From the NCBI GenBank assembly GCA_019695185.1, contig JAIBAN010000010.1, positions 1-64,000 of the forward strand: a stretch of 64,000 nt of DNA. Reading direction: 5' to 3'. A program made the position numbers and the translations under genes. This DNA comes from Blastocatellia bacterium (GTDB lineage: Bacteria > Acidobacteriota > Blastocatellia > Chloracidobacteriales > Chloracidobacteriaceae). This document shows, in pieces, positions 1-64,000 of the stretch (position 1 is the stretch's first letter; the number at the start of each line of letters is the position of its first letter). The notes beneath the pieces were generated by a model, which had not been told where the DNA came from, did no database searches, and worked only from the letters and a program-made list of their open reading frames with translations.

Positions 1-105
1 TGAGGACTGAGGACTGAGGACTGAGTTTTCATGGTTGATAAAGCCAAGTCCGAGTACAAACGGAGAGGCATTTCACTCAGTCCTCAGTCCTCAGTCCTCA
101 GTCCT
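1..105. repeat. Inverted pair of heptamer arrays (TGAGGAC / TCAGTCC)
   Basis: Three and a half copies of the 7-base unit TGAGGAC (1-25) face about four copies of its complement TCAGTCC (76-105). About 50 bases separate them, so the transcript could form a long hairpin. The right array ends 10 bases before the pyrK start codon. The same unit recurs near 29.6-29.7, 31.3 and 33.9 kb. Confidence 0.9.
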
Positions 106-115
106 TAAAAAAAAT

Positions 116-949
116 ATGCTTGATTTGACAGGAAGAATTGAACGAAACCAGTTGTTTGGCCATTACGGGCGCATCTGCCTGCTCTTTCCCGACCGGCAGG
201 TGGTGGTTGCACCGGGCCAGTTTGGTATGTTGCGTCCCAATCAGTCGGTGGAACCCTTGCTGCGCCGGGCAATGGCGGTGTACACGGTCAAACCTACTCC
301 GGCGGGAACCGAACTGGAGTTCATCTATCAGGTGCTGGGGCGGGGAACCGCTGCGATTCAGCGGTTGGTGCCGGGACAGTTGGTGGATTGTCTGGTGCCA
401 CTCGGAAAATCCTATGATGAATCACCCGTTCTGGTGGGGGACCGCGAAGCCGTTCTGGTGGCGGGCGGAGTTGGGGCCGCCAGCCTCTACCTGCTGGCTG
501 AATCACTGCGCCGGCAAAGCGTCTCCGTCCGGCTGTTTTTGGGAGGCCGTTCCGCGATTGACCTGATTGGATTGGAGGATTTTGCCGCCCTTGGGTGCAA
601 GGTCCATCTGGCCACCAACGACGGTTCACGCGGAGTGGCCGGATTTGTGACGGAACCGCTGTTGCGCTACCTGGTTGACCATACGAGCGAGGTCCATGCC
701 GGAAAGTTCGTGGTTTATACCTGCGGCCCGACACCGATGATGAAGCGGGTGGCGGAAATCTGCGAGGAAGCCAGAGTCCTGGCCTATGCCTCGCTGGAAG
801 AGCGCATGGCCTGCGGGTTTGGGGTTTGTGTCGGCTGTGTGGCCGAAGTTCATTGCGGTCCATCTGAGGCTGGCGAACCGGAAACCGATTTTCACCGGGT
901 TTGCATTGAAGGCCCGGTTTTCCGGTGCGACCAGTTGGTGTGGGGGTGA
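116..949 (+). CDS. pyrK: Dihydroorotate dehydrogenase B, electron-transfer subunit PyrK
   Basis: This is the FAD and [2Fe-2S] subunit that passes electrons from the class 1B dihydroorotate dehydrogenase PyrD to NAD+ in cytoplasmic pyrimidine synthesis. It has 277 residues, normal for the family. An N-terminal flavin-binding barrel contains the LLRRAMAVY segment, followed by a nucleotide-binding motif GGVGAASLYLLA. The iron-sulphur cysteines are C233, C238, C241 and C263, the last in VCIEGPVF, as in known PyrK proteins. The ATG at 116 was chosen because an earlier in-frame TTG (35) would make the protein start inside the heptamer repeat. The catalytic partner pyrD lies one gene downstream, and the WD40 gene starts 5 bases after the stop, so co-transcription is likely. 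Confidence 0.93.
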   Translation: MLDLTGRIERNQLFGHYGRICLLFPDRQVVVAPGQFGMLRPNQSVEPLLRRAMAVYTVKPTPAGTELEFIYQVLGRGTAAIQRLVPGQLVDCLVPLGKSYDESPVLVGDREAVLVAGGVGAASLYLLAESLRRQSVSVRLFLGGRSAIDLIGLEDFAALGCKVHLATNDGSRGVAGFVTEPLLRYLVDHTSEVHAGKFVVYTCGPTPMMKRVAEICEEARVLAYASLEERMACGFGVCVGCVAEVHCGPSEAGEPETDFHRVCIEGPVFRCDQLVWG

Positions 950-954
950 CTCCC

Positions 955-1899
955 ATGGCACAAGCTGAAGTCCATTTCCGGACCCTGAAAGGACATCGCG
1001 GCGAAATTCGGGGAATTGTCTTTCACCCTGATGAAACCACGCTGATTTCCTGTAGTTACGACCAATCCATCCGCTTTTGGGAATGGGAAACCGGTCAGCC
1101 AAAAGAATGTTTGACTGGTAACCATTATGTTCCAGCCCTGGCCCTTTCTCCGGATGGAACCCGGTTCCTGGCTAGCGAATGGGTGACTACAGATGAATCG
1201 AGGCCCTTGCAGACACTTGGTTTGTTTGAATTTCCGAGTGGCAAACGGCTGCAAACTTTCACACTGGAAACCTTTCATGCCCGGCAGGTGGTGGCCCTGC
1301 CGAACACAACCACCTGGGTGGCCGCCACTTTTGACGGAATGCTTTGGCAGTGGAGCGAAGCCAACGACCTCCCGGTATGGAAACATGGACTAAATCCCGG
1401 AGGTTTTACCGCTTTGGCGGTGTCCTCCGATGGCACGCTGGGAATGGCGGGCATTACGGTGGGGCCACTGGTGGTTTGGGACCCGCAAACCGGCACAGAA
1501 CTCCATCGGTTTACCGAGCCGAAAAAAAGCGTTATGGCTGCTGGATGCACACCGGATGGCTCCCGGATTTGGGCTGGTGTAGGTGGCTCAAAAAACGTGG
1601 TGGTGTTTGGATGGGATTGGAAAACCCGCAAAAAAGCCTTCAAAAAAGAATTGAAAGGCCATGCCGACCAGGTTTGGACGATGACTTTCTCGCCCGATGG
1701 ACGTTTTTTGGCCACAGCGGACAACCCCCTGCACGACCCCGGCATGTACCTGTGGCGGGTGGAAACCGGGGAACTGCTCCTGCATTCCACAGGTATCCGT
1801 CTGAGCAGTCTGGCCTTTTCATCTGACAATCGGCATCTGGCGGGCGGCTCCAAATATGGGGATTTGTATCTTTGGGAGATTGCCCCACTCACGACCTGA
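955..1899 (+). CDS. WD40-repeat protein within the pyrimidine cluster
   Basis: A 314-residue protein built almost wholly of WD40-like blades. Examples are LKGHRGEIRGIVFHPDE, IRFWEWETG, LVVWDPQTG, LKGHADQVWTMTFSPDG and LYLWEIAPL, which suggests a single seven-bladed propeller. No signal peptide or membrane segment is visible, so it should be cytoplasmic, and no catalytic domain is attached. Such propellers normally act as protein-binding platforms. The start at 955 lies 5 bases after the pyrK stop, and pyrD follows after 53 bases. The placement between two subunits of one enzyme suggests a link to that complex, but this is inference; it may simply be a passenger gene. Confidence 0.85.
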   Translation: MAQAEVHFRTLKGHRGEIRGIVFHPDETTLISCSYDQSIRFWEWETGQPKECLTGNHYVPALALSPDGTRFLASEWVTTDESRPLQTLGLFEFPSGKRLQTFTLETFHARQVVALPNTTTWVAATFDGMLWQWSEANDLPVWKHGLNPGGFTALAVSSDGTLGMAGITVGPLVVWDPQTGTELHRFTEPKKSVMAAGCTPDGSRIWAGVGGSKNVVVFGWDWKTRKKAFKKELKGHADQVWTMTFSPDGRFLATADNPLHDPGMYLWRVETGELLLHSTGIRLSSLAFSSDNRHLAGGSKYGDLYLWEIAPLTT

Positions 1900-1952
1900 A
1901 CTCGTCGAAAACAGTTCGTTCGGAAATCAATCCAGCCAACTGAAAACTCAAT

Positions 1953-2906
1953 ATGACCTTTGCTCAATCACCAACCGAACTGCAACCGCCAACCAATCCT
2001 TTGGAAGTCGAAATCTGTGGCATCCGGTTCAAAAACCCGGTGCTTCCGGCCAGTGGAACCTTTGGCTACGGACTGGAATTCCTGCCGTTTTTCGATATTT
2101 CGCACCTTGGCGGTTTTTGTACCAAGGGGCTTTCACCCAAACCCCTGAAAGGCAATCCGCCGCCCCGGATTGCCGAAACGGCGGGTGGCATGCTCAACGC
2201 CATCGGCTTGCAGAATGTCGGGGTGCGGAATTTCATTGAGGAAAAACTGCCGAAACTCCGGGCATACGACACGAAGATCATCGCCAACGTCTTTGGCTAT
2301 TCGCTTGACGATTATCTGGAGGTGATTACGGCCCTCAACGATGCGGAGGGTGTGGCGGCCTACGAACTGAATGTTTCCTGTCCCAATGTCAAACAGGGCG
2401 GCACCCAGTTTGGCAACGACCCGAAACTGGCAGCCGAAGTCACTGAAGCGGCCAAAAAGAAGGCCACCCGTCCGGTGATTGTCAAACTTTCACCGAATGC
2501 CGGTGATTTGCTGGGGGTGGCGCGGGCGGTCGAATCCGCCGGAGCCGATGCGGTTTCGCTCATCAACACGATTGTCGGGATGTCCATTGATATCTACAGC
2601 CACCGGCCCCGGCTGGCTTTCGCCACGGGCGGACTTTCGGGACCGGCTATCAAGCCGATTGCCGTCCGGATGGTCTATGAGGTTTCGCAGGTGCTTTCAA
2701 TTCCCCGGATTGGGATTGGCGGCATTGCCACGGCCCAGGATGCAATCGAATTTTTTCTGGCGGGAGCGACGGCAGTACAAATCGGAACCGCCAACTACGC
2801 CGACCCTTGTGCCGCTGCCAAACTGGTTGATGGGTTGGAAGCGTACTGCCGCACCCAAAAAGTGGCACGCATCACGGATGTGGTGGGTGCGGTCAAACTC
2901 AAATAA
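1953..2906 (+). CDS. pyrD: Dihydroorotate dehydrogenase B, catalytic subunit PyrD
   Basis: This FMN-dependent TIM-barrel enzyme oxidises dihydroorotate to orotate. The class 1B type is cytoplasmic and needs PyrK, encoded just upstream. The 317-residue sequence has the N-terminal family signature [14 protein letters not shown] and the active-site loop [11 protein letters not shown], whose cysteine (C143) is the catalytic base of class 1 enzymes. It also has the phosphate-binding end [20 protein letters not shown]. The length fits class 1B and there is no membrane-anchoring N-terminal helix of the class 2 type. pyrF follows after 23 bases. Confidence 0.95.
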
Positions 2907-2929
2907 GAATTTGGTTCAAACTTGTCATC

Positions 2930-3646
2930 ATGAATTCCAGTGAAAAAATCATTGTCGCCCTTGATGTTCCCACCACGGCAGAAGCCTTGAAACTGGTGGA
3001 GCAACTTCGCCAGCACATCTCCTACTTCAAAATCGGGAGCCAGTTATTTACCTCGGCTGGCCCTGCGTTTGTGCGGGACATCCTCTCGTGCGATGTCCGC
3101 ATCTTTTTGGACTTGAAATTCCATGACATACCCAACACCGTGGCCGAAGCAGCGCTGGCTGCCACCCGGCTTGGTGTTTCAATGTTCAATGTTCATGCCG
3201 GGGGCGGTTCCGTCATGATGGCCGAAGCGCTCAAACGAGTGAAACGGGCAGTGGCTGAGGAAGGCCTGGCCTGGCCGGCCATGATTGCCGTCACCCTGCT
3301 CACCAGCAGTGACCAAAGCACCATGGATGAACTTGGAATCTCAGGAAATCCGGCCAGTTATGTGGAACGCCTGGCGAAACTGACTCAGGCCGCCGGATTG
3401 CACGGGGTTGTGGCTTCGCCGAAGGAAATCACGCTCATTCGGGAAGCGGTTGCCGACCCTGAATTTCTGGTTGTGACGCCGGGCGTGCGACCTGCATGGG
3501 CTGCCGCCAACGATCAAAAACGGGTCATGACACCGCGCGAAGCGATTGCCGCCGGGGCTTCCTATCTGGTGATTGGGCGTCCGATTACGGCCCACCCGGA
3601 CCCGGCTGAAGCGGCTGCGCGGGTCATTGCCGAAATCAGCGAATAA
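2930..3646 (+). CDS. pyrF: Orotidine 5'-phosphate decarboxylase
   Basis: This enzyme decarboxylates OMP to UMP, the last step of de novo UMP synthesis. The 238-residue protein is the standard short bacterial form. The catalytic tetrad segment DLKFHDIPNTV gives D61, K63 and D66, and the phosphate-binding end is YLVIGRPITAHPDPAEAA. The gene lies 23 bases after pyrD, so pyrK, the WD40 gene, pyrD and pyrF form a compact same-strand cluster. No pyrE is present in the window. Confidence 0.96.
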   Translation: MNSSEKIIVALDVPTTAEALKLVEQLRQHISYFKIGSQLFTSAGPAFVRDILSCDVRIFLDLKFHDIPNTVAEAALAATRLGVSMFNVHAGGGSVMMAEALKRVKRAVAEEGLAWPAMIAVTLLTSSDQSTMDELGISGNPASYVERLAKLTQAAGLHGVVASPKEITLIREAVADPEFLVVTPGVRPAWAAANDQKRVMTPREAIAAGASYLVIGRPITAHPDPAEAAARVIAEISE

Positions 3647-3670
3647 GCTGTCAAAACAAAGGATAGGGAA

Positions 3671-4471
3671 ATGCGAAAGTTCGGTTTGATCGTAACTCTG
3701 GTGACCTGTTTGTTTGTATCGGGTCAGGTCTTTGCTCAGGCTGCCAAAAAATCCGCAGACCGGGCGGCTAAAAACGCCCTGGCGGTGATTGGCAATCACC
3801 ATCAACTGACGGTGGGCGAAAAGCTGAATTATGTGGTCAAGTGGAATAATGTTTCGGCTGCCCGGTTTTCTCTGGAAGTGGCCGGCAAGGGAACCTATCA
3901 CGGCCAGGAGGGCTATCAATTGGTGACCAGGGTCGAAACGATTGGCAATATCAAAAAACTGATTGAGGTCAACGACATCTTTACCACGTTTCTGGATGCC
4001 AAAACCCGCCTGACCTACCGCCTGAACCGCGATATCAAGGAAGGTCCGAAAGTTGACAAAGGCACCACTGTTTTTGACCAGGCCAAGTTGCAGGTGGTGG
4101 TTGACGACCAGAAAACCTACAAAATTGAAAAGCAGACCTTTGATGTACCAGGGCTGATGTGGGCCATCCGCAATCTCGATTTCAGCGGCCCCAAAGTGCA
4201 GAAATTAAACGGGTTTGACGGACAGGCCGGAAAATCCGTCGCACTTGAGGTGGAGCGGTTGGAAAAAGAAACCCTGACTTTGGGTGAAAAGGAAATTGAA
4301 ACCTACAAATTGGCCATTCGCACCAAAGACAAAACCGGTGCCTATTCCGATGATATGCAAATCCGCATGTGGATTGGGGCTGATGCCAAACGGATTCCAA
4401 TTCAGATGGCTGCGGTTCCGCCGTTCGGAGAAATCCGGGCGGAGTTAAAACCGGTCAGCGAGAAACAATAA
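3671..4471 (+). CDS. Exported DUF3108-domain protein
   Basis: A 266-residue protein with a clear N-terminal signal peptide (KFGLIVTLVTCLFVSGQVFAQA). A beta-rich domain of the DUF3108 type follows, recognisable from the opening GEKLNYVVKWNNVSAARFSL and the repeated strands that follow. The family is found in the periplasm of Gram-negative bacteria and has no established activity. A ribosome-binding AGGGAA lies 4 bases before the ATG. It begins 24 bases after pyrF but is functionally unrelated to it. It could share the pyr transcript or have its own promoter. Confidence 0.8.
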   Translation: MRKFGLIVTLVTCLFVSGQVFAQAAKKSADRAAKNALAVIGNHHQLTVGEKLNYVVKWNNVSAARFSLEVAGKGTYHGQEGYQLVTRVETIGNIKKLIEVNDIFTTFLDAKTRLTYRLNRDIKEGPKVDKGTTVFDQAKLQVVVDDQKTYKIEKQTFDVPGLMWAIRNLDFSGPKVQKLNGFDGQAGKSVALEVERLEKETLTLGEKEIETYKLAIRTKDKTGAYSDDMQIRMWIGADAKRIPIQMAAVPPFGEIRAELKPVSEKQ

Positions 4472-4742
4472 CCTCCCATGATGTGAACCACCTAAAATCC
4501 TGAACCGAAAAAGAACGCTCCAAACTTTCCTCGCCACGTTCAAGCCAATGGCCATGTGGTCGGAAATAAAAAACGAAGGGCAGGAGGCCGAAAATAACCA
4601 TGGTAAGATGCCATGTCTTGATTTCCGCCTTCTGCCTTTGCTTTTGAAAGGCAAAAGAGAAAATCCAAAGGGACTTTTCGAAATAAAAGGCTCCGGCCTG
4701 GCTCAGGCAAACCAGGTTCAAATTTTTCCCCAGGTGCAGCTT

Positions 4743-7700
4743 ATGAAGAAAAAAAGGTTTGGTTGGTTTTGGCTCGGATTGCTGGTGGGGTTGGTTTCAT
4801 CCGTTGAGACAAGCGGACAAACCGCGCCACCCCCGGTCCAAGCGTTGCAAGTGGGGAAACCGGTCATGCAGGAACTCAAAGGAGGGGAAACTCACCGGTT
4901 TCGGCAAACCCTGGCGCAAGGCACCTTTTTGGATGTGGTGGTGGAAACAAAAGATATTGATGTGGCATTGCGGTTGACCGGACCGGATGGGACTGTTCTG
5001 GTTGAAGTGGATGCTTCCGGCAACGCGCTTCCTGAGGAGCTTGTCCATCTTAGCCAACAGACAGGTGAATACCTCCTGGAAATCCGAGCCAAGGAATCAG
5101 GTGTGAGGTTGGGGCAGTTCACTGCCAAACTGGTAGCCGAACGCCTTGCCAAACCGGAGGACCGGGAGGCTGTGCTGGCGCAAAAAGCCATCATTGAGGG
5201 AAAGAAATTCAGGCAACAGGCTTCGGCGGAAGGAAATGCCAAAGCCCTGGAGTTCTATCAGGTGGCGCGGGAGCAGTGGAAGAAAGCGGGGAATCAGCTT
5301 CAGGAAGCAATGGTGTTGGTTTGGATGGCGAATATTTGGAGTGATACCGGTGACCATCGGAAAAGCCTGGACTTAAACCAGCAGGCCCTACCCCTGTTTC
5401 GAACGGTCGGAAACGGCCAGGGAGAGGCTGATACGCTGCAAAATCTGGGCGTTGCATTTTCAAACCTGGGCGACCCGAAAAAGGCTTTGGAGCATTACAC
5501 GGATGCCTTGCGCCTGTATCGGGAGATTGGCGACAAACGCAGCGAGGCCGATACCTTGACCAATCTGGCTATTGCCTATGGCCGCACCGGGGACAATAAG
5601 AAAGCCGTTGAAGTTCACCAACAAGCTTTGGTTTTTGCCAAGGCTTTAGCGGACGGCGAATTGGAAGCCCGAAATCTGACTGGTTTGGGTAGTTCCTATC
5701 GGATTTTGGGGGAAACCGGCAAAGCACTTGAATGCTATCAACAGGCGCTTCCGCTCCGCCGCAAAGCCGGGGACCGGAATGGGGAAGCCTATACCCTGAG
5801 TAATCTGGGGGTTGTTTATGAAACCAGGGGCGAAGGGCAAAAAGCTCTCGAAGTGACCACGGAAGCCCTGCGCTTATTCCGCGAAGTAGGAAACCGCAGC
5901 GGAGAAAACGCAGCGCTCATCAATTTGGGGAAAGTCTATTCCATGTTGGGTGCCTATCCCAAAGCCCTGGAGCATTATGGCAAAGCCCGGGAGGTGGCAC
6001 ATTCACTGGGAGACCGTCAGGTTGAAGCCATCGCGCTCAATAACATGGGATTTATCGCCAATAAGCTGAATCAGCCGGACAAGGCGCTGGAGTATTACAA
6101 CCAATCGTTACCCTTACGCCGGGCTGTGGGGGACCGGAAAGGGGAGGCCACCGTGCTCAACAACATGGGAACGATTTATGTTGATTTGAAGGACATGACC
6201 AAGGCCCGTGAGACCTTGTTACAGGCCATGACCCTGCGTCGTGAATTGGGCGATAAGGGCGGGGCAGCCTCAACTTTGCACAATCTGGGAACGATTTTTT
6301 CCGATGCGGGGGAACCCCAGAAAGGGTTGGAATATTATCTTCAGGCACTGGCGCTCCGCCGGGAAATCGGAGACCGGGCCGCCGAATCCCGCACCTTGAC
6401 CAGTCTGGCCCAGACTTATACCCAACTGGAAAATTATACCGAGGCCCGAAATTATATTGAGCAGTCGTTGAAACAGATCGAGTTTGTGCGCGCCAGTGTT
6501 TCCAGCAAAGAGCTGCGGGCTTCGTATTTGGCTATCGTGCATTACGCATATGAACTTTATATTGACATCCTGATGCGGATGCACAGCCAGAACCCCACGG
6601 CTGGGTATGACAAAGAGGCGATGCTCGTGAGTGAGCAGGCCCGTGCCCGCAGCCTGTTGGAATTGTTGACGGAATCCGGCACAAATGTGCGTCAGGGAGC
6701 AGACCCGGCTTTGTTGGAACAGGAGCAAAAGCTGTACCGCCAGATTTCCAGCCAATTTCAGGACCTGTCCCAGTTGCTGGTACGCAAGCATACTGACGAA
6801 CAGGAAGCCATCGCCAAAAGACAAATCGAAACCACCACCGAGGCCTACCGCGAAGTCCAAAACCAGATACGTCGCATCAGTCCCCGCTATGCCGCCCTGA
6901 CCCAGCCCAGGCAGTTGACCGTCCCGGAAATTCAGCAGCAACTCGATGCGGATGTGATTCTGTTGGAATTTACCCTGGGGAGATTCGACAGTTTTCTCTT
7001 TGCAGTGACCAAAGATTCATTTCAGGTTTTTTTTCTGCCCAAACAGGAGGAAATTGAAACACTGTGCCGGCAAGTCTACGACCATTTGACGGCTCGTAAC
7101 CGCCTCGTCGAGGCCGGCTTGGCCGGCGGGGTCAATGTGACAGAATCCGACCGTGAATATTGGAAGGTGGCTGCGGAGTTGAGCAATCGGATTTTAGGGC
7201 CGGTTTCCACCCGTCTGGCCGGCAAAAGACTGCTCATTGTGGCTGATGGTTTTTTGCAATACATCCCGATAGGGGCGTTGCCGTTGCCGTTGCCTTCCAA
7301 AAAAGCGGCTGGTGGAACTCTTCAGGAAACAGCACTGCGGGGCGTTCCAGGTTCTGCTCCGGAGCCTTTGCTGGTCTACCATGAGGTGTGCAGTCTGCCT
7401 TCCGTTTCAGCGCTGGCCGTGTTGCGGGCGGAAAAACAGGAGCGCAAAAAACCGAACAAACTGCTGGCGGTTTTGGCCGACCCGGTGTTTGGCGGCAACG
7501 ATGACGAACGGGTGCGAGGACTGTCAGCCAAAGGAACCGTGCCTGATGCCAACCTGCTGGCCCAAAACCACCAGGAAACGGTTCAACGATTGATTGTGCT
7601 CAAAAAATCCGACGCTGGCAGCGGGCCTGAAAACCGGGGCCTGTTGTCCATCCGCCGACTGCCTGGCACCCGCACCGAAGCCGAGTCCCTGATTGCCCTG

Positions 7701-8231
7701 AGCGGGCCGGCGGACTCGCTCAAGGCCCTCGATTTCGAGGCCAGCCGGACCCTGGCTTTGAGCGACGAACTGGGCCAGTACCGGTATGTGCATTTTGCCA
7801 CGCACGGGTTGTTGGACGCGGAAAATCCTGAGCTTTCGGCGCTGGTGCTGACTTTGATAAACCGGGATGGCCAGCCCCAGGACGGGTTCCTGCGGGTCTT
7901 TGATTTATACAATCTGAACCTGCCGGCGGATTTGGTCACCCTTTCAGCCTGCAAAACCGGCTTGGGGAAAGATATCAAGGGTGAGGGCATTGTGGGCATG
8001 ACCCGTGGCTTTATGTATGCCGGAGCCAGCCGGGTGGCTGTCAGTTTGTGGAACATCGAAGACAAATCCGCCGCGCTGTTGATGAAGGGGTTTTATCAGG
8101 GAATGCTGGGGCCGCAAAAACTGCGCCCGGCGGCGGCGCTGCGGGCCGCCCAGCTTGAGTTGTGGCGGCAGAAACGCTGGCAGGCACCTTACTACTGGGC
8201 TGGGTTTATCATTCAGGGAGAGCCGAATTAA
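4743..8231 (+). CDS. Exported TPR-CHAT putative cysteine protease, copy 1
   Basis: A 1162-residue protein. A signal peptide (about residues 1-27) is followed by a PPC-like beta domain (about 35-130, with ELKGGETHRFRQTLAQGTF). About ten or more tetratricopeptide repeats of the kinesin-light-chain type cover residues 160-620, with recurring blocks such as LNNMGTIYVDLKDMTKARE. A C-terminal CHAT domain covers about 820-1160. The CHAT histidine is in HFATHG (H1021) and the cysteine in LSACKTG (C1070), so the caspase-like dyad is intact. The ATG at 4743 was chosen over an in-frame ATG at 4548 because it begins the signal peptide and has AGGTG 7 bases upstream. A paralogue follows after 57 bases. 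Family knowledge suggests TPR-gated proteolysis; the substrate is unknown. Confidence 0.88.
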   Translation: MKKKRFGWFWLGLLVGLVSSVETSGQTAPPPVQALQVGKPVMQELKGGETHRFRQTLAQGTFLDVVVETKDIDVALRLTGPDGTVLVEVDASGNALPEELVHLSQQTGEYLLEIRAKESGVRLGQFTAKLVAERLAKPEDREAVLAQKAIIEGKKFRQQASAEGNAKALEFYQVAREQWKKAGNQLQEAMVLVWMANIWSDTGDHRKSLDLNQQALPLFRTVGNGQGEADTLQNLGVAFSNLGDPKKALEHYTDALRLYREIGDKRSEADTLTNLAIAYGRTGDNKKAVEVHQQALVFAKALADGELEARNLTGLGSSYRILGETGKALECYQQALPLRRKAGDRNGEAYTLSNLGVVYETRGEGQKALEVTTEALRLFREVGNRSGENAALINLGKVYSMLGAYPKALEHYGKAREVAHSLGDRQVEAIALNNMGFIANKLNQPDKALEYYNQSLPLRRAVGDRKGEATVLNNMGTIYVDLKDMTKARETLLQAMTLRRELGDKGGAASTLHNLGTIFSDAGEPQKGLEYYLQALALRREIGDRAAESRTLTSLAQTYTQLENYTEARNYIEQSLKQIEFVRASVSSKELRASYLAIVHYAYELYIDILMRMHSQNPTAGYDKEAMLVSEQARARSLLELLTESGTNVRQGADPALLEQEQKLYRQISSQFQDLSQLLVRKHTDEQEAIAKRQIETTTEAYREVQNQIRRISPRYAALTQPRQLTVPEIQQQLDADVILLEFTLGRFDSFLFAVTKDSFQVFFLPKQEEIETLCRQVYDHLTARNRLVEAGLAGGVNVTESDREYWKVAAELSNRILGPVSTRLAGKRLLIVADGFLQYIPIGALPLPLPSKKAAGGTLQETALRGVPGSAPEPLLVYHEVCSLPSVSALAVLRAEKQERKKPNKLLAVLADPVFGGNDDERVRGLSAKGTVPDANLLAQNHQETVQRLIVLKKSDAGSGPENRGLLSIRRLPGTRTEAESLIALSGPADSLKALDFEASRTLALSDELGQYRYVHFATHGLLDAENPELSALVLTLINRDGQPQDGFLRVFDLYNLNLPADLVTLSACKTGLGKDIKGEGIVGMTRGFMYAGASRVAVSLWNIEDKSAALLMKGFYQGMLGPQKLRPAAALRAAQLELWRQKRWQAPYYWAGFIIQGEPN

Positions 8232-8288
8232 GCCATTACACCTTTGACACCAGATTGAAACACGGATTCCCGTCTGCGAGGCAGCTTT

Positions 8289-11200
8289 ATGAGTCGTTTC
8301 TTTTCTGCACCCCATCAAAAATATTGTGGTTTGAAGCAGCGTTGGATGCTTTTCATGCTCCTTTTATGTGGTTTCCCCGGTTTGGGATGGGCGGAAAGCA
8401 GCCAGGACCCGGCATTGCCAAAACCGCTGGGTGCAGCCGTTTGGCTGGAAGCCGGAACCGCACCGGAGAAAGAACTTCGCGGTGGTGAGACCCATGCCTA
8501 CCAAATCAAACTGGAGAAAGACTGTTTACTGAACTTGGTCGTGCAGCAAAAAGGGATTGACGTGTTGGTCCGGGTGTCTGACCCGGAGGGGAAGGTTGCC
8601 TTGGAGATTGACAGTCCCAACGGGAATCAGGGGGCTGAACTCGTTACTCTGGTGGCACCGGTTTCCGGCCTGTATCGCATTGAAGTCAAGGCCTTGGAGC
8701 CAAGTGCTCCGCTTGGCCGGTATCAGATTGAAACAAGCCCGCCCCGAACTGCCACCAATCAGGATAAGGACCGGATTCAGGCACAGAACCTGGTCCATGA
8801 AGCCTATGCGGCGGTGGCGCAAGGAGAGGCCACCGCCGCCTTCCAACGGACATTGGAAAAGTTGGAAGCCTCCATCCCCTTGTGGCGGGCTGCCGAGGAG
8901 TTCACGCGGGAGGCTGAAATTTTCAATGAAATTGGCAACCTTTGTTTTCGCTTGAGCCAGTTTTCCAAAGCAGCTCGGGCATACGAAAACGAGCTTGCCA
9001 TTGCCCGCCGGATCCAAAACCCCAAATTGGAAAGCCAGGCCCTGACCAATCTGGGTTTGGTCACCCATCTGCAAGGAGACCCGCGCAAAGCTTTGGAACT
9101 CTATCAAACTGCCTTGCCCTTGCGGCAAGCCATTGGGGACCGGCGCGGAGAGGCTGAAACCCTGCTCAACATTGGCGGAATTTACAACCAGCAAAGCAAT
9201 CAGGCTGAGGCCATCCGGCATTACCAACTGGCGCGCAAACAATTTCACGAGATTGACTATGGGTATGGGGAACATAAAGCTTTACTGAATCTGGGTAACC
9301 TGTATCAACACGAACGGGAAATGGCGCAAAGTCTGGCCTGCCTTCAGGAATCGCTGGAAATTGCCCGTAAAATCAAGGTGTTGGAATCCGAAGCGGATTC
9401 GCTTTCAGGCCTTGGGGCTGTCTATCTGTATACGGGGGAGTATCAAAAATGCCTGGATATGTACAATCAGGCGTTGCGCCTCCAGCAAAAGATCGGAAAC
9501 CAAAACAACCAGGCAAAAACCCACCTGGGATTTGCAAGCTGCTATTTTCTGCTGGGGGATTACACCCAGGCACTGGAGCGCAATGAACAGGCGTTGCGCA
9601 TCAGTCAGGCGGTGGGGAATCAGGAGCAGGCTGCATTGGCCCTGAATAATCTGGGGGCCAATTACGAAATGTTAAAAGAATCGCAGAAAGCGCTGGATTA
9701 TTATCAACAGGCTTTGGCCATTCAACGGAGGTTGGGGAACCGGCGTGAAGAGGCGTCATTGCTGCGCAACATTGGCAATGCCTATTGTGCCGTGAATGAG
9801 AGCGAAATCGGGTTGACGTATCTCAACCAGGCTTTGTCGCTGGCCCGCCAATTGGGGAACCGCCAGCTTGAGGCGGTAACCCTGAACGCCCTTGGTTTTG
9901 CCAATTCAAAATTGAATAAACCGACAGTGGCAGGTCCTTTTTTTGAGCAGGCAGTTGCTTTGTTTGAGTCCTTTGGTGACAGGGAAGGACAAGCCCACAG
10001 TTGGTATGGAGTGGCAGTTCAGGAATATCGGCAAGGTCACCTTGCCAAAGCACTGGCTGTCGTTGAAAAAACAGTGGCCTGGGCTGAAACCAACCGGGCA
10101 TCGGTTGATAGTCAGCGATTGCGAACCACCTTTCTGGCTTCAACCACTGATTATTACAAACTTTATATTGAAATATTGATGCAGTTGCATCGCCAAAATC
10201 CAACGGTCGGTTTTGACCGGCGGGCACTTGAAGTCAGTGAGCAAACCAGAGCCCGCAGCCTGCTGGAGCTTTTATCCCTTGCCAAGGCCGATGTGGGACA
10301 GGGCCGGACTGCAAACCTGCTGGCACAGGAACACCAAACCCGGCAGCGGTTACAGAACCTGACCGAGCACCAGATTGCTTTGCTGACTGGACCCCATACT
10401 GAGGAACAGGCACAGGAAAGCAAAAAGAAGTTGAAGGACTTGGAGCAGGAAATGGCTGCGATTGAAGCGCAGATTCGTCTGGAAAACCCTCATTATGCCA
10501 GCCTTACCCAACTCAAACTCTTGAAGGTTGAGGAAATCCAGCAGTTGCTCGACCCGGATACCATTCTGTTGGAGTATTCCCTAGGCACCTTGTACAGTAA
10601 TCTGTGGCTGGTTACCCAGAGCAGTGTGACTGCTTACGATTTGCCTCCCAAAAAGCAGATTGAAGCGGCAGCCATAAAACTTTATCAACTGTTGACCCCC
10701 TTTCCAACCGTTGCGCGGGATGTGGCTTTGAAAAATCAGACCAAACCAAATCAAGCTGCCTTACAAGGGGCATTTGAAACTGCTGCTCGCGAATTGGGAA
10801 ATCTGTTGTTGGGGCCGGTGGCTGACCAATTGGGAAGCAAACGGCTGGTAATTGCAGCAGACGGAGCGTTACACGTGGTTCCCTTTTCAGTCTTGCCTTT
10901 GCCGTTGACGTCTCCCACTGCGGCTATGGCACCGCCAAGCCGCCCCACTCAGAAATCCAGAAAAAGTGTTGGGGTTGAAGACCTGCCCACCGGTCCCAAT
11001 CGCAATTTGGGCCGTGTCAAACAAAATGGAACCTCGATTATCCAATCAGCCTTGATACCCCTGTTGGCCACTCATGAAATTGTCAATATTCCCTCTGCCT
11101 CAACCCTGGCGGTGCTCCGGCAGGAAACCGAAAACCGGACTGTCGCTCCCAAACTGCTGGCGGTTTTAGCCGACCCGGTATTTGAACGGAATGACCCGCG

Positions 11201-11900
11201 GGTGAATTCCAGTCTGCCTGTTGCTGCAGGGGAACGAAAAACCGGTGAATGGCGCGGGCTCACCTTGAAACCGGTTGGCCGCGTGATGCAGGAAACCGGA
11301 ATTCTAGAAAATGAGCTCGTGATTCCCAGATTGTTGGGGACCCGCCGGGAAGCCCAGGCCATTTTGGATATGGTTCCTGCTGAGTCCCGTTTCCAGGCTC
11401 TTGATTTTGCCGCCAGCCGGGCCACTTTGGAACAAAAGGAAATTTCCCAATACCAGATTCTGCATTTTGCCACCCATGGATTTATCAGCCCTACCCACCC
11501 GGATACCTCCGGACTGATTCTGTCTTTGGTGGATGAAAACGGGAAAAATCAAAACGGATTTCTGTTGATGGGGGATATTTTCAATCTGAAACTGGGTTCT
11601 GACTTGGTAGTCCTTTCAGCCTGCAAAACAGGTTTGGGCGAATTCTATCCGGGTGAAGGGGTGGTGGGAATGGCACGGGGCTTTATGTACGCCGGTTCCC
11701 CACGAGTGGCGGCCAGCCTGTGGAGCGTCAATGACAAGGCAACAGCGGTACTGATGACCAGGTTTTACCAGGGATTGCTCAAAGACAAACTTCGTCCGGC
11801 AGCCGCGTTGCGGAAGGCCCAGCTTGAAATGTGGCGGGACCCGAAATGGAAGGCCCCTTATTTCTGGGCAGCTTTCCAACTGCAAGGGGAATGGAAGTAA
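8289..11900 (+). CDS. Exported TPR-CHAT putative cysteine protease, copy 2
   Basis: A 1203-residue paralogue of the preceding gene with the same order of parts. A signal peptide (hydrophobic core MLFMLLLCGFPGLGWA, about residues 18-33) is followed by a PPC-like domain with ELRGGETHAYQIKLEKDCL. A long array of tetratricopeptide repeats with blocks such as ALNNLGANYEMLKESQKALD comes next, and then a C-terminal CHAT domain. The putative catalytic pair is H1063 in HFATHG and C1112 in LSACKTG. The segment before the catalytic residues (about 880-920) is longer than in copy 1 and rich in Pro, Ser and Lys. The two genes probably arose by tandem duplication. The shared ends and divergent TPR regions suggest different ligands or partners. 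Confidence 0.88.
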   Translation: MSRFFSAPHQKYCGLKQRWMLFMLLLCGFPGLGWAESSQDPALPKPLGAAVWLEAGTAPEKELRGGETHAYQIKLEKDCLLNLVVQQKGIDVLVRVSDPEGKVALEIDSPNGNQGAELVTLVAPVSGLYRIEVKALEPSAPLGRYQIETSPPRTATNQDKDRIQAQNLVHEAYAAVAQGEATAAFQRTLEKLEASIPLWRAAEEFTREAEIFNEIGNLCFRLSQFSKAARAYENELAIARRIQNPKLESQALTNLGLVTHLQGDPRKALELYQTALPLRQAIGDRRGEAETLLNIGGIYNQQSNQAEAIRHYQLARKQFHEIDYGYGEHKALLNLGNLYQHEREMAQSLACLQESLEIARKIKVLESEADSLSGLGAVYLYTGEYQKCLDMYNQALRLQQKIGNQNNQAKTHLGFASCYFLLGDYTQALERNEQALRISQAVGNQEQAALALNNLGANYEMLKESQKALDYYQQALAIQRRLGNRREEASLLRNIGNAYCAVNESEIGLTYLNQALSLARQLGNRQLEAVTLNALGFANSKLNKPTVAGPFFEQAVALFESFGDREGQAHSWYGVAVQEYRQGHLAKALAVVEKTVAWAETNRASVDSQRLRTTFLASTTDYYKLYIEILMQLHRQNPTVGFDRRALEVSEQTRARSLLELLSLAKADVGQGRTANLLAQEHQTRQRLQNLTEHQIALLTGPHTEEQAQESKKKLKDLEQEMAAIEAQIRLENPHYASLTQLKLLKVEEIQQLLDPDTILLEYSLGTLYSNLWLVTQSSVTAYDLPPKKQIEAAAIKLYQLLTPFPTVARDVALKNQTKPNQAALQGAFETAARELGNLLLGPVADQLGSKRLVIAADGALHVVPFSVLPLPLTSPTAAMAPPSRPTQKSRKSVGVEDLPTGPNRNLGRVKQNGTSIIQSALIPLLATHEIVNIPSASTLAVLRQETENRTVAPKLLAVLADPVFERNDPRVNSSLPVAAGERKTGEWRGLTLKPVGRVMQETGILENELVIPRLLGTRREAQAILDMVPAESRFQALDFAASRATLEQKEISQYQILHFATHGFISPTHPDTSGLILSLVDENGKNQNGFLLMGDIFNLKLGSDLVVLSACKTGLGEFYPGEGVVGMARGFMYAGSPRVAASLWSVNDKATAVLMTRFYQGLLKDKLRPAAALRKAQLEMWRDPKWKAPYFWAAFQLQGEWK

Positions 11901-11963
11901 CCTCCCCAAAGATGGGAATTGAGAATCGGTTCATTCAAAAACCAGTGGTACATCATTCAGCAC

Positions 11964-12005
11964 CTCAATTCTCAATTCTCAATTCTCAATTCTCAATTCT
12001 CAATC
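11964..12005 (+). repeat. Heptamer array (CTCAATT)6
   Basis: Six tandem copies of CTCAATT, the last with one change. A complementary half (GAATTGAGAATC) lies just upstream at about 11924-11935, so a short stem is possible. The array lies between the second CHAT gene and the next surface gene. Confidence 0.9.
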
Positions 12006-12277
12006 TCCACCCTGAAACCGGCTTTTACTGGAATTCCAATGGATAAATCTTTTTGGGATTTTTCCGTTTTTATTTTTTTGTTATAAGCCACATCCAACTT
12101 TAACCCTAAAGATAACTTCCCGCGATACATGTACGAGGAGAAAATGGAGCGATCTATAAACGTCGAATCCTTCATTTTTCACATCAACTCACTGGCCAAT
12201 GCTGGTGGGCACACCTCGTGCAGCCTCCAGGTAAAAAACTGGAACCCTATGCAAATCAAGACTTTATTGAGGTGTTC
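12006..12277. other. AT-rich intergenic leader, no gene seen
   Basis: After the heptamer array the sequence is AT-rich with long T runs (about 12045-12080), unlike the flanking genes. No convincing gene is visible. An in-frame ATG at 12218 exists, but the signal peptide of the next protein starts at 12278. It may carry the promoter of the downstream surface gene; no clear -35/-10 pair was found. Confidence 0.5.
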
Positions 12278-15200
12278 ATGGATCCCAACACACAGGTATC
12301 GAAAGGCCGAAAATCCCTTTTTCAGATATTTACATTGACTATTGCCCTGCTTTTGGCCGGGTGGTGGTTTCCTTTTGAAACTTCTCATCTGGCTACGGAC
12401 CCAGCCCAGGATATACAGACCAGAAATTTTCAACCCAACGCAATTTTTATTGTCACCAACACCGGTGACAATGGAGGCATCAACCCGGCAGTGGGGGCTG
12501 GAACCGGGACTTTGCGCCAGGCCATCATTGATGCCAACGCCAATTCCGGCTCCGATGTCATTGATGCCAGCGGCATCACTGGCACCATTAGTTTGCAGGC
12601 GACACTGCCCACCATTGCCCAACCTCTGACTGTGAACGGGCCCACTGTGGGAACCCTGGCGGTAACCCGTGGGACTGCTGCTTCTTTCGGAATCTTCACG
12701 ATTGGTTCCAATGCCAGTACCACCTTAAATCGGCTGGTCATCACCAACGGCTCGGCCTCACAGGGAGCCGGGGTCAATTCCGGAGTCGGTTCCGACCTGA
12801 CCCTCAATCAATGCACGCTTTCCGGACATGTCGGCAGCAGTCATCATGGCGCGCTTCAGTTTGCGGGTGGAGTTGGTCGCACCCTGACCATTGATTCCTG
12901 TACCATTGCTTCCAACACCTCGATTGGAGCAGCGATTGGAACCAACGATGCCGGCGGGGAAATCGTCATCCTGCGGAATTCGACTTTTAACAATAACACC
13001 AGCACCTCGTTTAACGGAGGAGCCTACGACCCAGGCCCAAATCTCACACTGACCATTACCAACTGTACGTTTTCCGGCAATACCAGCGCTGCAATGGGCG
13101 GAGCCCTTCGGTTTCAGTCCACGTTTTCCGGGACGGCCACACTGACAAACTGCACGATTACGGGAAACCGGGCCCACCTTGCGGGAGGGGGCCTCAGCCG
13201 GGCCGGAACCGGCGTCTTGATTCTGACCAATACCAATGTGGCGGGAAATTTTCGCAACCCAGCGCCAAGCCTGACTGCCGATGATGTTGACGGAGTTTCC
13301 TTTGCCTCCACGAGCGCCAACAACCTGATTGGCGTCAATACGGGACTCACAGGGATTTCCAACGGCGTCAACGGAAATCTGGTGGGGACCGCCGCCAATC
13401 CCATCAATCCGCTGCTGGGACCGTTGGCCAACAACGGCGGTCCGACCCAGACCCATGCGTTGTTGAACGGAAGTCCTGCCATTCATGCCGGAACGCCGAA
13501 CGGAGCCCCTGCCGCCGACCAGCGGGGGGTTGCCCGTGATGCCAATCCTGATATTGGTGCCTATGAGGCGACGGTGGTCACAATTTTCCGGGGAGCCGGG
13601 CAAATACAATGTCCAGGAAGTACCCTCTCCTGGACCGTTGGGTTTCAGAATCCAACCGCCGGGTTGACGGCTGCCAATTTCAATCTGGTTTCAAGCGGAG
13701 GTTTGGGCGGCGTTCCGGTCATTCTGAATGTAACGCCAAACAGCCCTCCGCCCACCACCGCCTGGACGGTCATGGCCACGTCAGGCAGTGGCGAGGGGAT
13801 GCTGGGATTGAATCTGATGACAAGTGCGGGATTGACACCGGCCCCGCCGGATGTTCTGCCCGTGACGGGGCAGGCATACAACCTCCTGGCCAGCACGGCG
13901 ATTGGTCCGGCCACTTTGCCCAATGGAGCGGTCGGAACCGCCTATAGCCAAACCCTGACTGCCCAGGGTGGTTCGGGTACAACTTTCACCTTTGCCATCA
14001 TTGGGGGAGCCGTGCCAAACGGTTTCAATCTGGCTCCAGCAGGGGTTCTTTCCGGAACTCCCTCGGTTTCCGGGACTTTTAATTTTACCGTGGGGGCGAC
14101 GGGTGGAGGATGCTCCGGCAGTCGTACCTATACCATCACTATTGCCCGGTTGGTGAATTCAAGTGCTTCCGTAACCGTGACCGGAACCAACTTCAATCTG
14201 ACCCCTTCAACCGGATTTATTGGGGATTTCACTTTGGATACGGTGGTGCAAAATACCGGGGCGGGAGTCTTGAACGGGCCTTTGTTTTTTCAGGTGACGC
14301 GGTTGCAGCCGGTGGGGCAAGCCTATGTGTATCGGATGAAAACCGCTGATGATTTTGTCGCCGGCGGGCCGACCGGAGGGTTGGTTGGAAGCCGCCAGAC
14401 ATTGGGGGTGGGCACGTTGACTCCGGGGGCGACGACTCCTGTCAGTTTCACCATCGGGGTTGCCACGGCACGGGTTCAATTTCAGTTCCAGGTGGATTTG
14501 TACAGCAGTGATGGAACTTCAATCCAGCCGGTCAAAGTGGGGAGCTTGAACCTTACCATCAGTCAAAGCCTGGGACCCAAGGGCAGTTCCTTTGGGACAA
14601 AACTGGACGTTGACCCCGCAGCCGCAGGGGAAACCGCTCTGATTTCCGGAGCAGGCGTTCAAACCAGCCCGGTGCTTGCCATCCATCCGACAAATCCGGA
14701 ACAGATTGCCGTGGCTGTCGAGGATTACGCGGCACGGTCCATCGTCGTCAGAGTTTCGGACAACGGCGGAACGTCCTGGCGGGAACAACGATTGTCACGA
14801 AACGTAAACGGGCGGGAATTTTTTGCAGCCAACGCTCCGGCTCTGGCTTTTACACCGCAAGGTGAATTGCTGGTGGCATATACCCTGGGAAATCTCGAAG
14901 ATTCCACCAATGCTTTGGTCGTCAGCCGCATGGGTGACCGGTTGACTTTTTCCCCGCTGGTTTCACTGGCGGAATTTGCCTCTGCCCAACAAAAATTTGT
15001 AGCCCGCCCCAGCCTGGCAGTGAGCAGCACCGGCCTTCCCTTTGTGGCCTGGGAAACGGTGGACACGGTCAATAACCGCTCCTCCATCACAGTTGCCCGT
15101 GCCACTGGAACCAGTTTGATTCAAAACACAGTGGCCCAGGGAGCGGTTTCCCATCCCACGCTGGTTTTTGGAGGAAGGGATGTTCTCTATCTGGGCTGGC

Positions 15201-15820
15201 AGGAAGGGGCTGTGAAGAGCAGTGCCGTTGGCGGTGGGGTGTCCATCGCCGTGGGAGATATCAATGGTGCTTTTGGGGCTCCGCAACAGATTGCTCCGAC
15301 GGGAATTGGGTATGGCCGCATCATCCCGGCCATGCCTGAAGAGGAAGTGACGGCAAACCTCTCCTTGGTCCCGGACCCGCTCCAACCAGGAACGCTGACG
15401 GCGGTTTTCACCGTTGCCGGAGACGGTCTGGATGTGGTTTGGGCCCGCAGCACCGATAACGGAAAGACCTGGAGCGGGCCCCGTCCGGTCAGTGACGTAA
15501 CTGCGGGGGACCAGTTTCATGGGGTGGCGGATACCGACGGGAAAGGAAATCTGTCAATTGCCTATCGTGATACCCGCCACAGTTTTGGAAATGAAACCGT
15601 GCTGGTGCGATTGGCCAAAACAAGTGATGGAGGGCAGACGTTCACCCATGCCCAGGTTACAACTGTGCCGTCAAATGATTCCCGGTCAAATCCGGGACGC
15701 GACACCAATTCCAATTTGGGAACCCGGATTGGCGTCAAGGTCGGGAACGGGCTTTCTTATGTGGTTTGGACCGACACCCGATTGGGGAACGAGGACATTT
15801 ATCTGGCAAATCCGAAATAA
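12278..15820 (+). CDS. Large secreted protein: CSLREC-like/beta-helix, Ig and sialidase-like propeller
   Basis: A 1180-residue exported protein. The signal segment is LFQIFTLTIALLLAGWWF. The next part resembles the CSLREC-type start (VTNTGDNGG...TLRQAIIDANAN), followed by a right-handed beta-helix of short Thr/Asn-rich turns. It closes with a 'choice-of-anchor Q' type end (NNGGPTQTHALLNGSPAIHA ... PDIGAYEA). A putative Ig domain of the He_PIG type (LPNGAVGTAYSQTLTAQGG) comes next. The C-terminal third has BNR/Asp-box motifs (VSDNGGTSW, STDNGKTWSG, TSDGGQTF) typical of sialidase-fold propellers. No C-terminal anchor was recognised. The ATG at 12278 has GAGG upstream. A surface or secreted adhesive or glycan-binding role is plausible. 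Confidence 0.8.
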   Translation: MDPNTQVSKGRKSLFQIFTLTIALLLAGWWFPFETSHLATDPAQDIQTRNFQPNAIFIVTNTGDNGGINPAVGAGTGTLRQAIIDANANSGSDVIDASGITGTISLQATLPTIAQPLTVNGPTVGTLAVTRGTAASFGIFTIGSNASTTLNRLVITNGSASQGAGVNSGVGSDLTLNQCTLSGHVGSSHHGALQFAGGVGRTLTIDSCTIASNTSIGAAIGTNDAGGEIVILRNSTFNNNTSTSFNGGAYDPGPNLTLTITNCTFSGNTSAAMGGALRFQSTFSGTATLTNCTITGNRAHLAGGGLSRAGTGVLILTNTNVAGNFRNPAPSLTADDVDGVSFASTSANNLIGVNTGLTGISNGVNGNLVGTAANPINPLLGPLANNGGPTQTHALLNGSPAIHAGTPNGAPAADQRGVARDANPDIGAYEATVVTIFRGAGQIQCPGSTLSWTVGFQNPTAGLTAANFNLVSSGGLGGVPVILNVTPNSPPPTTAWTVMATSGSGEGMLGLNLMTSAGLTPAPPDVLPVTGQAYNLLASTAIGPATLPNGAVGTAYSQTLTAQGGSGTTFTFAIIGGAVPNGFNLAPAGVLSGTPSVSGTFNFTVGATGGGCSGSRTYTITIARLVNSSASVTVTGTNFNLTPSTGFIGDFTLDTVVQNTGAGVLNGPLFFQVTRLQPVGQAYVYRMKTADDFVAGGPTGGLVGSRQTLGVGTLTPGATTPVSFTIGVATARVQFQFQVDLYSSDGTSIQPVKVGSLNLTISQSLGPKGSSFGTKLDVDPAAAGETALISGAGVQTSPVLAIHPTNPEQIAVAVEDYAARSIVVRVSDNGGTSWREQRLSRNVNGREFFAANAPALAFTPQGELLVAYTLGNLEDSTNALVVSRMGDRLTFSPLVSLAEFASAQQKFVARPSLAVSSTGLPFVAWETVDTVNNRSSITVARATGTSLIQNTVAQGAVSHPTLVFGGRDVLYLGWQEGAVKSSAVGGGVSIAVGDINGAFGAPQQIAPTGIGYGRIIPAMPEEEVTANLSLVPDPLQPGTLTAVFTVAGDGLDVVWARSTDNGKTWSGPRPVSDVTAGDQFHGVADTDGKGNLSIAYRDTRHSFGNETVLVRLAKTSDGGQTFTHAQVTTVPSNDSRSNPGRDTNSNLGTRIGVKVGNGLSYVVWTDTRLGNEDIYLANPK

Positions 15821-15913
15821 CGAATGGCAGCAAGGGGATGCTGTGGGACCCAACCCAATCAAACCTGAAACCAGGGTGGCAAGTCCATTCTGGCTGACCG
15901 GACACAAACAGAG

Positions 15914-15938
15914 GGGCGCAGGTGACTGCGCCCTTTTT
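15914..15938 (+). terminator. Rho-independent terminator
   Basis: A 7-base-pair GC-rich stem (GGGCGCA / TGCGCCC) with a six-base loop is followed directly by five T residues. It lies about 95 bases after the stop of the large secreted protein and before the 3' end of the convergent minus-strand gene. Confidence 0.85.
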
Positions 15939-15997
15939 GGTGGAAAGACAACAAGGCAGGGAATTCAAAAGCAGGAAAGGGTTTTCCCAAAAGCGGC

Positions 15998-17335
15998 TCA
16001 TTCCTGAGAGTGGTTTCCTTCCTCCAGTTTGGTTTCCAACAGTTTGACCGGGGCGGGAAGCACAAAATTGTCGTTCAGATTGAGCCGCATCATGCCCCCG
16101 GCATCGGAAAAGGCGGTCGCCCGGGAAGATTGCCTGCGCCAGTAAAAATAACCAAAACCGGCAGCCATTCCGACAATTCCCATAACCACCCCGCCCATCA
16201 TAATCAATTGAAAAATACTGACGAGCATGGCCCCGGTTTTGCGGATTTCGGTGGTCTGGTCCAGCCCACTACGCAAAGGGCGGGGTCCTAACCACTGGAC
16301 CACATAGTCATATTTTACTCCCTCGATGATTTCACTGGTTCGGGCTGGACTGGTGACTCCGTAAGCCTGGACCACAAAATTACCCACCCGCTTGACCAAC
16401 CGGGCCGAGCGCTCCTGCGGGGGAAGCTGATTCCAGTTGGCCTCCACCTGTTTGAATGCCTCTATTGAAGCCTGGGGCGTGGGATATTCACACATGGCCA
16501 GCCGCGCAAAGGCGCTGCCTGGAATGTAATCCGCCCAGGCCAGTTGGGCCCCGTCGGTCAGAGGAAACTCGCTGTAGTTGTAGGGAGCCGCCTGGATGCC
16601 CGCTCCAATGGTGCCAAAGGCACAGTGGAGGGTGGTCGGGTCCATCCGGTCCAACGGGAGGTGGCGTACGACAAAGGGAATTTTTGGTTCTTCGGGGTCC
16701 TGGTTGGGCAGACCGCCGTGCCATTTCCGGTATTTTTCCAGAAGTTCGCCTACATGACCGGTCAAATCGGCGGACAGGTCGGTTTCGGCTGAGGGCTGAA
16801 GGGCTGACAGGGAAATGACTTCGTTTTCAACCCAGAGCAGGGCTTTGGTTTTGCCAATCCAGAGATTGTGTTTGCTTTCCAGTGCATCGGCTTTGCCAGG
16901 CCGTAAGGCACAAAAAGCACCATAGGCACGGGTTGGATGACCAAACCGGACCACCTGCATGGCCAGTGAACCCAGTTTCCGCTGATGCACCCAGGTGGCT
17001 CCGTATTCTTTCAGCAGGGGAAAATCCGAACCCACGGCCAGTTCCAGTTTGGCCGGCGGGAAGGACAGGCACCGCCCGGCGGTTGGGTATTTTTCCAGAG
17101 CCAGAAGTTCGACTAGGGGAAACTCAACGCCGGAATTCAAATCAATATCTTTTTTGAGCGGGTCGGGGATGGTAACCGGTGTCTCCTGAGCCGGTTTGGC
17201 TTTGCCTTTTACATCTTTCCCCAGAACCGAACCACCTGGAATCCACAGGCATAACCACCATGTCAAGACCAGGATGGAGAATGTTGATGGTTTTCCGAGA
17301 ATGAGATTGAACGAAGCACAACTCTTCATATTCAT
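15998..17335 (-). CDS. Exported membrane-anchored protein, DUF6599-like
   Basis: A 445-residue protein with an N-terminal signal or membrane segment (FSILVLTWWLCLWIPGGSVLG). Two related alpha/beta blocks follow, as in AVGSDFPLLKEYGATWVHQRK and VVRFGHPTRAYGAFCALRPG. One C-terminal transmembrane helix (VSIFQLIMMGGVVMGIVGMA) and a short cytoplasmic tail close it. The pattern recalls the DUF6599 family common in Acidobacteria; this family call comes from memory and is tentative. The ATG at 17335 is preferred to the TTG at 17347. The PH-domain gene lies 54 bases upstream on the same strand, so the two may be co-transcribed. No function is known. Confidence 0.65.
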   Translation of the reverse strand: MNMKSCASFNLILGKPSTFSILVLTWWLCLWIPGGSVLGKDVKGKAKPAQETPVTIPDPLKKDIDLNSGVEFPLVELLALEKYPTAGRCLSFPPAKLELAVGSDFPLLKEYGATWVHQRKLGSLAMQVVRFGHPTRAYGAFCALRPGKADALESKHNLWIGKTKALLWVENEVISLSALQPSAETDLSADLTGHVGELLEKYRKWHGGLPNQDPEEPKIPFVVRHLPLDRMDPTTLHCAFGTIGAGIQAAPYNYSEFPLTDGAQLAWADYIPGSAFARLAMCEYPTPQASIEAFKQVEANWNQLPPQERSARLVKRVGNFVVQAYGVTSPARTSEIIEGVKYDYVVQWLGPRPLRSGLDQTTEIRKTGAMLVSIFQLIMMGGVVMGIVGMAAGFGYFYWRRQSSRATAFSDAGGMMRLNLNDNFVLPAPVKLLETKLEEGNHSQE

Positions 17336-17388
17336 GACAATTTCCAATCAATCAAATGGCACATCACACATGGCACGTCGGACATGCC

Positions 17389-17961
17389 TTACCGGCGCAG
17401 CCGACACAAAATCTCGTCGGCATAGTTTTGCGGGGCGGCGATGTTTTTGAGCCGGATTTTGCCGCCTTCCGAAGCACTGTCAATAATCAAGTCACCCAGG
17501 CCCAGCAGCCGTTTCCCCAGGGTGGCCTGAGTGGTGACATCCTGTACCTTGGGGAGCGGAATATTCCGCTGGGTCCGGGAAAAGATACCGCTCCGGATTT
17601 CAACCTTGTGGGTTGTAATTGTGTAGGTTTCAAACTGGCGGGAGATATGGTGAAAAATCGGATTCAGAAACACCAGCACAGAAAAGCCGGTTGCCACCCA
17701 GGGAGCGGCGGCACTGACGAACCACCATTCCAGGGATGCAACAAAGGCAGCCATCACGACTGCCAGAATCGTCAGCACCACGGCAATGCCATAACGGACT
17801 CCTACGAACAGAAAACTGGGACGAAGAACCGCAATGACAGTCTCTTCAACTTGAGGCAGGGTGGGAGCCGGACCGGCGGGAAGATTGGAAAGGACAGCCC
17901 CGCAGGCATTGCAAAAACGGCTTCCGTCCGGGATGGCATGGCGGCATTGCGGACATTGCAT
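17389..17961 (-). CDS. Zinc-ribbon, bacterial PH-domain membrane protein
   Basis: A 190-residue protein. An N-terminal zinc ribbon has two CxxC pairs (CPQC and CNAC, residues 3-6 and 18-21) and is followed by a Pro-rich linker. Two membrane helices (about residues 50-75 and 78-102) precede a bacterial PH (bPH2/YdbS-type) domain with the typical strands YTITTHKVEIRSGIFSRTQRNIPL and VQDVTTQ. Such proteins sit in the cytoplasmic membrane with the PH domain inside; their role is mostly undefined. It starts the minus-strand pair and faces the divergent glycine-rich protein gene across about 490 bases. Confidence 0.8.
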   Translation of the reverse strand: MQCPQCRHAIPDGSRFCNACGAVLSNLPAGPAPTLPQVEETVIAVLRPSFLFVGVRYGIAVVLTILAVVMAAFVASLEWWFVSAAAPWVATGFSVLVFLNPIFHHISRQFETYTITTHKVEIRSGIFSRTQRNIPLPKVQDVTTQATLGKRLLGLGDLIIDSASEGGKIRLKNIAAPQNYADEILCRLRR

Positions 17962-18451
17962 GATCTACAAAAACTCCGGAAAAAAGGATTTTATGATTGA
18001 AGGCCAATGATAGCACGGCTGCCGGGAGCAATATCACCCTTGGACACCGGAAACCGCTCGGAAGTTCCCGTACCGGCAGTGCGTTCGGTTGAGAAAAGGA
18101 ATGGGGCCACCTCTGGAAGATGTTGCAGCAGCAGGAAAAGAGTGGCGCAGCGGTAAACAAAAAACCCTCTTTTGCTTCCGGTCAAAAAGAATCCAGCACT
18201 TTTTTGCGAAAGCTCTGGAAAAATATGGCACAATGCAGCCTATCCGCACAAATTGCCTGCTTTTCAAAAAATCACAAAAAGAAAATGTCCCAGCCCGTTT
18301 CTGCCCGGCATTGGATTTGTAGTTGAGCATGACAACCTCCCCAACAATCGCGGCAAAATTCTTGATTTTCAAAGGGAAATCCATCTTTCACAGCTTTCTT
18401 TACCTGTTCTGACCTTCCCTGGAAGGACGACACTTGGAATTGGAGATTCGT
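17962..18451. other. Divergent intergenic region, no gene seen
   Basis: About 490 bases separate two divergently transcribed genes. Open frames on both strands here are short, mutually overlapping and lack domain features. The region probably holds promoters for both sides, but no confident -35/-10 pair, operator or RNA was recognised. Confidence 0.55.
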
Positions 18452-20533
18452 ATGAAAAAAATTGCCTCAAGACCATTCAGACTCATCCACATGTCCGCCC
18501 TTTGGGCCATGGCCACTCTTTTCACATTGTGGTGGGCAGGGTGGGGTTTGCCGGGACACTCTGTTTCCATGCAAAGCCATTCAACCCAGGCAAACCTCAC
18601 AGTCCAACCCAATGTCACTTTTAACTATACCGGGTCATTGCAAACCTATACCGTCCCGCCGGGTGTCACCAGCATCAAAATTGTGGCTGCCGGTGCGCAG
18701 GGAGGTTCGGTTTCCGTCAGTTGTGCTGCCACTGGTGGGCTGGGAGCCCGGATGGAAGGGGATTTTAGTGTGACCCCAGGGGAAAATTTATCCATCCTGG
18801 TGGGGCAACAGGGGCTGACCAATGGTGCTGATGCGGGTGGGGGCGGTGGCACTTTTGTCGTGCGAACCGGGAATGTGCCTTTAATTGTGGCTGGTGGCGG
18901 TGGTGGTGCCACCAATAACATTGGGAATTGTGGTGGCAACCGGGATGGTCTGAATGCGACCGTGACGACCTCCGGCACGGCCAGCGGCAATGGGCTGGTG
19001 GCCGGTGGGATAAACGGCAACGGGGGCGGTGCCAGCAGTGGTTCCGGTGGCGGCGGCGGCGGCTTTCTGACCAATGGGACAGCCGGAACCGGATTGGCAG
19101 GGAATAATGGAAAGTCATACCTCAACGGCGGGGCGGGGGGAACCGGAAACAATAATGACTTCGGCGGGTATGGCGGTGGTGGTGCCGGGTGGTTTACCGG
19201 CGGGAACGGCGGCGGGGGCGGCGGGTATTCCGGCGGCGGGACCAGCGGTTCACTACCTTTCACCGGCGGCGGGAGCGGCGGATCTTACAACGTTGGGACC
19301 AATCAGGTCAATACTGCCGGCTTTCAGACGGGAAATGGTTTTGTCACCATTACCGAACTGGTGGTGTGCCCGACGGTGACAGTGACCAATCCAGCCACAG
19401 CCCAGGGTGGATTGGGGGCTTCTTTCAATCAGACCTTTACGGCAACCGGTGGCACCGCACCCTATATGTTTACACTGGGAAGTGGAACCTTACCCACCGG
19501 GCTGACCCTTTCAACCGGAGGCGTGCTGGCGGGAACCCCGACTCAAACCGGTGCCTTTCCCATTACGGTGACCGCAACCGATAACAACGGCTGTTCCGGA
19601 ACCGGAGCGACCTATAATCTGGTGATTGCCTCGGTGCAGGCTGGGCGGATTTTTGTGGCGGATACCTACAACAACCGGGTGCAACGGTTCGAGGCAGGAA
19701 GCTGGACCGTTTTGAACACGCCCGCTCTGGTGCTGCCGGAGGCAGTCACTGCCTCGCTGGACGGCATGCGGATTTATGTGGCGGACACAAACAATAACAA
19801 AGTCATTTATTCAACCGACGGAGGCGGAACCTGGGCGGATTTTGCCACTGCCGGACTGGTTGGACCACAGGGCCTGGCACTGGATTTCAGCGGCCATGTG
19901 TTTGTGGCAAACACCGGAGCCAATCAGGTCCTGCGGTATGACGAAAATACGCCTTTGGGAACACCACTGGTATTGGCAGCGGGTGGAACCGGGACCGGAC
20001 AGGTGATGGAACCACGCGGACTGGCCTTTGACCTTGCCAACCGGTTGTTTATTGCCGACCGGGGAAACAGCCGGATTCTGCGGATTCCAACCGCCAACGG
20101 GTCACCGGGAGCCACTTTCCAAGTGGCAGGGAGAGGAGTTGGTGCGGCTCCGTTCGGACAGGTCACCGCACCGGAAGGTTTGGCCGTGGACAATGCCGGG
20201 AACCTGTATGTGGCAGATACCGGAAACAACCGGGTCATCCGCTTTGCCAGCGGGAACAATGGAGCCGCAACGGTGCTGTGTACGATTAGTTCAGGCTTGA
20301 CGGCCCCGCCTTTGGGGCAGGTCCGGGGTGCCGAAGGAGTCACTATTACCGATGCAGGGTTGATTGGGGGAACTGCCGGTCAGCCTGCAATTGTGGTTTC
20401 CGATACCCAAAATCAGCGGCTTCAAGGGGCGTACAACCCGGCCTTTGTACCAGCTTCCTGGCAATTGGTGGGAACTCCCAATGGAACCGGAACAGCACCC
20501 GGCCAATTTAAGTCACCGGGTAAAATCCGGTAA
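18452..20533 (+). CDS. Secreted glycine-rich / Ig / NHL-propeller protein
   Basis: A 693-residue exported protein. The signal region has the core MSALWAMATLFTLWWAGWGL. A beta domain typical of bacterial glycine-rich proteins comes next (TVPPGVTSIKIVAAGAQGG ... LSILVGQQG), followed by a Gly-rich segment (about residues 120-290) with many GGGG and GYSGGG turns. A putative Ig domain (LPTGLTLSTGGVLAGTPTQT) and a C-terminal NHL-type propeller follow, with repeats such as GLAVDNAGNLYVADTGNNRV and GLALDFSGHVFVANTGANQV. The ATG at 18452 has GGAG 6 bases upstream. The Ig and NHL modules recur in many environmental secreted proteins. Binding or adhesion is likely; no enzyme site was seen. Confidence 0.8.
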   Translation: MKKIASRPFRLIHMSALWAMATLFTLWWAGWGLPGHSVSMQSHSTQANLTVQPNVTFNYTGSLQTYTVPPGVTSIKIVAAGAQGGSVSVSCAATGGLGARMEGDFSVTPGENLSILVGQQGLTNGADAGGGGGTFVVRTGNVPLIVAGGGGGATNNIGNCGGNRDGLNATVTTSGTASGNGLVAGGINGNGGGASSGSGGGGGGFLTNGTAGTGLAGNNGKSYLNGGAGGTGNNNDFGGYGGGGAGWFTGGNGGGGGGYSGGGTSGSLPFTGGGSGGSYNVGTNQVNTAGFQTGNGFVTITELVVCPTVTVTNPATAQGGLGASFNQTFTATGGTAPYMFTLGSGTLPTGLTLSTGGVLAGTPTQTGAFPITVTATDNNGCSGTGATYNLVIASVQAGRIFVADTYNNRVQRFEAGSWTVLNTPALVLPEAVTASLDGMRIYVADTNNNKVIYSTDGGGTWADFATAGLVGPQGLALDFSGHVFVANTGANQVLRYDENTPLGTPLVLAAGGTGTGQVMEPRGLAFDLANRLFIADRGNSRILRIPTANGSPGATFQVAGRGVGAAPFGQVTAPEGLAVDNAGNLYVADTGNNRVIRFASGNNGAATVLCTISSGLTAPPLGQVRGAEGVTITDAGLIGGTAGQPAIVVSDTQNQRLQGAYNPAFVPASWQLVGTPNGTGTAPGQFKSPGKIR

Positions 20534-20561
20534 CGAACCCCCGGTCCTTTTCCCTAAATTC

Positions 20562-20620
20562 AACCAGCCACGAAGAAAGCCTGAAAGATGTTGGCTTTTT
20601 CCTCGTGGCTGGTTTTGTTT
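20562..20620 (+). terminator. Stem-loop terminator after the NHL protein
   Basis: AACCAGCCACGA at 20562 pairs with the complementary TCGTGGCTGGTT ending at 20614, extended inward by GAAAGCC / GGCTTTTTC. The stem is about 20 base pairs with one mismatch. A partial T-run (TTTTGTTT) follows. It lies 29 bases after the stop codon. Confidence 0.7.
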
Positions 20621-20796
20621 GGAGAGGGAGCCCTGCAAAAAACGCGAAGAGGTCCTGATTCCGAGTTCGGAATCGGATGATTGAGCACAGAGAATGGAAT
20701 TCCAGCCCAACCTCTCAACTCTATTGGCATTGGAAACCTCCCACCCTCTAACCCCAGACCAAACCTGACGGGTTTCGGAAGGGCAATGCCTGGTGG

Positions 20797-20833
20797 CTAT
20801 CCGTTCGGATAGTCAAGCTATCCAATTGGATAG
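20797..20833. promoter_or_regulatory. Two tandem 16-base palindromes (operator-like)
   Basis: CTATCCGTTCGGATAG at 20797-20812 and the perfect palindrome CTATCCAATTGGATAG at 20818-20833 share the arms CTATCC/GGATAG. Their centres are 21 bases apart, about two helical turns, which is the geometry of a double operator for a dimeric regulator. They lie about 410 bases upstream of the FHA-like gene. No regulator gene is adjacent, so function is inferred. Confidence 0.55.
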
Positions 20834-21240
20834 TTGTGAAAAGCCGGAATGATGTCCCAGGATTCCGCACTGAATCAGATGGGTTTCTTTGAAATCAACC
20901 GGTTAGCTGAAAATCAAGCTGTCATGGCCAATATCCAGTTGACTGGCACAGTGTTTGCTGTCAAGAAAACAAACCCGTCCCAGGGCATGTTCCCAGCCCC
21001 AGGTTGTTTTCCACCCGCACTGAAAAATACAGGTTGAACCCACATACCTGAACGATTTTTGCCTCCTGAAGGGGTCGGTTTGAAATTCATGCAAGTTACG
21101 GTTGCCACCCAGGCCCGGTGCCCGGTTTCATGGCACGTATCCAGAGCAATTCCGATTGCTGCTGAAGGCTGGTTGATGGTTGGCCGAACCATGAGTGGAA
21201 AACGTTGACTCCATTGATGACAGAGGCGTGGAGTGTATCT
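20834..21240. other. Intergenic leader of the FHA-like gene, no gene seen
   Basis: About 400 bases between the paired palindromes and the ATG at 21241. A 62-codon frame at 20849-21037 and antisense frames exist, but they lack a good ribosome-binding site or recognisable sequence. It is probably an untranslated leader or promoter region. Confidence 0.5.
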
Positions 21241-24200
21241 ATGAGATTCCATTTCTTTTTCCGAGCTTGCGGCTGGTTTCTGTGCAACAGCGTGTTATGT
21301 GCCTGGTTGGTTGGTGTTTCCACTTCGGCGGAAATCAAAGCTCCAGCCCAACGTGCCACCTTGGAGAAAACAGGCGGAACCAGACCGGTTCCCCGTTTGA
21401 AACAAAACCCCCGGATGACAGGAGACACCATCCGTTATGAGCTGATTGACCTGAAAATTGATGCTTCGGGGCTGGCTTTGGAAACAAGTCTCACATCAGT
21501 TCTGGCTGCCCGTATCAAACGGGTTGAACTGATGGTTACCGGCGCAACCACCGTCAAGGTGGATGGCCTGCTTGATACACGGGTCTTTCCCCCAGGCCGA
21601 TGTAAGCCTGATTGCGCCTGCCGGCATTGAATTTGGCGACAAGGCAAGGCTGGCAGTGGGAGGCTCTTTTCTGGCCACCACCGGGCGGTTGGATAAGGAA
21701 ACGCTCCGGTTTTCCGGAAATCAACCGGGACGAATTGTCAATCGGGGCCAATTGGAAGTGGCGGCAGGAAAAAACCTGGCGCTGGTAGGCAGCCGCCTGG
21801 AGCAGCGGGGGAGTCTCCGCACGCCGGGCGGCAACATCGTGCTGGCGACCCCGGTCAAGGGTTCAGGGCTCAGGGTTCAGGGTTCAGGGTTTGAAAATGA
21901 AGCACCTGGGAACAATCCTGATTTCCTGACTGGGTTGTCGTTTGAGCGCAGTCCGCGTGGAGGCGATGCCGGGCTGCTGGAGCAGGTCGGGACGCTGGAC
22001 GTGACAGGTGACGAGCCGGGCGGCATTACACTCGCTGCCGGGCTGGGGTTTGTCGGAGGCGATATCAGCGCAAATGCCTTTGAACGGGGTGGAAACATTG
22101 CACTTTCGGGGCAGCAACTCATTTTAACCGGGAACCTGACTGCCGATGGGATGGAAGGCAGCGGCGGAAGTATTACCGTAACAAGTTCCATTCGGACCAT
22201 TCAGACCTCGGCCAGCCGTCTGGCCGCCAGTGGAGGCCGCTTTGGCAATGGCGGCCTGATTGCCATCCGGGGTGGTTTTGAGCGGGATACTGATGGTGTC
22301 TTTCTGTCGGGGCAACTGGCAGCTTCCACCCAAGGAAAAAGCGGAGGCGAAATCAGTGTTTCCGGGCAAAAACTGGATGTGGTGGATGCCAGACTGAGGG
22401 CTTCGGGACCAAGGGCCGGGGGCCGGATTTCCATTGGTGCAAATTCGAAAGGGAACCTTGCAAGCCAAACTGAACCCGAACGAACCCAGCAAACTACAGT
22501 TCCATCAGCAGATTCGGTTTATGTGAGTGCCACCAGTCAACTGGTGGCTGATGCAGGTATCAAAGGCCAGGGAGGGGACATTCTGGTCTGGTCTGCCAAA
22601 GCAACGGAAATCCGGGGAACCGTGAGCGCGGCAGGCGGCCCCCAAGGTGGTGAAGGCGGGCAAGTGGATGTATCCGGGCTGGGCCGGGTGACAATGGATG
22701 GCAAGCCAGCCTCCCATTCGGGTGAGCCGGGAAGGTTCCTGCTCGACCCAAAGAACATTGTGGTTGATGACACGGCAGGGGTTTTTCCGCAATTCAATGT
22801 GGTGGATGCAAACCCTGCTGGGATTGGTTTCGGAACAGAAGTGGTGGCTCTTTTAAGTGGTAACCTGGTCATAACCAAACCCAGTGCCAACGTGGGGGGC
22901 GTTATGGGGGCCGGTACAGTGTTTCTATATCATGGGTTAACCGGCGCACTGGTCAGTATGCTCGCTGGTGGTTCCGAGGACGATAAAATCGGCAGTGGTG
23001 TCAGCGGTTATCAGAAAGGGGTGACAGTTCTCACCAATGGCAATTTCGTAGTATGTAGTCCTTACTGGGACAATGGCACAGAAGTCGAAGCAGGTGCCAC
23101 GACCTGGGGGAGCGGTGTTACAGGCATTTCAGGAGTCGTTAGTCCGGTCAATAGCTTAGTTGGAAGTCAAGTGGGCGATGTCATCGGGTATAATGGCGTG
23201 ACGGCTCTTACGAATGGCAACTATGTGGTAAGCAGTCCCTTTTGGAATAACGGTGAGATAGTTAGAGCGGGAGCGGCGACCTGGGGTAACGGAACGACTG
23301 GCATTTCCGGAAAAGTGAGTGTTGCTAATAGTTTAGTTGGGGGAACAACAAGCGGGATCGGATCAAAGGGTATAATCGCCCTCACGAATGGCAACTACGT
23401 GGTAAACAGTCCCTTCTGGAATAACGACGGAATAGAAATTGCTGGAGCGGTGACATGGGGCGACGGGACGACTGGAATTACGGGAGTGGTCAGCGCAACC
23501 AATAGTTTAGTGGGAAGCCAGCCGTATGACCATGTCGGATTTTCTGGTGTGACGGCCCTTACGAATGGCAACTACGTGGTAAGCAGCCAATTCTGTAGGA
23601 TCGGCAGTGGGAACGGGGCGGTGACCTGGGGCGACGGAAGAACTGGCATTACGGGAGTGGTCAGCATAATCAACAGTCTGGTGGGAAGCCATCCTGGTGA
23701 CTTTGTGGGAGATAATGGCGTGACGGCCCTCACAAATGGCAACTTCGTGGTCAATAGCCCTTTGTACAACAATGGTGGTGTGAACTCGACGGGAGCCGTG
23801 ACTTGGGGTAACGGAACAATTGGTATTACAGGGGAGGTCAACGCAGCCAACAGTCTGGTGGGAATCAAAGCCGGTGACAGAATAGGGTATAGTGGCGTGA
23901 CAGCCCTCACAAATGGCAACTACGTCGTTGGCAGCCCTTTCTGGGACGGTAAGGTTATTGATGCAGGAGCCGTGACTTGGGGTAACGGAACCACTGGTAT
24001 TTCAGGAGTGGTTAGCGCAGATAACAGTTTGGTTGGAGGCAAGGAGGGAGACAAGGTCAGTATTTCTGGTGTGACAGCCCTGAAGAACGGAAATTATGTG
24101 GTGGCCAGTCCCAATTGGGATAGTGGTATGGTGGTTGATGCAGGAGCCGTGACGTGGGGCAGCGGAAGTGCTGCTACTACGGGGGAGGTTGGCCCAGCCA

Positions 24201-26347
24201 ACAGCTTGATTGGAAGCAAAACCAACGACTTTGACAGCATTTTTGTCGTAGCCCTCACTAACGGCAACTATGTAGTGGGCAGCCCCAAGTGGGACAACGG
24301 TACAGTGATTGATGTGGGAGCTGTCATTTGGGGTAATGGAACGGCTGGCCTAACAGGTACGATCAGCTCGGTCAACAGTTTGGTAGGAAGTAAGGCAAAT
24401 GATAAGGTGGGTTTTTCAGGTGTGACAGCCCTCACAAATGGCAATTACATTGTCGGTAGTCATCTTTGGGACAACGGGACGGTGGTTGATGCCGGGGCGG
24501 TAACCTGGGGCAATGGAACGATTGGCTTGGGGGGCACTGTCAATACAACCAACAGCTTGGTGGGAAGCGCAACATTTGAGTCGATTGGTTATAAGGGAAT
24601 AGCGCTCACAAATGGTAACTTTGTGGTGATAAGTCTATCTGGAGGTGGGGGAGCTGTAACCTGGATTAACGGAAACACTGGGAAAACCTTAACTGGTGTT
24701 GGTTCGGTGAATCCTCAAAATGGCATCCTGTTAAGTTTTTCAACAGGGTCAGTTTCTCAATTTGTTGCAGATGATTTGGTAAACGGCATTTTCGGCATAT
24801 CTTTTTCAACTTTCACAAACAGTGGAAAGGTATTCCTGGGCTTGAGCAATCCGAACCCAAACCAGTTGACCTACAGCCGCTGGCAGGGCGGAACGACAAC
24901 TATCACCACTGCTTTTCTGACGAACCTGCTCAATATCGGAACCCCGGTCACCTTGCAGGCCAGCAACGACATCACCCTAAACAGTCCTCTGACCACCACC
25001 GGCAATGGAAATTTGACCTTGCAGGCAGGTCGGAGCGTCCAATTTCGCCAGCCCGTCACGTTGGCAAATGGGGATTTGACCGTGATTGCCAATGACCAGC
25101 TTTCGAATGGCGTCGTAAATGGGCAACGCGACCCCGGACCAGCCGTGATAACGGCTACGCAGCCTATTTCAGTTGGCAGCGGGACAGCCACATTTGACCT
25201 CCGCAACGGTGCGGGCAAAACCTATACCTCCAGCGGGAATGTGCAACTGTTGACCGTCCAGGCCGGAGGAATCTCAATCACAAACAACGGTCCAACTCCA
25301 GGTTCGGGCATCTCTGTGAAGGGAACTCTGGCCAGTGGGCCTTGTGCCGGAGCCAGTCTCTGCACTGCTGGCGGAAGCGGTGGCATCACTATCAACCATC
25401 CCAATAGCCAAGCCAATTTTGTGGTGGGTGACGCCGCGACCAATGGAACCGCCGGCAGTCTGGTGACATCCGCCACCACGGTTCCGGTCACATCCACAGT
25501 GGTCAATAAACCGGGAAGCTTTACCCAGGGCAATGTCACAATCACCCCCGGTTGCAACGGCCCATCGCAGCCTTCCCCGATTCGGGGCAGCACTTCGGTC
25601 TGTCCGGGGGCCACCAATGTCATGTACTCGGTGGCGAATGACCCTGCGGCAACATCCTACGTGTGGAGCTATTCCGGGACCGGAATGACGCTCAACAGTA
25701 CGACCAACATGCTGTCGGCCAGTTTCTCACCCACAGCCACACCCGGAGTGTTGCGGGTCATCGCCAACAACGGATGCAGTTCAAGCCCGGCCCAAACCTT
25801 GACCCTGGTGGCCAACAGTGCTCCGAGCTTGGGAACCTATCCTTCACAGACGAATATCATTGCCGGTACACCACTGACCATTACCCCCAATGTCCCACCG
25901 CTGGACAATGAACCGCTGGCCACGGTTACGGTTGTGGCTTCGGCAGGTTACACCGGCCCACTCTCGGTTCACCCAATCACCGGAGTGGTAACCACCACCC
26001 CAATCGCCCCTGGAACATTCACGCTGACCGTCACTGCCGTTGATACCTGTGGCGTGACGACCACCTCATCCTGCACGATTTCCGTTCTGCCTTTTGGCAA
26101 GGGGCCGCAAATCACCGGCATTTCACCCGCGGCGGGACCCGCTGGCAGTCCGGTGACGCTCACTGGGGTGAATCTGGATAAAGTGACAACGGTCCAATTC
26201 AACGGAACGGTGGCCAGCTTTACGATTGATTCAGCCAGTCAAATCACGGCCACCGTCCCGAAAGGTGCCACCACCGGACCCGTCACGGCGGGCAGTCCGA
26301 CGGGCACTGGTGTCGGACCGGTTTTCACGGTCATTCGCACAAAATAA
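21241..26347 (+). CDS. Two-partner-secretion (FHA-like) exoprotein, frame broken at C5 run
   Basis: Two frames make one gene. The first (21241-21630) has a signal peptide (MRFHFFFRACGWFLCNSV...) and the start of a TPS domain ending at VKVDGLLDTRVFP. The second continues with QADVSLIAPAGIEFGDKARL and GGSFLATT, the classic TPS signature. Removing one C from the run at 21589-21593 joins them exactly into a 1701-residue protein. Later parts are a repetitive beta-helix with the FHA-type ending GRFLLDPKNIVVDD, about ten repeats of 58-59 residues at 22.95-24.71 kb (DUF5650-like, ALTNGNYVV...AGAVTWGNGT), Ig/PKD-like segments, and a C-terminal IPT/TIG domain (GISPAAGPAGSPVTLTG). No TpsB transporter is in the window. 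The break may be real, switchable or a sequencing error. Confidence 0.8.
21859..21892 (+). repeat. Heptamer array (GGGTTCA) inside the exoprotein gene
   Basis: Four copies of GGGTTCA (one with T>C) plus a partial unit. They are read in frame as part of GSGLRVQGSGF. A gain or loss of one 7-base unit would shift the frame. The same unit occurs between genes at 39.1 and 48.3 kb. Confidence 0.88.
22950..24711 (+). repeat. Ten tandem ~58-59-residue protein repeats
   Basis: About ten coding repeats of roughly 176 bases inside the FHA-like gene. Each has the pattern GVTALTNGNYVV, then S/G-P-x-W-x-N-G, then AGAVTWGNGTTGI, then NSLVG. The last copy is degenerate and shorter. Nucleotide identity between neighbours is visible in the ALTNGNYVV and VTWGNG segments, so unequal recombination could change the copy number. 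Confidence 0.85.
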
Positions 26348-26382
26348 CCCTTGCTTTGAGTTGGCCACCTGAGCCAAAGGTG

Positions 26383-26545
26383 TCGGGTTTCGGGTCTTTT
26401 GAATTGAGAATTGAGAAGTTCGAATTGGGAATTGGGAATTCCGGTTTTGCAACCCGGATCATATTCTCAACCCTTTTGTAATTCGAAGACCCGAAACCCG
26501 AAACCCGAAACCCGAAACCCGAAACCCGAAACCCGAAACCCGAAA
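26383..26545. repeat. Composite heptamer arrays (GAATTGA, GAATTGG, ACCCGAA)
   Basis: Three different 7-base units stand together: two copies of GAATTGA near 26400, three of GAATTGG near 26424, and about eight of ACCCGAA at 26489-26545. A short complementary stretch (CGGGTTTCGGGT) lies at about 26385-26396, so the outer parts could pair. The composite fills the gap between the FHA-like gene and the next secreted protein. Confidence 0.9.
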
Positions 26546-26647
26546 TCTGAAAAGCAAAACTCTTGCCTGAAACCCTCCGGAACATATAGCCTAGCCAGTC
26601 CATCCCACCCGAACAGTTTCAGAATTGTTTTCATTGCCAGAGGATTT

Positions 26648-29581
26648 ATGGTTTTGCCCAATTCTATGTTTCGTCGTCAGGTTGCAGTCTTTCTGCTCAT
26701 CTGCTGCTGGTTGACCATAACGTTCCCGGTTTTGGCAGGTCCTGCCAGCCAGCGGCACCCACGGGGAAAACGGCACCAGCGGCCAGCGGCCCCGCGCCGT
26801 CATTCCATTAAACAAAGCGGTACCCGTCCAGTCACGCCACCCACTCCGGTGCCACAATTTGAAAACGGGGAAACGGCGCGCGAATTTGAGGAAAACGCCG
26901 AAGCCCGACAGCATTGGTTTTGGTTTGAACGCACCTACCCGTTTCAGACATTGGATGTCGCCGCCCGCCGCCGGGCCTGGGAACAGCGTCCGCTGGACCG
27001 TTTTTCAACCAGAGCCAATCAGGGGGAATGGACCGCCATTGGGCCGTCTCCGACCAATTCCGCTTTTCCGGGCAATTGGGGCGTGACCAGCGGACGCATC
27101 AATACCATTGCCGTCTCACCAGCCAATTCCCAAATCATTCTGGTTGGCAGTGCCACTGGGGGAATCTGGCGGTCCACCAACGGGGGAACCAGTTTCAGCC
27201 CGGTTTCGGACAATCAGGTGGATTTGGCTGTAGGGTCAATTACCTTTGCCCCCGGTAATTCGAGCACCGTGTACGCCGGAATGGGTGATACGCAGGGCGG
27301 TTATCTGGGCAGCGGAGTGCTGAAATCAACCGATGCCGGCCAAACCTGGACCCGCATCAGCAATGCCACGCTACCGGCTCCCGGACGGATTTCCAAAATC
27401 GAGGTGGACCCGGCCAACGCGAACCGTGTGTATGTGGCGCAATATTCCTCGCTGAATGGTTCCTCCCAGATTTCCAGCGGGTTCTGGCTGTCCACCGATG
27501 GCGGTGTCAACTGGACCCGTACCTGGCGTGGACTGGCCCGTGATTTGGTTATCAATCCGGCCAATTCACAGACGCTCTATCTGGGCATGTCGCGGGTGGA
27601 CGAGCCAGGCAGCCTGCCAGCCGGACTCTATCGTTCCACTGACGGGGGAACCACCTGGGCCATTCTGTATACGGTGCCGCATACCAGTGGAACCAGCGAT
27701 GTAAGGGTGGCGGTCACCCCGGCGGACAGCCAGCGAATCTATGTGTATACCGGCGGAAATATCGGCTCGACGTTTGATGTGCGGGTGGAAGTCAGTACCA
27801 ACGCCGGGGCCGGCTGGACAAATTTGGGTTCGGCCACCCTGGATACAGGCCAGTTTGGCTATAACACCTATATCTATGCCGACCCGACCAATGCCGATAC
27901 GGTCTATGTCGGGACCAGAGACGTGTTCAAAAGCACCAATGCCGGAAACACTTTTACCAACCTGACGAAGAATTTCACCCTGGCGGGTGGATACACTCCG
28001 ACCTCCTCCAACACGCATCCGGACCAGCATGCCTTCACCTTTGCGCCAGGAAATTCAAGCACACTCTATGTCGGAAATGACGGAGGAATTTCACGGTCAA
28101 CCAATGGCGGGACCAATTTTACTTCGCTCAATTCAAATCTGGGATTGACGTTGTTTGTCAGCTACGCCCTCCATCCGACGGATGCTGCGATTTCCTATGG
28201 CGGCACCCAGGACAACGGCACCCAGCGGCGGCTTGCAGGCGGAGGCTGGTCTGAGTTTTCCAGTGGTGACGGAGGGCGCTGTGTCATCAATCCCGCCCAG
28301 CCGAGCATGATTTTCACCACCTACGTCTATGGTACGGTGTATCGCTGGCTGAATAACGGAACGACCTACAACGGGCAAATTGCCTCCAATTCAACGTTTG
28401 GCGAGCCTTCAAGCGGTGCCCGAATTGCTTTTTACCCACCCTTAACCGGCAATTTCAGCACCAATACGTTGTATTTTGGAACCTGGCGGCTGTTTGCGAG
28501 CACCGACAACGGTTCAACCTGGGCTGCTCCGGCTGGTACCTTTGACCAGACCAAGGGGGGCAGCGATGTCCTTTCCGCTCTTGGCGTTTCCAAATCAAAT
28601 CCGCAGTATATCTATTCCGGTTCCTCGCAGGGGCGGGCCATGGTGAGCACCAACGGCGGAGCCAGTTGGACCGACATCACCACAGGGCTGCCGAACCGGA
28701 CCATCAAGAGCATCACGGTGGACCCGCTCACCCCGACCACTGCCTGGCTGACGGTTTCCGGTTATGGTTCGGGCCATATCTTTCGGACCACCAACGCCGG
28801 AGCCAATTGGACCGACATCAGCGGCAATCTGCCCAATATTCCGGTCAGCGCTTTTTTGCCGGACCCGGTGACACCCTCCACATTGTACGCCGGAACCGAC
28901 ATTGGGGTGTTTCGCTCGCTTGACAGCGGAACCACCTGGGCCAGTTTTTCCAACGGCATGCCCCCCGTAGTGGTCACTGCGTTTTCCGCCCAGGCCAACG
29001 GCTTGATTCATGTCGGAACCTATGGCCGGGGGGCTTTTGAAACCCAGGCGGTCGTCGCGCCGACCATCACCCGGTTTGCTCCGATTGCGTCGTTCCCCGG
29101 CAAAACCATCACTATCACCGGAACCAATTTTGTAGCCGGCAGCACCCAGGTCTTTTTTGGCGGAACCAATCTGGTTCCCGCCGCCAGTGTGAACGTGGTG
29201 AATGCCACCACCCTGACCGCCGTGGTTCCAGCTTCGGGAACCGGAACCGCCAATGTCAACGGTTATCTCACGGTGCGGGTCAACGGCACGGATGCCACCA
29301 CCCAAAATCTGGGTGATAATTCGACCCTGCCATGTGACCCCAATGCCATTTTTTCGCAGTTTGTCCTGCTGGGGGATATTACCGGCGACGGACTTTCCAC
29401 CCAGGCCAACGATGTGGCCCTGGCACGGGCCTTTACTCAATTCCAAGCGACACCGAGTGTCCGGCAACGACTGGCGGCGGATGTGGTTCCGCTCAATGGT
29501 ATTTGTCGGGGGGATGGAGCCATCAACACGACAGACATCACCTTTTTGCGGGCGGTTTCGTTTGGGCAAACCACTTTTTAA
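26648..29581 (+). CDS. Secreted BNR/sortilin-type propeller protein with TIG and dockerin-like ends
   Basis: A 977-residue exported protein. The signal peptide core is VAVFLLICCWLTITFPVLAG, followed by a Pro/Arg-rich linker. Long BNR/VPS10-like propellers come next, with many Asp-box motifs (STNGGTSF, STDAGQTWTR, STDGGTTWA, STNGGASWTD), as in extracellular glycan hydrolases and sortilin-like proteins. An IPT/TIG domain covers about residues 815-900. The last 70 residues have two Ca-binding-like segments (GDITGDGLSTQANDVALAR and GDGAINTTDITFLRAV) like a type I dockerin. The ATG at 26648 has GAGG just upstream; an earlier in-frame GTG-type frame would translate the heptamer array. Hydrolase residues were not identified, so binding is as likely as catalysis. 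Confidence 0.8.
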   Translation: MVLPNSMFRRQVAVFLLICCWLTITFPVLAGPASQRHPRGKRHQRPAAPRRHSIKQSGTRPVTPPTPVPQFENGETAREFEENAEARQHWFWFERTYPFQTLDVAARRRAWEQRPLDRFSTRANQGEWTAIGPSPTNSAFPGNWGVTSGRINTIAVSPANSQIILVGSATGGIWRSTNGGTSFSPVSDNQVDLAVGSITFAPGNSSTVYAGMGDTQGGYLGSGVLKSTDAGQTWTRISNATLPAPGRISKIEVDPANANRVYVAQYSSLNGSSQISSGFWLSTDGGVNWTRTWRGLARDLVINPANSQTLYLGMSRVDEPGSLPAGLYRSTDGGTTWAILYTVPHTSGTSDVRVAVTPADSQRIYVYTGGNIGSTFDVRVEVSTNAGAGWTNLGSATLDTGQFGYNTYIYADPTNADTVYVGTRDVFKSTNAGNTFTNLTKNFTLAGGYTPTSSNTHPDQHAFTFAPGNSSTLYVGNDGGISRSTNGGTNFTSLNSNLGLTLFVSYALHPTDAAISYGGTQDNGTQRRLAGGGWSEFSSGDGGRCVINPAQPSMIFTTYVYGTVYRWLNNGTTYNGQIASNSTFGEPSSGARIAFYPPLTGNFSTNTLYFGTWRLFASTDNGSTWAAPAGTFDQTKGGSDVLSALGVSKSNPQYIYSGSSQGRAMVSTNGGASWTDITTGLPNRTIKSITVDPLTPTTAWLTVSGYGSGHIFRTTNAGANWTDISGNLPNIPVSAFLPDPVTPSTLYAGTDIGVFRSLDSGTTWASFSNGMPPVVVTAFSAQANGLIHVGTYGRGAFETQAVVAPTITRFAPIASFPGKTITITGTNFVAGSTQVFFGGTNLVPAASVNVVNATTLTAVVPASGTGTANVNGYLTVRVNGTDATTQNLGDNSTLPCDPNAIFSQFVLLGDITGDGLSTQANDVALARAFTQFQATPSVRQRLAADVVPLNGICRGDGAINTTDITFLRAVSFGQTTF

Positions 29582-29582
29582 C

Positions 29583-29722
29583 AGGACTGAGGACTGAGAA
29601 CTGAGGACTGAGGACCACTTCAGGACTGAGGACTGAGGACTGAGGACTGAGAACGAGACCAGGGGAAAATACAGGTTTCTCGGATTTAACTCGGCCCTCA
29701 GTCCTCAGTCCTCAGTCCTCAT
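29583..29722. repeat. Inverted heptamer arrays between propeller gene and guaA
   Basis: Forward arrays of GGACTGA (29583-29616 and 29622-29652) are followed, after about 43 bases, by the complementary CTCAGTC array (29696-29721). The first begins 1 base after the TAA of the preceding gene, and the last ends about 15 bases before the guaA start. The whole could fold into a large hairpin. Confidence 0.9.
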
Positions 29723-29736
29723 AGCTAAGGAAAACC

Positions 29737-31275
29737 ATGCAGCATACCGAAACCGTCATTGTTCTTGATTTTGGTTCACAATACACCCAATTGATTGCCC
29801 GCCGGGTGCGTGAACTACACATCTACTGCGAGATTCATCCCTTTCATATTGCACTGGAAACGCTGAAAGCCAAAAAACCGAAAGCCGTGATTTTGTCGGG
29901 CGGGCCGATGTCGGTTTACGGCGAGGGCGCACCTCATTGCGACGGCGGCGTGCTTGAAATGGGTGTTCCAGTGCTGGGGATTTGTTACGGCATGCAGATT
30001 ATGTCGTATTTTTTGGGCGGTCAGGTTGAAGCCTCGAACCGGCGCGAATTTGGCGCGGCAGAAATTTCCGTGTCCAAAGAAAGTCGTCTTTTTGCGGGAC
30101 TGCCTCAATCTTTTCCGGTCTGGATGAGCCATGGCGACCATGTAACGGCACCGCCTCCGGGCTTTGCCCAGACAGCGGATTCAGGCAACGCGCTGGGGGC
30201 CATGGAGCAGCCTGAGCGCGGTCTGTATGCTCTTCAGTTTCACCCGGAAGTGGTGCATACCCCGCTGGGAAAAGGGATTTTGCGGAATTTTTTGGTTGAC
30301 ATTGCCGGACTCAAAGCCGACTGGAACATGCATAGTTTTGTGGAAACGGCAATTGCCGACATCCGCGCCCAGGTTGGAGACGGGCATGCCGTCTGTGGGC
30401 TTTCCGGCGGAGTGGATTCGACCGTGGCCGCAGCACTGGTTCACCAAGCCATTGGCGACCGGCTGATTTGCCTCTTTGTGGATAACGGCGTGCTCCGGCA
30501 GGATGAATACCACGACGTGCTGGACATGTTTCGGGAAACGATGCACCTCAACGTCAAAGGGGTTCCCGCCGGAGAACGGTTTCTGGCGGCCCTGGCTGGA
30601 GTTTCCGACCCTGAACAAAAGCGCAAAATCATCGGGCGCGAATTTATCGAGGTGTTTCAGGAAGAGGCCAAAACCTTGGGGCCGATTGAATTTCTGGTCC
30701 AGGGAACACTCTATCCGGACGTGATTGAATCAGTTTCGGTGAAAGGCCCTTCGGCGGTTATCAAAAGCCACCATAATGTCGGAGGGCTGCCGGATACGCT
30801 TCACTTGAAACTGGTTGAACCGTTGCGGGAATTGTTCAAGGATGAAGTGCGGGCAGTAGGTCGGGAGTTGGGTATCCCTGAGAAGATTATTTCCCGCCAG
30901 CCGTTCCCCGGTCCGGGGCTGGCCGTGCGGATTCTGGGAGAAGTGACGGCAGACCGGGTGGCGTTGCTCCAACGCGCTGACCGGATTGTGGATGAAGAAA
31001 TCCGGGCGGCACATCTCTATGAAAAAATCTGGCAATCTTTTGCGGTGCTGCTGCCGGTCAAAAGCGTCGGGGTCATGGGAGATGAGCGGACCTACGAATA
31101 TACGGTGGCCATTCGGGCAGTGGAGAGCCAGGACGGCATGACTGCCGATTGGGTCCGGTTGCCATACGAGGTGCTGCACCGGATTTCAAGCCGGATTGTC
31201 TCGGAAGTCCGGGGTATCAACCGCGTGGTGTATGATATTTCCTCCAAACCCCCCTCAACCATTGAGTGGGAATAG
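29737..31275 (+). CDS. guaA: GMP synthase (glutamine-hydrolysing)
   Basis: This enzyme converts XMP to GMP with ATP and glutamine. The 512-residue protein is full length. The class I amidotransferase domain has the nucleophile C83 in GICYGMQ and the His/Glu pair in [10 protein letters not shown]. The ATP-pyrophosphatase P-loop is SGGVDS (residues 223-228), and the C-terminal dimerisation domain ends with the usual PPSTIEWE. An AAGGA ribosome-binding site lies a few bases before the ATG. It stands alone between heptamer arrays, so it is probably transcribed on its own. Confidence 0.97.
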
Positions 31276-31287
31276 AAATACAAAATC

Positions 31288-31318
31288 AGGACTGAGGACT
31301 GAGGACTGAGGACTGAGT
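31288..31318 (+). repeat. Heptamer array (AGGACTG) abutting a start codon
   Basis: About four and a half copies of AGGACTG end immediately before the ATG at 31319. Each unit contains GAGGA, and the last one lies 6 bases upstream of the ATG, so the repeat itself could act as the ribosome-binding site of the kinase gene. Confidence 0.88.
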
Positions 31319-33904
31319 ATGGAACGTCTGGTGCCACAAGTTTATCAGCCTGTTCAGCGAACTGGTATGCAGCGGTACCTGCTCAATTCGGTGGGGCTTC
31401 TGCTGGTGGCCCTGTTCGGACTGGCCCAAACGGTGACGGCCCAGACGTATCATATCAAGACCCTGGGTGAACCGGCAGAAATTGTCGGGGAATGGAAATT
31501 TCAGCCGGGGGACAACCTGGAATGGGCCAAACCTGGTTTTGCCGATGCCGACTGGAAATCAATCCGGATTGACCAATCGTGGGGAACTCAAGGGTACGAA
31601 GGGTTGGGAGGTTTTGCCTGGTATCGGGTCCACCTCCGGCTTGACCCGCAGGCAATTCCGGAGCCGGTGCACAACCAGTTGGGAATTTTGTTGGGCGGGG
31701 CTCCCTTTTGTCCTTATGAAGTATATGCGGGCGGGGAAAAAGTCGGCAGCTTTGGCACTTTTCCGCCCCAGGAGTCCTTCCCATTTGAATTTCAGACCTT
31801 TCACCCGATTCCTTTCAGCGCGATTTCACCCCAGGGTGAATTGGTGGTGGCTGTGCGGGTGTGGCGACAACCTGCGGTAGCCCGGATGGTTCCGGGTGAA
31901 GGTGGATTTTCCAATTACAAACCGACATTCGGAACCTTCTCCACCCTGGAGGTTATCCGGCAGTCAATTGTGCAACAGCAGCAACTGCGGGACCTGCCGG
32001 ATATCGTTCTGACCGTTGTTTTTATTTTTTTTGGACTGTATCACCTCCAGTTCTTTTTCAAACGCAGGCAACAGCTTGAGTATTTGTGGTTTGGCCTGTT
32101 TGCGGTCAGTTTTGGGATTGATGCTTTTTGGGGGTGTCATTTTTGGGTTGGGAAATTATTCCACAACCGCGACTCGGTACTTCGGCTGACCCTGATTTTT
32201 ACCAACCTTGATTGCTGGCTGGTGATGGGATTTCTCTGGACGTTTTTGGAAGTGCCCATGGGAAAGGCTGTTCGCTGGTACCGGCATTCTTTCCTGGTGC
32301 TTGGGTGCTTCGGAGCCGGAGCCCCCCGGCTGGATTGGCAGGTGGGTTTCATTCTCCTGCTGCTGGCTTGGATTTTGCCTTTGCTGGGATTGGTTTTGTG
32401 GTTGGTGGTGCGGGAAGCCTGGCGGGGCAATCCGGAAGCCCGCACAATCACGTGGGGCGTTGGAGCCCTGGCTGGAATCCAGCTTTTGGAAGTTCTGGAG
32501 GCATTCCGGTTTTTACCGGAACGATTCTCGAACGACCTGCTTTCCTTCGGATTTCTCGTTTTGCTGATGTCCATGGCGGTGGCGCTTTCCAACCGGTTCA
32601 GCCGGGTTCATGGGGAGCTTGATGCGTTGACGGTTTCACTGGAAACAAAAGTGGTGGAGCGGACACAGCAACTGGCGGATGCCAACCACAAACTGGAGGA
32701 AACCGTCGGGTTGTTAGAGGTCGCCAAAAACGATGCCGAGCGCAAAAATGAGGAACTGGACCACAAAAATCTGGAATTGGACCGGAATCTTCAGGAACTC
32801 AACCGCATCAATGAGCAGTTGGTGGTTTCCCAGCAACAGGCCGACCGGATTTTCTCAGCCCTGGCCGAAGCCCTGCCGGGAACCGTGCTTGATGGCAAAT
32901 ACCGCCTTGATGAACGGATTGGAGCAGGCGGCTTCGGGATTGTGTTCCGCGCCACGCAGCTTTCGCTCAACCGAACCGTTGCAGTCAAGGTTTTTCGTCC
33001 CAAACCGGGCAATGATTCACCGGAAGCGGTGGAACGGTTTCGACTGGAAGGCATTTCCGCCGCCCGGCTGCAACATCGGAATGCCATCGCCGTGCTGGAT
33101 TCCGGAATTTCTTCGGATGGAATTGCCTTTCTGGTGATGGAGTATCTGCACGGGCGCTCGCTCCGGGATGAACTGCGCTTTCATCCGGTTTTGCCCTGGC
33201 GGCGCTGCCGGGAGGTCTTGACGCCGGTTGCCCAGGCTCTGGTGGAAGCCCATCGGCTGGGCATCATTCACCGTGACATCAAGCCGGAAAATATTTTCCT
33301 CCACCAGACTCCGGAAGGGGAAATTGTCAAAGTCGTGGATTTTGGCATTGCCAAACTGATTGGAGAGGATTCCAGCCAAATGGCTCCGCAGTTGACCGGA
33401 ACCGGTGTCATGATTGGGACTCCATTGTTTATGGCACCAGAGCGACTGGCGGGGGACCCCTATGATGGCCAATCGGATGTCTACAGCCTGGGGGTGATGC
33501 TCTATCACATGTTGAGTGGCCAGTTTCCGCTGGCGGTGACCGGGGGGACCATGATGCACATGGCGATTGCCCATCTGCGGGGGGAACGCATTCCCCTGAG
33601 TCGGTTTAATCCAAAAATCCCGCCGGAACTGGAAGCTTTTGTCATGCGGTTGTTGGAACCCAGCCCTCAAAACCGTCCAAACATGGCAGAGGTTGTGAAC
33701 TGGCTCCGGAAGGCACCGGCTGATTACGACGTCATGCTTCGCCCAGGCATGGTTTCCCAGGAATTGATTGAAACCTTGCAATGCACCGAAACCACCAATC
33801 CCGAAAACCTGTCCTTGGAAACACCCACCCGGTCATTGATTGAAACACAAGGGAAGAACATTCTAACCACCTTGCAGGAAACCAAAACTCTGGGTGAACA
33901 ATAG
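31319..33904 (+). CDS. Membrane Ser/Thr protein kinase with 7TM-type sensor
   Basis: An 861-residue protein. A signal segment (about residues 20-42) is followed by an extracytoplasmic beta domain resembling galactose-binding/DISM folds (about 45-200, with FAWYRVHLRLDP). About seven membrane helices (225-440) and a coiled coil (440-510, NEELDHKNLELDRN) lead into a cytoplasmic Hanks-type kinase (about 525-790). The glycine loop is IGAGGFG, with Lys557 in VAVKVF, HRDIKPEN with Asp653, and DFG Asp674, so it should be active. A Thr-rich tail follows. The ATG at 31319 directly follows the heptamer array; an ATG at 31367 is an alternative that starts the signal peptide. The kinase module closely matches that of the next gene, which suggests duplication with sensor exchange. 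Confidence 0.87.
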   Translation: MERLVPQVYQPVQRTGMQRYLLNSVGLLLVALFGLAQTVTAQTYHIKTLGEPAEIVGEWKFQPGDNLEWAKPGFADADWKSIRIDQSWGTQGYEGLGGFAWYRVHLRLDPQAIPEPVHNQLGILLGGAPFCPYEVYAGGEKVGSFGTFPPQESFPFEFQTFHPIPFSAISPQGELVVAVRVWRQPAVARMVPGEGGFSNYKPTFGTFSTLEVIRQSIVQQQQLRDLPDIVLTVVFIFFGLYHLQFFFKRRQQLEYLWFGLFAVSFGIDAFWGCHFWVGKLFHNRDSVLRLTLIFTNLDCWLVMGFLWTFLEVPMGKAVRWYRHSFLVLGCFGAGAPRLDWQVGFILLLLAWILPLLGLVLWLVVREAWRGNPEARTITWGVGALAGIQLLEVLEAFRFLPERFSNDLLSFGFLVLLMSMAVALSNRFSRVHGELDALTVSLETKVVERTQQLADANHKLEETVGLLEVAKNDAERKNEELDHKNLELDRNLQELNRINEQLVVSQQQADRIFSALAEALPGTVLDGKYRLDERIGAGGFGIVFRATQLSLNRTVAVKVFRPKPGNDSPEAVERFRLEGISAARLQHRNAIAVLDSGISSDGIAFLVMEYLHGRSLRDELRFHPVLPWRRCREVLTPVAQALVEAHRLGIIHRDIKPENIFLHQTPEGEIVKVVDFGIAKLIGEDSSQMAPQLTGTGVMIGTPLFMAPERLAGDPYDGQSDVYSLGVMLYHMLSGQFPLAVTGGTMMHMAIAHLRGERIPLSRFNPKIPPELEAFVMRLLEPSPQNRPNMAEVVNWLRKAPADYDVMLRPGMVSQELIETLQCTETTNPENLSLETPTRSLIETQGKNILTTLQETKTLGEQ

Positions 33905-33926
33905 GACTGAGGACCTCAGTCCTCAG
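33904..33926. repeat. Heptamer-derived palindrome on a stop codon
   Basis: GGACTGAGG and CCTCAGTCC form perfect 9-base arms with a single-base centre. The G of the kinase stop codon TAG (33902-33904) is the first base. It may act as a terminator-like hairpin, but there is no T-run. Confidence 0.75.
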
Positions 33927-34068
33927 AAAGCGGCAAACCTTCCATTTGCAATGGACAAGCACGCCGCTGACAGGGACAATACGAACATCAGAAAAACCCG
34001 TAGGCTTGGTTCAAACAGACCACTGGATTTATTGGCGCTTGGGACAGAAAAGAAACCCTAACGAGACT

Positions 34069-37000
34069 ATGAAGTTTTGCACCCGATTTTTTATCCTTGG
34101 TTTGTGCCTCTTCTGGCATGGGATTGGTTTGGTCGGTCAGGCCCAGACAGCCGTCAATCCCGAAATCGGCCAGCGTTTTATTCAAAATTACAGCCGGGAC
34201 GATTATGACGCCGCCACGCAGAACTGGGTCATGGCTCAGGACCAGCGGGGTGTCATGTATTTTGGCAACAATGACGGTGTGCTCGAATACGACGGGGTGC
34301 AATGGCATTTGATTCCGGTGGCCAATGGCTCAACCGTGCGTTCGCTGGCTCGTGACAAGGATGGGCGGATGTATGTGGGAGCCCAGAATGAATTCGGCTT
34401 TCTGGCTCCAACTCCGACTGGAGCCTTGCGTTACCAATCACTCAGCCAACAACTGAAGGAAGATGACCGTCAATGTTCCGATGTCTGGAATACCACGGCA
34501 ACCCCGGACGGGGTCTATTTTCAGGCGCGGAACCTGCTCTATTGGTGGGACCGCAAACAATTGCACCTGATTCGCCCGCAGGTGGAGAAAAGCACTTTTC
34601 AATATACCTGTCGCCTGGGAGATGATTTCTTTGTCCTGGAGGCCAATCAGGGACTGTTCCGCCTGAAAGGGGAAACCAGGGAACCGGTTCAGGGCGGGGA
34701 ACTGTTTGCGGCCAAGCGTATTTGTGCCATGCACCAGGTCACTCCGACCCAGGTCATGCTGGCCACCCGCGAAGACGGACTGTTTTTTTGGGATGGTCGA
34801 AGTTTCGTTCCCGGTCCGGCTGAGACCAGCCGGTTTCTGGTGGACCAGCAACTGTATAAGGCCAGCCTGCTCCCGGATGGCCGGGTGGCTTTTGCCACCA
34901 AACGCAGTGGCGTGGTGATTGTGTTTCCGGATGGTCGGATGGCAGAAATCATCTCCAAAACCACCGGGTTGGGAGATGACTTGGTGTGGAACGTTTTTAC
35001 CGACCGTTCCGGGGCTTTGTGGGTGGCGCTCAATAATGGCATGGCTCGAATTGAAGCTGTTTCGCCGCTTTCTTTTTTTGACGAACGGGCGGGCCTGAAA
35101 GGCAGTGTCCAGGCGATTCGCCGGTTCCAGAAAAAACTGTATGTGGCAACGGCACTCGGTATGTTTGCCCTGAACCCGGAGAGCGGGGCCGCCAGCGGTT
35201 GGACTCCGGTGACGGGTTTGAGCAGCCAGTGTTGGTGGCTGGAGGAAGTGGGAGGGCATCTGCTGGTGGCAGCCGCTGACGGGGTGTTTGAAATAACGGG
35301 AACCGCTGCCAAAAAGGTGGTCGAGGTCACGGATGCGTTTTGTCTGACGGCTTCCGTCAGGGTTCCGGGGCGGGTTTACCTGGGGTTGCGCACGGGCTTG
35401 TCCCAACTGGTGCTGGAGGGTCAGACCTGGAAAAACCAGGGGCCGGTGGAGGGCATCACCGGCGAAGTTCGGACCATTGTGGAAACAGCGGAAGGCACGC
35501 TTTGGGTGGGCACTTTGTTCGATGGGGTGTATCGGGTCGAAGGCCAAACCGCTCCGTTCAAAGTGACCCAGTTCACCGAAAAAAACGGATTGCCCCAGGC
35601 GGCGGACAATTATGTCAATTTAATTCAGGGGCGGGCCGTGGTGGCCAGCAAAACCGGGGTGCTTTCCTTTGAAACAGAAACCGGTCGGTTTGACGCGGAC
35701 CCCGCCCTGGGGCGGGTGGCTGGCACCGGAGCCTTGTTCCGATTGCAGGAGGACCAGGCCGGGAACATTTGGACCAACAACGCTCAGAAAATTATCCTGG
35801 TGCGCCAGCCCGATGGACGGTATGTGCGGGAGGACCGCTGGCTGCAATGGCTCCCCAAAGGCGACATCCAGGTCTTTTACCCGGAAGCCAATGGCATTGT
35901 GTGGATTGGTTCCATCAAAGGTCTCTATCGGATGGATACAGCCTTTCCCAAAACCTACACCAGCGAATTTCAGGCCCTGGTCCGTCGAGTGGTCGCCGGC
36001 AAGGATCAGATTCTGTTTGAGGGAACCGAAGGGGCCGGAGTGGCATTGGGGCCGGAGGTTTCCTACGGCAACAACCGGTTGCGGTTTGAATGCAGTGCCG
36101 TTTCCTTTGAACGGGAAAAAGAAGGGAATTCCTATCAGTTTCAATTGATTGGGGTGGACCAGGACTGGTCCGACTGGACGCGGGAACCCTTCAAAGAATA
36201 CACCAATCTGTGGGAAGGCGGGTATCGGTTGCGGGTCCGGTGCAAAAATCTGTATGGAACAGTCACCCAGGATGCAGTCTATGCTTTTCGGATTAAAGCT
36301 CCCTGGTATCGCCAATGGTGGGCATTGGTCGGCTATCTGGTGCTGTTCAGTGGATTATCCTATGGGGGAGTCCAATGGCGATTGGAACAGTTGCGCGAAC
36401 GAAACCGATTGCTGGAAGAGACTGTGCAGAAGCGAACCGCTCAACTGGCTGAAAAGAACCAGGAGCTGGATTCCAAAAACGTTGAATTGGATTCCAAAAA
36501 CGTTGAACTGGCAAGCAAGATTGAAGCAGTCAAAGCCGCCGAACAGCGGACCGAGCAAAAGAACCAGGAGCTTTCCCACGCCCTGTTTAATTTACGGCTG
36601 GCCCAACAGGAAACCGAACAGAAAAACCAGGAACTGGATAAGAAAAACGCCGAACTTGATAAAAAGAACCTGGAGTTGGACCGGAAAATTGGCGAATTGC
36701 ACGAAAAGAACGCCGAATTGCTGGCATCGCAACAACGAGCCGACCGGATTTTTTCCGCCCTGGCCGAAGCTTTGCCGGGAACAGTGCTTGAAGGCAAATA
36801 CCGGTTGGATGAAAAAATCGGGGCAGGCGGGTTTGGGGCCGTGTTCCGGGCCACTCATCTGGCACTTAGCCGGGAAGTTGCGGTCAAGGTTTTCCGGCCC
36901 AGTCCCGGCAATGATTCGGCGGAAGCGGTTGAACGGTTCCGTCTGGAAGGGATTTCCGCCGGTCGGCTGAACCATCCCAATGCCATTCAGGTGTTGGATT

Positions 37001-38145
37001 CGGGAATTTCCCAGGAAGGGATTGCCTTTTTGGTGATGGAACTGCTCAAAGGCGGTTCCCTGCACGAGACCCTGCGCCGGCAGCGACGGTTGCCGCTCAA
37101 GCGGGTAACGGAAATTCTGCTGCCGGTGTGCAGCGCGTTGGCCGAAGCCCATCGGCTGAATATCGTCCACCGCGACATTAAACCGGACAATATTTTCCTG
37201 CACCAGACGTCTGAAGGGGAAGTGGTCAAAGTGGTGGATTTTGGCATTGCCAAGATGGTGGGCGACGGTGCCGACGAAAAAGCAGCCAACCTGACCGGCA
37301 CCAGCGGAATTATCGGGACGCCGACCTATATGGCACCGGAACGCCTGACCAACCGGCCCTATGACGGCCGTTCGGATGTCTACAGCCTGGGAATCATGGT
37401 GTATGAGATGTTGACCGGCCATTTTCCTTTCGAAGCGGATTTTTCCGATTACTTGAGTGTGGCCATGGCGCATTTGCAAAAAGAGCCGGTTTCACTACGG
37501 CTCTTCAATGGCAATATCCCGGCGGCGGTGGAAACGGTAGTGCTCCAGGCGTTGGCCAAAAATGCCGAGGAGCGCCCCACGGTGACGGAATTTGCCGAAG
37601 CATTTTCTCTGGCGGCACAGCCTCATCTGGATTCCCAACCGGGAACCCTGGTGTCGGACCTGCCGACCGGGTTCCTGCCGGATATGGAAACCGTCCTGAC
37701 CGGTAGAGGCGGCACCCAGTCGAACGTTGGGCATGAATCTCCCACTGTGCAGGCGGCTGGACCACGGACCAAAGAGGAGCTTCAACCGGGTGGGTTTCTG
37801 GCGGACATGCCAACGGTCATGACAAATGCCCAAGGGCTGCGGGGCCGGGACCAGGGAGGAGAAACTGTCCAAATGGGTTCCGGGTACCTGCCGGGAACCC
37901 CTGACATGGCGACGGTTGGAATTGCCAGTCCCCAGTTTCACCAACTGGAGACAGTGGCAGACCAGAGGAATGAAGCCAAGGACGGACTGGAGGACCAACC
38001 AGAGGAGGAACCTGGATTGGCAGACCAGCCGACGGTGCAGGTTTCCGCCAAGGCGATTGAACGGGCTGAACTGGAAGAGATGTCCACCGTCAAGTTTGAG
38101 AAACCGGTGCTGCCGGCAGTGCCGCCCCCAAAGGCTGATGGGTAA
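34069..38145 (+). CDS. Two-component-propeller Ser/Thr protein kinase
   Basis: A 1358-residue protein. After a signal peptide (FFILGLCLFWHGIGLVGQAQ) come [11 protein letters not shown] reg_prop propeller blades (about 25-650, with MYFGNNDGVLEYDG, VNWIG-type blades and LWVGTLFDGVYR). A Y_Y_Y domain (about 665-745), one membrane helix (about 750-772), and a long coiled coil of repeated KKN-x-EL heptads (775-900) follow. A Hanks-type kinase has Lys940, HRD Asp1036 and DFG Asp1057. The last 165 residues contain eight x-T-V motifs (METV, SPTV, MPTV, GETV, MATV, LETV, QPTV, MSTV). In most known proteins the propeller/Y_Y_Y sensor is joined to a histidine kinase, so this fusion replaces the output. 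The ATG at 34069 starts the signal peptide. Confidence 0.88.
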   Translation: MKFCTRFFILGLCLFWHGIGLVGQAQTAVNPEIGQRFIQNYSRDDYDAATQNWVMAQDQRGVMYFGNNDGVLEYDGVQWHLIPVANGSTVRSLARDKDGRMYVGAQNEFGFLAPTPTGALRYQSLSQQLKEDDRQCSDVWNTTATPDGVYFQARNLLYWWDRKQLHLIRPQVEKSTFQYTCRLGDDFFVLEANQGLFRLKGETREPVQGGELFAAKRICAMHQVTPTQVMLATREDGLFFWDGRSFVPGPAETSRFLVDQQLYKASLLPDGRVAFATKRSGVVIVFPDGRMAEIISKTTGLGDDLVWNVFTDRSGALWVALNNGMARIEAVSPLSFFDERAGLKGSVQAIRRFQKKLYVATALGMFALNPESGAASGWTPVTGLSSQCWWLEEVGGHLLVAAADGVFEITGTAAKKVVEVTDAFCLTASVRVPGRVYLGLRTGLSQLVLEGQTWKNQGPVEGITGEVRTIVETAEGTLWVGTLFDGVYRVEGQTAPFKVTQFTEKNGLPQAADNYVNLIQGRAVVASKTGVLSFETETGRFDADPALGRVAGTGALFRLQEDQAGNIWTNNAQKIILVRQPDGRYVREDRWLQWLPKGDIQVFYPEANGIVWIGSIKGLYRMDTAFPKTYTSEFQALVRRVVAGKDQILFEGTEGAGVALGPEVSYGNNRLRFECSAVSFEREKEGNSYQFQLIGVDQDWSDWTREPFKEYTNLWEGGYRLRVRCKNLYGTVTQDAVYAFRIKAPWYRQWWALVGYLVLFSGLSYGGVQWRLEQLRERNRLLEETVQKRTAQLAEKNQELDSKNVELDSKNVELASKIEAVKAAEQRTEQKNQELSHALFNLRLAQQETEQKNQELDKKNAELDKKNLELDRKIGELHEKNAELLASQQRADRIFSALAEALPGTVLEGKYRLDEKIGAGGFGAVFRATHLALSREVAVKVFRPSPGNDSAEAVERFRLEGISAGRLNHPNAIQVLDSGISQEGIAFLVMELLKGGSLHETLRRQRRLPLKRVTEILLPVCSALAEAHRLNIVHRDIKPDNIFLHQTSEGEVVKVVDFGIAKMVGDGADEKAANLTGTSGIIGTPTYMAPERLTNRPYDGRSDVYSLGIMVYEMLTGHFPFEADFSDYLSVAMAHLQKEPVSLRLFNGNIPAAVETVVLQALAKNAEERPTVTEFAEAFSLAAQPHLDSQPGTLVSDLPTGFLPDMETVLTGRGGTQSNVGHESPTVQAAGPRTKEELQPGGFLADMPTVMTNAQGLRGRDQGGETVQMGSGYLPGTPDMATVGIASPQFHQLETVADQRNEAKDGLEDQPEEEPGLADQPTVQVSAKAIERAELEEMSTVKFEKPVLPAVPPPKADG

Positions 38146-38276
38146 AGGATTGGCAATAAGACGGGAGCAGCAAAAGTTCCAAATGGAAAATTTCGCTATC
38201 AATTCCGCCCGTTCAAGATTACTATAAAATTCTTCGGAACGACCTCAGCCGGAAACCCCTTACAGAGAGACAAGCC

Positions 38277-39092
38277 ATGGGACTCGTTGGAGATTTGGAA
38301 TACCTTTCTCTTGTTGACATCATTCAAATCAATTGTATTGCCCGGAACACGGCCCGACTGACGGTCCATTTTCCCATTGGTGATGGGATTTTTTATTTTG
38401 GCGAGGGTGAGTTGGTGGATGCCCGGTTGGCCAATCTGGTCGGGGTGGATGCCGTGTACAAAGCGTTGAATTATGACAAAGGGTCGTTCCGGGTGGACAG
38501 CGGGGTGGCTGCTCCCACCAGAACCATCTTTGAACCCTGGGCCAATATCATCATGGAAGGGCTACGGTTGATTGATGAGGCCAAAGCGGGCATGATTCCG
38601 GACCCAACTCCGATAGTGGTGACCACGACCCCGGCCACGACCACCGGCATGACCAGGGTTCAGAATCCCTATCAGTCTTTCGTGAATGACCTCACCAAAA
38701 TCAACGGGGTGAATGGTGCCCTGGCGACGGCGCGGGATGGCACCATGCAGGCTGCCTCCAAGCTGGAAAAAGGGGAAAAGGCAGCGATGATGGCAGCTTT
38801 GGCCGTTTATTTGCTGCATTCGACCCAAACCATGATGAAGGTCGGATTATTTAAGCGACTGACCATCAGCATCGGCCCCAAAAAAGTAAGTGTTTTTGAC
38901 CAGGGTGAGTATCTGACCTTGATCGAGTATGGCCAAAACATCCGATTTGAAACCCTCACTCCCCATTTGGAACGGGCCTTCAAAAAAATGGAAGCGCGCC
39001 TGAACAACACCAATACTTCCTCACTTTCAGGAAATACAGGTTTGCTGGAGGGATTTCCTTCCGGTCCTACGGGAATGCTGCCGCGCAGATAG
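38277..39092 (+). CDS. DUF4388 + Roadblock/LC7-like signalling protein
   Basis: A 271-residue cytoplasmic protein. The N-terminal half is a DUF4388 (PATAN-like) domain, seen in GLVGDLEYLSLVDIIQINC, FYFGEGELVDARL and AVYKALNYDKGSFRVD. After a Thr-rich linker (about 110-130) the second half resembles a Roadblock/LC7 domain (INGVNGALATARDGTMQA ... LTISIGPKKVSVFDQGEYLTLI), a fold used by MglB-type regulators of small GTPases. No GTPase gene is in the window. It starts 131 bases after the propeller kinase on the same strand, so it may be its target or partner; this is inference. The stop codon TAG is overlapped by the next heptamer array. Confidence 0.8.
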   Translation: MGLVGDLEYLSLVDIIQINCIARNTARLTVHFPIGDGIFYFGEGELVDARLANLVGVDAVYKALNYDKGSFRVDSGVAAPTRTIFEPWANIIMEGLRLIDEAKAGMIPDPTPIVVTTTPATTTGMTRVQNPYQSFVNDLTKINGVNGALATARDGTMQAASKLEKGEKAAMMAALAVYLLHSTQTMMKVGLFKRLTISIGPKKVSVFDQGEYLTLIEYGQNIRFETLTPHLERAFKKMEARLNNTNTSSLSGNTGLLEGFPSGPTGMLPRR

Positions 39093-39476
39093 GGTTCAGG
39101 GTTCAGGGTTCAGGGTTCAGGGTTTTCGCATATTAAGCTCCCAGGCAATTGTTTTGAGGTGTAAAGAGAGGGTTTGCCCTTGTTATTATGGCCTTATCTC
39201 GAATCTTAATACCGCATAATTCTTGCCAAAGAACTTAGAAACTTGAGAACCTGAAATTGTCTCAAACCTCAAAACTTGACAACACCTCCTAAATCAAACC
39301 ACAAAACATTGGAACGCATGAATTTTCTTCTTCATCGTAGAGACGCCGAGACTCCACCGAGACTCCACCGAGAACAAAAAGAAAAACTCTGCGAAAACGC
39401 TGCGTCTCTGCGGTGAAAAACTGTACCAATCTCATGTGGTTTGATTTGAACCCTGAACCCTGAACCCTGAACCCTG
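39092..39476. repeat. Intergenic element bounded by inverted GGGTTCA arrays
   Basis: Four to five copies of GGGTTCA (39092-39124) and the complementary TGAACCC array (39447-39476) bound a 320-base core. Inside, AAATCAAACCACA (39291-39303) and TGTGGTTTGATTT (39435-39447) are a perfect 13-base inverted repeat. GAGACGC and GCGTCTC form a further pair around 39340-39410, with two direct copies of GAGACTCCACC at about 39350-39371. The element fills the whole gap between a stop codon and the next ATG (39482). It resembles a small non-autonomous palindromic repeat; no transposase was seen. Confidence 0.75.
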
Positions 39477-39481
39477 TCTTT

Positions 39482-40864
39482 ATGCTTTTCCGCCGGTTTT
39501 TCACGCTTCCCCCTAGAGTTTTTATATCCCTCAACCTTTTAGCCACGTTGGCCCTGACCTGGATGGGAACCCAGTTTCACCAGCCCCAGGAAGTTTTGGC
39601 GGTCAGTTCCTGGGGAGGCGGGACCCCGACCACCTCAAGTATCACGGCTTTTGCCACGTTGCGCCCCTGGTGGAAACGAAACCAACCGGAGGGATTCCAG
39701 GTTCGGCCCAGCGGGGAGGTGGAACCGGTGGTGCGCATTCCCCGCGACCGGATAACCACCACGGAAGAGGCAAGTCTGCCGCTCCGGGGCATTGGTTTTG
39801 ATTTACTCTGCGGCTGGGAAACGACGGTGCGGAGCGGTTTTTCGGCTGATTTGATTTTTGATTTTGGCTGGCTGGTGCGGTTGCACCAGTTCTGGCTGGT
39901 GGCGGCTTGGACATTGCTCCCGTTGGGGTTGTACTGGTCATCTGACTTTTTTCGCCATCCGATAATATTTTTTTATTTTAATTGTACTCACCTCGGCCTG
40001 CTGCTGGTGCGATCCAACAAAGCCAAATTTCTCACGGAAGGCATCATTGACAGTGCGCTGGCCAATCCACTGGCACTTGTCGTGGTGCTGGCTGGCTGGG
40101 GAATTTGCCGGGCCGGAGGAATGACCACCCGGAAACACCAGGTGATTATTTTTCTTTGTGGATTTATTCTGGGTTTTTGTACATTGGTGAGAGGTGAATT
40201 CTTTTTTCTGGTTGGCTTGATATTTTTATACCTGGGTCTTTTTGCTTTTTTTCATTATAAAGATATTCGGCGCGGGGTTTGCATCAGCTTTTTTATATTT
40301 CTCTTATGTCCATTTTCTTACGGGGTTTTTAATTTGATCCAGTTTGGCCATTTTGTTCCGCTCCGGATGCAAAGCGGGCAAAACCTGCTGGAGCCAATTG
40401 GACAATATCCAAACCCGTTTGGCATTGAATATCGGGATGAGTGGGTTATGGAATACTTGACCGGACAAAAAATCGAGTACATCAGTTTTGCGGCTGACCA
40501 GCACCTGACCCAACGGTATTTTGCACTGCTCAAGGAACATCCCGGAGTGTTTTTCAAACATTTCTACTTGCGCTGCCAATACTTTTCCAAACAATTCGGC
40601 TATCTTATCAATCTTTGGGTTTTACCATTCCTTTTACTTGGAATTTTTTACTATTCAGCTCGTGATAAAAACTTTTTAATTGTTTTTCTTCCTTTGGTTC
40701 TGACAATTGGATATTTTCTGTTTTTTGGATGGACCAATAATTTGCTTCGCCTCGTCACGCCGATTCATTTTTTGTTAAATGCTTTTTTATGTGTGGGAAT
40801 GTGCGGGTGGCTGTTACATCGGAAAGGAATGAAACCCGCAACCGGAGCCGAAAACCTGATATGA
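39482..40864 (+). CDS. Polytopic membrane protein of unknown function
   Basis: A 460-residue protein with about ten hydrophobic segments, for example VFISLNLLATLALTWMG, VIIFLCGFILGFCTL, FFFLVGLIFLYLGLFAFF and FLLLGIFYYSA. A soluble stretch of about 80 residues lies between the first and second helices. The general layout (many helices, short loops, [11 protein letters not shown] part near the N-terminus) recalls glycan-lipid glycosyltransferases or polymer-handling proteins, but no DxE/DxD signature in a first loop was recognised. The local sequence is more AT-rich than its neighbours. Its TGA overlaps the next start as ATGA, so it is translationally coupled to the ABC ATPase gene. Confidence 0.6.
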   Translation: MLFRRFFTLPPRVFISLNLLATLALTWMGTQFHQPQEVLAVSSWGGGTPTTSSITAFATLRPWWKRNQPEGFQVRPSGEVEPVVRIPRDRITTTEEASLPLRGIGFDLLCGWETTVRSGFSADLIFDFGWLVRLHQFWLVAAWTLLPLGLYWSSDFFRHPIIFFYFNCTHLGLLLVRSNKAKFLTEGIIDSALANPLALVVVLAGWGICRAGGMTTRKHQVIIFLCGFILGFCTLVRGEFFFLVGLIFLYLGLFAFFHYKDIRRGVCISFFIFLLCPFSYGVFNLIQFGHFVPLRMQSGQNLLEPIGQYPNPFGIEYRDEWVMEYLTGQKIEYISFAADQHLTQRYFALLKEHPGVFFKHFYLRCQYFSKQFGYLINLWVLPFLLLGIFYYSARDKNFLIVFLPLVLTIGYFLFFGWTNNLLRLVTPIHFLLNAFLCVGMCGWLLHRKGMKPATGAENLI

Positions 40865-41640
40865 GTGGGTTGGAACTGGTCAATGTGACCTTTCGGATTG
40901 AAACCGTCCCGTTGGTTGAAAACGTGACGATGCGGCTCCATCCCGGCAGCCTGACGGTTCTGGTGGGACCCAACGGGTCGGGCAAAACGACCTTGCTGCG
41001 CCTGGCAGCCGGGTTGGTCAAGCCAACCCAGGGAAAGGTTGAACTCAACGGAACGCCGCTCCCCAGGTATCACCGCCGCGAACTGGCTCGCCAACTGGCT
41101 TTTGTTCCGCAGGACACATCCTGTGCCTTTGCCTTTACGGTGAGGGAGCTGGTGGCTATGGGAAGGAATCCTCATCTGGGCCGGTTTTCCCGTGAAAGCG
41201 CACATGACCGGGAGGTCATCGCGGCAGCCCTGAAAACCGCCGATATTGAAAAACTGGCTGACCGGCGTGTCACAGAATTGTCCGGAGGGGAACGGCAGCG
41301 AGCCATGATTGCCCGCAGTCTGGCCACCGAATCGGAGGTGCTCCTGCTGGATGAACCGACCGCCAGCCTGGACATTGCCCATGCCCTGGATGTTCTGGAC
41401 CTGTGTCAGGCTTTGGTGGCACAGGGGAAAACCCTCTGTGTGGCCCTCCATGACCTGAATATGGCGGTCCGGGTGGCGAATCATGTGGTCCTCATGCATG
41501 AAGGACGGGTTTTTGACCAGGGAGCACCCGGCACGACGCTTTCCCCCACTGCCATCGAGGCTGTGTTTGGCGTGCGAGTGGTCACGTCTGACCGGTTTCC
41601 AGCGGGAACACCTTATGTTTTCGAGAGAATTGAGCATTAA
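40861..41640 (+). CDS. ABC transporter ATP-binding protein, FecE/BtuD-type
   Basis: A 259-residue ATPase of iron-siderophore, haem or cobalamin importers. Walker A is GPNGSGKTT, the Q-loop lies in LAFVPQDTS, the signature is LSGGERQR, and Walker B is VLLLDEPTASLD with the switch His in ALHDLNMA. The ATG at 40861 overlaps the stop of the membrane protein gene by 4 bases. The permease and binding protein expected for this family are not in the window, and the preceding membrane protein does not look like an FecCD permease. The substrate cannot be assigned. Confidence 0.88.
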   Translation: MSGLELVNVTFRIETVPLVENVTMRLHPGSLTVLVGPNGSGKTTLLRLAAGLVKPTQGKVELNGTPLPRYHRRELARQLAFVPQDTSCAFAFTVRELVAMGRNPHLGRFSRESAHDREVIAAALKTADIEKLADRRVTELSGGERQRAMIARSLATESEVLLLDEPTASLDIAHALDVLDLCQALVAQGKTLCVALHDLNMAVRVANHVVLMHEGRVFDQGAPGTTLSPTAIEAVFGVRVVTSDRFPAGTPYVFERIEH

Positions 41641-41692
41641 AGGGCTGGAATTAAGCTAAAAGGGGAGGGGACCAAAGTCACAATCGGATCCC

Positions 41693-42574
41693 TTACCTCC
41701 GGATGGCTTCAAACAGCACCTGTTGGGCAAAGCCGGCCAGCGGACCAAAGCGTTCGAGGGCGAAGGCACGCAGTTTTTGGTCGGAAAAGGGTGGCTGGTC
41801 TGGAAAATAAGCAAGCTGAACGGCTTTCCGAACCCAGGTGTCTACCGGAAAAACATCCCAGCGCCCAAATCCGAAGAGCAGAATACAATCAGCCACTTTG
41901 GGGCCAACACCGGGCAGCTCGAGCAGCCAGGTACGTAATTCACCGGTGGCTGTGGTGGCGGATTGGTTCCAGGCGGGAAGTGACTGGGAAACCTGGAGTG
42001 CCAAATCCATCAGGTATCGGTCCCGATACCCGGTATTGCAATACTTGCGCAAATCCTGAGCCGTGGCCTGGGCTAATTGGGTGGGAGTGGGAAAAGCAAA
42101 GCAGGTTTTACCTGCCGCTGAAAATGGCGTTCCATACCGGGCGGCAAGCAGTTCCACCGAACGGGAAATCCGGGCGATATGGTTATTGGCCGAAAGAACA
42201 AAACTGACCATCACCTCAAACCATTCCTGGCGCAGGAGGCGCAGCCCGCGTTTGGGCTGAAGCAGCGGTTGCAGGTGTTCATCCTGGGCCAGTTGAGCGA
42301 AAACCTGACGGTAATCGCGTTCCAGGTCAAAGTACCAGGTGGCAAAAACCTGGGCTGACTCCGGTAGCCGCTGAGGTGAAAGACAGTGAACCGTGAACCT
42401 GGGAGGGCTCCATCTGACTTCCCACAAATTTCCCGCCACAACGCCAGTGGCAGTAGTTCCGCACGAAGCAACCTGCCAGCGGAAAGCCTGACCTCCGGCC
42501 AACATGGTCCGGAGATCGAGATGTTCAAGGGCAAAGGTCGCCGCGGTGGGAAACTGTGAACCGGGTGCTGTCAT
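41693..42574 (-). CDS. ogg: OGG1-type 8-oxoguanine DNA glycosylase/lyase
   Basis: A 293-residue base-excision repair enzyme that removes oxidised guanine. The N-terminal segment has GGQAFRW, as in OGG1, and NNHIARI matches the OGG1 (N/Q)NNIARI block. The helix-hairpin-helix motif is LPGVGPKVADC with Lys226, and the catalytic Asp is D245 in FPVDTWV. The 19-residue spacing between Lys and Asp is the same as in human OGG1 (K249/D268). The ATG at 42574 overlaps the stop of the upstream hydrolase as ATGA, so the two are translationally coupled. A longer in-frame start would run into the hydrolase gene. This OGG1 type is less usual in bacteria than MutM. Confidence 0.88.
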   Translation of the reverse strand: MTAPGSQFPTAATFALEHLDLRTMLAGGQAFRWQVASCGTTATGVVAGNLWEVRWSPPRFTVHCLSPQRLPESAQVFATWYFDLERDYRQVFAQLAQDEHLQPLLQPKRGLRLLRQEWFEVMVSFVLSANNHIARISRSVELLAARYGTPFSAAGKTCFAFPTPTQLAQATAQDLRKYCNTGYRDRYLMDLALQVSQSLPAWNQSATTATGELRTWLLELPGVGPKVADCILLFGFGRWDVFPVDTWVRKAVQLAYFPDQPPFSDQKLRAFALERFGPLAGFAQQVLFEAIRR

Positions 42575-43536
42575 TTCCGAGGTAAAGGGGTTGAACGGGA
42601 ATGAACTTTTGGCAGAAAACCAGCCAGAGTGCGGGTGAATTTCTCCGGCTCCTCCATCATGAGGAAGTGGCTCACACCATCCCACATCTGAAAATCAAGT
42701 TGTGGTGCCGTTTTCCGATAGAAGGACTCCGTATCCGGAGCCCAAAAAGGCGATTTGGCCAGAATCGCCAGCACTGGTACGGAAATCGTGTCCTCTTTCC
42801 AAATTTCAGGTGCTGCCATGCCTTCCATGGCACTGACCGCCACATGCTGCGGGGTGGCCAACATGGCTGACTTGATCTCGGCTTTCAGTTCAGCCGGCAT
42901 GGTGGGCGAGAGCATTCCTTCAATAAAACGGGTGGCCACTTCGGGGTAATTGGGACCGCGCAGTGGAGCCAGAAATTTGTCCATGGTTTCTTTCGGACCA
43001 AAGGGACGTAACGCACCATCCACAATCACCAGTCCAGCGGTTTTTTCCGGGTGCTTGCGGTAGAACTGGCGGATGACCGGGGTTCCCATGCTATGCCCGA
43101 CCAACGTGGCCTGGGAAATTTTAGCCTGGCGCAAAACCGCATCCACCGCCTCCGCGAAGAGGTCCATGGTGTAGGCGCAGGGTGGTTTAGCACTCTTTCC
43201 ATGGCCGGGAAGATCAATAAAAACAGCCGGTTGTTGAAGCGGAAGAAGGTCGGCTGCGCGGCTCCAGAAATTGAGTGAACAAGTCCAGCCATGAACGAAA
43301 ACAACCGGATTGGCACCCTTTCCCAAGACTTTGTAGTGAATTTTGATGAGAGTGGAACCGGTTTTTTTTCCTGTGGTGGCAAGTTCTGCGACTTCAAGTT
43401 TGGCAAACCGGGAAGGGGCCTGAGCCAGCCGGTGTCCTTCGGTAGGCGCAGAAGCGGTTTGACCAAACCCAACGTGGGAACTGAGCAGCAAAAGCGAGAG
43501 AAACGTCAGCAGCAGAATCAAAGAGAACCGAAACAT
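42571..43536 (-). CDS. Exported alpha/beta hydrolase
   Basis: A 321-residue serine hydrolase with an N-terminal signal peptide (FSLILLLTFLSLLLLSS). The fold is marked by the oxyanion segment FVHGWTCSLNFW and the nucleophile elbow GHSMG (Ser149). The probable His is H290 in GVSHFLMMEEP, with an acid probably in the segment around 230-270. Such proteins act on esters, lactones or halides in the periplasm; the substrate cannot be told. It is the first gene of a two-gene minus-strand unit with the glycosylase and diverges from uvrA across about 256 bases. Confidence 0.85.
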   Translation of the reverse strand: MFRFSLILLLTFLSLLLLSSHVGFGQTASAPTEGHRLAQAPSRFAKLEVAELATTGKKTGSTLIKIHYKVLGKGANPVVFVHGWTCSLNFWSRAADLLPLQQPAVFIDLPGHGKSAKPPCAYTMDLFAEAVDAVLRQAKISQATLVGHSMGTPVIRQFYRKHPEKTAGLVIVDGALRPFGPKETMDKFLAPLRGPNYPEVATRFIEGMLSPTMPAELKAEIKSAMLATPQHVAVSAMEGMAAPEIWKEDTISVPVLAILAKSPFWAPDTESFYRKTAPQLDFQMWDGVSHFLMMEEPEKFTRTLAGFLPKVHSRSTPLPRK

Positions 43537-43792
43537 AGAAAATCAACTCCGAACAAGAAATGGACGGATGGAGAGCAAAGTGATTATGGCATTTGAAATA
43601 CAATGAAACAAGAAATGATTTTCCGTCTGATAAGATTTTTAACGTTGTGCTTGGAAAGTATGTTTTTCCCGGTCAGGCTAGTGAAAACGGAAGCTTGGGC
43701 CAATTCCCAGTCGAGAACGGTTGCTTCACTGGCAAGCCCCGCACTAATATGACGGTTTCTTTTTACCTCAGGTTTTTTTGGGAGTTTCTCCA

Positions 43793-46660
43793 ATGGCAAT
43801 TGACCGTATTGTGGTGCGGGGAGCACGCCAGCATAATTTGAAAAACATCAACGTTGAGATACCCCGCAACACGCTGACTGTGATTACGGGCCTCAGCGGT
43901 TCAGGGAAATCCTCGCTGTCCTTCGACACGATTTATGCCGAAGGACAGCGCCGTTATGTGGATTCGCTTTCGGCTTATGCCCGTCAGTTTCTGGACCAAT
44001 TGGAACGTCCGGATGTGGATTCCATCGAAGGGTTGAGTCCGGCAATTTCAATTGACCAGAAAACCACCGGTCGGAGCCCGCGTTCCACCGTCGGGACGGT
44101 CACGGAAATTTATGATTACCTCCGACTCATGTATTCCTCGATTGGAACGCCGCATTGTCCCGCATGCGACCAGCCGATTACCCGCCAGACGGTGGAGCAA
44201 ATTGCCGCGAATATTTTGGAGCTTCCCTTTGGGGAACGGGTCATGATTCTGGCTCCGATTGTCCGGGGCCGCAAAGGGGAATTCAAAAAAGAACTGGAAA
44301 AACTGCACAAAGCCGGTTTTACCAGGGCTCGGATTGACGGAGAGTTGAAACCGCTGGATGAAGACATCCCGCTTGACAAACGGCGCAATCATACTATCGA
44401 AGCCGTCGTTGACCGGCTGTTAATCAAAGCAGGGGTGCATAAGCGGCTGCTCGATTCGATTCGGACGGCCGTCAATCTGACCGACGGGGTCGTGCAGGTG
44501 GTGGTGGTGGACGGCGAGGAAAAACTCTATTCACAAAAGATGGCCTGTGCCACCTGCGGGTTGAGCATGCCCATGCTGGAACCCCGGTCCTTTTCGTTTA
44601 ACAGTTCTTTTGGTGCCTGCCCGACCTGTCACGGGATTGGTGTGGTCACGGAAGCCGATCCCAAGCGGTTGATACCGAACCCCAGGCAGGCTTTGGATAA
44701 ACTGGAATTTGCCCTCAACGACGGTCATATCGTGCTTCATTTACGGGAAGCCCTGGCGGCTCTGGCCCGGCATCACAAAGTGGCGCTTTCCACACCGTTT
44801 GCCGAGGTGCCGGAAAAGCTGCGGGAACATTTCTTTTTCGGTCTTCCGGAGAAACTGCTTTTTGAATATTCCGGTTATGAATACCGGGGAACCTGGAACG
44901 GTGCGGCGCGGCTGCTGCGGGAACGCTACCATGAGGCCCGCACCGAACGGCTGAAAGTTGAACTGGAAAATCTGCTCGCGCCGCAGGTCTGTCATACCTG
45001 CAAGGGAAAACGGCTCAAAGCGGAAGCATTGGCGGTGCGGATTCAAGGGTTGGGAATTTCGGACGTGACGACGTTGACAATTCTGGAGGCTGCCGATTGG
45101 TGTGAACGACTGCGGCTGAATTCGCGGGAGGAAACAATTGCCGGGACCATTGTGCGCGAGATCAAGGCCCGCATTGGATTTCTGAATCAGGTTGGTTTGG
45201 GATATTTGTCGCTGGACCGGGCGGCCGCGACGCTCTCCGGGGGGGAAGCGCAACGCATCCGCCTGGCCACTCAAATCGGATCGCTGTTGCGGGGTGTGCT
45301 CTATGTGTTGGATGAGCCAAGCATCGGGCTGCATCCGCGCGACAATGCCCAATTGCTGGAAGCCCTGGAACGGTTGCGTGATTTGGGAAACACGGTGCTG
45401 GTGGTGGAACATGATGAAGAAACCATCTGCCGGGCGGATTATGTCGTGGATTTAGGCCCTGAAGCAGGTTCGCATGGGGGGCAGGTGGTTGCCGCCGGCC
45501 CGCCGGCCCATATTGCCACGGTACTCGAATCGGTGACCGGAGCGTTTTTGTCAGGGCGGCGGAAAATTCCCATTCCCGAACAGCGGCGCAGTGTCAATGG
45601 CAAGGCGCTGACGGTGGTGGGAGCTTCCCATCATAATCTGAAAAAAATTGATGTCCGATTTCCATTGGGAGTTTTAACGGTTGTGACCGGGGTTTCAGGT
45701 TCAGGAAAATCCACGCTGGTGGAGGACATTCTCTATCGGGGGCTGTCACGCAAACTGAATGGAAGCCTGGCCGAACCGGGAACTCATCTGTCCATCGAGG
45801 GGACGGAGCAGATCGACAAAATTATTGAAATTGACCAATCGCCAATTGGGCGGACGCCCCGTTCGAACCCGGCTACTTACACCGGGTTGTTCACACCCAT
45901 CCGGGAATTGTACGCGGGCCTGCCGGAGGCCAGGGAGCGAGGGTACAAGGTTGGGCGTTTTTCGTTTAATGTGAAGGGGGGCCGGTGTGAAGCCTGTCAG
46001 GGGGATGGGTTGAAACGGGTCGAGATGAATTTTCTGCCGGATGTGTACGTTTTGTGTGATGTCTGTCATGGGGAGCGGTACAACCGGGAGACATTGGCGG
46101 TCTCGTATCGAGGGCTGTCCATTGCGGGGTTGCTTGATACGACGATTTCAGACGCTTTGGAACTGCTTGATGCGATTCCGTCCATAAAGCAGAAACTGCT
46201 GACCCTGCATGATGTGGGTCTGGGGTATCTGAAACTGGGCCAATCGGCCACCACCTTGTCGGGGGGCGAAGCGCAACGGATCAAGTTGGCAAGGGAACTG
46301 TCACGGCGGGGAACCGGGCGGACTCTCTATATTTTAGATGAGCCAACCACGGGACTCCATTTTGAGGATGTGCGGAAACTGTTGGATGTGTTGCAAAAGC
46401 TGGTTGACTTGGGGAACACGGTGATTGTGATTGAGCACAATCTGGATGTCATCAAGGCCGCCGATTGGGTGATTGACCTGGGTCCGGACGGGGGGGCCAA
46501 CGGCGGGCGGGTTGTGGGGGAAGGAACTCCGGAAGAAATTGCCAAAATCAAACGTTCCCATACAGGTCAGGCGCTCCGGGCAGCCTTTGCCAAAGGTCAG
46601 GAGCGAAAAACACGCAATGGGTCAGGGGAAGTTTTGGAAGAAGTCGGGGTGACAGGGTGA
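43793..46660 (+). CDS. uvrA: Excinuclease ABC subunit A
   Basis: The damage-recognition ATPase of nucleotide excision repair, 955 residues. It has two ABC modules, with Walker [10 protein letters not shown] at about residue 33 and GVSGSGKST at about 633. It carries two LSGGEAQRI signatures and zinc-finger cysteines in [22 protein letters not shown] and CDVC. The ATG at 43793 ([16 protein letters not shown]) has GGAG upstream and matches the family start; a TTG at 43778 is less likely. The last residues (VTG) and the stop are encoded by the 8-base repeat array that follows. Confidence 0.97.
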
Positions 46661-46777
46661 CAGGGTGACAAAACACCAGATACCTGGCTTTTTCTTTAAC
46701 GGCCTATCTGATTTGATGTTCTCAGGCAATTTGAACAAATGAAATGGTTACCCTGTCACTCTGTCACCCTGGCACCC
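46647..46777. repeat. Inverted octamer arrays (GGGTGACA) between convergent genes
   Basis: Three copies of GGGTGACA (46647-46670) overlap the uvrA stop codon. A degenerate complementary set (CCCTGTCA, CTCTGTCA, CCCTGGCA) lies at 46751-46775, just before the 3' end of the minus-strand gene. A stem of about 24 bases with a 75-base loop could serve as a bidirectional terminator. Confidence 0.82.
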
Positions 46778-46787
46778 ATTCAGCGTA

Positions 46788-47249
46788 TCAGGCTTTTGAG
46801 GCGGCAGCCATCAGACGTTCAAGTGCGGGTTGGATAAAGTTTGCGGCTTTTTCCCCAGCGGCAAAACTTTTCAGCTTTCCTTCACCGTCAAAAAGATAAA
46901 ACGCAGGGACAAACTCATTGGTAAAGGCATCGGTAATCCGATGGAGGTTGTCAATTACCTGTGGATGAGTCAGCCCGTACTTTTCAATCGACTGATAGAC
47001 CGGTTCCAACTGGGTATCAGATTCATAACGCGGCATGTGGATGCCAATCACACGCAGATTTTCGGATCCGTAATTGTCCCGCCATTCATTGACACGGGGC
47101 ATCAACTCCGAGCAGGTGTGACAACTGACCGACCAGAAATGAAACAGGGTTGGTGTTCCCTTTAACGATTGAGTTGAAATGGCTTCCGAATTACGCCATT
47201 CAGACCCTCCTTCCAAAGAGGGCATTTCCGTTCCGATTCGCATTCCCAT
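46788..47249 (-). CDS. Thioredoxin-fold (TlpA/ResA-like) protein
   Basis: A 153-residue redoxin. The active site is C43-H-T-C46 in FWSVSCHTCSEL, followed by the cis-Pro region (VPAFYLFDGEG). No signal peptide is visible, although TlpA/ResA relatives are usually exported or membrane-tethered. It may therefore act in the cytoplasm. The ATG at 47249 follows a GGGAG; a longer frame to 47348 is poorly supported. The peroxiredoxin gene lies about 110 bases upstream on the same strand, so the two may form an oxidant-defence pair. Confidence 0.82.
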   Translation of the reverse strand: MGMRIGTEMPSLEGGSEWRNSEAISTQSLKGTPTLFHFWSVSCHTCSELMPRVNEWRDNYGSENLRVIGIHMPRYESDTQLEPVYQSIEKYGLTHPQVIDNLHRITDAFTNEFVPAFYLFDGEGKLKSFAAGEKAANFIQPALERLMAAASKA

Positions 47250-47358
47250 ATTGTTATTTTTTCTCCCTGAAAAACTTTTCTGATTGACAAAGGTTGAGGG
47301 CTGAGGACTGTGTTTGGATACATCGTCAGTTCTCAACCCTCGACTCATGACTGTTCAA

Positions 47359-47892
47359 TTAGATGTTGGATTGTCCCGGTTTCCAGCCGATGGGGCAGCG
47401 GCCACCGGATTGAAGTCCTTGCAACACGCGGAGGGCTTCATCCACATTCCGGCCAATATTGAGAGAATGCACCACCTGATATTGGAGAACGCCTTCGGGG
47501 TCAATAATAAACAGTCCGCGCAAAGCGATGCCTTTGTCTTCAAGCAACACGCCGTATTCGCGGCAGACAGATTTGGTGATGTCGCTGGCCAACGGGTATT
47601 TGAGTCCGGAGACGCCGTTCTTTTCGCGCGGAGTTTCAATCCAGGCGCGGTGTGAGTAAACGCTGTCGGTGCTGACAGCCACCACTTCGGCTCCCAGGTC
47701 ATGAAATTCGCTCAACCGGTCACTGAATCCGGTCACTTCAGTCGGACACACAAACGTGAAATCCAGCGGATAGAAGAACAGAACCAGCCATTTTCCGGCA
47801 TAGTCTGACAATTTGACGTTTTCGGCCAGGGTATTAAGGTCTTTGGTGCTGGCCATATTAAAGTCTGGTGCTTTTTGACCGACTTGCAACAT
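47359..47892 (-). CDS. AhpC-type 2-Cys peroxiredoxin
   Basis: A 177-residue thiol peroxidase that reduces hydrogen peroxide and organic peroxides. The peroxidatic Cys is C49 in FTFVCPTEV and the resolving Cys is C166 in GRCPIGWKPG, with the usual arginine-containing C-terminal half. The start at 47892 has GGAG 10 bases upstream. An ATG at 47901 is only 1 base from that site and is less likely. The reductant may be the adjacent thioredoxin-fold protein, but this is inferred from proximity. Confidence 0.93.
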   Translation of the reverse strand: MLQVGQKAPDFNMASTKDLNTLAENVKLSDYAGKWLVLFFYPLDFTFVCPTEVTGFSDRLSEFHDLGAEVVAVSTDSVYSHRAWIETPREKNGVSGLKYPLASDITKSVCREYGVLLEDKGIALRGLFIIDPEGVLQYQVVHSLNIGRNVDEALRVLQGLQSGGRCPIGWKPGQSNI

Positions 47893-48151
47893 AGGTAACA
47901 TGCTCCTTTCAAGCACTGAAAAACAATGTGTTGAACCAATCGGGGTTTCCTGAGGCCGGAACCACAAACAAGGGTGAATCAGTCCCGGTGACACCGCCAG
48001 GCAGGTTCATTGGGTTGGTTGAAATAGAATGATCATGAAGACATATTTAGAGTATGTCTAAATTTAGATTCTGTCAATATAAGATTCCGAAAGACAAATC
48101 CAATCGGAAACCAACCAGAAAATGATGGGGAAACTAAAAACAGGAAGAAGA

Positions 48152-48233
48152 TGCGAAAGGTGGGACTTGAACCCACACACCTTGCGGTACAGGCTTCTAA
48201 GACCTGCGCGTCTGCCGATTTCGCCACTTTCGC
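48152..48233 (-). tRNA. tRNA-Leu (anticodon UAG)
   Basis: The complement gives the acceptor GCGAAAG paired with CTTTCGC and discriminator A. The D-arm segment is GGCGAAATCGGCAGAC. The anticodon stem CAGGT/GCCTG holds the loop CTTAGAA (anticodon UAG, codon CUA). A short variable arm is followed by the T-loop GTTCAAGTCC. CCA is not encoded; the next bases are TC. Confidence 0.95.
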
Positions 48234-48282
48234 TTTTGGGAACCACGACGCTAAAACAGTTTGACCGGGCATGTCAACGATT

Positions 48283-48382
48283 AGGGTTCAGGGTTCAGGG
48301 TTCAGGGTTTGCATTAAGAATTATAGTTGACTCCCAAGACTCCCAAGACTCCCAAGACTCCCAAGACTCCCAAGACTCCCAG
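48283..48382. repeat. GGGTTCA heptamer array plus GACTCCCAA 9-mer array
   Basis: Nearly four copies of GGGTTCA (48283-48310) are followed, after about 18 bases, by almost six perfect copies of GACTCCCAA (48329-48382). The 9-mer array ends 3 bases from the stop codon of the minus-strand radical SAM gene. The tRNA lies on the other side. Confidence 0.92.
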
Positions 48383-48385
48383 GCT

Positions 48386-49372
48386 TTAAGTCGTTGGTAA
48401 GTCTTGCTTTCCCATTGGAGGAGCGATTTGCGGGTCGCGCCAAAAATCCATGGTTGACACTTTGTGAACACAGGCAATCGTGCAAAAATCCGCACAGGGT
48501 TTAGGCGTATTGTATTCGCGGATAATGTCGGCCTTGGTGTAGTTGAGCAGAGGGGTTCCCGGATAACCGCGTTGTTGCGAGCAGTAATGAACCAGTCCCT
48601 CCTCACAAATGTAAAGGTATCGGGCCCCGGCACGGCATTTCCAGTCATTGGCTTTTCCGGCTGCCATGTTGTCCTGGAAATAGGTCAGACGGGAATGACC
48701 TGATTTGCCGATTTTTTTGAGGGTGAGATAGACTTCGGCTTCCTCGCCGGACAAGGGCTTGAGGTGGCCGCTCCCATCGTGGATGATCCCGACGGACACC
48801 GAAAGCCCCAGTTCAGCCGCCCGGCGGCCAATCACCACCGCGTCCTGAGGGTTTTTAATGCCACCGCCAATAACTGAGTTGATGTTGACGTCGAACTCAG
48901 CAAATTTGGCAAGGTTTTGCAGTTTTTTATCAAGCACTTTGAGGCTTTTTTGGGAAACCTCGTCCGGATTGACGTTGTCAATGCTGATTTGCAGGTATTC
49001 GAGGCCGGCCTCATTGAGAAGCTTGATGCGGTCCGGGGTCAGGTAATAGCCGTTGGTAATAATTCCAGCCATCATTCCATGATGGCGCACCCTGGCAATA
49101 ATGTCGTAGATTTGGGGGTGCATCATGGGTTCCCCCCCGCTTTCGGTCACAATTGCCGCACCCAGTTCGGCCAGTTTGTCAATGCGCTGGTACATGACAT
49201 CCAGCGGGACGGGTTTTGAGAAATTGTCGTATTCGTTACAATAAGTACAGGCCAGATTGCAGCGCCGCATGGGAATAATATGAACGAGGATAGGGTGGGA
49301 AGTGGAAAGAATTCCCTTGGCCAGCATGCGGGCTTCGCGGGCTTTCCGTTTCAATTTGATGGAAAAACTCAT
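48386..49372 (-). CDS. Radical SAM protein with SPASM-like C-terminus
   Basis: A 328-residue protein. The 4Fe-4S cluster binding the S-adenosylmethionine is set by C38, C42 and C45 in [21 protein letters not shown] and the strand [14 protein letters not shown] follow, as in MoaA/SPASM-type enzymes. The C-terminal half has further cysteines (WKCRAG, LYICEEG, HYCSQQ, PCADFC, IACVH), suggesting extra cluster binding. It has no hopanoid- or thiamine-type signature that I recognise. The gene stands alone. Peptide or lipid modification is possible; no substrate peptide gene was found next to it. Confidence 0.85.
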
Positions 49373-49532
49373 AGTTTGTGCGTGCAGAGGTGGTTTGATG
49401 AAAAAACCGGTTCAAGTGTAATCAAAACGCAAAAAAAGACATATACAGTAGAGAAATCCGAAAGGCAACGCGTTTTTTCGGATTCAGGGAAAATGCCGTC
49501 TGCTTGGGAGCGAGGAGGCCGAACGAAACAAT

Positions 49533-51210
49533 ATGATGAATGGAATGCAATGTCCCAGGTGTGGAACCGTTAACTATGCCGGGGTTCAAGTCTGCCAGTG
49601 GTGCCAGGCTCCGTTGGTGGGATGGCCGCCGCCGCCGTTTGGCCGGCCCCCGGTCGTGCGCCCGGAAGCCCCATCCAGCCCCCGTAAACATCCGCTGGTC
49701 CTGTTTGCCCTGGCTCTTTTTTTGCCATTGGGGGTGATTTCAGCCGGAGCATGGAAATGGGTCGGGCTGAAAGGAATTGTTATCGGGCTGGGTTCATTGG
49801 GGCTGGGGATGGTGCTGTCAATCATTGCTTTGGTTTCAATCAACGGAAAGCCACGCACATATAACGGCAGCGGTTTGGCCATTACGGGAATGATCGTGAA
49901 TGGTCTGCTGGCCGGGCTGGTTTTTTTCATGCTGCCGGTGTTGGGAATTCGAGAGTTGAAAGATGCGGGCAAGTTGGGAACCACTGAGTTGGTTTGGAAG
50001 GACGTTGCCAACGAGGACGGCAAGTACCGGGTTAAAATGCCGGTGCCACCGGTTGAAAGGGTGGAAAAACGGCCCTCGGCGATTGGTGACCTGTATTTTT
50101 TTGCCAACGAAGTTGACTTGAAACGACAAGGATATTGCGGTGTCTGGTACACCTTCTACCCTGTGGTGGGTATGAAGGTACCGGTTGACAAACTGCTGGA
50201 CGGGGCAGTGGAAGGTGCTCTCAAGTCCTCCGGTGCCAAATTGGTGGAACGGAAGCCAATCACGCTAGGCACTTTTCAAGGAGCCGAAGTCACCATGATT
50301 CCCCCTGCGGATAAAGTGGGGGAAGGGGCCCGGAGCGTGACCCGCCTGTATTGGGTTCCACCCCGGCTGTATATGCTCATGGTGGCAGGGTATGACAATC
50401 CCAAAGGCATTACGCCCACCTCAAATATATATTTTCAAAGGGCACAGTTTTTTGATTCGTTCACCTTGGTTGACATGGCGGATTTGACGGTGACGGATTC
50501 ACCCAGAGAACCCTTGCTCGCTGAAAGTGAAAGACTGGCCACGGAGGCCACCGGGCTGGCGCAGGGAGCCACATCCAAACAGGATTGGGAGGCAGTGGCT
50601 GAAAAATGGAAAACAGCCATCGAGCGCCTGCCGGACATCTCCCCTGGACAGCCCAATGCGGGGTTGGTCAAGCAGCGGCGGGAAGAGTATGAATTCCAAT
50701 TCAAACTGGCCCAGCGGCAAGTCAATGCGGCTACAGGGGCGGGCAGCGGACCAGCCTATAGACCTTTTGAAATTCCAGCCACTCTCTCAGGTTCTTTTGT
50801 CATGTTTCAACTGACCAAACCCAATGGCACTACGACCACGCAAACGTTACAACGAAACGACGGACAGTTTTCCGGTTTGGTGGGGGGGGGGGAAGGAGGG
50901 AAGCGGTGCGGTCTCGTTGGTTTTCAGCGGCAAAAACTGGTTTTCCGTCAACCTTGCAGCGCCGGATGAGGTGCGCCTCAAGCCGGGCACCTACCGGGAG
51001 GCCAACAGTGCCGCCACCCCCGGAAAACCACGGCTGACCGTTTCCTGTGGAGCCTGTGGTGGGTGTGCCGGCGAAACCGGTTATTTTATCATTCACGACA
51101 TCGAGTATGGAGAAGGCAAAAATCTCAAGTTGGTGGAGGTTTCTTTTGAGCAGAAATGTTCAGGCAGCGGGTTGATTCGGGGAAGATTTCGGTATGAACC
51201 CAGGTCATGA
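49533..51210 (+). CDS. Zinc-ribbon, DUF4190-type membrane protein split by a G11 tract
   Basis: An N-terminal zinc ribbon (CPRC and CQWC), a Pro-rich linker and two or three helices (LVLFALALFLPLGVISAG, GIVIGLGSLGLGMVLSII, GLAITGMIVNGLLAGLVFF) give a DUF4190-type membrane part. A large extracytoplasmic domain follows. The reading frame breaks at eleven G residues (50882-50892). Before it the frame reads GQFSGLVGGG; after it a different frame continues with GSGAVSLVFSGKNWFSVNL, then Cys-rich CGACGGCAG, and ends at 51210. Ten G residues would give one 558-residue protein; with eleven the protein stops at 50969. The ATG at 49545 (before CPRCG) is an alternative start. Confidence 0.7.
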
Positions 51211-51304
51211 ATTGAGAATTGAGAATGGAGAATTGCCGGATTTGGTTGTTCACCGACCTGAAAGGATTCAGAAAATGCGCTCTCAATTCTCAATTCTCAA
51301 TTAA
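51209..51304. repeat. Inverted GAATTGA / CTCAATT arrays between convergent genes
   Basis: GAATTGA copies (51209-51235, partly degenerate) and the complementary TCTCAAT array (51281-51304) flank about 45 bases. Each array overlaps a stop codon: the TGA of the zinc-ribbon gene and the TAA of the minus-strand histidine kinase. A stable hairpin is possible. Confidence 0.85.
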
Positions 51305-54228
51305 TCACCGGCTGCCTGGAACCGTTCGGCTATGACACAAGGAAGCTTGATACGGAAGCAACTTCCGGTTCCAGGCTCACTTTCCACAAAAATGCGACCG
51401 GAATGTTCCTGAATGATGCCATAACTGACGGCCAACCCCAGCCCTGTTCCCCGGCCTACTTCTTTGGTGGTAAAGAAAGGGTCATAAATCTTGGTGATAT
51501 GTTCAGGCCGAATTCCTTCACCAGTGTCAGTAAACTCAACAAACAGTGCGTTGTCGTGAAGGAAAGCGGAAATTGTCAGCGTCCCGCCGCGAGGCATGGC
51601 ATCACGGGCATTGAGAATCAGGTTCATGAAAACCTGCTGCAATTTTCCGGCATGACCTGAAATGGCGGGCAGCACATCGGCATAGTTTTTGGAAACCACG
51701 ATATTGGTGTTGCGCAATTGCGGTTCCAGCAATTGCAGCGTGTCATCGAGCAACCGGGACAGGTTGAGACTGGAAAAAGTGGCATTCCCTGTGCGTGAAA
51801 AATTGAGCAGGTTGTTGACGATGTCCGAGGCTCGCAGGGTTTGCCGATGAATTTTCTGGAGAATGGCGTATTTCGTATCGTTTTCCGGGGTCTGGGTAAG
51901 GAGCATTTGGGTATAGCTCGAAATCCCCGTGAGCGGGGTATTGACTTCGTGGGCTACGCCGGCAGCCAGCAGGCCGATGGAGGAAAGCTTGTCCTGTTCC
52001 CGGAGTTGTTCTTCAAGTCGCACCCGCCCGGTAATATCCTCAAAGGAAATCAAGGCTCCGGTCACCGCCTGGTCTTTGGTTTCGAGCGGGGAGAGGCTGA
52101 TATTGAGTACCAGTGCCCGTCCGTCGCGGGCAAGGGTGCGGTACCGGTAAATATTGCGGACATCGCAGAGGGCCCAGCTCAGACTGCCCGTCACGTCGTG
52201 CATGGTGCGGATGAGATCGCCGTCAAAGACTTCGCCGAGGACCTGGCCTTCGGCCTCGGTCCGACCGATGGCAAAGAGTTCCTCAAGGGCGCTGTTCCAG
52301 TTGGTGATGCGTCCTTCCAGGTCCACTGCAAGCAGGCCGACGTTGATGCTCTCGATGATATTCTCATTAAATTCCTTGAGTTTCCCCAGCTCCTCAATAC
52401 GCTCCTGTTCGGTTTGGTAGAGCAGGCTGTTTTCCACCGCCACGGCAACATAAGGCGTCAGGGCCCGGAGCAGGACTGTGTCCTCAGAGGTAAGCAGAGT
52501 CCGGTTCTGGGTCCGCCCCAGCCCAATCACCGCCACAAGGCGGTCCCTGGCAATGCAAGGGAAAAAATAACCCAGTGGGATTGAGGTCGGGGTTTCCTCG
52601 GCGAGTCCGGCGGCAGGGTCAAAGATTCGCCCAGGGAAGCGCAAGGGGCCGGTTTGGTACTGGTGCGGGCGTAGATTTTCAGTGGAAGCCAGCAGGGGAG
52701 CGGGGTCCATCAGGATGAGCGGCGGCGTGGGAATCCCTTTGAAAAATGAAAGCCGGAAGCGGGCATCCGCGGCTGCGCCCGACTCCCGCACATAGATGGC
52801 AATTTCATTGACGGAAAGCATTTCGGAGAGGCGGGCAGCCACGGCGTCGAGCAATTCGGGCAAGGCTGTGGTGGCGGAGAGGGCACGACCAAAGTCGGCA
52901 ATGCTGTGACGATAGTCATATTGCTCGCCGTAAAACAGTCGGTCAATCCGTTCCTGCAACCAGTTTTTGAGCGGGGTGTACAAAATTGCCCCCAGCGACA
53001 TAACGCCGACCTGGAGGAGTGTCATGGCCGAAGGCGGGATGGTGGGCAGCAGTTCGCGGGTCCATTCGGCTGACTTGACCACCCCCAACATGAACAGAAC
53101 GATGAGGGACAGGGTGGAAAGCGCGTAGGCCATGCTCCGCCGGACGATGACATCCACGTCCATGAGCCGGTACCTGACGATGGAGTAACCAAAGGATAAG
53201 GGAATCAGAATTGTGGGACCCACCGCCAGTGCCTGCATCAGGCCGGTCGGCTCCGCCCCGGTGACAAAAGGGTAAGCATAACAAGCGAGCCAGGGCAGGA
53301 TGCCCAGGGTCATCCCCCAGACAATCCATTTGATTTGCTGTCGCAGAACCGCGACTCTGGTTTGGGTAAAGGTGATGACGATGGTCCCGGCAGCCGCGCA
53401 GAAGTAGGCACTGAAGTGGAAAACCTCGGCCTTGTTGAGCCAGGGCCGAATTTCCAAAAGACCCAGATTCTGGTTTCCCAAAGACAAGGAAGCAACTTCA
53501 AAGCCGGTCACCAGCAAGGCCGGCAGATAGAGCAACAACCCGGCCCAGCGATGGCGGGAGAGCCAGGGCCGGGGACTGGGAAATTCGGCACAAAAATGAA
53601 GGAAAGCCGGCCCCACAAAGAGAAACGCAAGGTTTTCCAAGAGGAAAACCGATTTGTCAAACAGATTGAAGTCCCCGGTAAAGCTGTAAAAAAGGTATAT
53701 GAAAGAAAGCAGGCAGATAACAAGAAAATGCAGCGCCTGGGGAGACTGTTCCTGTTTGAAGAAAACGTAAAGGCCGATTGCCAGATACACCAGCCCCACA
53801 AGTCCGAGGTACAAGTTGAGGGCCAGACGGCTGGGTTGAGGAGGGAGGTCCAGCAAGTCGGCAGTCCAGTACCCTTTGCTGATTCCCATGGGGTTGAAGC
53901 GTTCGACGATGTAATGGGCGGTCCCACCCAGTCCAATTTTTTCATCCAGGAAATATTGGACCTCGGCATCGGAGCGGATCCGGTACAACTGGCCTTCCAG
54001 TTCTATGGCGCGCAGCACATCCCCTTTCCGGATTCCGGCCCGGTCGGCAGCGCTGTCGGTGCGAACCGTTTCGGCCAGCAGTCCGTCGGTACAGGAAAGC
54101 CATCCCACGCCATCATCCGGGACCGGTGCCTGGTGCAGCCGGGCGGTCAGATTGAGACTGCCGACCAGCACAGCACACAACACGGCAAACGTCATGGCAA
54201 GGGTGCGGGCCTGAAATTTCATTTTCAT
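51301..54228 (-). CDS. PDZ-7TM-GAF-PAS sensor histidine kinase
   Basis: A 975-residue hybrid sensor. The start is a signal or first helix, then a [11 protein letters not shown] PDZ-like domain (about 35-110, VRTDSAADRAGIRKGDVLRA). About eight membrane helices follow (about 140-380). A GAF domain (about 440-590) and a PAS domain (about 615-725, SINVGLLAVDLEGRITNWN) lead to the kinase core. The H-box is AAGVAHEVNTPLTG, the N-box VFMNLILNARDAMP, and the G-boxes are DTGEGI and GRGTGLGLAVSYG. All ATP-binding elements are intact. A receiver domain is absent and no response regulator is adjacent. The outer-membrane-like gene lies 52 bases upstream on the same strand. Confidence 0.9.
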   Translation of the reverse strand: MKMKFQARTLAMTFAVLCAVLVGSLNLTARLHQAPVPDDGVGWLSCTDGLLAETVRTDSAADRAGIRKGDVLRAIELEGQLYRIRSDAEVQYFLDEKIGLGGTAHYIVERFNPMGISKGYWTADLLDLPPQPSRLALNLYLGLVGLVYLAIGLYVFFKQEQSPQALHFLVICLLSFIYLFYSFTGDFNLFDKSVFLLENLAFLFVGPAFLHFCAEFPSPRPWLSRHRWAGLLLYLPALLVTGFEVASLSLGNQNLGLLEIRPWLNKAEVFHFSAYFCAAAGTIVITFTQTRVAVLRQQIKWIVWGMTLGILPWLACYAYPFVTGAEPTGLMQALAVGPTILIPLSFGYSIVRYRLMDVDVIVRRSMAYALSTLSLIVLFMLGVVKSAEWTRELLPTIPPSAMTLLQVGVMSLGAILYTPLKNWLQERIDRLFYGEQYDYRHSIADFGRALSATTALPELLDAVAARLSEMLSVNEIAIYVRESGAAADARFRLSFFKGIPTPPLILMDPAPLLASTENLRPHQYQTGPLRFPGRIFDPAAGLAEETPTSIPLGYFFPCIARDRLVAVIGLGRTQNRTLLTSEDTVLLRALTPYVAVAVENSLLYQTEQERIEELGKLKEFNENIIESINVGLLAVDLEGRITNWNSALEELFAIGRTEAEGQVLGEVFDGDLIRTMHDVTGSLSWALCDVRNIYRYRTLARDGRALVLNISLSPLETKDQAVTGALISFEDITGRVRLEEQLREQDKLSSIGLLAAGVAHEVNTPLTGISSYTQMLLTQTPENDTKYAILQKIHRQTLRASDIVNNLLNFSRTGNATFSSLNLSRLLDDTLQLLEPQLRNTNIVVSKNYADVLPAISGHAGKLQQVFMNLILNARDAMPRGGTLTISAFLHDNALFVEFTDTGEGIRPEHITKIYDPFFTTKEVGRGTGLGLAVSYGIIQEHSGRIFVESEPGTGSCFRIKLPCVIAERFQAAGD

Positions 54229-54280
54229 AGCAAGTCAGGAAAGGGAAGCCGGCTTCCGCGCGGGCAGCCGGCTTCCGGAA

Positions 54281-56026
54281 TTAAAAGCGCATTCCGAATC
54301 CGCCGCGCAATGAACGCCGTCCGACCCCCAGCCGGATTCCACTGCGTGAAAAAGGCGTATCGCCGGTTTGCTCCAACAGGTTTTCACCGGAAAAAACCAA
54401 TTCCAGTTTGCCGGGTAGAAAACGGAATTCGGGCAACTCCTGGACCAGATACAGACTGAGTCCGGAGCGCAGGGAGGAAAGCCTGCCGGCAAACGGGTCG
54501 AGGGGAAACACCGGTCGCCCGGTGCTGGTGCGGTACATGGCCAGAAAGGAAGTGCCGGTCCGGAGGGACCCTTTGAGTTGCGTGGCAATCAGGTGGTACC
54601 GGGTGGAGCGCCAGAGTGATTCTGGTACTGCTGACTGGTTGAGGGTTTGCGCCTGTCCGGCGGCAAACCCGGATTCAATGGAAAAATTGGGAGAAAGCTG
54701 GCGGCGGGCAAGGATACGGATGCCATTCTGGCGGTCGGCGGGAGTCAGCCACAGCCAGCCGGAGGGCGGCAGAAGCCCGACTGGGTTGAACCCGGTCGGA
54801 TCCGGCAGGTCGTAAAAAACCGAAGTATCGAGCGTGGTCCGGTGATCCACTTGATACGTCAGGCCGGTTTCAAAACGGCGCGCGTGCGATTGCCCACCCG
54901 CCAGCTCCCACTCGGAAAGGGATGTCGGCGCGCCGACATTGAAGGGAGCCAGCCAGCCGGGAGCATCACCCTCCGCCGGGGTCAGGCTGTCAGCCAACCG
55001 GTTGCCGGAAGTAACTTCGGCATAAACCTGCGTTTGAGCGGAAGGGAGCCAGCGGATCCCGCCGATGGGTTGCCAGGCTGGTTCAGCCCCCAGATTGGAC
55101 TGGTGGTATTCAAGGCCATACAAGACAACCAGGGTGTCATTGACCTTCCACGAATCAGTGGCGCGCAGAGACAAGCGGGTAGGGGGCTGAAGCTGGTCGG
55201 GAGCAACTCCCCGGTTGAGCGTGAGGGTCAGTTCCGGATGATGAGCCGGAGTCACCGTGTCAAACGTGAGCGCCAGCCTTCCGGGAGCAGTGGTTCCCAT
55301 CCCAACCTGGAGGGTTGTGACGAAACGGGTGGAATCATTCACCGGTTGGACCATCCGGGTGGAGAAAAAGGTATTGGTTGAGGCGGTAGGAAGGAGAAAC
55401 GGGGAACTGCCCGTGACGACCAGCAACTCGCCGGAAGGCGTGGGGAAAGGGTCGGGCAATGTCAACCCGGCAGGGCTAAAGCCGGATTCAGCCTCAGCCT
55501 GAAAAATGGCACGGTTGCGACGGGCCTTATACTTGGTCAGATCCACCTCGGCGGCTTGGAGCACCTCGGCTGCTTTAAGCAGTTTCACATTCAGGATCAA
55601 AGGTTGGTTGGAGGGGATTTCAGTCGCTGTGGCCGTCATGGACTGGAATCCGGGAGCATTGATCCGGATCCGGTACAAGCCGGGGATCAGTCGGGACAAA
55701 ACGTATTTCCCCTTCGTATCGGTTTTAACCGAGGCAATGGCTGGAGCCAGCCGACTGCTGCTGGTAAAAACCTGGACCAAGGCTCCGGCCAGAGGAACCC
55801 CCAAATGGTCGGTGACGATCCCTTGAATGGAGCCCACCCGGGGTTTGAGATCAAAATCACGGGTTCGCGCCGGGGCGGGCTGGGAAAGCCAGGTTCCGCA
55901 TCCACAAAGGCAAAGCCAGGTTGCCCAGAACATGGCGGATGAGAGACGAATTCCTACCCACCGGTATGAATTCAACAGGCGTCGGGAACGCAACGGGAGT
56001 GAGCGGAAGAGACTTCGAGCAAACAT
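54281..56026 (-). CDS. Carboxypeptidase-regulatory-like / outer-membrane beta-barrel protein
   Basis: A 581-residue exported protein. The N-terminal segment (FWATWLCLCGCGTW) could be a lipoprotein-type or ordinary signal. A CarboxypepD_reg-like beta sandwich follows (about 65-150, GIVTDHLGVPLAGALVQVF ... PGLYRIRINAPGF). The rest consists of alternating amphipathic strands of an outer-membrane barrel ending in GGFGMRF, with the terminal Phe expected of barrels. It lacks a TonB plug and a TonB box, so it is a shortened relative of the acidobacterial TonB-dependent-receptor-like proteins. Start chosen at 56026 (ATG, AGGGGG upstream). It probably shares a transcript with the histidine kinase. Confidence 0.72.
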   Translation of the reverse strand: MFARSLFRSLPLRSRRLLNSYRWVGIRLSSAMFWATWLCLCGCGTWLSQPAPARTRDFDLKPRVGSIQGIVTDHLGVPLAGALVQVFTSSSRLAPAIASVKTDTKGKYVLSRLIPGLYRIRINAPGFQSMTATATEIPSNQPLILNVKLLKAAEVLQAAEVDLTKYKARRNRAIFQAEAESGFSPAGLTLPDPFPTPSGELLVVTGSSPFLLPTASTNTFFSTRMVQPVNDSTRFVTTLQVGMGTTAPGRLALTFDTVTPAHHPELTLTLNRGVAPDQLQPPTRLSLRATDSWKVNDTLVVLYGLEYHQSNLGAEPAWQPIGGIRWLPSAQTQVYAEVTSGNRLADSLTPAEGDAPGWLAPFNVGAPTSLSEWELAGGQSHARRFETGLTYQVDHRTTLDTSVFYDLPDPTGFNPVGLLPPSGWLWLTPADRQNGIRILARRQLSPNFSIESGFAAGQAQTLNQSAVPESLWRSTRYHLIATQLKGSLRTGTSFLAMYRTSTGRPVFPLDPFAGRLSSLRSGLSLYLVQELPEFRFLPGKLELVFSGENLLEQTGDTPFSRSGIRLGVGRRSLRGGFGMRF

Positions 56027-56242
56027 CAATACCCCCTGGGACGGTGGTCAACAGTGAAACCGACAGCAGCCACAATCAAGTTGCGGTGAGAGACAACCCT
56101 TTGCGCACTATGCAATGGAAATATATTCAGGATGTATAAGCCGGGGAGGGATTTGTGTCAAGGAAGGAGGAGGCAGTGCGGGGTGACCGGGAACCGGGTG
56201 ACCTGCGTCAGGACGATGGTCACCCGGGCCTCGGCGGTAGCG

Positions 56243-57289
56243 TTAAAACCTGATCACCGTGTCCGGGCCACCTTCAATATGAACCGTATCAACGAACCGA
56301 ACCTGATGAGGCTGGGTTTTCATAATCAGCGAGGCCGTCCGCTTGCCGGTGCCGAAAAACCGGACACCGCGAACCACTTTTCCATCCGTGACCCCGGTCA
56401 TGACGAAAATAATGTTTTTCCCAGGAGCGAGGTCATCGGTTTGATAAATCTGAAGAGGGTCTGATAAACCCATGCTTTTCATACGTGCCAGCGTGTCAGA
56501 GTCTTCAGAGACTTTGGAGTAGTCTTCCTGGTGGAGTTGATCTTTGAGAACGAACCGGGCCTGGATTTCCCCGTTTAAACATTTCATCGCGGCGGCTGTC
56601 AGCACGCCTTCCGGAGCTCCGCCAATGCCCATGACGGCATGCACTCCCGAGCCCCCGACAGCGGCGCTGATGCCAGCCGAAAGGTCACCGTCACTAATAA
56701 GCTGAATGCGGGCTCCGGCAGCCCGAATGTCTTTGACCAGTTTGGCATGGCGTGGGCGGTCCAAGACCGTTACGACCAGGTCCTCAATGCTGCGCCCCAG
56801 ACGGCGGGCCAGAATCTTCAGGTTGTCCTTAACCGGAGCATCAATGTCAAGGCAACCTCGAGCGGCCGGCCCTACGACCAGTTTGTTCATGTACATGTCA
56901 GGGGCATTGAGCAGGCCACCCCGTTCGGCCGCAGCCAGCACGGCAATGGCATTGGCGGAACCCGTGGCACAGAGATTGGTTCCTTCGAGAGGGTCAACCG
57001 CAATGTCAACCGCCGGAAAGGGGTTGTTTTCATCCGGCAGTTCAGCCCCCATGCCAACCCGTTCACCGATATATAACATGGGGGCTTTGTCACGCTCACC
57101 TTCTCCAATCACAATCCGCCCGTTGATGGGAACCGTCCGCATGGCATCGCGCATGGCTTCAACTGCGGCATGATCAGAAAATTTACGGTCGCCCTGGCCC
57201 ATGGTGCGAGTGGAGGCAATGGCAGCGGATTCGACAACCCGGAGAAACTCCAGGGAAAGGGCAGGGGGAAGGATTGAGGTTGCAGTCAT
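56243..57289 (-). CDS. glpX: Class II fructose-1,6-bisphosphatase
   Basis: This enzyme hydrolyses fructose-1,6-bisphosphate in gluconeogenesis and can act on sedoheptulose-1,7-bisphosphate. The 348-residue protein is full length. Metal-binding segments are [13 protein letters not shown] and [10 protein letters not shown], followed by the substrate segment [19 protein letters not shown]. The gene follows the Cys-cluster small protein after about 74 bases on the same strand, so it may share transcription with the microcompartment genes. Confidence 0.95.
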
Positions 57290-57363
57290 ATGATTCCAGC
57301 TCCAGAAAAAGTGATGAAAGCATTGGTTGAGAGGAAAGCGGACAACCCAAAGGGGTGCCGCCG

Positions 57364-57621
57364 TTAAAAACCACGGGTCTGACAGCGGTCACACTGGTCG
57401 CAAGGCTTATCGGTTTCAAACAGACAGGCTTTGGCTTGAAGGAACTCAAGGAGTTCATTGAGATCACCCGGCAACGGGGCAAAGCGTTCCTGACTCGGAT
57501 GGGGAAGGTCAGGCGCGGACCCCAGGGGCAGGGAAGTCGGTGGTGGAGGAGAGTTGGTTTCAGTGCCCCGGACGCGCCGAAGAATCTGAGCGGTCATCGT
57601 CTGCAACAGTTGTTCATCCAT
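57364..57621 (-). CDS. Small Cys-cluster protein with encapsulation-peptide-like N-terminus
   Basis: An 85-residue protein. The first 18 residues ([18 protein letters not shown]) form an amphipathic helix like the encapsulation peptides of microcompartment cargo enzymes. A Pro/Ser/Thr-rich linker follows, then a helix [13 protein letters not shown], and a C-terminal cluster CDQCDRC (C-x2-C-x2-C) with one further Cys just before. The cluster could bind a metal or iron-sulphur centre. It starts 22 bases after the EutN-type gene, in the same direction. I do not recognise the family. An in-frame start further upstream (57765) would overlap the EutN gene and is less likely. Confidence 0.6.
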
Positions 57622-57643
57622 AAGAAGGTGCCCCCCAAGCAGT

Positions 57644-57952
57644 TCAATTCGGTTGTGTCGGATCAGTTGGCCCTGGTTTCGGATGGGGCTCAATGGAATC
57701 CACCACCGCAATGATGGCCGCATCAATCGCAGCTCCCTCCCGGTCGGTCGAGGCGGTCGAGGCACTCCAGCCTTCCTGAACCACGATCACCCGGTCTCCG
57801 ATGCCTGAATCCAACACATCGAGGACCAGGAAACTGGAACCCTGCTCCGTGCCGTCGGGTGCGATGGGCTGCACCAGGAGCATGCGCCCCCCCTGGTACC
57901 GTTCGTTTTTTTGGGTTGCCACGACATTTCCAATGACACGGGCCAAATTCAT
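57644..57952 (-). CDS. Bacterial microcompartment vertex protein (EutN/CcmL family)
   Basis: A 102-residue protein of the pentameric BMC vertex family. It opens with MNLARVIGNVVATQK, then GGRMLLVQPIAPDG and VLDVLDSGIGDRVIVVQEG, and ends with GAAIDAAIIAVVDSIE. These match the strands of EutN/CcmL. Such pentamers cap the corners of protein shells. No hexameric BMC-domain shell gene and no signature enzyme lies in the window. The next gene downstream carries an encapsulation-like helix, and coaBC is divergent. It may be an outlying piece of a larger shell locus or an orphan vertex protein. Confidence 0.88.
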   Translation of the reverse strand: MNLARVIGNVVATQKNERYQGGRMLLVQPIAPDGTEQGSSFLVLDVLDSGIGDRVIVVQEGWSASTASTDREGAAIDAAIIAVVDSIEPHPKPGPTDPTQPN

Positions 57953-58228
57953 AAAAATAGGTTTCTGAAAAGGTGGAATTTACCAAAACAGAGGGTCTTG
58001 CCGGAAACGACGAAGAATAAATGCCATACCCAAAAGCGGCAAGTCAAACTTTTCAAGACCAGAGCGATTGAAAACAAACTAACGTCTGATAATTATCCAT
58101 ACTCTAAAAACGACAACGGTCAAAGTCGTTTATTCAGGTTGCCAATGAACCTTAATCCGACGATGATAGGGAGAGAAGAAGAGAACCTGACTTTCCTAAA
58201 ACTCAACCAAAAGGGAAATTTGTATCAT

Positions 58229-59470
58229 ATGGTTGTCGCTGCCCCCAATCCTCCTTTGATCACTTTAGGTGTGACCGGTTGCATCGGTGCGTACAAAGCA
58301 ATTCTGATCCTTCGTGGTTTGCAGGAAGCCGGTTGTACGGTCGAAGTGGTGATGACGGCGCATGCCCGCGAGTTTATTCAGCCATTAACATTTCAGGCGC
58401 TTTCAGGCCGTCCGGTGGTGACGGACCATTGGGACCGTCCGCAGGATACGGACATTAAACACATTTCGTTGGCCCAATCCTCCCACCTCCTGCTGGTGGC
58501 TCCGGCAACTGCCAATATCATCGCCAAGTTTGCCCATGGCATTGCTGATGATTTCCTCTCCACCCTATATATTTCCGCTACCTGCCCGGTCTTGGTCTGT
58601 CCTGCCATGAATGTTGAAATGTGGCACCACCCTGCAACCCAATCCAATCTTCGATTGCTCCGTGAACGGAAGGTGACCGTCCAGGATCCTGCGGCTGGCT
58701 ATCTTGCCTGTGGCATGGTCGGCGAAGGTCGGTTGGCAGAACCAGAAACCATTGTGGAAACTGCGCTCCAATTGCTTGCCCGAAAGGAACCCCATCCAGT
58801 AGCCGATCTGGCTGGTGTCAGGGTTCTGGTGACTGCCGGCCCGACGGTGGAATATCTCGACCCGGTTCGATTTCTTTCCAACCGGTCTTCCGGCAAAATG
58901 GGCTATGCCCTGGCTTCGGCTGCCCGTGCTCGAGGGGCCCAGGTGACACTGGTGAGCGGGCCGGTCCGACTGACACCTCCGCCCCAGGTCAACCTGATTT
59001 CCGTAACCACCACCAGGGAAATGTACGAGGCGGTTGTGGGAGTGGCATCGGAACACGACCTGATCATCAAGGCAGCCGCCGTTTGTGATTACCGCCCCAT
59101 CCACCCTGCAACCCACAAGATCAAAAAAGAAGTTGCCAATCCCGGTCTCCGCCTGGAGTTGACCCCAACTGAGGATATTCTGGCCGAATTGGGGCGGCGG
59201 AAACGACCAGACCAGACATTGGTGGGGTTTGCCGCCGAAACTGAACATGGGGAAGACCATGCGAAAGACAAGCTGCGCCGTAAAGGGACAGACCTCCTGG
59301 TCCTCAATGATGTTTCCCGGAACGATGCCGGTTTTGAGGTTGACACCAATGCAGTAACGATTTTTCGCCAAGACAGGGAAACCGGAAGGGTGATTCCACT
59401 GGCAGCCAAAGACATCATTGCCAATCTCATTCTGGATGAAATTGTTGATTATCGGAAAAATATCAATTAA
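58229..59470 (+). CDS. coaBC: Phosphopantothenoylcysteine decarboxylase / phosphopantothenate-cysteine ligase
   Basis: A bifunctional coenzyme A biosynthesis enzyme of 413 residues. The N-terminal FMN decarboxylase (CoaC) has GVTGCIGAYKA, PAMNVEMW with Asn128, and the catalytic Cys161 in ACGMVGEGR. The C-terminal ligase (CoaB) begins with VLVTAGPTVEYLDPVRF and SNRSSGKMGYALA and has the dimer-interface KxKK-type segment HKIKKE. The ATG at 58229 was chosen from family length; longer in-frame starts up to 57911 overlap the divergent microcompartment gene. Confidence 0.93.
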   Translation: MVVAAPNPPLITLGVTGCIGAYKAILILRGLQEAGCTVEVVMTAHAREFIQPLTFQALSGRPVVTDHWDRPQDTDIKHISLAQSSHLLLVAPATANIIAKFAHGIADDFLSTLYISATCPVLVCPAMNVEMWHHPATQSNLRLLRERKVTVQDPAAGYLACGMVGEGRLAEPETIVETALQLLARKEPHPVADLAGVRVLVTAGPTVEYLDPVRFLSNRSSGKMGYALASAARARGAQVTLVSGPVRLTPPPQVNLISVTTTREMYEAVVGVASEHDLIIKAAAVCDYRPIHPATHKIKKEVANPGLRLELTPTEDILAELGRRKRPDQTLVGFAAETEHGEDHAKDKLRRKGTDLLVLNDVSRNDAGFEVDTNAVTIFRQDRETGRVIPLAAKDIIANLILDEIVDYRKNIN

Positions 59471-59514
59471 TTTTAAATATTTTAAGATTTTATTAATTAA
59501 TAAAGTAAAATAGC

Positions 59515-60699
59515 ATGAATTTTAATAAAAATACAAATCAACAGCGCCCAAAACTTCTCATTGTGGATGACGATCCCGGAGTGCGCGAGGTTTGTGCCGC
59601 CATTTTCGGTGACTTTGAAGTGGAGATGGTTGGCGATGGGTGCGAAGTCACTCCGGTTCTGGCTCGGTTTCGCCCCCAGGTGGTGATTACGGATTTAAGC
59701 ATGCCGCACGAAGGCGGATTGAGTGTCGTGCAACGGGTCAAGGCTGAAGACCCGACCATTGAGGTTCTGGTCATCACCGGGTACGGTCGCATCGAAGATG
59801 CCGTTGCGGCAATGAAATATGGTGCCAGCGACTTCATTCTGAAGCCATTTGATATGGAGCAGATTCAACTGGCAGTCGCCCGCTGCCTCGAACGACAACG
59901 GTTGGTGCGGTCGCACGCCTCCCTGCAGGATGCGCACCGGGAATTAAAGCAATTGACTGAGTTAAAAGAAAAATTCCTCCGGCTGACCAGCCATGAATTA
60001 CGTGGCCCCTTGACCGTTCTCCAGGGATATGAAGACCTGCTCCCCATGCTGGTTGATTCCCCTGCGGAACTCCTGGCCGCAGCCGATGCCATGGCGCTGG
60101 CCATTCACAATCTGGTGGAAATTGTCAACAACATCACTTTATTGCAGGATTTGAAGCAAAAACGGATTCCACTCTCCCCGCGCCCCTGTGACCTCCCGGC
60201 CTTGTTCGAACAAATCCTGACCGAACTTCATTATTTTACCGGTCATCGGGCCCATACCCTGCGGTTCTCTCACCAGGGGACGACGGGGGGGATGATCAGC
60301 GGGGATGCCCTGCGGATTGTGCAAATAGCCCGTGAATTGCTACTGAATGCCATCAAGTTTACCCCGGATGGCGGAACCATCACGCTGACCTTGACTTTCC
60401 CCGCCGAACAGCCCGGCTGGTTTGCCTTCATGGTTGAGGATACCGGAATTGGCATCCCGCCGGAAAAGCTGGTTCGAATCTTTGAATCGTTTTATGAAGC
60501 TCAGGAAACCCAAAACCACAGCACCTCCCGGACCGAATTCAAAGGCGGAGGGGTTGGCATTGGCCTGACGCTGGTCAATGAATTGGTGCATGCCTATGGC
60601 GGCCGCCTGGGGATTTCAAGTACGCTGGAGGTGGGAACCAGCGTCACCGTGACCCTGCCTGAACTGACTCTGCCGGTCGGAGATAGGGGGGGACGATGA
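59515..60699 (+). CDS. Receiver-histidine kinase hybrid
   Basis: A 394-residue cytoplasmic protein. The REC domain (about 12-130) has the acidic pair DDD and the phosphoacceptor Asp60 in ITDLSMP, with Lys in FILKPF. A short coiled coil leads to HisKA (H160 in LTSHELRGPLT) and an HATPase with the N-box ELLLNAIKFTPDGG and DTGIGIP, then GVGIGLTLVNELV. It lacks a sensor domain, so it probably takes a phosphoryl signal from another protein. The 45 bases between it and coaBC are nearly pure A+T and could be a promoter. The start has no clear ribosome-binding site. The 3' end overlaps the next convergent gene by 84 bases. Confidence 0.9.
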   Translation: MNFNKNTNQQRPKLLIVDDDPGVREVCAAIFGDFEVEMVGDGCEVTPVLARFRPQVVITDLSMPHEGGLSVVQRVKAEDPTIEVLVITGYGRIEDAVAAMKYGASDFILKPFDMEQIQLAVARCLERQRLVRSHASLQDAHRELKQLTELKEKFLRLTSHELRGPLTVLQGYEDLLPMLVDSPAELLAAADAMALAIHNLVEIVNNITLLQDLKQKRIPLSPRPCDLPALFEQILTELHYFTGHRAHTLRFSHQGTTGGMISGDALRIVQIARELLLNAIKFTPDGGTITLTLTFPAEQPGWFAFMVEDTGIGIPPEKLVRIFESFYEAQETQNHSTSRTEFKGGGVGIGLTLVNELVHAYGGRLGISSTLEVGTSVTVTLPELTLPVGDRGGR

Positions 60700-62355
60700 G
60701 GCCAGGGGCTCAACCGGTTCGACCCGTAGCAGGGCAAGATTCGCTTGCGTGGCAAGCGGTGTAACTTTCCAGCCAACAGCCGAAAAATCGGAAATAACCG
60801 CCTGTGGTGCCATGAGAAGTATCTGCCGGCTTTTTTGTCCGGAGAGGAATGTCCGAACTTCAGGTGGTGATTCAAACCGATTGGGCTCCCGATCCTGATC
60901 ACAGCATTCCACTTTTTCGGACAGGTAAAAAACCGGTGCATATTTCCGACATCGGTAAAAGGCAAACGATTCATCCGGGCGAATCGCCTGGATTGCCGCC
61001 AGGCTCAATGCCTTGAATGATTCGCGGTTCTCGAGCAAAGGAAACAAGGTAAAAGGTGCGCAACCAATGAAGGCCACCATCCAGCCGGTCAGCGTGAAAC
61101 CAAGAACCGATGTGCGGTCAACGTGAAACCTCTGTTTTCGCCAAATCAGGAAGCTGCCTCCCAGGGGAAGGATCACGGCAATGGCGACCCAGGGAAAGAA
61201 GCCGGCCCCGGCCGGCCCCGTTTCATGATGCCCCCACCAGCCAATTCCAACGGCAGTCACCCCCAGGAGGAGTAACGTCATGGCGGCAAACGTAAGCCAG
61301 CTCCGGCTCTCTTGAGGGGTGCCGTTCACCAGACCACGGGCGGTCAACAGAGCGCAGGCGGGAAAAGCGGGAAGGATATAGCCGGGAAGCTTGGAACCCG
61401 AAAAGCTGAAGAACAGCAACGGCACCAGAATCCACAACACCCAAAAAAGATCGCGGGCAGGAAGACGGTGCCAATTCCGGCAGGTTTCCCTGAATCCGTG
61501 GAGAAAAAAGAGCGTCCAAGGGAACATTCCGCCGAGCATGACCGGCAGGTAATAGTACCAGGGCCCGGAATGGTGAAACCGGTGACTGGTGAACCGCTGA
61601 AAATGGTGGGCAATTAAAAATTCCTGGATAAAGGTCCAGCCATGCAAATAGAGGACTGGACCGTACCAGATTCCCGCCACCAGCAGAGCCAAGCCGCCTG
61701 CTCCAAGGATTGGCCATAGTTCTCCAGCGTCAATCACTTTCCAGGATTTACGCTGGAACAACCGGTACGAGCCGACAATCCCCAGCGGCAAGAGAGCACC
61801 AATCAACCCTTTGGCCAGCAGAGCCATTCCCACCAAGCCACCGCTCCAATAAAGGTAACGCCGGAAGCCCTGGGTTTCCGGCCGAAACTCGTATCGCATG
61901 AACGTGACCAGGCTGGCCGTGACGGCAACCGTGAGCACCAAGTCACAAGTGGCAACCCGGGCAAATCCGATGATAAAGGCATTGGAAGTTAAAATGACAC
62001 CGGACCAGAGGGCCAGGCGGGCTGATTCAAGCGGGCGGAGCCACCATGCCCACAGGACCACGCCCACGACTGCCAGAGCCGCAGTGGGAAACCGGGCCGC
62101 TCCTTCGGTCTCACCCCAAAGGTGCATTCCACTCCCGGCCAACCAATACAGCAAAATGGGTTTTTCGAACCAGGGCTTTCCCAGCAACGTGGGGGTGATC
62201 AGGTTGCCGGTAGGGCCGGTGACTTCGCGTGCCACCTGGACATAGCGAGGTTCATCCGGCCCCAAAAAGCCAAGTGCTCCGAGTTTCCACCAGCACAGGA
62301 AGGCGGCCAACACGGCCACTCCCCATAACCCGGCTGCAAAAGACCGCTGGTTCAT
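60616..62355 (-). CDS. ArnT-like (family 39-type) membrane glycosyltransferase
   Basis: A 579-residue membrane enzyme with about twelve helices. The N-terminal first loop contains the catalytic-type acidic site LGFLGPDEPRYVQVARE and the conserved KPWFEKPILLYWLAG. These mark lipid-linked-sugar transferases of the ArnT/PMT group. It probably moves a sugar from undecaprenyl phosphate to lipid A or another envelope glycan. It starts 15 bases after the ssb stop, so co-transcription is likely. The last 28 codons overlap the 3' end of the kinase gene on the other strand. Confidence 0.86.
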   Translation of the reverse strand: MNQRSFAAGLWGVAVLAAFLCWWKLGALGFLGPDEPRYVQVAREVTGPTGNLITPTLLGKPWFEKPILLYWLAGSGMHLWGETEGAARFPTAALAVVGVVLWAWWLRPLESARLALWSGVILTSNAFIIGFARVATCDLVLTVAVTASLVTFMRYEFRPETQGFRRYLYWSGGLVGMALLAKGLIGALLPLGIVGSYRLFQRKSWKVIDAGELWPILGAGGLALLVAGIWYGPVLYLHGWTFIQEFLIAHHFQRFTSHRFHHSGPWYYYLPVMLGGMFPWTLFFLHGFRETCRNWHRLPARDLFWVLWILVPLLFFSFSGSKLPGYILPAFPACALLTARGLVNGTPQESRSWLTFAAMTLLLLGVTAVGIGWWGHHETGPAGAGFFPWVAIAVILPLGGSFLIWRKQRFHVDRTSVLGFTLTGWMVAFIGCAPFTLFPLLENRESFKALSLAAIQAIRPDESFAFYRCRKYAPVFYLSEKVECCDQDREPNRFESPPEVRTFLSGQKSRQILLMAPQAVISDFSAVGWKVTPLATQANLALLRVEPVEPLASSSPPISDRQSQFRQGHGDAGSHLQRT

Positions 62356-62370
62356 AACCGGACCCGTTGC

Positions 62371-62823
62371 CTAGAAGGGAATATCGTCTTCATTCAGGTC
62401 ACTGCCTTCATCCGGCTCCGAGGCCGGGCCGGGTGCTGACATGGCAGACCGGCCAAAGGATTCGGAGCGACTGCCACCACCGCCCTCGGATTTATTGTCA
62501 ATGAAGTGCAGTTCAGTTCCGGTTACTTCCAGTGAGGTTTGGGTCACCCCATCCCGGTTTTTCCATTCCTTGGTCGAAAGACGTCCTTCAACATAGACCT
62601 GGCGGCCTTTGGCCAAATACTTATTGGCCAGTTCGGCCTTTTCGCGCCAAAAAGTAACTCTGAACCAAGTCGTTGTTTCACCACCGGCTTCACCCGGACG
62701 ACCGTCCTTTTTTCGTTCAGTGGTGGCCACATTGAAAGAGCAGACCGGCACATTTTGGGACGTGTAGCGCATATCGGGATCACGTCCCAGGTATCCGACA
62801 ATAATGATTTTGTTAAACGACAT
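62371..62823 (-). CDS. ssb: Single-stranded DNA-binding protein
   Basis: A 150-residue SSB with an OB fold (MSFNKIIIVGYLGRDPDMRY ... VYVEGRLSTKEWKNRDG). A flexible Gly/Ser-rich linker and the acidic partner-binding tail NEDDIPF follow. An AGGGGA ribosome-binding site is present. It is the middle gene of a minus-strand unit between the dienelactone hydrolase and the glycosyltransferase. SSB binds single-stranded DNA during replication and repair. Confidence 0.97.
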   Translation of the reverse strand: MSFNKIIIVGYLGRDPDMRYTSQNVPVCSFNVATTERKKDGRPGEAGGETTTWFRVTFWREKAELANKYLAKGRQVYVEGRLSTKEWKNRDGVTQTSLEVTGTELHFIDNKSEGGGGSRSESFGRSAMSAPGPASEPDEGSDLNEDDIPF

Positions 62824-62883
62824 GAAAATTTCCCCTTGGGTTAAAATCGAATGGTGGAGAGCAGCGACAAAGCTATTTCGTTG

Positions 62884-63576
62884 TCAGGCAGTTGGAAAAA
62901 GTGCTTCCCGGTAAAACCGGAGGACCCGGTGCCACGCATCCCTCGCATCCTCCGCCCGGAAAACCTGGGGGCGGGAATCATTAAAAAAGGCATGATCGGC
63001 TTCGGGATAGATATGGAATTCGTGGGCTTTGCCCAGCCGGGTTAAATCCGCTTCGAGTTGGTGCACCATCTCCACTGTGACAAACGTGTCCTTGGCGGCG
63101 TAGAGCCCCAGCACCGGAGCCTCCAGCCGAGCCAGATCGGGTGCCACTCCCGGGAATCCTCCGTAGAACACCACGCAGGCACCAATCGCTGGATTTTGAC
63201 AGGCACTGTAGAGGGAGAGCAATCCCCCCATGCAGAACCCGACGGACCCGACTTTGGGAAAACCGTTTGTTTCCGGCATTGCCAAAAGGCCTGCCACAGC
63301 AGCCTTAAGATCCGCTTCGGCCTGGTCTATCCGCAAGCTCATCATGAGTTTACCAGCCTCATCCGGCGAAGTCGTGGAAGTCCCATGATAAAGATCGGGC
63401 GCAAAGGCCACAAACCCTTCCGCAGCCAACCGGTCACAAATGGTTTGAATGTGCGGGACGAGCCCCCACCATTCCTGAAGGACGAGAACTCCGGGGCCGC
63501 CGACCGCCGCCGGTTTGGCCAGATATCCGGAAATTGAAGTGGTTCCGGAGGTAAATGTGTGCAGAGCGCCAGGCAT
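62884..63576 (-). CDS. Dienelactone hydrolase family protein
   Basis: A 230-residue cytoplasmic alpha/beta hydrolase. The nucleophile is C115 in GFCMGG, the acid D163 in YAAKDTFV, and the base H195 in EADHAFF. E35 in LQEWWGL is the residue that activates the cysteine in the family. The length and motifs match dienelactone hydrolases. The natural substrate in this organism is unknown. The ATG at 63576 has GGAG 6 bases upstream; a longer start at 63669 would run into the divergent promoter region. Confidence 0.92.
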   Translation of the reverse strand: MPGALHTFTSGTTSISGYLAKPAAVGGPGVLVLQEWWGLVPHIQTICDRLAAEGFVAFAPDLYHGTSTTSPDEAGKLMMSLRIDQAEADLKAAVAGLLAMPETNGFPKVGSVGFCMGGLLSLYSACQNPAIGACVVFYGGFPGVAPDLARLEAPVLGLYAAKDTFVTVEMVHQLEADLTRLGKAHEFHIYPEADHAFFNDSRPQVFRAEDARDAWHRVLRFYREALFPTA

Positions 63577-63763
63577 AATTTCTCCAACGTAAACGGACTC
63601 AACCAAAAAGTGCCGAACTCTACAGGATGCAGGGATGACTTGACAAGCTATCCGGGATTCCACTAACAACAGATGCGTCTCGCAGACCGGCCTTGTAACC
63701 GGATCCTTTCCGGATCTGGTTCGGCGGGTGGTATCTCATTTCAATTCTAAGGAATACCTCTTT

Positions 63764-64000
63764 ATGCACCAACCCGATCTCAACCGGGATGTCTTTTCAC
63801 CCATCAAACTCTTTGCCCACATGGACCGCATGCATGACTGGTGGCAGGGGAACAATGTGTATCCCATTACCATGGAACTCAGTCCTTCGACCATCTGCAA
63901 TCATTTTTGTACCTGGTGTATGCATGGAGGATATTTCGGGTCCCATAAAGGGGATGACAAATCGCTCAAAGCGTTTCCTGACAGCAGTGTCATGCCGGTT
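63764..64000 (+). CDS. Radical SAM protein, N-terminal fragment
   Basis: The first 79 codons of a gene that continues past the window end. A cluster motif C45-x3-C49-x2-C52 (CNHFCTWCMHG) marks a radical SAM enzyme. The preceding YPITMELSPSTICN is the usual first strand. An AAGGA lies 10 bases before the ATG. It diverges from the dienelactone hydrolase gene. The specific reaction cannot be told from this fragment. Confidence 0.85.
   Translation, partial: MHQPDLNRDVFSPIKLFAHMDRMHDWWQGNNVYPITMELSPSTICNHFCTWCMHGGYFGSHKGDDKSLKAFPDSSVMPV

Follow-up and report, generated by a model that had tools for sequence, protein, structure and literature searches.

The vertex gene and the small gene that follows it in this stretch of DNA are best explained as a satellite of an ACI-type metabolosome, in which the small protein would be a lumen-targeted, low-copy accessory joining cargo to the P3 shell; we hold this reading with about even confidence. 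The family of the small protein, recognised by a C-terminal Cys tail, is linked to BMCs: it occurs almost only in Acidobacteriota genomes that carry a pentamer gene, and it is usually the gene next to it.

The window, that is, the whole stretch that was analysed, comprises 64,000 nucleotides of a contig from a Blastocatellia bacterium. Its relevant features are the following:

57644..57952, minus strand: BMC-P vertex protein, P3 of the ACI-type pentamer triplet (PF03319 and class profiles; motif VVQEGWSAS)
57364..57621, minus strand: 85-residue BMC-associated Cys-tail protein, stop codon included (alignment search, Acidobacteriota genomes)
57565..57621, minus strand: encapsulation-peptide-like N-terminal helix, residues 1-19 (AlphaFold2 helix and similarity to Pdu peptides)
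57502..57564, minus strand: Pro/Ser-rich linker, residues 20-40 (sequence; pLDDT about 53, without secondary structure)
57493..57501, minus strand: H-P-S motif, residues 41-43 (family conservation)
57367..57426, minus strand: C-terminal Cys tail C-x7-C-x2-C-x2-C-x3-G-F-COOH, residues 66-85 (57/57 family sequences)
56243-57289, minus strand: glpX (TIGR00330, E 7e-110)

The vertex protein (102 aa) matches PF03319 (EutN_CcmL) over the full profile (positions 1-83 of 83) at E 7e-23 and 81.3 bits, above the curated cut-off of 25, and is a BMC-P protein of the EutN/CcmL family. The small protein starts 22 bases past the vertex stop codon, with its ATG at 57621 and its stop codon at 57364-57366, and is encoded by a single-copy gene in the genome. 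A sequence-only reading of the stretch 57364-57952 had described the EutN/CcmL vertex gene, the 22-base gap and the 85-residue length, and these coordinates proved exact; glpX does follow the pair, and the divergent plus-strand gene from about 58 kb onwards reads, by inspection, as coaBC. The order P3, Cys protein, glpX is kept in the genomes G003 and G010 as well as in the window. As glpX adjoins the pair in G000, G003 and G010 only, it is probably a housekeeping neighbour. The small protein has no match in Pfam, NCBIfam, PHROG or PADLOC. Its search against NCBIfam returned nothing up to E 1, and hence no sequence match to the PduM or TIGR02536 models; the Pfam search likewise gave no match up to E 1, and hence none to a Fer4-type ferredoxin profile.

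Within the window neighbourhood there is no hexamer and no signature enzyme, as the sequence-only reading had remarked, and this would favour an orphan vertex gene beside an unrelated small ORF. The genome as a whole does not bear out the term orphan. Its 8.33 Mb, in 222 contigs, contain two BMC-H genes, one tandem BMC-T gene and four BMC-P genes, so that the proposed search for BMC-domain genes elsewhere in the genome succeeded. On contig C31, a class II aldolase (PF00596, E 6e-46) adjoins a BMC-H (E 2e-29), and about 39 kb from the aldolase a second BMC-H lies beside a EutE-like aldehyde dehydrogenase (AldDh; TIGR02518-like) with a long C-terminal extension; the fourth BMC-P is found further along this contig. 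On C73, a PduT-like BMC-T (TIGR02526, E 8e-37) directly adjoins a PduS/RnfC-like protein, and C86 and C39 carry one BMC-P gene each. Profiles built from relatives assign the pentamers of C86, C39 and the window to the classes P1, P2 and P3, respectively, P1, for which a profile of its own could not be made, being recognised by a low P3 score and the motif SSARLA.

Sutter et al. (2021) describe the ACI type as having a PF00596 class II aldolase, a pentamer triplet, a basal BMC-H and a satellite AldDh (PMC8217296). They confine the type to Acidobacteria, list a hydroxyacid dehydrogenase (PF00389/PF02826) among its components and state that the locus holds several proteins without assigned function. 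A C-terminal encapsulation peptide on the aldolase is a further trait of the type. In the genome studied here, the PF00596 aldolase lies next to a BMC-H, the BMC-P triplet is complete and the AldDh is on a satellite locus; as aldolase, triplet, basal hexamer and satellite AldDh match the ACI list, the compartment of this genome is of the ACI type. The genome encodes a whole ACI-type microcompartment, which differs from the published locus in being spread over several contigs (PMC8217296). The same scattering is observed in two other genera of the same taxonomic family (G003 and G001), and in one small-genome genus of that family BMC-P is absent and the small protein has no significant match.

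Several further observations were made on the scattered components. The fourth BMC-P (L012:16324-16656, C31) fits P1 to P3 poorly and has a counterpart in G003, on C24. The C31 aldolase ends in ...TLTRRELIDLLDRAAQLAAKGNR, which is encapsulation-peptide-like (EP-like) in appearance, judged by eye only. The extension of the ACI AldDh (L012:9117-10931, C31) holds an EP-like helix and a IITPAARDLGRE tail; many TIGR02536 matches span only the last 50 positions of that model, in ORFs of 520-630 aa, and possibly represent the same AldDh tail.

The family distribution was established with searches of increasing breadth. A single-sequence search of 58 relatives gave matches at E 1e-3 or better in 25 genomes, located just downstream of BMC-P. 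A single-sequence scan of a collection of genome contigs found nothing, because the linker diverges, and alignment searches were needed. An alignment limited to the C-terminal part (A2) detected members in 60 of 396 Acidobacteriota genomes, and a wider alignment (A6) in 86 of the 396, all at E 7e-7 or better and none between that value and the cut-off of 1e-3. PF03319 is present in 164 of these genomes, including 85 of the 86 that bear the family (Fisher 6e-39, a figure that serves as a guide and not as an independent-event probability, the genomes being related). The remaining genome is a MAG of 67 % completeness, in which the gene borders the end of a contig. Of the 53 loci read, 49 have a BMC-P gene on the same strand, 83-689 nt upstream of the small gene, and three of the four exceptions are at contig edges. 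In the fourth (G277), as well as in G386 and G419 (L149, L270-L274), about 28 kb separate the gene from an intact aldolase-BMC-H-P1-P2-P3 locus. Outside the class, searches with the Cys tail only gave matches in loci of the order aldolase, BMC-H, three BMC-P genes and Cys protein where the contig was sufficient.

The association of the family with BMC loci, which the sequence-only reading had proposed to look for, is therefore present as both co-occurrence and linkage, where the lack of any BMC gene and of co-occurrence would have spoken against that reading. Hexamers elsewhere in the genome, together with this phylum-wide co-occurrence and synteny, rule out the pair as chance neighbours, a view to which we attach practically no probability. 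The family is widespread but not universal in Acidobacteriota: several genomes (families f2, f3, f5 and f8) have an intact aldolase-BMC-H-P1 locus and no Cys protein, indicating that the gene is dispensable in some lineages, and in G306 the small-protein gene was not found. Fifty BMC-bearing genomes of other phyla, mostly Firmicutes, yielded no real family members. Weak matches, nine in number and with E no higher than 0.01, arose there. Of the five looked at, two were alcohol dehydrogenases, one was an ATPase-like protein and one resembled DNA polymerase III delta-prime; for the fifth, the matching frame was not recovered.

In the broken-up loci, the gene mostly keeps with P3. The two genes stand together in three genera of the taxonomic family of the window, and elsewhere in the class the arrangement is P2-P3-Cys, apart from aldolase-BMC-H-P1. 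As the gene stays with P3 after the locus broke up, these arrangements suggest P3 as the partner, or a shared low dosage.

The small protein is conserved at its two ends. All 57 family sequences end in C-x7/8-C-x2-[C/S]-x2/3-C-x3-G-[F/H/Y], and the protein stops with the final residue of this motif. The distinct tails, 54 in number, all have Cys 1, 2 and 4; at position 3, 49 of them have Cys and 5 have Ser, and the residue three past Cys 1 is Glu or Asp. The C-x2-C-x2-C cluster of the sequence-only reading is thus present, but a fourth conserved Cys (C66) had been missed and the motif is C-x7-C-x2-C-x2-C. Among 461 ORFs of the window and nearby relatives' loci, C-x7/8-C-x2-C-x2-C occurs in family members only, and the ORF is conserved phylum-wide, so that the motif is not a product of chance; the DnaX of neighbouring loci, considered as its source, has no such motif. 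Upstream of the tail, H-[PAST]-S is found in 43 of the 57 sequences, with H invariant and S near-invariant in the Blastocatellia members; in the window protein, an HPSQERF stretch lies between the N-terminal helix and the Cys tail. The linker varies in length and sequence across the family.

At the other end, AlphaFold2 run on the single sequence predicts a helix at residues 3-17 (pLDDT 74-79) and an unstructured region to residue 53, with a mean pLDDT of 63 that leaves the helix alone usable. The N-terminus was compared with reference signal peptides that we take to be those of PduL, PduP and PduD. Its best ungapped BLOSUM62 score, against the PduL peptide, was 38 (background mean 2.8, sd 6.9), which none of 349 other N-termini reached, in agreement with the resemblance to cargo-targeting helices noticed earlier; the whole family lies above background (p 1e-16, for related sequences). 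The hydrophobic moment of the helix is unremarkable, with 19 % of the background as high. The predicted helix and the unstructured region after it correspond to the arrangement of an encapsulation peptide, an amphipathic N-terminal helix of about 15-20 residues followed by a flexible linker. Most family members start with a helix of this Pdu-like kind; some, including G057, G053 and G038 and some in family f4, have a coiled-coil or a short N-terminus instead of a clear EP.

The C-terminal tail is likely metal-binding. Its resemblances to PDB structures involve Zn or Fe-S loops and are all sub-significant. The first three Cys of the tail share their x7, x2 spacing with the C-terminal Cys segment of HydE, and there is a similarity to the Zn lobe of alcohol dehydrogenase (IEPGVPCGHCRYC, E 0.036, not significant). 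Common to these are CxxC-type loops of the pattern E-P-G-x-x-C or C-x7-C-x2-C, but the alcohol dehydrogenase and HydE loops are internal rather than C-terminal, with E-values of 0.04 to 1.4, and the likeness would at best be one of convergent loops.

If the metal were an Fe-S cluster, the protein could be a lumenal redox carrier, passing electrons from lumen enzymes to the PduT-like pore trimer and the PduS-like reductase. The genome has the required pair on C73, its PduT-like BMC-T has, within a TICSGK stretch, a Cys that we take to be the pore position where PduT bears its cluster, many members have a CxxCGxC core resembling ferredoxin loops, the HydE-like spacing fits, and the long relatives of the family contain a flavoprotein-like domain. 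Against this, of the 58 related genomes only 3 contain a relative of PduS and 5 a clear tandem PduT, compared with at least 25 that have the Cys protein, which does not support PduS/PduT as its general partner; a carrier would at best use another one. In addition, Cys 3 is replaced by Ser in 5 of 54 tails, and the structural resemblances stay below significance. We consider this role rather unlikely. As a separate observation, the adjoining PduT-like and PduS/RnfC-like genes (L014:4720-6585, C73) are shared, among the 58 relatives, by G003 and G010 only.

Another conceivable function is Zn handling, in which the protein would serve the encapsulated class II aldolase as a chaperone or as a buffer. 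The class II aldolase family uses a divalent metal, the ACI cargo is a PF00596 aldolase, and the non-significant similarity to the alcohol dehydrogenase Zn lobe points the same way. This function is improbable, as some genomes have the aldolase and lack the small protein, and in the taxonomic family of the window the gene travels with P3 and not with the aldolase.

The history of the family may be read from its longer members. In the long relatives of G010 and G017 (212 and 242 residues), an additional domain stands between the EP-like helix and the same Cys tail. The G010 protein matches TIGR02536 (eut_hyp, a family of ethanolamine BMCs) at E 7e-10, below the family cut-off, and a profile of the two long forms aligns with Firmicutes BMC flavoproteins at a probability of 96.7 % and E 4e-10 (hhalign); three of the latter pass the PF02441 cut-off. 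Partial versions of about 125-180 residues occur in other classes, and those of family f11 align with the long forms at a probability of 95 % (E 3e-8) and, more weakly, with the flavoproteins at one of 63 % (E 7e-5). The family thus forms a length series from 242 aa down to about 70 aa, which fits a history in which the middle domain was lost repeatedly and both ends were kept, a direction that we infer from the sequences and not from a tree. Such graded lengths could also belong to a shrinking, functionless relic of a BMC flavoprotein, but a relic would decay, whereas both ends are conserved across classes and the exact C-terminus is kept in 57 of 57 sequences, which makes this very improbable.

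We infer for the small protein a lumenal location, metal binding, docking at P3, an adaptor role and a low copy number. Under the satellite reading preferred here, P3 would cap the shell vertices, the N-terminal helix of the small protein would enter the cargo core like other encapsulation peptides and the flexible linker would span the gap. The four-Cys tail may fold around a metal, either Zn or that of an Fe-S cluster, and dock on the shell, with P3 or a place beside it as the likeliest site, and the protein would thereby couple cargo to shell in the manner of PduM and CcmN. A more specific version, which we put forward only tentatively, is an adaptor at the vertices, where it would anchor cargo to pentamers by a C-terminal Cys-metal or redox-switchable knuckle and that derives from a lumenal flavoprotein stripped to helix and tail.

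ACI compartments are common in soil Acidobacteria, and to our knowledge their substrate has not been established, nor has any accessory protein of theirs been characterised. The Cys-tail family would provide a clean marker for them and a candidate assembly or redox factor. A P3 pentamer with its own conserved partner gene raises the question of why the triplet pentamers differ, and the series from flavoprotein to helix plus tail shows two ends kept by selection. The earlier suggestion of a cargo or adaptor not yet described is largely supported, in that the small protein is BMC-linked and no paper naming the Cys-tail family was found in the literature; it is not described in the available text of PMC8217296, and it may figure in the supplementary locus listings of that article.

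Two known groups of proteins invite comparison. The first comprises the TIGR02536 or PF02441-like flavoproteins, with which the long relatives share the EP-like start and the middle domain; the TIGR02536 proteins of Firmicutes differ in ending in a different tail that has no Cys motif, and the window protein lost, or never had, the middle domain. The second is PduM, whose gene neighbours the vertex gene pduN. PduM is of low abundance, is located in the core and has an N-terminal signal sequence required for the link between shell and core, which partly separate when it is missing (PMC12108088; PMC9132943). Although its description in PMC12108088 allows it no homologues beyond the Pdu system, three Firmicutes TIGR02536-type flavoproteins (L192:18549-19334, L170:13074-13898 and L169:11790-12623) match the C-terminal part of the PduM models, with a best E of 6e-5. 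PduM differs from the short form in that no sequence similarity between them was detected and no Cys tail is described for it. Taken as an analogy of role and not as a proven relative, PduM would nevertheless offer the same picture as the short form: a low-copy accessory encoded beside a vertex gene, with an N-terminal signal helix and no recognised enzyme domain.
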